Assembly (NCBI GenBank): GCA_009839745.1
Contig: VXPE01000094.1
Span: forward strand, 1 to 34,517
Reading direction: 5' to 3'
From: Candidatus Poribacteria bacterium
GTDB lineage: Bacteria > Poribacteria > WGA-4E > WGA-3G
DNA: 34,517 nucleotides
Below are positions 1 through 34,517 of this stretch, in pieces (the stretch's first letter is position 1; each line of letters opens with the position of its first letter). The position numbers and the translations under genes were made by a program. Below the pieces are notes generated by a model. The model saw only the letters and a list, made by a program, of their open reading frames with translations, searched no databases and had not been told where the DNA came from.

Positions 1-190
1 TCTTTAGGGGGTTAAATCACGGAAATACACTGTTTTTTGCCCAATTTGCGTAAGTTCTGAAAGACACACTGTTAGCGTCGAAAAGGTGTATAATCTTACG
101 AAGTTGAAAGAAATTTGATAAGACTAATGATTTTCCGGAGAGGATTTTCCAAATGTTTATGTCAAACGTTCACTAATTAAAGAGTGGACT

Positions 191-564
191 TCAGTTCCGT
201 TTCTTTACGTTTCCCCACTGTGTTGTTAGAAGTTGTGGTTGTGGGGACACCGGCAGCGCATACGCTGGATCAAACCAATCTCCTGTAAAATGCCAGAACG
301 TTGGATCCGTAAGTCGCACTGGTTCCTCTCCGTCCAATCCAACTTTGAGGATTTGCATCTGCTTTCCCTTGATATACTGTGTATAAAGGAGTTCATTTCC
401 GTCTCGGTTCCATCCGGGTTCATCAGATAGATTTCCGAATTTTGTTTGTTATCGATTAAGGAAAATACAATTTTAGGGGTTTGTGGCGCCTGTGCCAAGA
501 CGCTGCAAACGCTTGAAAAGAAAAATATGAGACTAAAAATAGAAAGAGGTCGTACGAATTTCAT
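191..564 (-). pseudogene. Remnant of a secreted TolB/WD40-like beta-propeller protein (frameshifted)
   Basis: The ATG at 564 follows a GGGGAT ribosome-binding-like stretch and opens a signal peptide (MKFVRPLSIFSLIFFF... ending in VLAQA). A typical TolB/PD40 strand follows (KIVFS...NSEIYLMNPDG). The frame then drifts into nonsense. From about the NPDG codons a second frame reads well: GWNRDGNELLYTQYIKGKQ, then GLDGEEPVRLTDP, ending VSPQPQLLTTQWGNVKKRN at a TGA at 191-193. Two propeller repeats appear to have been fused by an internal deletion that shifted the frame. A sequencing error alone would not explain the shortness, because only about one repeat remains. The restored C-terminus carries the same L-x-T-x-W-G motif as the two kelch proteins and the LamG protein in this window. 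The TolB-like identity is family knowledge; the deletion mechanism is inference. Confidence 0.6.
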
Positions 565-615
565 GGAATATCCCCAATCTAAATCTATACTTAATTTTAT
601 TGTCGAATTCACATC

Positions 616-624
616 ATTATAACA
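616..624 (-). promoter_or_regulatory. Possible extended -10 promoter element
   Basis: On the minus strand this reads TGTTATAAT, a perfect -10 hexamer preceded by the extended TG. It lies about 50 nt upstream of the start of the TolB-like remnant. No good -35 hexamer is visible at 16-18 nt. Confidence 0.3.
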
Positions 625-820
625 CAAATTTCTCTCAAGGTGTGTAGATATTTTGTCGAAGGTCAAGATTCGGAGATCACTGCTACTGGGAGTTTTTTAT
701 AGGAGGGAATTCTGATTCCTAACAATATCGGAACCCATCGACTGACGGATGCCAAGTGGAAGGGTAGAAGAAGAGTGACGAACAAGTTCTAATGATTTAG
801 CATCGTTTAAACTGGCAGGA

Positions 821-1918
821 TTAATTTTGACGTTCTGTCTTCAACGCTCCCCAGTGAGTTGGGAGTTTTCCATTCGCTGTGACGGCACGAAAGCCCATCC
901 CGAATACCATTACACTGGTAAAACGTTCCCTGTTTTTTCCTGTGCCACCGAAGACATAGATTTTACCCTTGACCACCGCTGTGCTAAAAGGTATAAGGGG
1001 TATTGGCATTGGTGGAATATCACTCCATTCGTCTGTCTCTGGATTATAGACATCCACAGTTGCCAGATACTGAGGGGTTCTGTTCTGCCAAATGAAACCC
1101 CCAACCAGATAGATTGCACCCCCGAAATTAACTGTCGAAAATGAAAGCCTGAGGGCTGGCATCTCATTCTTCTGTCTCCAGCGGTTGATTTTCGGATTAT
1201 ATTCCTCAATGACCTTTAAAAAGGGGCCTCCAGGACCCACTTGCGGCCACCCACGTCCACCGATAGCATAAATATGATTGTTGACAACCCCTACACCAAA
1301 CCCATCACGTTTCGTCGGCATCTTTGCCCGCTTCACCCACGTATCGGTGGCAGGGTCATAGGCTTCCACGAGATCAATGCGCCACGGAGCCCTAGGTTTC
1401 TGATCCCTTGGGTGGACATACCCACCAATGGCATAGATTTTGCCAGCAACCACACCCACACCGAACTGTTTACGAGGAATCGACATGCCCTGTTTCCTGA
1501 CCCACGTATCGGTTTGTGGATCGTACATTTCAACAACGTCCAGATTTTTTTGATTCACAATGAATCTGTCTATTCCACTATAACCCCCGATGACGTAGAT
1601 TTTATTATCAACGACGGCCGTTGCGGGCAGTGCGCGCGCCGTCGGCATATCGGCGACTCTCCGCCATGTGCTGGTTTTCGGATCGTACACCTCAACAGTT
1701 GACAGTCCAAAGGGACCATCCTGGTTTTCAAAGAGGGTGCCGCCGATGAGATAAATTTTACCATCAACGACGGCGGTCGAGAACGCCAATCGCCCCGTTG
1801 GAAGTTCAGAAATTACTTGCCATTTTTCTGCGCCAATGTTCTCTGTGGTTACAAGGCATAAAATAATAACCACTAAAACCACAAGCCATCGTAGAGACTG
1901 AAGTGTTTTGAACATCAT
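821..1918 (-). CDS. Secreted kelch-repeat beta-propeller protein (paralogue 1)
   Basis: The protein has 365 residues with an N-terminal hydrophobic segment (LRWLVVLVVIILCLV), so it is likely exported or membrane-anchored. About six kelch blades follow, each with a KIYxIGG strand and a VEVYDP-x-T-x-x-W strand. The N-terminal strand (WQVISELPTGRLAFS) probably closes the six-bladed ring with the last blade. The C-terminal tail GKLPTHWGALKTERQN extends beyond the propeller and matches the tail of the second kelch protein at 3069-4199. Two adjacent ATGs (1918, 1915) lie 5 and 8 nt from a perfect AGGAGG at 1924-1929. Kelch propellers usually bind proteins or sugars; no catalytic residues or specific ligand can be read. 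It is the last gene of a likely kelch / anchored protein / kelch cluster, but a hairpin with a T-run separates it from the gene before. Confidence 0.9.
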   Translation of the reverse strand: MMFKTLQSLRWLVVLVVIILCLVTTENIGAEKWQVISELPTGRLAFSTAVVDGKIYLIGGTLFENQDGPFGLSTVEVYDPKTSTWRRVADMPTARALPATAVVDNKIYVIGGYSGIDRFIVNQKNLDVVEMYDPQTDTWVRKQGMSIPRKQFGVGVVAGKIYAIGGYVHPRDQKPRAPWRIDLVEAYDPATDTWVKRAKMPTKRDGFGVGVVNNHIYAIGGRGWPQVGPGGPFLKVIEEYNPKINRWRQKNEMPALRLSFSTVNFGGAIYLVGGFIWQNRTPQYLATVDVYNPETDEWSDIPPMPIPLIPFSTAVVKGKIYVFGGTGKNRERFTSVMVFGMGFRAVTANGKLPTHWGALKTERQN

Positions 1919-1955
1919 CAGTTCCTCCTATCGACATAAGTAGGATGTCAGTAGT

Positions 1956-2001
1956 GTGCGGGAAAAAAGAGAAGTGTTACCTTCTCAGACTTCTCCCGCA
2001 C
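1956..2001 (-). promoter_or_regulatory. Stem-closed 46-nt leader with internal terminator-like hairpin
   Basis: GTGCGGGA (1956-1963) pairs with TCCCGCAC (1994-2001). Inside, on the minus strand, GAGAAG-gtaaca-CTTCTC is followed by six T, the form of an intrinsic terminator or attenuator. It lies 38 nt upstream of the first kelch start. A homologous 46-nt element lies 42 nt upstream of the other kelch gene (4241-4286). It could end transcripts from the upstream gene or attenuate kelch expression. Confidence 0.6.
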
Positions 2002-2020
2002 TTGCGTGAGAGCTACTGGC

Positions 2021-2322
2021 TCAGCATCCATCAGATGCACTGGTAGTGCCAGTGCCCCTATCCGTCTTGGCTGGATATGCAATATTGCTCCTCCGCGCAG
2101 GTTGTATTACCGCCATCGGTGTGTGTTCCTCCAAAAGGGTCATGGCAATCGCTTGCTCCATATCAACCGACGTCGGAACCCTTGAGAGCATGAATGCTTC
2201 GGCCTCAATTTCACCGCATACCGGGTTGTAATGTTTCCGAAAAAGCAGACGATGTTTCGTGGATTTAGATTGGGATACCTTACGATTTTGAAGATCTCCA
2301 AGTAGACTGAGGATTCGCTGGA
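2021..2322 (-). pseudogene. Open -1 frame continuing past the stop of the 2323-3027 gene
   Basis: After the TAA of the upstream gene, a different frame stays open for about 100 codons to a TGA at 2021-2023. It contains IQRILSLLGDLQNRK, NPVCGEIEAEAFMLSRVPT and ends SASDGC. There is no convincing start codon or Shine-Dalgarno sequence. It may be a frameshifted C-terminal part of the 2323-3027 protein, a decayed fragment of another gene, or chance. I recognise no domain in it. Apart from this, the 1919-2322 interval holds only the leader hairpin. Confidence 0.25.
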
Positions 2323-3027
2323 TTATTTCTTCCCATGTGTAAGTTGAAAAACGTCCTTCTTATAGACGAATCGACCGTACAGATCGCTCACCGAGTTCGT
2401 TGGCACCAAAAAGGCATCAAAAGGACGCATCGCCGTATACCAGAGCAATCCCGCATTAATGACATCGCCATTGTGTCCCCTTGCGGAATAGATCGGGACA
2501 ACAAATGGGGCATCAATATAACGTAAGAGTGAAAGGAACTGTGTGTCTTGGTGACTTCCTAACAGGACTGCGTCATAATTGCCCTGGATTAACTTTAGAA
2601 ACGCAGATTTATCGTTTCTCTGGAATCTGATACCTTGTACGTTTTCATTGAAGTGTTCGTCGCGTTCACCTACTACGTCGAGAGCAGCATAAGTTTCCAA
2701 GGATTTGACGAGATTGTGATGTGCCACCGACACCCCTCCCGTTGCTTTTGCACGCCTCGGTAGTCCACCGGATTGCCCGATGAAGCAACCGCACGGCTCC
2801 AGTTGTGCTTGTGTATTACCCGTGAAAAGAAGGAGGGGTGTGCCGTCTGGTGAAACCTGTTTCAACTGGTGGAGATAGTCCGTCAAAGATGTCGCCTGAA
2901 TCTGAGAAGCGAGCTGTTTTGTCTCTCTAATGTGTTGTAACCGTTTCGCCTCACTCCATTTTTGGTAAGCAAAGGGACCGATAACAATAACAGTCAGAAT
3001 CAATGTAAGTAAGATGTATTTTTTCAA
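2323..3027 (-). CDS. Membrane-anchored protein with CGC/GGLPRR motif (phosphoesterase-like N-terminal region)
   Basis: 234 residues. The start is TTG at 3025-3027, with GAGGAT about 8 nt upstream; no nearer ATG fits the signal segment. Residues 4-20 (YILLTLILTVIVIGPFA) form a single membrane anchor, so the rest probably faces the periplasm. The striking stretch is LLLFTGNTQAQLEPCGC followed by GQSGGLPRRAK. This resembles the start of 5'-nucleotidase/UshA-like or cytochrome-linked periplasmic proteins that carry an EPCGC...GGLPRR signature; this is family memory, not a search result. The metal ligands of a complete metallophosphoesterase are not evident and the protein is short, so function is open. 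It starts 41 nt after the end of kelch paralogue 2 and is likely co-transcribed with it. An open frame beyond its stop suggests it may be truncated. Confidence 0.7.
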   Translation of the reverse strand: MKKYILLTLILTVIVIGPFAYQKWSEAKRLQHIRETKQLASQIQATSLTDYLHQLKQVSPDGTPLLLFTGNTQAQLEPCGCFIGQSGGLPRRAKATGGVSVAHHNLVKSLETYAALDVVGERDEHFNENVQGIRFQRNDKSAFLKLIQGNYDAVLLGSHQDTQFLSLLRYIDAPFVVPIYSARGHNGDVINAGLLWYTAMRPFDAFLVPTNSVSDLYGRFVYKKDVFQLTHGKK

Positions 3028-3068
3028 AAAAATCCTCAGTTTCTCAAAATTTAGAGTTGTAGCAATTG

Positions 3069-4199
3069 TTAATCTCTTTGAGATTGTCCTTGGTATTCTA
3101 CTTTGAGTTGACCCCAGCGCGTGGGAAGTTTTCCACGCGCCTCGACATTACGAAAACCGGTATCAAAGACTTCAACGATTGGAGAAAGTTCCCGATTTTC
3201 TGTCTTGCCTCCAAAGATATAAATGTTGCCGTTGACCGCCGCTACACCAAATGGCGACTTTATGGTTGACCTCGCAGAAACCAAACGCCATCTCTCAGTG
3301 GCCGGCTCATACACTTCAATAGGGGCAGGGTGACTATCACCCGCTCGCAACCCTCCAATGAGATAGATTTTCTCGTCAATAACGACTGAAAAAAATACCG
3401 TTCTCGGATTGGGCATCTCAGGTCTCTTCGTCCACCGGTTGATTCTCGGTTCATAGACCTCAATCGTCCCAAGGAAGGGACCTCCAGCCCCAGCTGGTGG
3501 CCACCCACCCCCACCGATGGCGTAAAGGGTGTCCCGAATAACCGCTGCCTTAACGGCACGGCGTCGTGTCGGCATGTCGGCTCGCTTTGCCCAGGTATCG
3601 GTGGCAGGATCATAGACTTCCACAAGATCGACGCGCCACGGATCCCCAGGCTTAGCATCAGTAGTCCCACCAATGGTATAGATTTTGCCAGCAATCACCC
3701 CGATGCCGAATGCCATACGGTGACGGGACATGTCCTGTTTTCTGACCCATGTGTCGGTTTGCGGGTCGTACATCTCGACGACTTTCAGAACTTTGAGATT
3801 CACCGCCTGCCTATCCTTCCCCACTCTTCCTGACAAGACATAGATCTTGCCATTAACAACTGCCGCCTTAGCACCGGAGCGGACAGTCGGCATATCTGTG
3901 AGTCTCTGCCACGTGTTGGTTTGTGGGTCATAAACCTCCACCAGGGTCATCCCAAAAGGACCCTTCCAAATACCAGGTTCATTTTCACGCCGAACACCTC
4001 GCAGATTTTCAAGGGGCGTGCCACCGATGAGATAAATCTTACGATCTACTACAGCGGTTGCGAATTCACCTCGCGGTGTTGGGAGTTCGGAGATCACCCG
4101 CCACTCATTCGCAGCAGCATCTCCTATTGCAAAATGAGAGAGCATCACAACAGCACATCCAACCATAACTTCTTGTAAAGACCGAAGTATTTTCAACAC
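3069..4199 (-). CDS. Secreted kelch-repeat beta-propeller protein (paralogue 2)
   Basis: 376 residues. The start is GTG at 4197-4199, supported by AAGGAGG (4208-4214) at 8-nt spacing. An N-terminal hydrophobic stretch (VMVGCAVVMLSHFAIGDAAA) is a signal peptide. Six kelch blades follow, with repeated KIYxIGG and VEVYDPxTxxW strands. The sequence closely parallels the 821-1918 protein (for example VVEMYDPQTDTWVRKQ in both), so the two are recent paralogues. After the last blade (IVEVFDTGFRNVEARGK) comes the tail LPTRWGQLKVEYQG, matching the other kelch tail and the LamG protein. It probably heads the cluster that runs through the 2323-3027 gene. Ligand and role are unknown. Confidence 0.9.
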   Translation of the reverse strand: MLKILRSLQEVMVGCAVVMLSHFAIGDAAANEWRVISELPTPRGEFATAVVDRKIYLIGGTPLENLRGVRRENEPGIWKGPFGMTLVEVYDPQTNTWQRLTDMPTVRSGAKAAVVNGKIYVLSGRVGKDRQAVNLKVLKVVEMYDPQTDTWVRKQDMSRHRMAFGIGVIAGKIYTIGGTTDAKPGDPWRVDLVEVYDPATDTWAKRADMPTRRRAVKAAVIRDTLYAIGGGGWPPAGAGGPFLGTIEVYEPRINRWTKRPEMPNPRTVFFSVVIDEKIYLIGGLRAGDSHPAPIEVYEPATERWRLVSARSTIKSPFGVAAVNGNIYIFGGKTENRELSPIVEVFDTGFRNVEARGKLPTRWGQLKVEYQGQSQRD

Positions 4200-4240
4200 T
4201 ATTGATGCCTCCTTCCAAATACAAACCGAATATCAAGGAC

Positions 4241-4286
4241 GTGCGGAAAAAGCCAAAAGCAGTGCCTTTCTCAACTTCTCCCGCAC
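4241..4286 (-). promoter_or_regulatory. Stem-closed 46-nt leader upstream of kelch paralogue 2
   Basis: GTGCGG (4241-4246) pairs with CCGCAC (4281-4286). On the minus strand it begins GTGCGGGAGAAGT-TGAGAA, nearly the same as the element before kelch paralogue 1, and ends in a T-rich stretch before the closing arm. It has the same length and nearly the same distance to the start codon (42 versus 38 nt). Confidence 0.5.
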
Positions 4287-5017
4287 AAACTCTACCCTAA
4301 AGATTTCTCCTGAGGGTCCTTTACTTTATGTGAAAAGCCTTGCGGAAACGAACCTCTGCCCGAAATGTGCATTTAATTTGTGCTTCACCTATTGATTTTT
4401 TTCACTAACTTCGCATTTACAAGTTGGTACTCGAATCCCACTCAATTTCTCTGGGAGTTAGGATTTTTTCGGATGGACTGGCTTTCGCGAGAAACGAGCA
4501 ACAATTCTCCGAACTGTATGCAAGCGCGGCTCGCTCTGACGTAATCGGAAACTACTGACGGACCACTAACTGCAATTTATGGTTCGTATTCGTTTTGACA
4601 CTGCAGGGAGGTAACCCTGAATTGTGCGTGTCAAAACAGTGGCAATTCCGGGAAAAGTCAATTAGAACGTATGTTGCCAACCATTTTTCATAAGTTTGAA
4701 AAAAGTCGATTGTTGTGTGAATAAGGGAAATAAAAAAGGAGCCGGAAACCACATTCCTCATCGGTTCCAAGAGTTTCAGGGATTTCAACTGAACTAACGC
4801 ATGCAACAGGGAACTTGCAAGGGACACCTTATAGGAATTATGGCTCCGGCTTACCCAAGGAGGCTCACATAGATCTAAGCAAGTTCCGTGCCAATCGAAA
4901 ATGGGCTGTTTTGAGCAATTTTTCAGGATATTGCCTATTTTTTGGACATGCTATGATAAAAAAATACACATTAGAAGTAGCAATCAACCGTTGATTTCCG
5001 TCGGTTTCGGACTGTAG

Positions 5018-5044
5018 GTTGGGTTGAATAACGTGAAACCCAAC
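5018..5044. repeat. Short palindromic repeat GTTGGGTT...AACCCAAC
   Basis: GTTGGGTT (5018-5025) and AACCCAAC (5037-5044) form an 8-bp stem, inside the wider GTAGGTTGGGTTGAA...AAACCCAACA pattern. This type of intergenic palindrome is common in several bacterial groups, including cyanobacteria, and is probably a REP/MITE-like element. Confidence 0.5.
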
Positions 5045-5103
5045 ATCTATCTGATAGTTATACAACTGTCATCCGTGTGGAGACTACAACATCGCATACC
5101 TAA

Positions 5104-5148
5104 AAATCCGCGCAATCTGCGTAATCCGCTGAATCCGCGATTCAGATT
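5104..5148. repeat. AATCCGCG-type periodic intergenic repeat (copy 1)
   Basis: AATCCGCG-like words recur about every 9 bases (aatccgcgc, aatctgcgt, aatccgctg, aatccgcga) and end in ATTCAGA. An inverted relative lies at 33481-33530. It sits just after the end of rtcB. Confidence 0.5.
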
Positions 5149-5149
5149 T

Positions 5150-6604
5150 TCAACCCTTCACAACACCGATGGGACGGAGGCGTGCGACACGACGAGAAAG
5201 CCCCGCTTTGTCAACGACACGGACGACCTCGTCAACGTCTTTGTAGGCTTCGGGGACCTCTTCTTGGAGCGTCCGTCTGCCTTCTGCTCGGACGTAGATA
5301 CCTTGTGCCTCCAAATCTTTCTGGATAGAACGTCCCTTTGTCAAGGCGATCGCCTTTCGGCGCGAGAGAACCCTACCGGCACCGTGGCAGGTCGTGCCCC
5401 ACGTCTCTGCCATCGCGCCTGGATTACCGACAAGCACGTAAGAGGCAGTTCCCATGTCGCCGGGAATTAAGACGGGTTGACCGACTTTCTGGTATTTATC
5501 GGGGATCTCAGGATGTCCTGCTGGGAATGCACGCGTCGCGCCTTTGCGATGGACAAAGAGTTCGCGTTCTTTACCATTAACTTTGTGTTTCTCAAACTTT
5601 CCGATGTTATGTGCCACATCGTAGACGAGTTCTAAGCCGAGCTCGTCTTCTGTCGTCTCAAAGAACTGCATGAAGGTCTGGCGGACGAGGTGCATAATAC
5701 ACTGTCGATTGTTCCATGCGTAGTTGGCACTACACGCCATCGCCGTGATGTAATCCTGTCCCTCTGGTGAGTTGATCGGTGCGGAGGCGAGTTGTCGGTC
5801 GGGGAGATTTATGCCGTATCGCTCGGCGACTTTGACCCAACTTTTGACGTGTTCATCGCAGATCTGGTAGCCGAAACCGCGCGAACCTGTATGGATCATA
5901 ACGCAGATATTGCCCTCACTCAACCCCATCGCGTCAGCGGCTTCCCGGTAAAAAATACGGTCGACGGTTTGCACTTCAAGGAAGTGGTTCCCCGAACCGA
6001 GGGTGCCGAGTTGGTTTTTGCCGCGTTCCAACGCACGCTGGCTCGCTGCGTCGGCGTTTGCGTGTTGGAGAAAACCGGTCGCTTCTGTAAAGTCGAGATC
6101 TCCTGCATGACCATATTCTCGTTCGATTGCCCAAAGCGCGCCTTTTTCTAACATCTGCCGCTCTTCTTGGACAGTGAGCCGAATTTTACCACTTGAACCT
6201 ACGCCGCACGGAACGTTTTGAAACAACTTGGCGACGAGTGCTTTCCGCTTTCCTTCAAGTTGCGAGACATCGAGGTTCGTCCGAATCAGGCGGACACCAC
6301 AGTTGATGTCATACCCGATACCACCCGGGGAGACGACACCATCTGCTTTTGGATCGGTCGCCGCGACGCCACCGATGACGAAGCCGTAGCCCCAGTGCAA
6401 ATCGGGCATAGCGAGGGAGTGCCCGACAATCCCGGGGAGATGCGCGACGTTTGCGACCTGCTGCAGTGCCTCCTCGTTTTTGGCGTGTTCGAGGAGTTTC
6501 TCGTTGGCGTAGACAATTCCGTCCACACGCATGCCTTTCATGTAGCTTTTTGGGATCCGCCAGCGATATTCATCAATTTTTTGGAGTGTTACATTTTGTG
6601 CCAT
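5150..6604 (-). CDS. rtcB: RNA-splicing ligase RtcB
   Basis: 484 residues from the ATG at 6602-6604, a normal RtcB length. RtcB joins RNA 2',3'-cyclic phosphate or 3'-phosphate ends to 5'-OH ends using GTP and Mn2+, in RNA repair or tRNA splicing. Diagnostic motifs are seen in order: MPDLHWGYGFVIGGVAA, GGIGYDINCGVR (metal-binding Asp/Cys), LGSGNHFLEVQ, MIHTGSRGFGYQI, and HGAGRVLSRRKA, whose His (near residue 407) is the guanylylated residue in the family. An in-frame TTG at 6625, 5 nt from AAGG, would add seven residues (MRSTQFI); I prefer the ATG because the family usually begins near the IDEYRW segment. It starts 42 nt after the Gfo/Idh/MocA gene upstream and is likely co-transcribed. No archease gene is visible in the window. 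Confidence 0.97.
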   Translation of the reverse strand: MAQNVTLQKIDEYRWRIPKSYMKGMRVDGIVYANEKLLEHAKNEEALQQVANVAHLPGIVGHSLAMPDLHWGYGFVIGGVAATDPKADGVVSPGGIGYDINCGVRLIRTNLDVSQLEGKRKALVAKLFQNVPCGVGSSGKIRLTVQEERQMLEKGALWAIEREYGHAGDLDFTEATGFLQHANADAASQRALERGKNQLGTLGSGNHFLEVQTVDRIFYREAADAMGLSEGNICVMIHTGSRGFGYQICDEHVKSWVKVAERYGINLPDRQLASAPINSPEGQDYITAMACSANYAWNNRQCIMHLVRQTFMQFFETTEDELGLELVYDVAHNIGKFEKHKVNGKERELFVHRKGATRAFPAGHPEIPDKYQKVGQPVLIPGDMGTASYVLVGNPGAMAETWGTTCHGAGRVLSRRKAIALTKGRSIQKDLEAQGIYVRAEGRRTLQEEVPEAYKDVDEVVRVVDKAGLSRRVARLRPIGVVKG

Positions 6605-6646
6605 AATAAATTGGGTAGACCTCAAGACTACCTTGGTCCACGAAGT

Positions 6647-7816
6647 TTAAAGCGAACGCAATTCAGGTAATTCTACCCACTTTCGGGTCTGCCACGATTC
6701 CATGCCCTTCTCTGCCAATTGCACACCCTTCGCGCCAGCGAGCAGCGTCCACGGGAAGGGTTCATCGGCGACAACATGTCGGAGGAAGAGTTCCCACTGC
6801 GCTCGGAATGCGTTTTCATACTCTTCCTGTTCAGGAACCTTGAGCCATCCATCGAAGAATTTGATCGGTTGTTCGATATCGGGATTCCAAACGGGACGCG
6901 GGGTGCCAGAGAGGGGTTGAATCCAACAATCTCTCAAACCGACAATCGCAGATCCATTCAAGCCGTCCACGTGTATCGTCAGCAGATCGTCTCGACGGAC
7001 TCTGACTGCCCAAGACGAGTTAAAATGCGCGATGATTCCGTTTTCCAACTCAAACGTTGCATAAGCGGCATCTTCTGCTGTGCACGTATAGGGTTTACCT
7101 TCCTCATCCCACCGTTGGGGTAGATGGGTCGCAGCGATGCAAGAAACCCCTTTAACGGCACCGAAAAGGTTATCGATGACGTATCGCCAGTGGCTGAACA
7201 TGTCGAGGATAATACCCCCACCGTCTTCAACGCGGTAGTTCCACGACGGACGCTGCGTCGGGATCGCATCGCCTTGGAAGACCCAATAACCGAATTCGCC
7301 GCGGACAGCAATAATCCTTCCGAAAAAGTCTGCGTCTATCAAGCGTTTCAGTTTCTGGATACCCGGTAGCCAGAGCTTATCCTGAACGACTCCATTTTTA
7401 AGTCCGGCTTTTGCCGCTTGTTCATAGAGGCGGTAGGCATCGGCAGTCGTCGTAGCCGTCGGTTTTTCACAGTAGATATCTTTTCCTGCAGATATTGCAG
7501 CTTCGACCGCATCCACTCGGCGAGACGTGACCTGCGCGTCGAAATAGACAGAATACGCGTCATCGGCGAGAGCCGCATCAAGATCCGTGCTCCACTTCTC
7601 AACGCCGGTGGTTTCGGAGAGTTTCTCTAATTTTGCGGGGTTTCTACCGACGAGAAATGGATCGGGCATAATCACTTCGCCGTCCCCAATCGGGATGCCA
7701 CCCTCTTCTGCGATTGCCAAGATGGAACGGATGAGGTGTTGGTTCGTTCCCATCCTGCCGGTAACGCCGTTCATGATGATGCCGACACGATGGGTTTTTG
7801 GGCTATGATTCGTCAT
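6647..7816 (-). CDS. Gfo/Idh/MocA-family oxidoreductase
   Basis: 389 residues with an NAD(P)-binding Rossmann domain at the N-terminus (VGIIMNGVTGRMG; GxxGxxG form). The family motif EKP is present (DIYCEKPTAT) and is followed by a C-terminal alpha/beta substrate domain with DGGGIILDMFSHWRYV. These enzymes oxidise or reduce sugars, inositols or related cyclic alcohols. The substrate cannot be read, and it is not closely similar to the two other family members in this window. The ATG at 7814-7816 has AAGG about 7 nt upstream. rtcB follows on the same strand. Confidence 0.93.
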   Translation of the reverse strand: MTNHSPKTHRVGIIMNGVTGRMGTNQHLIRSILAIAEEGGIPIGDGEVIMPDPFLVGRNPAKLEKLSETTGVEKWSTDLDAALADDAYSVYFDAQVTSRRVDAVEAAISAGKDIYCEKPTATTTADAYRLYEQAAKAGLKNGVVQDKLWLPGIQKLKRLIDADFFGRIIAVRGEFGYWVFQGDAIPTQRPSWNYRVEDGGGIILDMFSHWRYVIDNLFGAVKGVSCIAATHLPQRWDEEGKPYTCTAEDAAYATFELENGIIAHFNSSWAVRVRRDDLLTIHVDGLNGSAIVGLRDCWIQPLSGTPRPVWNPDIEQPIKFFDGWLKVPEQEEYENAFRAQWELFLRHVVADEPFPWTLLAGAKGVQLAEKGMESWQTRKWVELPELRSL

Positions 7817-7929
7817 GTATAATCCTTAGTATGCATACGAAGTCTATTCAATAGTTACACAAGGCAAGGTGCCACCTATTTATAGGCATGTCATCCCTCA
7901 TGAGGATGAAAAATACTTCGGTCATTTAC

Positions 7930-7987
7930 GGGCGATAAATCGCCCTACTACGAACAGTTTTGCTTGTAGTAGTGCTATTTATAGCAC
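7930..7987. repeat. Paired hairpin repeat (REP-pair-like)
   Basis: GGGCGATaaATCGCCC (7930-7945) and GTGCTATttATAGCAC (7972-7987) are two perfect 7-bp hairpins. They are flanked internally by TACTAC (7946-7951) and GTAGTA (7966-7971), so the whole unit is an inverted pair. It lies between two same-strand genes. No T-run follows, so it looks like a dispersed repeat rather than a terminator. Confidence 0.65.
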
Positions 7988-8022
7988 GTTTTGAAACTAA
8001 CTTACCGAGGGTGAGTATTCTA

Positions 8023-8472
8023 TTAGGACTTCGCTGGCTCAGTGCATTGGGGGGCTGCGCCTTCAGGAAGTGGTGGTGCGTCAACACCCGCTTTTGGGAG
8101 TGTACCAGCGAGTTCCTGTTTCCAATGCGCCACATCGCCTGCGGGTCCATAGCAGTAAACCATCTTCATCAGTGTGTCGCTGGTGTTTGTCAATTGATGG
8201 AAAACCCACGACGGAATAAAGACAGTCTGACCCGTGGAGAGGGTATGGCGTTCCTCTCCGAGGCACATTTCGCCTTTACCTTCAACGATGAAATAGATCT
8301 CTTCCTGTTCATGGTTGTGCCACGGTACTTGCCCACCATTTGGTTCTAAGACGACGAACCCCATACAGAATTCATCTATCTGAATAGGGGAGGCACCACC
8401 GACGAGATTTTTGGTGCGTCTACGAGCGGGATAGGTGCGTCCTTCAATTTCATTTAGATCTGCGATTAGCAT
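8023..8472 (-). CDS. Cupin-domain protein
   Basis: 149 residues, a single small beta-barrel cupin. Motif 1 is WHNHEQEEIYFIVEGKGE and motif 2 is GQTVFIPSWVFHQLTN, which supplies the usual His/Glu metal ligands. The proline-rich tail (AGVDAPPLPEGAAPQ) is outside the fold. The ATG at 8470-8472 has AAAGGAC about 8 nt upstream. Single-domain cupins of this kind are often sugar isomerases, dioxygenases or binding proteins; the reaction is not identifiable. It lies between a Gfo/Idh/MocA gene and ppdK on the same strand. Confidence 0.88.
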   Translation of the reverse strand: MLIADLNEIEGRTYPARRRTKNLVGGASPIQIDEFCMGFVVLEPNGGQVPWHNHEQEEIYFIVEGKGEMCLGEERHTLSTGQTVFIPSWVFHQLTNTSDTLMKMVYCYGPAGDVAHWKQELAGTLPKAGVDAPPLPEGAAPQCTEPAKS

Positions 8473-8590
8473 TATGTGTTGTCCTTTTCAATGCTGACGG
8501 CACAGGAACTGTGCCTGTTACTTCTGCCTATTCAAAAAGTTCTGCCACTTGACAAGAAAATCCGTTTAGTCCATTCCGGTGTGCGTGGAA

Positions 8591-8610
8591 GGCGCGCTTT
8601 AAAGCGCGCC
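8591..8610. repeat. Perfect 20-bp palindrome downstream of ppdK
   Basis: GGCGCGCTTTAAAGCGCGCC is a perfect 10-bp inverted repeat 15 nt after the ppdK stop. There is no T-run, so it is more like the dispersed hairpins elsewhere in this window than a standard terminator, though it may slow transcription. Confidence 0.55.
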
Positions 8611-8624
8611 TCCCTCGCTATACT

Positions 8625-11258
8625 TTAAGCGTCAGCCTCAATCACAGCCTGTGCTGCAGCGAGGCGGGCAATCGGGACCCGGAACGGGGAACACGATACA
8701 TAATCGAATTCTAATCCGTGACAGAACTTCACAGAATGCGGTTCGCCACCGTGCTCACCACAGATACCGACTTTCAGATCGGGACGCGTTGCACGCCCTT
8801 TTTCGGAACCGATTTGCAAGAGACTACCGACACCATCTTGGTCCAGAACCTGGAACGGGTCGTATTCAAGCACGCCGTTTCTGACGTAGGCATCGAGGAA
8901 TTTCGCTGCGTCGTCACGGCTCATCCCGAAGGTCGTTTGGGTGAGGTCGTTCGTCCCGTAGGAGAAAAACTCCGCTTCGGCGGCGATCTTATCAGCAGTG
9001 AGTGCTGCGCGAGGCAATTCGATCATCGTGCCGATAAGGTATTCGACGCGGGTGCCTGATTCCTTAAAGACGGTTTCAGCGGTATCCACGACGACTTCGC
9101 GCTGTAGGGATAATTCGTTGATGTGCCCAACGAGCGGGATCATAATTTCTGGCAACACAGTGATACCCCGTTTTGAGACATCAACAGCGGCTTCAAAGAT
9201 CGCGCGGGCTTGCATTTCGGTTATCTCTGGATAGACGATACCGAGCCTACATCCACGGTGTCCAAGCATCGGATTGAATTCGTGTAATTCTTCAACACGC
9301 TCACGGAGTTTTTGTGGCTCAATGTTAATTCGCGCTGCGAGCTCAAGGATTTCGGATTCGCTTTTTGGTAAGAACTCGTGAAGCGGCGGATCGAGCGTCC
9401 GGATCGTAACCGGATAGCCTGCCATCGCCTCAAAGATACCGATGAAATCTGAACGTTGATGCGGCAGCAGTTTCGCCAACGCTACTTCGCGTTCTGCTGG
9501 CTCATCAGCGAGAATCATTTCACGGATGGCATCAATTCCCGCACCGAAGAACATGTGCTCAGTCCGGCAAAGCCCAATGCCTTCTGCGCCAAATTGTCTG
9601 GCGTTTGTGGCATCTTCGGGGGTATCCGCATTCGTGCGGACACCTAACGAGCGGACTTCGTCTGCCCACTCCATAAGCGTTCCAAATTGTCCACTCAATT
9701 CGGGTTGGATGAGTGCCACCTGCCCATCGAGAACATCACCTGTGGATCCATTTAGCGTGATGTAATCCCCTTCAGCGTAGCGTTTCCCTTCGGCATAAAA
9801 TTCCAAGGCTTCTTCGTTGATAAACAGAGCAGAACAACCGGCAACACAGGATTTTCCCATACCGCGTGCGACGACGGCGGCGTGACTGGTCATACCCCCG
9901 CGTGCCGTGAGGATACCCTCTGCGGCGTCCATACCCCCGATATCCTCTGGTGATGTTTCAGTTCGGACGAGGATGACCTTTTCTCCAGCGGCGGCAAGTT
10001 CTTCGGCGTGTAGTGCGGTGAAGACAACCTTACCGACAGCAGCCCCTGGGGAGGCAGGTAAACCTTGGGCGATAACCTCAACGTCTGCCGCTGGGTCAAC
10101 GCTCGGATGCAACAGTTGATCCAAGTCGTTCGCGGGGACGCGTGTCAAAGCGGTCTGTTTATCGATCAAGCCTTCCTCAACCATCTCAACAGCGATACGG
10201 ACGGCAGCTTGACCCGTGCGTTTTCCGTTACGGGTCTGGAGCATGTAGAGCTTACTGTCTTGAATCGTAAATTCCACATCTTGCATGTCGGTATAGTGTT
10301 TCTCAAGCCGCAAACCGATATTGACTAATTCATTATAAGCCTCGGGCAAGATGTTTCTCAATTCGACGACTGGGAGTGGTGTGCGGATGCCAGCCACTAC
10401 GTCTTCGCCCTGTGCATTAATGAGAAATTCGCCATAAAATTGGTTCGCGCCGGTCGAGGGATTACGCGTGAAAGCGACTCCTGAACCGGAGGTTCCGCCC
10501 ATATTTCCGAACACCATCGCTTGGACGTTGACAGCCGTGCGTCCGAGTTCTTCAGAAATATCGTTGAGACGGCGGTAGGTAATCGCCCGTTGGTTTCCAG
10601 AGGATTCAAAGACGGCGTCCCGTGCCATGTCTAATTGCTTGCGGGGTTCATCAGGAAAATCGTTACCTGTGTGCTGTTTGACAGCGTTCTTGAATTCCTG
10701 AACGAGTTCCACTAAATCATCGGCTTCTAATTCGGTATCTAATGTAACACCTTTCGCCTTTTTCTTTTCTTCAAGTAGATGCTCAAACTCGTCGTGATCG
10801 ACATTAAGGACAACATTTCCGAACATCTGGACGAACCGTCGGTATGAATCGTAAGCAAAACGTTCGTTTTCAGATCTGGCGATAAGTCCCTTAACGGCAT
10901 CGTCATTTAAGCCGAGGTTAAGAATCGTGTCCATCATACCGGGCATTGAGACGGCGGCACCAGAACGGACAGAGAGCAAGAGTGGATTTTCGGTATCACC
11001 GAACTTCGCGCCGAGCGCGGCTTCTAATTTCGCAAGATTTTCATCGATCTGTGCGTCAAGTTCGGCGGGGTACTGTTTATCGTTTTCGTAGTATAATTTA
11101 CAAACCTCAGTGGAGATGGTGAAACCGGGGGGAACGGGTATACCGAGATTGCTCATCTCTGCGAGATTCGCCCCTTTGCCGCCGAGCAGCATGCGCATTG
11201 TGGCGTTGCCATCACTTTCACCGCCTCCAAAGAAGTAGACATACTTCGGTTGTGACAT
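8625..11258 (-). CDS. ppdK: Pyruvate, phosphate dikinase
   Basis: 877 residues, the normal length. The enzyme interconverts pyruvate + ATP + Pi with PEP + AMP + PPi in central carbon metabolism. The N-terminal ATP-grasp domain begins with [20 protein letters not shown] and [10 protein letters not shown]. The mobile phosphohistidine domain has [16 protein letters not shown] with the catalytic His near residue 455. The C-terminal TIM barrel binds pyruvate/PEP and ends with [10 protein letters not shown] (catalytic Cys) and [17 protein letters not shown] start at the ATG at 11256-11258, since AGGAGG (11265-11270) sits 6 nt upstream; the TTG just before it is less likely. It appears to be a single gene. 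Confidence 0.97.
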
Positions 11259-11315
11259 CAAAAGCCTCCTATTATTAGTTGTCAGTTATCGGTTGTCAGT
11301 GAATCAGAAAGTTTG

Positions 11316-11397
11316 CAAGTGTGCTAAAGTTAGGAAGATAAAAAAGTTTTGAAGTGTACTAAAGTTTGCAAGTGCCTAAAGTTGTAAAAGGCACTTG
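11316..11397. repeat. Degenerate direct repeats plus a hairpin
   Basis: Three imperfect 16-17-base copies of a CAAGTGTGCTAAAGTT unit occur (from 11316, 11351 and 11368). The last copy also forms a hairpin, CAAGTGCC (11369-11376) with GGCACTTG (11390-11397). A related CGTGCTAAAGTATG word occurs near 20267. The repeats lie in the gap between pafA and ppdK. Confidence 0.45.
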
Positions 11398-11450
11398 GAT
11401 GGTCAAACATCTCTTGAAACTTTACAGACTTATTGAAGACCGACAACTAT

Positions 11451-12809
11451 TTAGATTGAATAAATTGTTCGACTTGCTTCGTCAAATTCGGGTTTAAAAG
11501 GATCTGTTGAGAGGTAAAGGATCTGATACGGTTCATAAAGTTGAATGTAGCTCCAATTGACACCGCAGAGGACTTTTCCCTCGTTAACTTTCTTGATAAA
11601 TTTTCCTCGAAATTTCGCTCGCGTCCGTTCAGGTGGAAATTGCTCAGCGTGGCGAATCTGTTCATCTCTAACGATTCGCTCGGTTTCTGATCGGTTTTCA
11701 AGGGCGTAGTAGAGACTTTCGCCCTGACGCACGTTGTGGTATTTTAAATCTAAGTGTTTTACCTGTGGGGCATCCCATTCAAGTCCACGCTTTGTGAGGT
11801 AGGTCTGCAGCCACTTCCACTTAATGACCCAGTCCAATTCTCTGTCCAACTGCATCGGATCGCTTTCCAAGCAGGTCAGGACATACTCCCAGCGTGCCAT
11901 TATTTGATTCGTTGTTGAATCGGATTCGGCTTGTTCCAGATATCGCTTTGCGCATTCTAAGTATTGCCACTGTAGTTCAACAGCAGTGAGTCGCTTTCCA
12001 TTTTGGAGTTCGATGGGGTGTGTACATGTAATATCGTCGGAAATATCACGAATCGCTTTGACAGGATTGCGGAGTGCGAAGCGCTGCTCAATGAAGTTAT
12101 CTTCAATCATGCGGAGGATAATACCGGTTGTCCCTACCTTCAAAAAAGTCGAAAACTCGGACATATTGGAATCTCCGACGATGACGTGTAGGCGTCTGTA
12201 CTTTTCTCGGTCGGCATGGGGTTCATCGCGTGTGTTGATAATCCCGCGTGCCGTTGTTGTGCCGATGGAAATTTCCTCTCGGATGTGTTCGGCACGTTGC
12301 GAAATTGCGTAGTAACCCCGATAACTCGGTTTGATTTTTCCCGCACCTGCGAAAACCTGTCGAGTTACAAAGAAGGGGATCAACTGCGATGCCAATTGAC
12401 GGAAATCCACATGTCGTTCCATCAAATAATTTTCGTGGCATCCATAAGTATTTCCGGGGGTATCCAAATTATTTTTAAAGATAGAAATCTTTCCATAGAA
12501 CCCGTCGTTGCGCATGCTCCGTTCCGCAGTGCTGGCGAGTCGTGTGATAATGCGTTCACCGGCTTTATCGTGAGCGACGAGTTCAGTAACATCATCGCAT
12601 TCAGGGGTCGCGTATTCCGGGTGGCATCCGATGTCTTGGTAGAACCTGGCACCGTTTTCCAGGAAGACATCGGGATACATTCTCCCAGCGACGATTTCAC
12701 GGAAGAGGTACATCACGACGTTCTGAACGGTGAGGGTCTTTCTACGCGGGGCATCAGGGGTCCAGATGATCCCGAATTCGGTTTCTAATCCGTAAATTCT
12801 ACGTTTCAT
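11451..12809 (-). CDS. pafA: Pup-protein ligase PafA
   Basis: 452 residues. PafA activates the C-terminal glutamate of deamidated Pup with ATP and links it to substrate lysines. It belongs to the glutamine-synthetase-like carboxylate-amine ligase fold. It starts KRRIYGLETEFGIIW, as PafA does. It has NGARFYQDIGCHPEYATPEC with the presumed catalytic Asp, FKNNLDTPGNTYGCHENYL, NTRDEPHADREKYRRLHVI and VGDSNMSE. The tail YLSTDPFKPEFDEASRTI matches the PafA end. It lacks the Dop-specific WDYE-type insertion near residue 50, which separates it from the dop gene at 16536-18050. The ATG at 12807-12809 has AAGG 11 nt upstream, an unusually long spacing shared with dop. It is the last gene of the proteasome cluster. 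Confidence 0.96.
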   Translation of the reverse strand: MKRRIYGLETEFGIIWTPDAPRRKTLTVQNVVMYLFREIVAGRMYPDVFLENGARFYQDIGCHPEYATPECDDVTELVAHDKAGERIITRLASTAERSMRNDGFYGKISIFKNNLDTPGNTYGCHENYLMERHVDFRQLASQLIPFFVTRQVFAGAGKIKPSYRGYYAISQRAEHIREEISIGTTTARGIINTRDEPHADREKYRRLHVIVGDSNMSEFSTFLKVGTTGIILRMIEDNFIEQRFALRNPVKAIRDISDDITCTHPIELQNGKRLTAVELQWQYLECAKRYLEQAESDSTTNQIMARWEYVLTCLESDPMQLDRELDWVIKWKWLQTYLTKRGLEWDAPQVKHLDLKYHNVRQGESLYYALENRSETERIVRDEQIRHAEQFPPERTRAKFRGKFIKKVNEGKVLCGVNWSYIQLYEPYQILYLSTDPFKPEFDEASRTIYSI

Positions 12810-12873
12810 TTTTTTATTTACCTTGCGGTTCAGTCAGGCAGTTTTTTTCAAGAACGATCCGTTCTGTATATCC

Positions 12874-12893
12874 GCCCGGCGCGTTGCTTGGGC
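12874..12893 (-). promoter_or_regulatory. Hairpin in pafA leader, shared with dop leader
   Basis: GCCC (12874-12877) and GGGC (12890-12893) lie 65 nt upstream of the pafA start. On the minus strand the flanks CCAAAGATCGTAAGCCC and GGGCGGATA, and CCGCAAGGTAAA just before the ATG, resemble the dop leader at the same positions. The base pairs differ from those of dop but the stem is kept. Confidence 0.45.
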
Positions 12894-12935
12894 TTACGAT
12901 CTTTGGACCCTGCGCATAGCCTCACAGCAAAAAAA

Positions 12936-13655
12936 TCAGGAGAACAACCTTGCCACCTCATCAGTAGAGAGTCGTCGAAATTTTCGGCGTCCGGCGGTTC
13001 GTTCAAGACATGCCACTTCTATGGTTTCGGGGGTGATTTCATAGTCATCTTCGCTATCGGTTTCAACGGTTTGAAAGGTCTCTGTTACCAATCGGAGTGC
13101 GGCTGACATTTCTAAACCATCTGTATACTTCTGTTCCAAAATTTCTGTGATCGTTGTGGCACGTCCGCCAATAACAGCGTACTTCTCCTCTTCGGAATAG
13201 ATACCATCAAATGCAATATGGTAAATCTGATTTCGCTGCGTCCCGGAATTTGTTGAGGCATCGGGGATTCCTATCTCACAGACAAGGAGTTCGATCTCCA
13301 AGGGTTTCGCGTCCCAGGCTTGTGCGACGGCTCCCATGTGCTGTGAATAGAGGTTCGTCAACCATTTCGCGGTAACATCTTCACGGTAGTAGCGAAAACC
13401 TTTAATTTCTGATTCGCGAATGCCAGCGACGCGTAATGCCTCGTATTCAGCGATTCTACCTGCCGCCGCGAGCGCAATCCTGTCATAAATTTCGGCAATC
13501 TTAAAGGTCGTTTTGCGTGGATTTTCGGCAACCATCAGGAGCCCATCCCGGAATTCTAAGACGACGACCTCTTTCGCCTGGGCGATGCCGCTACGGACGA
13601 AATCCTCTTTATCCTGACGGATTTGTTCCGGTGAAACATAATAAGGTGTGGACAT
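12936..13655 (-). CDS. prcA: Proteasome subunit alpha
   Basis: 239 residues. It forms the outer, non-catalytic rings of the 20S proteasome and gates entry. The N-terminus STPYYVSPEQIRQDKEDFVR matches the PrcA pattern (xPYxxSPEQ), with KGIARAK-like RSGIAQAKEVVVL, then VAENPRKTTFKIAEIYDRIALAAAGRIAEY and RYYREDVTAKWLTNLYSQ. It has no N-terminal Thr nucleophile, as expected. The ATG is at 13653-13655 with only a weak AAAGAT upstream, about 105 nt after prcB. pafA follows downstream. Confidence 0.95.
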   Translation of the reverse strand: MSTPYYVSPEQIRQDKEDFVRSGIAQAKEVVVLEFRDGLLMVAENPRKTTFKIAEIYDRIALAAAGRIAEYEALRVAGIRESEIKGFRYYREDVTAKWLTNLYSQHMGAVAQAWDAKPLEIELLVCEIGIPDASTNSGTQRNQIYHIAFDGIYSEEEKYAVIGGRATTITEILEQKYTDGLEMSAALRLVTETFQTVETDSEDDYEITPETIEVACLERTAGRRKFRRLSTDEVARLFS

Positions 13656-13760
13656 ATCTGTATCTTTCAGATTCCAAGGAGCAAAGACGAACGCGGAGGT
13701 CTCGTTACACGTGGAGATCGGGTTTCCCGGTCAATCCGTGTTCTGAGGTTCCTGCGTTCC

Positions 13761-14558
13761 CTACGTGAGGCGCGATATGAGGTCCCGGTAGAGTGCTTCT
13801 ACGGTAGTCTCAGGAATCTCGGCGACTCCTTCTTCAGTAATAGTGTAAAGCGTTGGGAAAATTTTCCGGATGAGATCAGGACCGCCTGTTGCGATATCTT
13901 CATCGGCAGCGTCCCAAAGTGCTTCCGCGACAATCTCTAATGCCGCTTGACGCGAAATCTCTGGCGTGTACCGTTTTTTTAGGGTTGTACGGGCATCCTT
14001 ACCACCGGAACCGATTGCGTAATAGGTGTCTTCCTCGTAACGACCCCCGATAGCATCGTATTTAAAAATTCTACCGCGTTGCCGTTTCAGATCATAACCG
14101 GCGAAGAGTGGCAAGACAATTAAGCCCTGCATGGCAAGCGCTAAGTTAGAGCGGACCAAGTGTGAAAGGAAATTGGCTTGCCCTTCAAGACTGAGGCTCA
14201 TCCCTTCTGTCTTTTCGTAAAATTCGACCTCAACTTGGAAGAGTTTTGCCATCTCAATACAGGGACCAGCGGCACCCGCAACAGCGATTGCCGAGTGCCG
14301 ATCCACTGGATAGACTTTCTGAATTCGCCGCTCGCCGACCTGATACCCTTCTGTTGCCTGCCGGTCACCAGCCATAATGACACCAGCATTATAAACAACC
14401 GCTAAAACGGTGGTGCCTTCGTAAGAACGCAATGATGACTCGGATATGTGAGCACTTGAAACGGCATCAGACGCATCGGACATCGCCAATAATTCAGGAT
14501 GGCGACGCTTGAGGATTTGGAGAAAGTCAGAAGTGCCATAATCATCGAGGTCAAGCAC
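13761..14558 (-). CDS. prcB: Proteasome subunit beta
   Basis: 265 residues. It is the catalytic N-terminal-nucleophile protease subunit. A 48-residue propeptide ends at YEG, and cleavage would expose Thr49 of TTVLAVVY. In mature numbering, Asp17 (MAGDRQ) and Lys33 (IQKVY) are in place, so the active site is complete. The GTG start at 14556-14558 lies 2 nt after the pup stop. Its Shine-Dalgarno (GAGGAGG, 14569-14575) overlaps the end of pup, implying translational coupling. Alpha and beta genes in this order next to pup match the actinobacterial arrangement. Confidence 0.96.
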   Translation of the reverse strand: MLDLDDYGTSDFLQILKRRHPELLAMSDASDAVSSAHISESSLRSYEGTTVLAVVYNAGVIMAGDRQATEGYQVGERRIQKVYPVDRHSAIAVAGAAGPCIEMAKLFQVEVEFYEKTEGMSLSLEGQANFLSHLVRSNLALAMQGLIVLPLFAGYDLKRQRGRIFKYDAIGGRYEEDTYYAIGSGGKDARTTLKKRYTPEISRQAALEIVAEALWDAADEDIATGGPDLIRKIFPTLYTITEEGVAEIPETTVEALYRDLISRLT

Positions 14559-14560
14559 TC

Positions 14561-14758
14561 CTACTGCCCTCCTCGTTGGATATAGTTTTCGACAAATGCC
14601 TGTGAATCTTCCTCCAGGATTTCATCGATTTCGTCAAGAAGTGAGTCTAAGTCTTCGACGAACTCCTCGTCCATTTCGCTTGATTTGACATTCAGTTCAA
14701 TCTCTTCGGTTTCATCGACAGGATGATTGACCTGTTCCTGTTGTTTTTCAGTCGACAT
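14561..14758 (-). CDS. pup: Prokaryotic ubiquitin-like protein Pup
   Basis: 65 residues, very acidic (runs such as EMDEEFVEDLDSLLDEIDE), mostly disordered and helical as in the family. It ends in ENYIQRGGQ. The terminal Gln means Pup must be deamidated by Dop to Glu before PafA can conjugate it. The helical region 25-52 would be the part captured by the ARC coiled coils. The ATG at 14756-14758 has AAGGAG about 7 nt upstream. It sits directly before prcB. Upstream, a restriction-modification pair separates it from dop. Confidence 0.97.
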   Translation of the reverse strand: MSTEKQQEQVNHPVDETEEIELNVKSSEMDEEFVEDLDSLLDEIDEILEEDSQAFVENYIQRGGQ

Positions 14759-14859
14759 GGTTTTCTCCTTTTATAGTTACGCAATAAATGGTTTTGGAAT
14801 TGAGAAATGTAAGAGACCTATATATTTAATTGTGCTAAAAATGTTTTTCATGAAACTAT

Positions 14860-15621
14860 TTATGAAACTGAATCCGGCTCATCGTTATATTTTATTGTCG
14901 TAATAGGGGTTAACATCTCAGACAATGACTGGCACTTCATTTTTATTTGGATGTTGTTACCACCGTGAGCCAAATCATCTTTAGAATGTTTTTCACGTGG
15001 CCCATTACCGCCTTTCCTTTGAATTGTAAAACATGAATGTAAAGAAATGACCCCCCTGGGCGTGATTTCGACATTTATTGATTTTCTTAAAAATTCCAGT
15101 AGTTCCTCCATTTTATAGACCCAAATAATCTGAGCGTCCGATTTAATTAATACAAAAAGTTTGGGAGAATTCTCACCCTGTAAACTGTATTTTAGAATAT
15201 CAAAGGCTTTGTTATAGTTTAGTTCGCGAAGAATAAAATCAGTGTCCTCATTACTAATCCAGTTTGTTCTGGAGTTTCTTGCCTTTCTGATCGTTGATTT
15301 TTCTAAAACTTGTTTAAAGTTATCCGAGAGACCGAAGCGGGCTACAAAGGCTTCAATTTTCATGCGTGTAACTTGATTAAACCCTGTCCCTTTAAATGAC
15401 TTGATACTTGCTTTAAAATTGTGACCTTCTGTTGTGTGAATAAACACATCAGATTTTTTTCCATACTGTCCTTCACGTATCACGAACTCTATTTCTTGGT
15501 TTTCCGGAACAAGTTCTGAAAACGCCTCAGCAATTTTTTTAATATTTTGTGGGTCTTTGGCTATCTCGCGAGAAAATAAGTTTTCATAATATGTCCCTTG
15601 AGCTGCATTTTGGTTTGTCAT
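14860..15621 (-). CDS. Probable type II restriction endonuclease (PD-(D/E)xK-like)
   Basis: 253 residues with no close family I can name. The assignment rests on two facts. It starts 12 nt after an adenine DNA methyltransferase on the same strand. It also contains EFVIREGQYGKKSDVFI followed by NFKASIKSFKG, which fits a PD-(D/E)xK nuclease core (Asp in SDV, then S-I-K where E-x-K is usual). The middle is basic (RKARNSRTNW), suitable for DNA contact. The sequence is clearly AT-richer than its neighbours, suggesting horizontal acquisition. It could instead be another methyltransferase-linked protein. About 100 AT-rich bases separate its end from pup. Confidence 0.65.
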   Translation of the reverse strand: MTNQNAAQGTYYENLFSREIAKDPQNIKKIAEAFSELVPENQEIEFVIREGQYGKKSDVFIHTTEGHNFKASIKSFKGTGFNQVTRMKIEAFVARFGLSDNFKQVLEKSTIRKARNSRTNWISNEDTDFILRELNYNKAFDILKYSLQGENSPKLFVLIKSDAQIIWVYKMEELLEFLRKSINVEITPRGVISLHSCFTIQRKGGNGPREKHSKDDLAHGGNNIQIKMKCQSLSEMLTPITTIKYNDEPDSVS

Positions 15622-15633
15622 TCACTTACCCTA

Positions 15634-16503
15634 TTAATAATTAAAAGCGATCATTTCTCGGCTTTTATTTTGCGTAAAATACTGCAATGACCTCATCAAA
15701 GTAATTGGTCGAACTGTGTAGGATTCAGGAAGGTCAAATATATTCGGGTGATTTTGTTCGGATAAGACGACTTTATTTCTTAATTCAATTGTTCTTAAAA
15801 ACTGATTGAACTCACCTAAATCGAGAACGCCATTATAATGCCCATTGGTATTATTGAAATAGGGAGGGTCAAGATATAAAAAGGAGTTATCGACACAAGC
15901 GAACTCTTTATAATCCTCGTTCATTATGGTTAAGTTTTGAAGGGTTTTACTTAAATTCAACAATGAATCAAGATTTACTTTAGGACATGAGCTGCCTTTT
16001 CTGATAGGCGAATTGAATTTGTTGCTTGAATTGAATCTGATTTTCCCTGAAAACGCGTTCTTCGCAAGGTAAAGGAAGTTCGCCGCCCCCTCCACCCCAT
16101 TTTCTAAACATAGATTCCTGACTTGGTAATAATACTCAGTAGAAGAATTATTGTAATGTTCGTTATACAGTTCCCATAACCGCATTGGAGATGTTTGGAC
16201 GTGCCGTATGAGGTTCACAACGATAGGGTTATTGTCGTTATAGGTAACGCGATGAGATCCAAACCGATTGCACGCATAAAGAGAGAATGCCCCTCCTCCT
16301 CCAAATATATCATAAATACGACAGGCAAGGTTATCAGGTATTATTTTATCAAAAATATCTTTGAAACCTGCTTTACAACCAATGTAGGGAATTATCTTTA
16401 GATTCGCACGCTTGTTTTTTACAACAAACTCGGATTGCTGTCCACTCGCCCAGTCTGTATTTATTTCATCCATTCTACCTTTGTCTATATTTGGATTTAT
16501 CAT
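15634..16503 (-). CDS. D12-class N6-adenine DNA methyltransferase (Dam-like)
   Basis: 289 residues. It should transfer a methyl group from SAM to adenine N6. The motifs run in Dam-type order: motif X (IIPYIGCKAGFKDIF), motif I with the SAM-binding loop (YDIFGGGGAFSL), and motif IV DPPY in FLYLDPPYFNN, then VVLSEQ. The recognition sequence cannot be read. The ATG at 16501-16503 has GAAGGGA about 6-7 nt upstream and follows the dop stop by 32 nt. It pairs with the endonuclease at 14860-15621. Its base composition is AT-rich compared with dop and pup on either side, consistent with insertion into an existing operon. Confidence 0.92.
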   Translation of the reverse strand: MINPNIDKGRMDEINTDWASGQQSEFVVKNKRANLKIIPYIGCKAGFKDIFDKIIPDNLACRIYDIFGGGGAFSLYACNRFGSHRVTYNDNNPIVVNLIRHVQTSPMRLWELYNEHYNNSSTEYYYQVRNLCLENGVEGAANFLYLAKNAFSGKIRFNSSNKFNSPIRKGSSCPKVNLDSLLNLSKTLQNLTIMNEDYKEFACVDNSFLYLDPPYFNNTNGHYNGVLDLGEFNQFLRTIELRNKVVLSEQNHPNIFDLPESYTVRPITLMRSLQYFTQNKSREMIAFNY

Positions 16504-16535
16504 ACGTATTCCCTTCTATTGATGAAAACCTACGG

Positions 16536-18050
16536 CTACTTTGAAGAATTACCTCGGAGTTTTTTAACGAGTTCGTCTGCTGTGCAGTTGTTCAGCAATT
16601 CCCCAACGATCTTTTGTGTGCCAAAATGCGGACGATCCATCATAATTTTATCGAAGCTTCTTCGATCTTTACCAATAAAAATCATTGAGTTCCAACTTGC
16701 GCTGTAGATGTGATTTGGAAACTTCCGTAAACAGGTACCCCGAAAATATGCGCGGGTATCCACGGGCGGATAGTGCATCGCGTGCACAATCTCTTCGTGG
16801 CTGAGCAACCGTTTCACATGTCCGTTTTTCAGCAATCTAATATAAAGTCCTTTGTCTGGACGGATATCGTGATACTGTAAGTCAAGCATTTGGACGTGCG
16901 CGTCCGTCCATTGGTATCCGTGTCGTTTGCGATACGCCTCTATTAATTTCTTTTTTATGATCCAGTCGAGGTGTTGGCTGAGCCGCATCGGATCGATTTC
17001 TAAGTTGTCAAGCACATATTGCCATTTTTCGAGAACATCTTCAACAACAGGGGTCCGCTCTTCGGTTGTGAGATGTTGTTGTGCAAGTTTGAGGTATGCC
17101 CGCTGGACTTGTATCGGTGTCCACTGCTCGCCATCTGCGAGTTCTATCTGATTTTTGCACGAAAGATCTCGTGAAATACTTTTTATTGCCGCGACGGGAT
17201 CCTTTAAACCGAATTGTTTTCCGACAACACCTTTCTCAATCAACTGAAGCACTATGGAGGTAATACCAACTTTGAGATAGATGCTGAGTTCGGACATATT
17301 AGAATCGCCGACGATAACGTGCAAACGTCGATAGATTTGGTCATCAGCATGCGGTTCATCGCGCGTGTTAATCAAAGGGCGATTCACCATAGTGCTGAGG
17401 CCTACCTCTTTCTCAAAAAAATCGGCGCGTTGAGAAATCTGATAATCTGTTTCGCGACTTCCGTTTTCTGTCCCGACTTTGCCGCTACCTGTGATAATAA
17501 TACGGGTAACGAGGAACGGGGTCAACCCATCAACAATCTCATCAAACGGCACTTTACGGGACATAAGATAGTTTTCATGGGAACCGTAACTGTGTCCTTT
17601 GTAATCAGTATTATTTTTATAGATGATAATTTCTTGGTTGTCAAGCAAAAGGCGTTCAGCCGTTACCCTGCTGACTTCCAATATTAATTCTCCCGCCTTT
17701 TCGTAGAGCAGTAGGTCGCGTGCGTTGGCACATTCCGGCGTGCAATACTCCGGGTGGGCATGGTCCACATAATAACGCCCGCCGTTTATCAATATATCAT
17801 TGACGACACTATTTGTGTCTGCCTCGCTGATAGGTGTTTCCGCCTCCGCGAGAAACCCGCGAGCGTCCATCAAAGGGCTTTCTTGTTCATAGTCCCACGT
17901 GACAGAAGAAGTCGCGCTCGGAATATCACCCCTTGAAGTTTTATAGGCGTTAACTACCAAGGTGGAAGCAGCAACCGGATCTTGCTCGCGTGCATTTTTG
18001 ACTGAGATACCATACTCAGTCTCTGTTCCCATTACTATTGGTATTTCCAT
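16536..18050 (-). CDS. dop: Pup deamidase/depupylase Dop
   Basis: 504 residues, same glutamine-synthetase-like fold as PafA. Dop converts Pup-GGQ to Pup-GGE and can remove Pup from substrates. Dop-type features are MGTETEYGIS at the start, the extra VTWDYEQESPLMDARGF segment, NGGRYYVDHAHPEYCTPEC with the catalytic Asp, KNNTDYKGHSYGSHENYLMSR, NTRDEPHADDQIYRRLHVI and DTRAYFRGTCLRKF near the end. The ATG is at 18048-18050; AAGG lies 12 nt upstream, an odd spacing shared with pafA. It follows arc by 186 nt, and the methyltransferase gene starts 32 nt after its stop. Confidence 0.96.
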   Translation of the reverse strand: MEIPIVMGTETEYGISVKNAREQDPVAASTLVVNAYKTSRGDIPSATSSVTWDYEQESPLMDARGFLAEAETPISEADTNSVVNDILINGGRYYVDHAHPEYCTPECANARDLLLYEKAGELILEVSRVTAERLLLDNQEIIIYKNNTDYKGHSYGSHENYLMSRKVPFDEIVDGLTPFLVTRIIITGSGKVGTENGSRETDYQISQRADFFEKEVGLSTMVNRPLINTRDEPHADDQIYRRLHVIVGDSNMSELSIYLKVGITSIVLQLIEKGVVGKQFGLKDPVAAIKSISRDLSCKNQIELADGEQWTPIQVQRAYLKLAQQHLTTEERTPVVEDVLEKWQYVLDNLEIDPMRLSQHLDWIIKKKLIEAYRKRHGYQWTDAHVQMLDLQYHDIRPDKGLYIRLLKNGHVKRLLSHEEIVHAMHYPPVDTRAYFRGTCLRKFPNHIYSASWNSMIFIGKDRRSFDKIMMDRPHFGTQKIVGELLNNCTADELVKKLRGNSSK

Positions 18051-18114
18051 CTTTTAATTATACCTTGCGGAAAAACAACGGACGTTTCGACTTTGAAGTG
18101 TGTCCCTCAAATCC

Positions 18115-18135
18115 GCCTGCGCCGTTGTTGCAGGC
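18115..18135 (-). promoter_or_regulatory. Hairpin in dop leader, shared with pafA leader
   Basis: GCCTGC (18115-18120) and GCAGGC (18130-18135) form a 6-bp stem whose near edge is 65 nt upstream of the dop start, exactly as in the pafA leader. On the minus strand the flanks CCAAATCGGTA and GGCGGAT, and the CCGCAAGGTAT before the start, are alike in both. Confidence 0.5.
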
Positions 18136-18236
18136 TACCGATTTGGTTTTGCCGCCTGCTGAAAGGGTTGTCGTAGACGGGGAAGCCCATAAGGGTTTCA
18201 TACCGTTGATTCACCCGATCTGACCGCTGGTAGCCA

Positions 18237-19997
18237 TCAAAGGAATGTACCGCCTCGGGTCACCCGGACGTTCTGTTTTTTCTCCTGTGTGGGTTCATTA
18301 ATCAAAGCACGGATATTAACGATCTTTTCACCTTTCCTGCCCGAGATTTTTGCCCAATCATCAGGATTCGTAGTGTTCGGAAGATCTTCATTTTCGTGGT
18401 ATTCTTCTCGAATCGCTGCGCTGAGATCTTCGAGGCGTATCCCTTTGTCAGTCCCATCAGAACCAATAAAACGTTTAATTGCTGTTTTCTTGGCACGTGA
18501 AACGATGTTTTCGATCATTGCCCCGCTCACAAAGTCTTTAAAGAAGAGGGTTTCCCGTTCGCCGCGGGCGTAAGTCACTTCAATAAACCGATTTTCATCA
18601 GTCGTTGCGTACATGTCGTTTGCCGCTTCATTGATGAAGTGCTTCGCGATCGCCTCGGTGTCCCCATTAAACTGCTTGCGAGTTTCTTCAGAGAACGGAA
18701 TATCGGGTGTCAGATATATGGCGAAGATGTCCTTCGCACCGTCAAGATTGGGACGATCGATTTTAATTTTCACGTCGAGCCGACCCGGTCTTAGAACAGC
18801 AGGGTCGAGAAGATCCTGTCGATTACTCGCGCCAATGACAATGACATCCCGTAGGTTCTCAACACCATCAATTTCCGAGAGGAACTGCGGCACGAGCGTT
18901 GATTCCATATCCGATGAGATACCCATGCCTCTGGATCGGAACAGAGAGTCCATTTCATCAAAGAAGATGATAACGGGAAATCCTTCTCGCGATTTATCGC
19001 GCGCTTTTTGGAAGACTTCTCGGATTTTACGTTCAGTTTCACCGACGTACTTATTTAAAAGTTCGGGTCCCTTAATATTAATGAAATAGCCGCGAACCTC
19101 GTCCCTGCCTGTTTCTTTTCGGACCCGCTCAGCGATGCTGCTCGCGACGGCGCGAGCTATCAAAGTTTTACCGCAACCGGGAGGTCCATAAAGGAGCACC
19201 CCTTTTGGGGGCGAGAGATTAAATTCCTTGTATTCCTTCGGATACAGGTATGGCAACTCAATGGCATCGCGAATCGCCTCTATCTGTGTATCGAGTCCAC
19301 CGATATCGGTGTAACCGATGTCTGGGACCTCTTCAAGTAGCAGATCTTCGACTTCTCGTTTTGGAAGTTTTTCCATAAGCATACTGGTCGTATGGTTGAG
19401 AAGGACGTGATCCCCGGCTTTCAGGGGTTCCTCTTTGAGGGATTCCGCTATTCTGACGACTCGTTCTTCATCGGTGCGAAGGCTCACAATGGCGCGTTCA
19501 TCCGCAATCCGTTCTTTGATTTTAACGACATCGCCATGCTTTTCGGCAGTTTTAATATTAACGACGTTCATTCCGCTATTAACAATAACCTCTTGTCCGA
19601 CCGCAAGGTCTGTATCCCTGAGTGCCGGATCGAGATTCACGCGCCATTTTCTACCGCTAATGTCGATATCGACGGTGCCATCTTCGTTTGAAGCGAGGAA
19701 GACTCCGTAATTATTGGGGGGTGCGCTGAGTTGGGCGACCTTTTCTTTGAGGATCTGGAGTTTCTCTTTCGCCTCTTGTAGCATGTTCGTGAGTTTCTTA
19801 TTCCGACGGTGTGCCGTCATTAACTCACGCTGCATTTCATAGAGTCGAGTTTCAAGATCCTTGACATAGACAGCACGCTGTTGTTGTCGCATGCTGGCAA
19901 GCTCAGCTTCGAGCATGTCAATCGTCCCTTGGAGTGTGCGAATTTGCTGTTGATACCAAACAGCATCGCAATTCTCTTGCTCCTCAAAGGAATCCAT
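18237..19997 (-). CDS. arc: Proteasome-associated AAA+ ATPase ARC/Mpa
   Basis: 586 residues from the ATG at 19995-19997, chosen because GAGGAAA (20004-20010) is well spaced; an upstream in-frame extension of 13 residues (MRTSCMAIKRGNS) lacks this support. It forms a hexameric unfoldase that recruits pupylated proteins. Order of parts: coiled coil with ELASMRQQQRAVYVKDLETR and LQILKEKVAQLS (Pup-binding), tandem OB folds (YGVFLASNEDGTVDI...), then the AAA domain with Walker A GPPGCGKT, Walker B IIFFDEMDS and arginine-finger region NRQDLLDPAVLRPGRLD. The C-terminus is RGGTFL, where the proteasome-docking tail is usually GQYL or a similar Tyr-Leu end. It is the first gene of the proteasome cluster and has its own promoter. 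Confidence 0.96.
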   Translation of the reverse strand: MDSFEEQENCDAVWYQQQIRTLQGTIDMLEAELASMRQQQRAVYVKDLETRLYEMQRELMTAHRRNKKLTNMLQEAKEKLQILKEKVAQLSAPPNNYGVFLASNEDGTVDIDISGRKWRVNLDPALRDTDLAVGQEVIVNSGMNVVNIKTAEKHGDVVKIKERIADERAIVSLRTDEERVVRIAESLKEEPLKAGDHVLLNHTTSMLMEKLPKREVEDLLLEEVPDIGYTDIGGLDTQIEAIRDAIELPYLYPKEYKEFNLSPPKGVLLYGPPGCGKTLIARAVASSIAERVRKETGRDEVRGYFINIKGPELLNKYVGETERKIREVFQKARDKSREGFPVIIFFDEMDSLFRSRGMGISSDMESTLVPQFLSEIDGVENLRDVIVIGASNRQDLLDPAVLRPGRLDVKIKIDRPNLDGAKDIFAIYLTPDIPFSEETRKQFNGDTEAIAKHFINEAANDMYATTDENRFIEVTYARGERETLFFKDFVSGAMIENIVSRAKKTAIKRFIGSDGTDKGIRLEDLSAAIREEYHENEDLPNTTNPDDWAKISGRKGEKIVNIRALINEPTQEKKQNVRVTRGGTFL

Positions 19998-20141
19998 GGA
20001 ATTTCCTCTTTTGATAGCCATACATGAAGTTCTCACTTTCCAAAACGATTTTTCGACTCCACTCGTAGCGGTGAAAGTCAGATACGCGGATAACTGTGTT
20101 CAGACGGGTTTCTGTTTGATCGACCCACCCTGTTTATTTAG

Positions 20142-20170
20142 AGTATAGCGTACCGAAAAAATCGTGTCAA
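20142..20170 (-). promoter_or_regulatory. Sigma-70-type promoter for the proteasome operon
   Basis: The minus strand reads TTGACA (20165-20170), a 17-nt spacer, then TATACT (20142-20147). Transcription would begin near 20135 and give a leader of about 135 nt before arc. This is one of the best promoter matches in the window. Confidence 0.7.
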
Positions 20171-20214
20171 GAAAAATTGATGTTTTTGTTTTTTTTTCGG
20201 GAGTTTTCAAGGAT

Positions 20215-20250
20215 TTTGTATAGCGAGGTGTGCTTACCTCGCTATACAAA
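20215..20250. repeat. Perfect 15-bp hairpin downstream of recA
   Basis: TTTGTATAGCGAGGT (20215-20229) and its exact complement (20236-20250) surround a 6-nt loop. It lies 50 nt after the recA stop and before the arc promoter. The T-run typical of an intrinsic terminator is missing. It may terminate weakly or be a dispersed repeat; the CTCGCTATAC word also occurs at 8614. Confidence 0.6.
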
Positions 20251-20299
20251 CAATGCGTCCTCAGGCGTGCTAAAGTATGAAAACTTTGCCATGCCTTTC

Positions 20300-21346
20300 T
20301 TACGCTGTCGTATCGTCAGTTTCGTCTTCGGGAATCGCACCCGCAGTAGATTCTGGTGCCACACTCAGTGTTTCCCGTATCTTCGCCTCGATTTCCGTCG
20401 CAATCTCTGGGTTCTCTTCCAGATATTTCTTGGCATTCGTTCTACCCTGACCGATGCGTTCACCGTTGTAAGCAAACCAGGAACCACTCTTTTGAATCAA
20501 TTCATTATCAACGGCAATATCCAAGAGATTTCCTTCTTTAGAGATGCCTTTTCCGAAAGTAACATCGTATTCTGCCTCTTTGAAAGGGGGTGCCACTTTA
20601 TTTTTCACCACTTTGACCCGGACACCACTTCCAAGAATTTCATTCCCATCTTTAATCTGGGTACCGCGTCGGAGTTCTAAACGGACGGAAGCGTGGAACT
20701 TGAGAGCAAGTCCCCCCGGTGTTGTATCTGGGTTCCCGAACATAATCCCGATTTTCTGCCGAATCTGATTTGTGAAGATAACACAGGTTTGGGATTTGTT
20801 CGTGACACCCGACAGTTTCCGTAGGGCTTTAGACATTAAACGGGGCAATAAACCGACGTGTGCGTCGCTCATTTCACCCTCAATTTCGGCTTGAGGGGTC
20901 AAAGCCGCTACCGAGTCAACGATTACCAAGTCAATCGCACCACTGCGGATAAGCGTTTCGACGATTTCTAAGGCTTGTTCGCCGGCATCGGGTTGTGCGA
21001 TGAGTAGATTTTCCATGTTGACCCCGATATTGCGAGCGTAGGTGGTATCGAGTGCGTGCTCAACATCAATGAACACCGCCGTGCCCCCTAACTTTTGTGC
21101 TTCGGCGACAATATGGAGTGCCAAGGTGGTTTTCCCAGTGCCTTCGTGTCCAAATACCTCGGTGATTCTGCCGCGCGGGACACCGCCTACACCGAGAGCA
21201 AGGTCAAGCGCGAGAGAACCCGTTGGGATGGCTTCAACCGGCACAACTTCGTTATCCGCGAAGCGCATGATAGACCCTTTACCGAATTCACGCTCTACCT
21301 GTGAAATCGCTTCATCAATGGCTTTTTGTTTCTGTGTATCTTGCAT
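20300..21346 (-). CDS. recA: Recombinase RecA
   Basis: 348 residues, normal length. It forms filaments on single-stranded DNA, promotes strand exchange and triggers SOS cleavage. Seen are FGKGSIMRF, the Walker A region [48 protein letters not shown] (Walker B), [21 protein letters not shown] and an acidic tail (EDETDDTTA). The P-loop differs from the usual GPESSGKT at three positions (GHEGTGKT). The ATG at 21344-21346 has AAGGAGA upstream with long spacing. It is the last gene of the lolA-pgsA-thpR-recA run. No clear LexA-type box was recognised. Confidence 0.97.
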
Positions 21347-21405
21347 GTTTTTACATTCTCCTTATATTGCACCTGCTGTGGAAAATAGGTGCTTTGAGCA
21401 TCGCA

Positions 21406-21987
21406 TTACGCCGAAAAATGATGGACGCTTAAAGGCGTATAGATTGCCCTATTTGGGTGAAGTCGGCTCTGCATGAGTGTGATTTCGTTTACACGTATTG
21501 ATCCGCCAACGATTGTATCATATTTACGTGGAATGTTCTTTAACGGTTTAAGATTTGTCGCGGTTCTCAGCCGCGCCAGCGTAAGGTGTGAGTGAAAACG
21601 AGTGTCTGTTGAGAAACCGAGATGTGTCAATTCACGGTTCACGGCTTTTGCAAGGCGTGACACGGTCGATGCCCCCTGCGTTACGCCCATCCAAATGACA
21701 CGCGGACGAGCGAGATTCGGGAACCCCCCGATGCCTCCGAAGGCAATGGAGAATGACGGATGTGTATCTGTCACGCGCTGAATGGCGTCACTTATATCAT
21801 TGATTGCTTCAGGATGAACATCACCGAGAAATTTCAAGGTGAGGTGAAAGTTTCCGGGTTTTGTCCATGAAGCCTTGTGAATCTGGGGCTGAAGGTCCGT
21901 TTGCACCGACTTCAGCAATGCTTGTATCGATTCTGGGATCTCAATTGCTACAAAACAGCGAATGACTGTGCTTTTGGCTGTATCCAT
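21406..21987 (-). CDS. thpR: RNA 2',3'-cyclic phosphodiesterase (2'-5' RNA ligase family)
   Basis: 193 residues, normal length. It hydrolyses RNA 2',3'-cyclic phosphates to 2'-phosphates. Both catalytic H-x-T-x motifs are seen: FHLTLKFLGD and SHLTLARLR, with the start CFVAIEIPESIQ typical of the family. The ATG (21985-21987) overlaps the pgsA stop by one base (TGATG), so translation is probably coupled; the GTG one codon before is less likely. It sits before recA. Its substrate type overlaps with that of RtcB elsewhere in the window, but a link is not shown. Confidence 0.93.
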   Translation of the reverse strand: MDTAKSTVIRCFVAIEIPESIQALLKSVQTDLQPQIHKASWTKPGNFHLTLKFLGDVHPEAINDISDAIQRVTDTHPSFSIAFGGIGGFPNLARPRVIWMGVTQGASTVSRLAKAVNRELTHLGFSTDTRFHSHLTLARLRTATNLKPLKNIPRKYDTIVGGSIRVNEITLMQSRLHPNRAIYTPLSVHHFSA

Positions 21988-22607
21988 CACGCACCTGCTT
22001 TTGGGTCGTAACGGGTTGCCTGGAACAAGGCGAATAAAGGTTTACGATTGTTAACGAGAAATTCCAGTCCGGATCCGACTGTGAGCACTAAGGGGATATA
22101 CATCATAAAGTAGATGGGACCTCGACTTTGCACAATCAGTGCCGCGTTTAGATAGTCTTGAAATGCGAGTAGGGTTAACCCGATGATGATGACGATCAGC
22201 TGTGAAGTCATCTTGTATTTTCCCCATTGGTTTGCCGAGACGACCTGCCCGTACTTTGCCATGAAAACAATCCGCAGGAAGGTAACGAGAACTTCACGAC
22301 CGATGATAACAAAAACCATCCATACCGGAATGAGTCCACTGTCAACGTGCTTGAAGAGAGTTAAACAGATTAAAGCAGCACCGATTAACAACTTATCAGC
22401 GAGCGGGTCCATAAATTTTCCGAAGCCCGTCACACCTTGCTTTCGAGCAATTTTACCGTCAAGATGATCGGTCAGTGCTGCGACAGCAAAAATAGTGAGC
22501 GCAGCCCCCGTCATATCAGCCTGAAAACAGTATATGAACGGGGGGATGAGGAAAAGCCGTAAAATGGTTAGGAGATTTGCCAACCGCAAAAGGGTACCGA
22601 AATTCAT
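21987..22607 (-). CDS. pgsA: CDP-diacylglycerol-glycerol-3-phosphate 3-phosphatidyltransferase
   Basis: 206 residues with several membrane segments (ILRLFLIPPFIYCF, PVWMVFVIIGREVLVTF, IVIIIGLTLLAF, IYFMMYIPLVLTV). The CDP-alcohol phosphatidyltransferase motif D-x2-DG-x2-AR-x8-G-x3-D-x3-D is complete in DHLDGKIARKQGVTGFGKF followed by MDPLAD. It would make phosphatidylglycerophosphate at the inner membrane. The ATG at 22605-22607 has no strong Shine-Dalgarno. thpR overlaps its stop. It could be another phosphatidyltransferase of the same class. Confidence 0.92.
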   Translation of the reverse strand: MNFGTLLRLANLLTILRLFLIPPFIYCFQADMTGAALTIFAVAALTDHLDGKIARKQGVTGFGKFMDPLADKLLIGAALICLTLFKHVDSGLIPVWMVFVIIGREVLVTFLRIVFMAKYGQVVSANQWGKYKMTSQLIVIIIGLTLLAFQDYLNAALIVQSRGPIYFMMYIPLVLTVGSGLEFLVNNRKPLFALFQATRYDPKAGA

Positions 22608-22655
22608 AATGTGTTCTCGAAAAGTAGGAATTATCTCGGTATAAGAGATCCGTTC

Positions 22656-23393
22656 CTAATTTTCGGAGAGATCTATTACCTCGGCATCTTTAGGCACCAC
22701 AAACTTGAAAAGATCCGGTGCGAGTTTTTTATCTCGTTTAATCTCTGTAAGCGTAACAATCACACTTTGACGCGTCCCATCTTCAAATTCGGTTTCGTAG
22801 CCAAATTGCACGGGGAGCCACTCACCGGATTTTACCCAGATTTGAAGGGTTTCCTTGGCGTTCGTGTTCACCATGTGAACTTTAGGCACCAATTCAATTT
22901 GATGGACCCCTTTTGGATTCGCAAATTCGTCAGGAACAAGTGTCATATCGTAGTTTTTCTGAACATCTTCAAGGGATGCCCCAATACCCGGCAACAGCTC
23001 CCGACGTTCTGGATTGTTCCACTTCATCTTATTGACTTGATTGAGTATCGGTGTATATGTCCATCCGTATTCGCCGTCTAAAACAGTGAGTTGGACCACC
23101 TTTGACGTATCGTTCCGGTCGACATACTCTTTACGAAGCAGATTCGGTTTCCCGAATATAAACCGTCCACGAGCGACACTTTTGTTCTTCGCGAAGAGCG
23201 TCGTTTCCTCAAAGTTCGCACTGAAATTATTAGATTTCGCATACGCCGTTTTGAAATTCTGGAAGATTTCATCAACAGTTTGCGGATGTGCCTCGCTAAC
23301 GAACAGCACTGAGAGAGACATCAGTATTAATAGTAAATTTTGAAGGCGCACAAACTTTCCCAGCATAGCGATCCAAAGGGTTCGTCGGATCAT
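22656..23393 (-). CDS. lolA: LolA-family outer-membrane lipoprotein carrier
   Basis: 245 residues. The N-terminal signal peptide (LLLILMSLSVLFVSEAHPQ) leads into a LolA-like start, TVDEIFQNFKTAYAKSNNFSANFEET. The fold continues with ARGRFIFGKPNLLRKEY, LDGEYGWTYTP and a late KSGEWLPVQFGYETEFEDG. LolA carries lipoproteins across the periplasm, so this implies an outer membrane. The ATG at 23391-23393 has AGGAGAT at good spacing. It heads the run of four genes after a strong promoter. Sequence divergence means a related lipoprotein-sorting or DUF4292-like role is possible. Confidence 0.85.
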   Translation of the reverse strand: MIRRTLWIAMLGKFVRLQNLLLILMSLSVLFVSEAHPQTVDEIFQNFKTAYAKSNNFSANFEETTLFAKNKSVARGRFIFGKPNLLRKEYVDRNDTSKVVQLTVLDGEYGWTYTPILNQVNKMKWNNPERRELLPGIGASLEDVQKNYDMTLVPDEFANPKGVHQIELVPKVHMVNTNAKETLQIWVKSGEWLPVQFGYETEFEDGTRQSVIVTLTEIKRDKKLAPDLFKFVVPKDAEVIDLSEN

Positions 23394-23449
23394 TACCCAT
23401 CTCCTGTTTTACCTAACTACCTTGTTGGAGAACTGATTTCTACCTCAAT

Positions 23450-23479
23450 ATTATAGCATAATCTATTTGCGGGTGTCAA
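23450..23479 (-). promoter_or_regulatory. Sigma-70-type promoter for lolA-pgsA-thpR-recA
   Basis: The minus strand has TTGACA (23474-23479), an 18-nt spacer and TATAAT (23450-23455). Both hexamers are perfect. The leader to lolA would be about 50 nt. The TTGACACCCGC start of this promoter recurs at 32889-32899. Confidence 0.75.
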
Positions 23480-23498
23480 CACTATTTATGCCGCGTTC

Positions 23499-23879
23499 TC
23501 AATTCGCCACGCGCGTCCAATCCGTCAGGATAACCTCTATATCCTTGGGGTCATCTAAGGCATGCGTGACGAGACGTTCTAAAACTTCGGAGACGGCGGG
23601 TTCTCGGAATATTGCCTGAAACCAGTTGCCGAAGGTTTTAATGGCGTCCGGGGATTCGGAACACACCCAGAAAACAACCCGGCAAAAGTCGAGGCCTTCG
23701 TCTACCCATTTTTCAGATATCCAGACATCTCTTGGAAATCCGTGAAAAATTGGCAGAAGATCCGCTATTAAGACGGGTAGGTCTTCATTGAGATAAGAAA
23801 TCTCTGGCAGTATATCAAAATGGATGGCGTATTTATGTGTGTATGATGAATCTTGACGTTTCTGATTTCGTTTTTGCAC
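23499..23879 (-). CDS. Hypothetical protein
   Basis: 126 residues, not recognised. The start is GTG at 23877-23879, without a clear Shine-Dalgarno. The composition is protein-like: acidic and aromatic-rich (FDILPEISYLNEDLPVLIADLLPIF, FPRDVWISEKWVDEGLDFCRVVFW), with no signal peptide or membrane helix. The C-terminal half (PAVSEVLERLVTHALDDPKDIEVIL) looks helical. It lies divergently from metH and ends 20 nt before the lolA promoter. It may be a small soluble protein restricted to this lineage. Confidence 0.55.
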   Translation of the reverse strand: MQKRNQKRQDSSYTHKYAIHFDILPEISYLNEDLPVLIADLLPIFHGFPRDVWISEKWVDEGLDFCRVVFWVCSESPDAIKTFGNWFQAIFREPAVSEVLERLVTHALDDPKDIEVILTDWTRVAN

Positions 23880-23922
23880 GGTTTTTTCTATAGCCTTTGG
23901 AAGTTATAGCCTTTAAAAAAAG

Positions 23923-23952
23923 TGGACAAACCTGTCTATCCTGTAGTATACT
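23923..23952 (+). promoter_or_regulatory. Probable metH promoter
   Basis: TGGACA (23923-23928), an 18-nt spacer and TATACT (23947-23952). The start would be near 23959, leaving a leader of about 60 nt, too short for a cobalamin or SAM riboswitch. Confidence 0.55.
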
Positions 23953-24018
23953 ATACAACATGGTGAATGGGTAAACGCTTTCAGCCGAGCGAATACGAAA
24001 GAGGACGTAATATATACT

Positions 24019-27000
24019 ATGGTAGATTCTCAACGCATAACCTATTTTAAAAATGAACTGAAGAAGCGGATCCTGGTGCTCGACGGGGCGATGGGGGCGT
24101 TGCTGCAGACCTATCGACTCACAGAAGAAGATTTTCGGGGTGCCCCGTTCGCCGATCACCCATCTGAACTCAAAGGCTACAATGACCTACTTTCTATCAC
24201 ACAACCACACATCGTCAAGGAAATACATTCCGACTACTGCAGTGCCGGTGTGGACATCATCGCAACAAACACCTTCACGAGTACATCTGTATCCATGGAG
24301 GATTACCAACTGCAGGACATCGCATATCAGGTAAACTACGAAGCTGCACTCATCGCCCGCGAGGTCGCAGATAAATGGACTTCCCCAGAGAAACCTCGCT
24401 ACGTCGCTGGAAGCATGGGGCCTACCAATCGGAGCTGCTCCATTTCCCCAAATGTGAACGATCCAGGGTACCGGAACATAACCTTCTCACAGCTCGTTGC
24501 TGCCTACACAACCCAAGCAGAGGGCCTCATCGACGGCGGTGCTGACATCCTCCTCGTTGAGACTGTCATGGATACATTAAACTGTAAAGCCGCTCTCTTC
24601 GCGATACAAACCCTCGCTGAAGCACGAAATATCGACCTCCCGCTCATCATCTCCTCTGACAGAAGCGGCGGGGGCGGTAGAAACCTTTCTGGGCAAACAA
24701 TTGAAGCCTTTTGGAACTCTGTCCGGCATGCGAACCCACTTGCCGTCGGGTTGAACTGCGGCTTCGGTTCGCAACAACTTCGGCCACACCTCGCTGAGAT
24801 GGCAAAAATAGCCGACATCCCGACTATCTGTTATCCGAACGCGGGACTTCCCAACGAGCTCGGTCAGTACACACAGGACCCGGAAGAGTTGGGACGTTGG
24901 ATACACGAGTTCGCAAAAAACGGGTGGGTTAATATCGTTGGCGGCTGTTGCGGATGCCACCTTGAACATATCGAAATGATTGCGAAAATCGCTGCTGAAT
25001 ACCCACCGCGAACCCCTAAAGTACAACAACGCGCCTGCCGTCTCAGCGGCTTAGAGGCGTTCAACGTCACGTCTGATTCTCTCTTTGTTAACGTTGGGGA
25101 ACGGACAAACGTAACAGGATCGCGTCGATTCGAGACGCTGATTAAGAACGAAGACTACGAAACCGCCTTAGAGGTCGCGCGAGACCAGGTGGAAAACGGG
25201 GCACAGATTATTGATATTAATATGGACGCGGGGATGTTGGATGCTAAAACGGCTATGGTGAAGTTCCTTAACCTCATTGCGGCGGAACCCGACATCAGTC
25301 GCGTGCCGATCATGATCGACTCCAGCCGCTGGGAAGTCATAGAAGCGGGATTGGCGTGTATTCAAGGAAAAGGGGTTGTTAACTCTATTAGCCTGAAAGA
25401 GGGAGAAGAAGATTTTTTAGAAAAAGCGCGTCAGGTCCGTCGGTATGGTGCCGCCGTTATCGTTATGGCGTTCGATGAAGATGGACAAGCCGATAGTTAT
25501 GAACGGAAGGTGGAGATATGTCAGCGGGCGTACCGTCTGTTGACAGAACAGGTCGGGTTTCCGCCGGAAGACATCATCTTTGATCCGAATATCTTCGCGG
25601 TTGCAACCGGTATTGAAGAACACAACGAATACGCGAAGGCGTTCATTGAGGCGTGTCGCGAGATCAAAGCGACTTGTCCGGGTGCTTTGGTGAGCGGTGG
25701 CGTCAGTAACATCTCCTTTGCGTTCCGAGGCAACGATACGGTGCGCGAGGCGATGCACGCAGCGTTCCTCTATTATGCGATCAACGCTGGCATGGACCTC
25801 GGAATCGTCAACGCTGGGCAGCTCGCCGTCTATGACGATATCCCCAAGCCGCTTTTAGAAGCCGTAGAGGATGTCTTGTTCAACCGCCGAGAGGATGCGA
25901 CAGATAGACTCGTTGATCTGGCGAACACGCTCCACGGGAAAGGTAAAAAGAAGCAGGTCAGTCGAAAATGGCGAAAATTGCCGGTTGAAGAGCGGCTCCG
26001 ACACGCCCTCGTCGAAGGCATCCTTACATACGTGGAAACCGACACAGAGGAAGCGCGGCAAAAGTATGAGCGTCCGATACAGGTGATTGAGGGGCCCTTG
26101 ATGGATGGAATGAATCGCGTCGGGGAACTCTTCGGGGACGGCAAAATGTTCCTACCGCAAGTGGTGAAAAGCGCGCGTGTGATGAAGAAGGCGGTTGCGC
26201 ATCTCATCCCCTATATTGAGCTGGAACAGGCGGAAGGGGGAATTCAATCGAGAGGCAAAATTGTAATGGCAACCGTGAAAGGTGATGTTCACGATATCGG
26301 GAAAAATATCGTCGGCGTTGTGCTCGGATGCAATAACTACGATATTGTTGACCTCGGGGTGATGGTCCCTGCGGAAGATATTCTGGAGGCGGCACGCAGC
26401 GAAAACGCAGATATTATCGGGTTGAGTGGGCTCATCACGCCATCATTAGATGAAATGGTAAACGTCGCTGAAGAGATGGAACGTGAAGACTTCCGCATGC
26501 CGCTCCTTATTGGTGGCGCGACGACCTCAAAGGTACATACCGCTGTTCAGATTGAACCTGTCTATACCGGCTTAACAGTCCACGTCAAAGACGCTTCCCA
26601 AAGCGTTGGGGTTGTCAGCAACTTGATGAGCCCTGAGAAACAGAAAACATTTACCGAGCAGAAGCGCGAAGAATACGCGGATATTCGAGAACGGCGTGCG
26701 AAGAACCGGAAACAGGCGAATTTACTTCCGTTCAGTGTCGCACGGGAACGTAGGTCGGCACTGGACTGGCAAAATTACCGACCGCCGACGCCGCGTTTTA
26801 TAGGCACGCAAGTCTATGACGACTATCCGTTATCGAGACTAGCTGACTATATCGACTGGAGTCCATTCTTTACAACCTGGGGGCTCCGCGGCAAATATCC
26901 CAATATATTAGACAACCCGGAAGTCGGTGAGGAAGCGCGTAAACTCCTTAAAGATGCTGAAGCCCTTCTTCGCATCATCCTGAGAGAAAAACGGTTTAAA

Positions 27001-27111
27001 GCACGTGGCGTTGTCGGCTTGTTCCCGGCAAACGGTGTCGGTGAAGATACCGAGATTTACGCAGGTGCGGCGATCACAGAAACGCCCGCGACTTTAGCGG
27101 CACCGACTTGA
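24019..27111 (+). CDS. metH: Cobalamin-dependent methionine synthase, main part (interrupted by TGA)
   Basis: 1030 residues up to a TGA at 27109-27111. It transfers methyl from methyltetrahydrofolate through cobalamin to homocysteine. Domains seen: homocysteine-binding barrel with zinc ligands in GLNCGFG and VGGCCGC (residues about 1-330); pterin-binding barrel with [16 protein letters not shown] (about 350-640); cap and B12 domain with [12 protein letters not shown], where the His is the cobalamin ligand (about 650-900); then the start of the SAM-dependent reactivation domain ([17 protein letters not shown]). The remainder of that domain continues in the same frame at 27214-27777 after the stop. 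E. coli MetH has about 1227 residues; here the two parts together plus a 28-codon insertion give about 1252. The ATG at 24019 has AAAGAGG about 13 nt upstream. Confidence 0.95.
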
Positions 27112-27178
27112 TGCACAAGACCGTCTTGCGGTGCAAGACAGGACTCAGATGCGGCGAGCACAGAAACGCTCGCAACGC
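27064..27178 (+). repeat. 84-bp in-frame partial duplication with hairpin interrupting metH
   Basis: A 31-base stretch at 27064-27094 recurs at 27148-27178 with about 25 of 31 bases identical (shared core TGCGGCGA, CACAGAAACGC). The offset is 84 bases, exactly 28 codons. Between the copies lie the TGA at 27109-27111 and an immediate hairpin, TGCAC-AAGAC-C-GTCTT-gcg-GTGCA (27112-27135). The second copy fits the expected MetH sequence ([14 protein letters not shown]), so the first copy and the hairpin are the added part. Confidence 0.75.
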
Positions 27179-27213
27179 TGCATCACCTCCGTCAACAGAC
27201 GGAACAACCCTTT

Positions 27214-27777
27214 ATGAGACCGAATCTCAGTCTTGGCGATTTTATCGCACCGAAAACGACTGGTGTTCAGGATTATATAGGGGGGTTTGCGGTAACAACG
27301 GGCATCGGTGTCCCTGAATTTTGTGCTGAGTTTGAGCAGCAACACGACGATTATAACAGCATCATGGCAAAGGCACTTGCAGACCGATTGGCAGAGGCGT
27401 TCGCAGAGCAGATACACCAATACGTGCGGACGACACTTTGGGGGTACGCACCAAATGAGGCATTGGATAACGAGGCTTTAATTGCTGAAAAATACCGTGG
27501 GATACGTCCGGCACCGGGCTATCCTGCCTGTCCAGATCACAATCAAAAGCGGGTGCTGTTTGACCTGCTGAATGTCCCAGAAAATACGGGGATATCTCTT
27601 ACAGAAAGTCTGGCGATGTTTCCTGCCGCATCTGTAAGTGGATGGTATTACGCGCATCCAGAGTCTCGGTATTTCAGTATTGCAAGGATCGGTGAGGATC
27701 AGGTTGCAGATTATGCTGAACGGACCGGTATGGACATCGAAACGGCAAAGCGTTGGCTGAAGCCTGTACTTACATAA
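27214..27777 (+). CDS. metH: Methionine synthase reactivation domain (C-terminal part of metH)
   Basis: 187 residues from the first ATG after the interrupting TGA. The frame is the same as the main metH part and stays open from 27112, so about 34 further codons upstream (including [13 protein letters not shown]) also belong to the domain. It contains [40 protein letters not shown], the SAM-binding [12 protein letters not shown], and [18 protein letters not shown], all typical of the AdoMet-binding activation domain. This domain remethylates cobalamin oxidised during turnover. It could be made by readthrough, as a separate protein from the ATG (a split arrangement is known in Thermotoga), or not at all. 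The Shine-Dalgarno for the ATG is weak. A terminator follows. Confidence 0.85.
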
Positions 27778-27803
27778 AATTGCCTGTATGGTTTAAAGAA
27801 ACA

Positions 27804-27838
27804 GGGGGGTGAAACTCAGTTCACCACCCTATTTTTTT
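27804..27838 (+). terminator. Intrinsic terminator of metH
   Basis: GGTGAA (27808-27813) pairs with TTCACC (27820-27825), extended by outer G-C pairs from the GGGG at 27804 onward, and is followed by seven T (27832-27838). It lies 30 nt after the metH stop. Confidence 0.85.
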
Positions 27839-27886
27839 GTGAGTCCATGCATTAACACTGCGATTTTATACCCAGATGACAGACAA

Positions 27887-28027
27887 TCACGCCTTAGGTT
27901 GATACAGACCAATGCAGTTTCCGCTTGGATCGAGGAACATCGCGAAGGAACCCATGCCGCTTGGAATCGGACGCGGCGGCACAAGTATCGGCAAATTATC
28001 AACCAACGCAATCTTTGGTTTCGGCGT
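27887..28027 (-). pseudogene. C-terminal fragment of a glyoxalase/VOC protein
   Basis: Directly after the LamG stop codon, the same frame (past a second stop, TAG) reads PKIALVDNLPILVPPRP then GMGSFAMFLDPSGNCIGLYQ, ending at a TGA at 27887-27889. The last part is the typical end of a VOC-fold protein (FAMFxDPxGNxxGLYQ). No start codon or N-terminal half is present. It is a truncated remnant left at the end of the LamG gene. Confidence 0.65.
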
Positions 28028-28030
28028 CTA

Positions 28031-28828
28031 TTAATCGGTTTTGATATCAGCCCAGGTCGTTGTGAGTTTACCTAAGGGTTCAATATCAGCCGCAGTTGCT
28101 AATCCGTCATTCATGAGGGTTTTAATGTCATCTTCATCCAACGCCACACTGAAGATGGCAACGTCGTCAACGATTCCGGCGAAGAACTCTCCCCATTGAC
28201 CGTGTTGTCCGGTGGCTAAATAGATACCGATGAGAAAGGGTTTGTCGGTTAACGGGTTCCTTCCTAAGTTTGGTGTCGTTACCCCATCGCCGATCTGATC
28301 GGCGTCTATATATACGCCGAACCCATCACCATCCCACGTAACAGCAACGTGATGCCAGTCTGTATCGGGCTTCCAAGGGGCATCGATAAAGTGAAGCGTG
28401 CCGCCGGGGTCATGCGTGTGATGTCGGATTCTACCCGCATCCCACCAAAATCCGGGTGCCCAATCATCTTTGGTTATCACAGCCATGCCACCACCGGGAG
28501 GCTTATCTAATTTAAACCAAAAGGCGATTGTATGTTCGGCACCAACATTCAAAGAATCATCGTGTGCAATCTCCACATAAGCATCCGAGCCATTAAGACT
28601 TAAACCCTTGCCAAACTTACCATTAACCCATTTGGCACCTCCCTCAATCGCGCCATCATTCCCCGTTCCAGAGGAATCTTCGACGGTCTTACCATTTCCC
28701 TCATCAAAGAGCCACATGCCGACACAATCTGCAAAGTCAATTTCAGCAAAACTGATACCGACAAACATCAGGCTAAGCACCATTGAACTGACACATAATC
28801 GTTTTAACCTTGTAACTGTAATTTCCAT
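28031..28828 (-). CDS. Secreted LamG/concanavalin A-like lectin-fold protein
   Basis: 265 residues. The signal peptide (LCVSSMVLSLMFVGISFAE) is followed by one LamG/laminin-G-3 type beta-sandwich: VGMWLFDEGNGKTVEDSSG, GKFGKGLSLNGSDAYVEI, HTIAFWFKLDKP, DTDWHHVAVTWDGDGFGVYID and the closing GIVDDVAIFSVALDEDDIKTLM. Such domains bind glycans or matrix and are often attached to larger enzymes; here the domain stands alone. The tail LGKLTTTWADIKTD matches the tails of the two kelch proteins. The ATG at 28826-28828 has GGAGGAA upstream. It is a single gene with its own promoter. The ligand is unknown. Confidence 0.9.
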   Translation of the reverse strand: MEITVTRLKRLCVSSMVLSLMFVGISFAEIDFADCVGMWLFDEGNGKTVEDSSGTGNDGAIEGGAKWVNGKFGKGLSLNGSDAYVEIAHDDSLNVGAEHTIAFWFKLDKPPGGGMAVITKDDWAPGFWWDAGRIRHHTHDPGGTLHFIDAPWKPDTDWHHVAVTWDGDGFGVYIDADQIGDGVTTPNLGRNPLTDKPFLIGIYLATGQHGQWGEFFAGIVDDVAIFSVALDEDDIKTLMNDGLATAADIEPLGKLTTTWADIKTD

Positions 28829-28856
28829 CTTTTGCTATTTCCTCCATCTATTCTCA

Positions 28857-28910
28857 GGGCGAGAGCCAACGCATTATCCACTGGCTATTACCCAAAAATG
28901 AGTCTCGCCC
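28857..28910 (-). promoter_or_regulatory. Stem-closed 54-nt leader of the LamG gene
   Basis: GGGCGAGA (28857-28864) pairs with TCTCGCCC (28903-28910). Inside on the minus strand, AGCCA and TGGCT form a second stem. It lies within the predicted transcript, 29 nt before the start codon, in the same layout as the leaders of the two kelch genes. It matches no riboswitch I know. Confidence 0.5.
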
Positions 28911-28986
28911 GATAGGTATTGGTCACTGAGGCAGCCAGAATACTCTGATGCGCCTCTGTGTAATAAGTGTGTTACACGATTATACG

Positions 28987-29016
28987 ATTATACCATGTAG
29001 ATGTTTCACGTGTCAA
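28987..29016 (-). promoter_or_regulatory. Sigma-70-type promoter for the LamG gene
   Basis: TTGACA (29011-29016), an 18-nt spacer and TATAAT (28987-28992) on the minus strand; both hexamers are perfect. The leader would be about 150 nt and include the stem-closed element. Confidence 0.75.
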
Positions 29017-29037
29017 GTTGCACTTTACGAATTTCAG

Positions 29038-29066
29038 TTGATATTCAGGCGAATTTTTATTATAAT
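29038..29066 (+). promoter_or_regulatory. Promoter for the DUF4258 / zinc-finger pair
   Basis: TTGATA (29038-29043), a 17-nt spacer and TATAAT (29061-29066). The predicted start (29072-29074) is at or next to the ATG at 29075, so the mRNA would be leaderless or nearly so. Confidence 0.65.
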
Positions 29067-29074
29067 AGGGAGAC

Positions 29075-29356
29075 ATGTTTGATCAAATCCTCCAAGAGAT
29101 CCAGGAAAAGGTTCAGAGCCAAGAATATGTTTTGACGCTCCATGCCGAAGATGAAATGGTTCAGGATAGACTCACAATCTTTGATGTAGAAAATGCTCTT
29201 CTCACTGGTGAGATTGTCAGGAGACAGAGAGATTCATATAGAGGTAAATGGAAATATGTCGTAGAGGGTCGAACACTCGGTTCGGAGATCGCTGTTGTCG
29301 TAACAAAGTTGGCTTTCAGCAGAAAATTGGTTATCATTACCGTGTATGTGAAATAA
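29075..29356 (+). CDS. DUF4258-domain protein (probable toxin-like partner)
   Basis: 93 residues. The DUF4258 pattern is visible: LTLHAEDEMVQDRLTIFDVENALLTGEIV, then KWKYVVEGRTLGSEIAVVVTKL and a terminal LVIITVYVK. This family has a RelE-like fold and is commonly encoded next to a YgiT-type zinc-finger protein, as here (20 nt downstream), so a toxin-antitoxin-type pair is likely. Toxicity is inferred from the family context only. The predicted promoter leaves almost no leader; AGGGAG (29067-29072) would be too close to the ATG to work as a normal ribosome-binding site. Confidence 0.85.
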   Translation: MFDQILQEIQEKVQSQEYVLTLHAEDEMVQDRLTIFDVENALLTGEIVRRQRDSYRGKWKYVVEGRTLGSEIAVVVTKLAFSRKLVIITVYVK

Positions 29357-29375
29357 AATCATGAGGAGTTAGACA

Positions 29376-29603
29376 ATGAAGTGTGATGTATGTGGGAAAG
29401 AGGGGGCGCGTCAGCGTTATGTCTCCCGAAGTTATGGTAAAGGCGAGTCTCTCCTCGTCATCGAAGATGTGCCTACTATCCATTGTCCAAATTGCGGCGA
29501 GGGTTACATGACTGCGCAGACGTTACAAGTAATCGAACGAATTAAAAAACTTCGTCAGACCGTTGCACCAAAACGCCCCGTGTCAGTCGCCGTTTTTAAA
29601 TAA
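29376..29603 (+). CDS. YgiT-type zinc-finger protein (probable antitoxin)
   Basis: 75 residues. Two CxxC pairs (MKCDVCGKEG and HCPNCGEGY) bind zinc, as in the N-terminal half of MqsA/YgiT antitoxins. The C-terminal helix-turn-helix of full MqsA is absent; a short helix (QVIERIKKLRQT) and a PKRPVSVAVFK end follow. It is probably the partner of the DUF4258 protein, neutralising it or binding the operator. The ATG at 29376 has GAGGAG about 11 nt upstream. The DUF58 gene begins 15 nt after its stop. Confidence 0.85.
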   Translation: MKCDVCGKEGARQRYVSRSYGKGESLLVIEDVPTIHCPNCGEGYMTAQTLQVIERIKKLRQTVAPKRPVSVAVFK

Positions 29604-29617
29604 TCTCGGAAAAGAAT

Positions 29618-30511
29618 ATGCAAACATCTCATAAATACTTAGACCCAGTTGCGCTCTCTCGAATTGGCGGTATGGAACTCGTCGCGCGGCTTGTCGTTGA
29701 GGGGTTCGTTACAGGGTTACACAAAAGTCCGTATCAAGGGTTCAGCGTAGAATTCGCAGAACACCGGCAGTATATGCCCGGCGATGAGATCCGTTATATC
29801 GACTGGAAAGTCTACGGGAAATCGGATCGGTATTACGTCAAAAAGTTTGAGGAGGAGACAAACCTCCGCGCCTATATCCTCCTTGATACAAGTGCGTCGA
29901 TGAACTATAAACACGCCGAGGAAGGCTTGACGAAGTTTGAATACGGCTGTTATCTCGCCGCGACCCTCACTTATCTTATGCTCAAGCAGCGCGACTCTGT
30001 CGGTTTAGCACTCTTTGACACGGAGATTCAGCGATACATTCCACCGAGGGGTGCCGCTACACATTTACGAGCGATTATGTCCGCTTTGGAAAGTGCTACC
30101 CCCGGTCAGGAGACGCAGTTGAGCGGTCTCTTCCACGAACTCGCCAAACGGATTGTGAGACGCGGCTTGGTGATTGTCATCTCCGATCTGCTGGATGAAC
30201 CTTCACAGGTCATCTCTGCCCTGAAACACCTGCGTCATCAGAAACATGAAGTCATCGTGTTCCACCTTCTCGATCCTGCTGAACTTACCTTCCCTTACAC
30301 GGGTTCTGTCGTCTTTCGGGATATGGAAACCGGGCAGACGCTTTCAACGCAAGCGGATACGCTGAAAACGGATTATCTTGAAAAATTGAACCAGTTCATT
30401 CAGAGTTACCGTCGCGGCTGTGGCGCGAGCCAGATCGATTACGTTCAGATGGACACCGCGACACCGTTCGATTACGCGCTATCGGCATATCTATCAAGGA
30501 GAAAATCATGA
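29618..30511 (+). CDS. DUF58-domain protein with von Willebrand A-like fold
   Basis: 297 residues, a normal DUF58 length. The signature GFSVEFAEHRQYMPGDEIRYIDWKVYGKSD is followed by the metal-binding DTSASM at residue 90, then LTYLMLKQRDSVGLALFD and LVIVISDLLDEP. DUF58 proteins normally sit beside a MoxR AAA+ ATPase and assist maturation or export-related functions; no MoxR gene is seen in this window. The ATG at 29618 has GGAAAAG about 5 nt upstream. Its stop overlaps the start of the Gfo/Idh/MocA gene by four bases (ATGA), so they are translationally coupled. Confidence 0.92.
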   Translation: MQTSHKYLDPVALSRIGGMELVARLVVEGFVTGLHKSPYQGFSVEFAEHRQYMPGDEIRYIDWKVYGKSDRYYVKKFEEETNLRAYILLDTSASMNYKHAEEGLTKFEYGCYLAATLTYLMLKQRDSVGLALFDTEIQRYIPPRGAATHLRAIMSALESATPGQETQLSGLFHELAKRIVRRGLVIVISDLLDEPSQVISALKHLRHQKHEVIVFHLLDPAELTFPYTGSVVFRDMETGQTLSTQADTLKTDYLEKLNQFIQSYRRGCGASQIDYVQMDTATPFDYALSAYLSRRKS

Positions 30512-31659
30512 AAACATATCGGATCGGAATTTTAGGATGTAGAGGACGCGGGACGGCAGCAGCACGGGCATATCATGCGCATCCACGCACAGAGATTGTC
30601 GGACTCTGTGATCTGGTTCAGGAACGGCTCGATACCCTCGGCGAAGAAGTTAACGTCACTGCACGGTTCACCGATTTAGATGAGATGATTCGACAAATCC
30701 AACCCGACATTGTGGCAATCCCCACCGGCACGGAATTTCACTACGATCTGTGCATGCGCGTGCTGGAACATGGTGTCAATATTGAGGTTGAAAAACCGAT
30801 GTGTGTTGACCTCGTGCAGGCGGATGCCGTGATTGCCAAAGCCAAGGAAAAAGGCGTGCAGGTCGCCGTCCACCACCAAGGCAGGGTCGGGGCACCGATG
30901 CAGGCACTCTCACAAGCCTTTGATGCCGGAAAGATCGGTGACTTGCGCTATATGTACGGCAGCGGGAAAGGTTACTACGGCGGTTACGGTTTGATGAACA
31001 TCGGCACCCACATGCTCAACAACATGCTCCACTTCGGGAAGAGATGTCAAAGCATTGTGGCGCATCTGACGACGGGCGGGAAGCCGATTCTGGCTACAGA
31101 TGTCGTGCCGTCGCCGAGCGGGATGGGGACAATCGCAGGCGAATATATCACGGCGACGCTGCAGTATGAGGGCAACGTCACGGGGACTCTCCTCCAACAC
31201 CGCTTTGACAAAATGGATACCAACGGGTATACGATGGAACTTTACGGCACTGAAGGCAGGCTCTTCTGGGGACTCGGTGGGGCGTGGTGGTTACCGACAC
31301 CGCACTATGTTCCCGACGGCACACACGACCAGTGGGAAGCGTTAGAACTTATCTATCCTGATCACTACGATCCTGAAAGTAGCGCGTCGGAAGCGGATTA
31401 CTGGTTTGTGGAGGATTACGTCAACGCTTTAGATGAAGGGAGAGCACATACGTGCAGCGGCACTGAGGGACGACACATCATTGAGATGATGATGGGTATC
31501 TTTGAGTCGGCGGCGTATGGCACCAGTGTTGATCTCCCGCAACCCGATCGACGGCACCCGTTGTTACGATGGCGCGAGGAATCCGGTTTAGAACTACCTG
31601 CGGAGATGCCAAGAGCCTATTGGGATTGGCTAACACTGGAATCCGAACGAATTCGTTAG
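30508..31659 (+). CDS. Gfo/Idh/MocA-family oxidoreductase
   Basis: 383 residues. The N-terminal Rossmann fold (YRIGILGCRGRGTAAARAY) and the EKP motif (NIEVEKPMCVD) identify the family. The C-terminal substrate domain includes MYGSGKGYYGGYGLMNIGTH and YTMELYGTEGRLFWG. The substrate is unknown but probably a sugar or polyol. It overlaps the DUF58 gene by ATGA and is the last plus-strand gene of this cluster. A short hairpin follows before the convergent oxidoreductase gene. Confidence 0.93.
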   Translation: MKTYRIGILGCRGRGTAAARAYHAHPRTEIVGLCDLVQERLDTLGEEVNVTARFTDLDEMIRQIQPDIVAIPTGTEFHYDLCMRVLEHGVNIEVEKPMCVDLVQADAVIAKAKEKGVQVAVHHQGRVGAPMQALSQAFDAGKIGDLRYMYGSGKGYYGGYGLMNIGTHMLNNMLHFGKRCQSIVAHLTTGGKPILATDVVPSPSGMGTIAGEYITATLQYEGNVTGTLLQHRFDKMDTNGYTMELYGTEGRLFWGLGGAWWLPTPHYVPDGTHDQWEALELIYPDHYDPESSASEADYWFVEDYVNALDEGRAHTCSGTEGRHIIEMMMGIFESAAYGTSVDLPQPDRRHPLLRWREESGLELPAEMPRAYWDWLTLESERIR

Positions 31660-31670
31660 AAACCACGGTA

Positions 31671-31691
31671 GGTGCGGTTTTCAACCGCACC
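31671..31691. repeat. Hairpin between convergent genes
   Basis: GGTGCGGTT (31671-31679) and AACCGCACC (31683-31691) form a perfect 9-bp stem with a 3-nt loop. The stem lies between two convergent genes without a T-run. It may act as a bidirectional terminator or be one of the dispersed hairpin repeats. Confidence 0.55.
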
Positions 31692-31713
31692 GAATCCAAA
31701 CCTGAGAACACAT

Positions 31714-32673
31714 CTATAGTATCTCCGCGATGATTGCATTCGTCTGCAATCCCGATTCGCCTGAACACCGGATCGGTTCCCCCGTCTTGAGGTGATTGAC
31801 AAAGTCTTCCACAAGCCCCGTGTGTGTGTAAGGGAACGGGGTCTGGTCCATCGCAATCTGCTCACCCGATTTTTCTAACGTTAGGTTCCCACTGTTCAAT
31901 GGCGAACACCTTAAAGCCCCTTCCGTGCCGTAGACCTCAACATCGTCGATCGAGACACCGACGTTCCAGTTGATATTCGCAACCGCATGCGCGCCACTCT
32001 CGAAACGGAGCGTAAACACTGTGGAATCATCGACCTCAATATCCAGATGCACCGTCTCCGCGTAGCCTTGCACGGATTCAACCTCCCCCATCAGATACTG
32101 AAGGAGCGAGATACGGTGGCTACCGAGGTCCATCAACACCCCACCACCGCTGATTTTGGGATCCACTCGCCAGCTATGCAAGTCGTGCCGAGTTGGGTCA
32201 TAAAAACCGGTGTGATTGATTCGCGCCAGCACCACGTCACCGATGGCACCCTCATCCATCAACGCCTTCATTTTTACGATATTCGGATAGAAGTTTCGGT
32301 AGTAAGCGAGCATCAGGGTAACACCCGCGTCGTGGCAGGCATCCACCATCCGTTGGCATTCCTCAACCGTCATTGCCATCGGTTTCTCACAGAGAACGTG
32401 CTTACCTGCTTCTGCCACACGGAGTGTCTGTTCGCAGTGGAGATATGGGTGTGTCGCGATGTAGATCGCGTTGAGTTCGTCATCTGCCAAGAGTGCATCT
32501 ATGTCGGTATAGAAACGTTTCGCGCCGTGTCTCTCAGCAAAGGATTCCGCTTTCGCACCGTCCCGCCGCATCACTGCGATGAGTTCCGAATCATCAACGG
32601 CGTAGAGGGGCGGTCCGCCCTTATATTCAGCGACATCCCCACAACCGAGTATGCCCCATCTGAGCGTTGCCAT
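31714..32673 (-). CDS. Gfo/Idh/MocA-family oxidoreductase
   Basis: 319 residues. The Rossmann segment is LRWGILGCGDVAEYKGGP, and the family motif EKP is in HVLCEKPMAMTVEECQRMV. The substrate domain has SGGGVLMDLGSHRISLLQYLMGEV, where Asp and His are the likely catalytic pair of the family. It is the shortest of the three family members in the window and differs clearly from the others. The ATG at 32671-32673 has AAAGGAA upstream. Two candidate promoters lie upstream on the same strand. Confidence 0.93.
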   Translation of the reverse strand: MATLRWGILGCGDVAEYKGGPPLYAVDDSELIAVMRRDGAKAESFAERHGAKRFYTDIDALLADDELNAIYIATHPYLHCEQTLRVAEAGKHVLCEKPMAMTVEECQRMVDACHDAGVTLMLAYYRNFYPNIVKMKALMDEGAIGDVVLARINHTGFYDPTRHDLHSWRVDPKISGGGVLMDLGSHRISLLQYLMGEVESVQGYAETVHLDIEVDDSTVFTLRFESGAHAVANINWNVGVSIDDVEVYGTEGALRCSPLNSGNLTLEKSGEQIAMDQTPFPYTHTGLVEDFVNHLKTGEPIRCSGESGLQTNAIIAEIL

Positions 32674-32716
32674 GAAATCAGTTCCTTTCTCAATTTAGAG
32701 TGTGGTCGTCGCTGTT

Positions 32717-32746
32717 AATGTATCACTAAAGTTGTGGATGTGTCAA
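32717..32746 (-). promoter_or_regulatory. Proximal promoter candidate for the 31714-32673 gene
   Basis: TTGACA (32741-32746), an 18-nt spacer and TACATT (32717-32722) on the minus strand. The leader would be about 35-40 nt. Confidence 0.45.
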
Positions 32747-32870
32747 TCGTGACGTGCAGATGTCAGGTGACACGCGGGATGTGACGTTTTTTCGCGTTTT
32801 TTTGAGGGTCTCCACTTGATTTTGCTATTTGTGGGGCAAAAAATCTTATTCTTATTTCCAGTATACTATA

Positions 32871-32899
32871 ATTATAGCATGTTTTCGGGCGGGTGTCAA
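32871..32899 (-). promoter_or_regulatory. Distal promoter candidate for the 31714-32673 gene
   Basis: TTGACA (32894-32899), a 17-nt spacer and TATAAT (32871-32876) on the minus strand. It begins TTGACACCCGC and ends ATGCTATAAT, as does the lolA promoter. The leader to the oxidoreductase would be about 190 nt. Confidence 0.6.
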
Positions 32900-32910
32900 G
32901 TTTTTTTCTG

Positions 32911-32939
32911 TTGAATGGCAGGTGTAAATCTGTTAGGAT
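32911..32939 (+). promoter_or_regulatory. Promoter candidate for the VOC gene
   Basis: TTGAAT (32911-32916), a 17-nt spacer and TAGGAT (32934-32939), giving a leader of about 17 nt. Both hexamers are imperfect. Confidence 0.35.
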
Positions 32940-32962
32940 ATTAGGGAAAGGCGGGATAGACA

Positions 32963-33358
32963 ATGGTAAAAACTACGACCCTTGAAAGGATTTATCCGTT
33001 TTTTATCGTCAAAAACCTTACTGCTTCGATTGACTTCTACAACCAAAAACTCGGCTTTGAAACAGATCTCCTCATCCCAGAAGAAGACCCGTTCTTTGCG
33101 ATCGTGTCTCGTGATGACGTGCGGATTCTTCTGAAACATATCACCGAAGATATTCATCCCGTCCCGAACCACACCCGGCACGAGTGGGCGAGATGGGATG
33201 CTTTCATTCTGGTCTCCGATCCTGATGCTTTGTTTGCTGAGTTTGCGTCGCGTGGACTGGCGTTCCACGAACCTCTCGCCAATACGGAAGACGGTCTCCG
33301 AGCGTTTGAACTCAAGGATTATGATGGGTATGTGTTGTGTTTCGGGAAACCGATTTGA
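32963..33358 (+). CDS. VOC-family (glyoxalase/bleomycin-resistance-like) protein
   Basis: 131 residues, one VOC module of two beta-alpha-beta-beta-beta units. The first unit starts RIYPFFIVKNLTASIDFYNQKLGF, the typical VxDLxxSxxFYxxxLGF pattern. The second has WDAFILVSDPDALFAEFASRGL and ends FELKDYDGYVLCFGKPI, with DxDGY in place of DPDGN. Such proteins can be lyases, dioxygenases or drug-binding proteins; metal ligands and substrate cannot be assigned. It is a single gene, divergent from the oxidoreductase upstream. Repeats follow its stop. Confidence 0.9.
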   Translation: MVKTTTLERIYPFFIVKNLTASIDFYNQKLGFETDLLIPEEDPFFAIVSRDDVRILLKHITEDIHPVPNHTRHEWARWDAFILVSDPDALFAEFASRGLAFHEPLANTEDGLRAFELKDYDGYVLCFGKPI

Positions 33359-33390
33359 GGGGAGATGGATATTTAATCTTCTGTTCTTTA

Positions 33391-33452
33391 GTCCCGTAGG
33401 GACGAAATGTTTATAGTAAATAGATGCTTCTTTTTCCAAGCCCTGTAAGGGC
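33391..33452. repeat. Two REP-like hairpins after the VOC gene
   Basis: GTCCC-GTA-GGGAC (33391-33403) and GCCCT-GTA-AGGGC (33440-33452) are two 5-bp stems with the same GTA loop. Each is followed by a similar tail (gaaatgtttatagta and ggcatgtgtatagta). They are tandem relatives of a dispersed palindrome type seen in several uncultured bacteria. Confidence 0.6.
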
Positions 33453-33480
33453 GGCATGTGTATAGTAGTTTTGGTTGTTT

Positions 33481-33530
33481 GTCTGAATCTCGGATTACAC
33501 GGATGACGCGGATTCACGTGGATAAACGGA
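33481..33530. repeat. AATCCGCG-type periodic intergenic repeat (copy 2, inverted)
   Basis: GTCTGAATCTCGGATTACACG followed by cggattcacg-like words is the reverse-complement relative of the repeat at 5104-5148. Both share the GATTCAGA end and 9-base spacing of the core word. Confidence 0.5.
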
Positions 33531-33553
33531 GTGTGTTAAGTTGAATCGCTTAC

Positions 33554-34054
33554 CTAAGGTGCTTGTTCTCGGATAGGGACGAGCACTTTCATAAAGTTAG
33601 CCCACACCTGCCTATCTGCTTCTTGGAAGGACATCCCCCAAATATCTCGTAATGCTTCTAAAATAACCTTGATGTCTGAAGGACACACGGGCTGGTTTCT
33701 TAAATGGATGTGAGGACCGTCAGATTCTGTTAGAATCCGATTTAACGGGATGCGATCAATGATGTTTCTGCCATTCTTTGAACGTATCATGGCAGGATTA
33801 ATGGAAAAATAATGTCCAGACTGCACGGCCTGATCCAGAACAGTTAATGGACCGCTATACCAATGAAAGACTGCTCCTTGTATATTGTATTCTTCCAGAA
33901 GTTCCAACACTTTACGTTCGGCCCTGCGCGAATGTAAACTAACAAATCTTGGGCGATCTTGTATCTGATTAAAAACAAAACGCAAACTCTCAATTTGAAT
34001 ATCTTTGGTGTCTCGTCCTTCTTTTGAAGGACATCGTCTAACAATCCCAATGCT
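33554..34054 (-). pseudogene. N-terminally truncated TatD/QatD-like metal-dependent nuclease
   Basis: The open frame from 34054 to the stop at 33554 gives 166 codons, after an in-frame TAA at 34055-34057. It has DTKDIQIESLRFVFNQI, RFVSLHSRRAERKVLELL, VFHWYSGPLTVLDQA, YFSINPAMIRSK and NRILTESDGPH. This is the C-terminal two thirds of a TatD-type hydrolase, closest in style to QatD of the Qat anti-phage system (ESDGP, FHWYSG, INPAMIRS). The N-terminal HxHxD metal-binding part, about 80-100 residues, is missing. The first ATG (33985) would make only 143 residues. The break point is close to the tnpB element upstream. The QatD link is from memory of the family, not a search. Confidence 0.7.
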
Positions 34055-34104
34055 TTAGCTTTGGGTCCAGCGGGTTCGGAAGTCTACCGACACTGAAAAA
34101 AGGT

Positions 34105-34134
34105 TTGACAAATCAGTGCTTTTTGTGGTATAAT
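34105..34134 (+). promoter_or_regulatory. Sigma-70-type promoter for tnpB
   Basis: TTGACA (34105-34110), an 18-nt spacer and TATAAT (34129-34134), both perfect hexamers. The leader would be about 90 nt and begin with the structured element below. Confidence 0.75.
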
Positions 34135-34137
34135 TAA

Positions 34138-34218
34138 GTATCTCGTGGCAGACAGTTCAAGCAGAATCGCAAGGTTCTGTGTCTGCCTACCTACTTGACT
34201 GGGGTTAAAGCGAGATAC
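34138..34218 (+). promoter_or_regulatory. Structured leader of tnpB (nested stems)
   Basis: GTATCTCG (34138-34145) pairs with CGAGATAC (34211-34218). Inside, GGCAGACA (34147-34154) pairs with TGTCTGCC (34180-34187), and CAGAA with TTCTG within that. The outer stem closes 11 nt before the tnpB start codon. It may be the element's left-end structure or an RNA control of translation. Confidence 0.6.
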
Positions 34219-34228
34219 GAGATATACC

Positions 34229-34517
34229 ATGATAAAGACCCATAAAATTACATTACGCCCCAACCGCGGTCAGATTGCGTGGTTTTACCAGCAATGCGGT
34301 TATGCGAAGTTTGCATATAACAATGCCCTTTCAGACTTCAAAGCAGGTTTGTCAGATGACGTGTTTCATTCAGAGATTGACCTAAACAATCGCTGGAATA
34401 AACGTAAATACGAACACGATTGGGTGAAAGCACAAGACCAACGCGTAGGGCTTTACGCCATCAAAAATCTTGGTGGTGCGATAGAGAATTGGAAAGAAAA
34501 GCGCGCAGGCTTCCCCA
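34229..34517 (+). CDS. tnpB: IS200/IS605-type TnpB (partial, runs off the window end)
   Basis: About 96 residues are visible from the ATG at 34229-34231. KTHKITLRPNRGQIAWFYQQ then CGYAKFAYNNALSDFKAG is the typical TnpB/OrfB N-terminal domain (x-K-x-x-L-x-P-x-x-x-Q, then CGxARFxYN). TnpB proteins are RNA-guided DNA endonucleases of IS200/IS605 elements. The RuvC and zinc-finger parts lie beyond the window, so integrity cannot be judged. A strong promoter and a nested-stem leader precede it. No tnpA is visible upstream. The truncated TatD-like gene beside it suggests the element landed at or near that gene. Confidence 0.88.
   Translation, partial: MIKTHKITLRPNRGQIAWFYQQCGYAKFAYNNALSDFKAGLSDDVFHSEIDLNNRWNKRKYEHDWVKAQDQRVGLYAIKNLGGAIENWKEKRAGFP

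Follow-up and report, generated by a model that had tools for sequence, protein, structure and literature searches.

The two genes that separate dop from pup in the proteasome operon of a Poribacteria genome are very probably passengers of an IS1595-family transposon, which inserted into the dop–pup spacer and later lost its left end and its transposase. The genome (G000) is 5.04 Mb in size and 96% complete, and its bearer is a sponge symbiont. The window, meaning the whole stretch of 34,517 nucleotides that was analysed, is its contig C94.

The operon runs on the minus strand in the order mpa, dop, methyltransferase, endonuclease, pup, prcB, prcA, pafA. Upstream of the pair are mpa, the mpa/ARC proteasomal ATPase gene (18237-20036; Pfam AAA and Prot_ATP_ID_OB), and dop, which codes for the depupylase/deamidase (16536-18050; PF03136, E=5e-173). 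Downstream are pup (14561-14758; 65 aa, ending in GGQ; PF05639, E=3e-15), prcB (13761-14558; PF00227, E=3e-36), prcA (12936-13655; PF00227, E=3e-12), and the Pup ligase gene pafA (11451-12809; PF03136, E=3e-154). The flanks are thus genuine by Pfam. Between them, in the same orientation, lie the methyltransferase gene (15634-16503), 32 nt from the dop stop, and the endonuclease gene (14860-15621), with 12 nt between the two and 101 nt from the endonuclease to pup. These coordinates confirm the placement given in a first-pass annotation of this DNA, and the composition agrees with it as well, since the pair has a GC content of 0.35-0.38 (about 36%) compared to 0.44-0.50 for the operon genes; the mean over 365 kb of the same genome is 0.483. 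The annotation had also held that the insertion keeps the operon readable. What can be said for this is that the pair is co-oriented and that the dop stop and the AAAGGAG ribosome-binding site before pup are intact. On the coding strand, there is no clear excess of promoters or terminators, making co-transcription with the operon plausible. Outside the proteasome operon, a second Pup-ligase-family gene pair (G000:C124 6309-7712 and equivalents) occurs in nearly every Poribacteria genome, and its genes are ~46% identical to dop.

The first gene of the pair codes for a predicted D12-class DNA N6-adenine methyltransferase of 289 aa (PF02086, E=6e-26), whose best solved relative is the M.DpnII methylase (PDB 2dpm, E=2e-12). 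Its motifs are DIFGGGGAF and DPPY; in an alignment of eight homologues, DPPY is invariant and the glycine-rich motif nearly so, and the homologues in G033 and G003 start ~13 codons further in. The D12 fold, DPPY, and a conserved hairpin (R..N....FN.P) are common to this protein and to M.DpnII and Dam (PDB 2dpm, 4rtj). However, the earlier description of the enzyme as “Dam-like” appears valid at the family level only. The protein scores 107.9 bits against a Dam cut-off (TIGR00571) of 114.85, and in an alignment with EcoDam, K9 corresponds to P39, L122 to K154, and Y138 is lost. These three EcoDam residues contact GATC, and because the contact positions are mostly changed, GATC is not predicted as the site of the methyltransferase. 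A site scan likewise found no special avoidance of GATC.

The product of the second gene, 253 aa in length, is classed with the R.HinP1I/MspI group as a putative type II restriction endonuclease. The window protein matches PF11463 (R.HinP1I) at E=2e-6, with 27.8 bits against a curated cut-off of 25, and also the PADLOC REase_II model and R.HinP1I itself (PDB 1ynm, E=0.0012), all in keeping with the earlier reading of a probable endonuclease. In a Foldseek search with an AlphaFold model, MspI came first, the model being of low confidence (pLDDT 58.6) and built from a six-sequence alignment. The G024 homologue has no PF11463 match at E<=0.01, and a PDB profile search with the family alignment returned no match. 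The likeness to R.HinP1I and R.MspI (PF11463; PDB 1ynm, 1sa3) is weak but specific in sequence and fold, with the SD...xxK site in common. The window endonuclease differs in being partnered with a D12 adenine methyltransferase, and the recognition site of the window pair must contain adenine. A homologue on lp28-5 of Borreliella burgdorferi (31%) adjoins a cytosine methyltransferase, and a relative in G060 adjoins an N6/N4-type methyltransferase, typed by its DPPF motif.

With a DNA methyltransferase gene directly beside an endonuclease gene, as is the rule for type II restriction-modification, the two are probably such a pair, their enzymatic activity being predicted from sequence. With a dN/dS of 0.10-0.22, the methyltransferase gene is under purifying selection, and so is the endonuclease gene, for which the ratio is 0.17-0.46. 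This selection, the intact frames, and the existence of methyltransferase-only but never nuclease-only copies fit a system that probably works and that decays in the usual order. The orphan methyltransferases are found in G003, G019, and G002 at one shared other locus beside a cupin gene, where the G002 contig stops within the gene. Palindrome avoidance was scanned in 365 kb of G000, 292 kb of G033, and, as a control, 354 kb of G023, and no site was depleted in both carriers (G000 and G033) yet not in G023. For example, the observed/expected ratio (O/E) of GTAC is 0.37 in G000, 0.49 in G023, and 0.68 in G033. The three genomes share a strong avoidance of CTAG, GGCC, and AGCT (O/E 0.06-0.48).

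Normally dop and pup are adjacent, as the first-pass annotation had supposed. In 50 poribacterial operons without the insert (32 of the same genus, from 31 genomes, one bin having two, and 18 from other families), the gap is 11-290 nt and holds no genes. The suggestion that the gap might be a hotspot also occupied by other defence genes was rejected on the same count, as no other gene lies there in the 50 operons. What fills most of the empty spacers is short inverted-repeat elements of the TTATCAGTTGTCAG...CTGATAACTG type; small repeats thus do insert here, unlike genes. Including the window's own genome, the endonuclease is present in 5/60 relatives. The pair sits inside the dop–pup gap in four genomes, namely G000, G033, G034, and G011 (the last split over two contigs), and dop, methyltransferase, and endonuclease follow in the same order in three other assemblies (RKRR01000120, which continues to pafA; JAAXHD010000309; and VXZK01000062, which breaks inside the endonuclease). 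An assembly join is thereby excluded, and the comparison of relatives supports the earlier proposal of a foreign restriction-modification insertion. In G024 and G085 the pair has other neighbours, lying between genes that resemble glcF and dcd in the former and close to groESL in the latter. The G024 bin has two diverged proteasome operons (L073, L074; dop dS 1.3) and is probably a mixture of two species, leaving the host of its copy uncertain. The G085 pair lies near HicA-like and reverse-transcriptase-like ORFs (L035 3677-4078, 9756-11321; by eye), a neighbourhood that is possibly a defence island.

The evidence for a transposon comes from the ends. Some 80 nt behind the endonuclease (14780-14859, minus strand) are conserved at the unrelated G024 site as well and, read outward, end in ...TTATTGCG. 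This right tail is 85% identical to G024:C198 over 93 nt; genomes without the pair have only ~30-nt matches to the terminal inverted repeat (TIR). A pattern search places the right TIR, CGCAATAAATGGTTTTGGAATTG (23 nt), at 14780-14802 on the plus strand, and just outside it is TAACTATA (14772-14779, minus strand). The junction and the empty sites, several of which read TAACTAT(A/T)AAAGGAG where the window has TAACTATA and the pup ribosome-binding site, mark these 8 bp as the surviving half of a target duplication, the only half that remains in the window. G033, G034, and G011 likewise have the right TIR in their operon copies. As a pattern, the TIR is a dispersed repeat with 1-30 matches in each of 12 genomes, many of them at contig ends, and none for the reversed-pattern control. 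Over 53 operon loci, with <=5 mismatches allowed, there are two matches, equal to the number of restriction-modification loci with a complete right end there, and again none for the reversed control.

Complete elements with the same TIR carry a transposase (PF12762, E=5e-38, and PF12760) between inverted TIRs, and the TIRs are bounded by exact 8-bp AT-rich target-site duplications (TSDs), as seen in six or more of the full elements (L157, L158, L159, L163, L240, and L251 among them). At G024:C198, the pair itself lies between both inverted TIRs (2 and 4 mismatches), the flanks TAAAAACA/TAAAAATA form an 8-bp target duplication matching at 7/8 positions, and the left end matches an intact IS1595 copy over ~105 nt. 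A C-terminal stub of the transposase directly precedes the methyltransferase in G033 (operon copy) and in G003 (orphan copy). The two-TIR copy and the stubs together give the ancestral order TIR-tnp-M-R-TIR. The G033 leader upstream of the methyltransferase had also been considered as a regulatory region and was set aside, as its translation is the 3′ end of the transposase. On the left side of the window, no TIR was found at the 32-nt junction (16504-16535, minus strand), and the transposase is absent from 14780-16535. Since the left TIR is missing in 4/4 operon copies, the window copy alone is no proof of transposition, and without a transposase it is a decayed, non-autonomous derivative and not an intact IS. 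No intact transposase was found with any copy of the exact D12-HinP1I pair. The earlier account of an inserted pair thus stands in outline, but what was inserted was not a bare pair; the genes came as IS1595 passengers, and the right end of the element is still in the window.

On this reading, the pair is a small type II restriction-modification system that very probably travels as the passenger of an IS1595 “transporter” IS, whose ancestral arrangement was transposase, methyltransferase, and endonuclease, in this order, between two TIRs. An element of this kind would have entered the AT-rich dop–pup spacer immediately before the ribosome-binding site of pup, and a deletion, presumably later, would have taken the left TIR and the transposase. 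What stayed in place is the methyltransferase, the endonuclease, the right TIR, and one half of the target duplication. The insertion is probably tolerated because it is co-oriented with the operon and spares both the stop of dop and the ribosome-binding site of pup. The adenine methyltransferase would protect the recognition site, and the HinP1I/MspI-like nuclease would cut unmodified copies.

The pair has also moved between lineages. Between G000 and G011, dS is 2.0 for dop, 0.36 for the methyltransferase, and 0.21 for the endonuclease, so that the pair is far younger than its host genes; between G033 and G034, the values are 0.25, 0.33, and 0.40. Compared to G085, dop is 74% identical and the methyltransferase 86%. 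The identity profile of the alignment shifts abruptly at the borders of the pair, and within the pair the endonuclease gene has a mosaic structure. Methyltransferases from the operon copies do not group as one clade (p=0.013; the tree is star-like). The right junction that these copies have in common points to a single founding insertion and later exchange between lineages, though repeated insertion at the site may have occurred instead. All carriers have IS1595 transposases, and none was detected in the empty relatives G023, G030, G010, G005, and G021, some of which keep solo TIRs.

Other explanations of the locus have to be weighed against these data. Vertical inheritance of a pair ancestral between dop and pup, with loss in most lineages, would account for the right junction common to the four operon copies and for the similarity of their left junctions, but it is barely credible given that the dop tree does not unite the four carriers in a clade (AU p=1.6e-7) and that the dS of the pair is 6-10 times below that of dop for G000-G011 and above it for G033-G034. 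Together with the lower GC, the same observations disfavour an objection foreseen in the first-pass annotation, that of an ancestral pair without a difference in composition. The pair could instead have been moved by a restriction-system-specific insertion, a plasmid, or a phage, the TIR being the end of a neighbouring solo IS. The G085 copy, which has no recognisable TIR or tail, would suit such a route, and insertion of restriction-modification systems by other routes has a precedent (PMC3031569, citing Furuta 2010). This reading is nevertheless improbable, as five copies, spread over two loci, have the tail and TIR attached to the pair, two copies have a transposase stub at the opposite end, and searches of 50,697 phage records and IMG/VR returned no relative of the endonuclease.

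Two further explanations concern function. The same orientation, the short intergenic gaps, in which neither a terminator nor a promoter gives a strong signal, and the retention of the pair at the dop–pup site in four genomes could mean that it was selected into the operon for co-expression of the endonuclease with the Pup-proteasome system, or for its degradation by that system, a link that the first-pass annotation had offered as speculation. The chance of this is very slight. The pair is beside unrelated genes in G024 and G085, the orphan methyltransferase has a site of its own in G002, G003, and G019, the 50 operons without the pair include that of the closest relative, G023 (98% identity in dop), and transposons of this family are found elsewhere with other restriction systems on board. 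The location is thus most simply a chance insertion into an AT-rich intergenic target, and nothing ties the pair to Pup or the proteasome, since its location varies, most operons are without it, and the insertion leaves the signal region of pup undisturbed. Gene order in a conserved operon, here that of the proteasome, need not imply functional coupling. Somewhat less remote, though still unlikely, is that the second gene codes for no active endonuclease, with the methyltransferase serving alone as an epigenetic regulator. The endonuclease evolves faster, with dN/dS up to 0.46, it is missing from the orphan copies at the cupin locus, and its third catalytic position is S, where HinP1I and MspI have Q or N. 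On the other hand, its frame is intact in five complete copies, SD-x13-SIK is unchanged in 6/6 homologues, and purifying selection still acts on it.

The transposon reading has parallels in known systems. Transporter ISs with passenger genes are known (Siguier et al. 2009, cited in PMC3129680), and IS1595-family features include the transposase, TIRs, and 8-bp duplications (PMC8101967). The poribacterial element family agrees with the IS1595 transporter type in its zinc-ribbon DDE_Tnp_IS1595 transposase, its TIRs, its 8-bp TSD, and passengers downstream of the transposase. It differs in that restriction-modification genes, of varying kinds, recur as its passengers; the copy in the window differs further in having lost its transposase and left TIR. 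IS-linked movement of a complete restriction-modification system has been shown in E. coli for PaeR7I (PMC3031569). There, host IS1/IS5 moved a restriction-modification plasmid under laboratory selection, whereas the poribacterial system is inside an element, between that element's own TIRs. A literature search found no paper on restriction-modification passengers of IS1595, with Siguier 2009 itself outside the search. An enrichment in restriction genes has been described for sponge symbionts (PMC5649159). A 2014 survey of 2261 genomes addressed how restriction-modification systems turn over fast though poorly represented on known mobile elements and suggested autonomous or small-element movement of complete systems (PMC4176335). 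The present locus is a concrete example whose ends can be seen: a transposon of roughly 1.9 kb holds a complete system, and the stages found are a two-TIR copy, a stranded copy, and an orphan methyltransferase.

Restriction cargo on IS1595 is not limited to this pair. Seven other copies have restriction-modification genes directly behind the transposase. One is in the window's own genome, where transposase, MTase_II, and REase_II (PDLC03487) lie in a row on one strand (G000:C26, L239 693-2977). At G031:C8, an intact transposase is followed by an N6_N4 methyltransferase and a 221-aa protein (a putative nuclease), with full TIRs and TTATTTTT on both sides. The cargo is an 801-aa HSDR_N/N6_Mtase/S fusion at G024:C183, a broken methyltransferase at G034:C137, a specificity subunit in G028 at 2.50 Mb, and a methyltransferase on the same strand in G028 at 300 kb and at G033:C61. 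Matches to N6_N4 methyltransferases number 9-54 per ~5 Mb in these genomes, or roughly 1% of genes, and seven cases among about twenty transposase loci are therefore estimated, informally, to be far above what random neighbours would give. Simple IS1595 copies free of cargo also exist (G017, G033:C162). The chances are about even that this IS1595 lineage of sponge Poribacteria is a dedicated shuttle for restriction-modification genes, taking up different ones (type II, fused type I/II, and specificity genes) at a single fixed position behind its transposase, spreading them between species, and leaving stranded systems and orphan methyltransferases on decay. Related poribacterial transposons with other such systems help explain how defence moves between genomes.

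Other loci showed further features. A 5.5-kb IS1595 element at L240 (G003:C40, 1176-6709), with an exact AAGATTTT duplication, has non-restriction cargo that, by eye, includes a HicB-like ORF. At L246 (G017:C1, 5.011-5.019 Mb), an IS1595 copy adjoins what is, by eye, an apparent CRISPR array with Cas1-like and reverse-transcriptase/maturase-like ORFs. In the window itself, the start of a TnpB/OrfB-like ORF (MIKTHKITLRPNRGQIAWFYQQCG...) lies at the contig end (34229-34517, plus strand; by eye).
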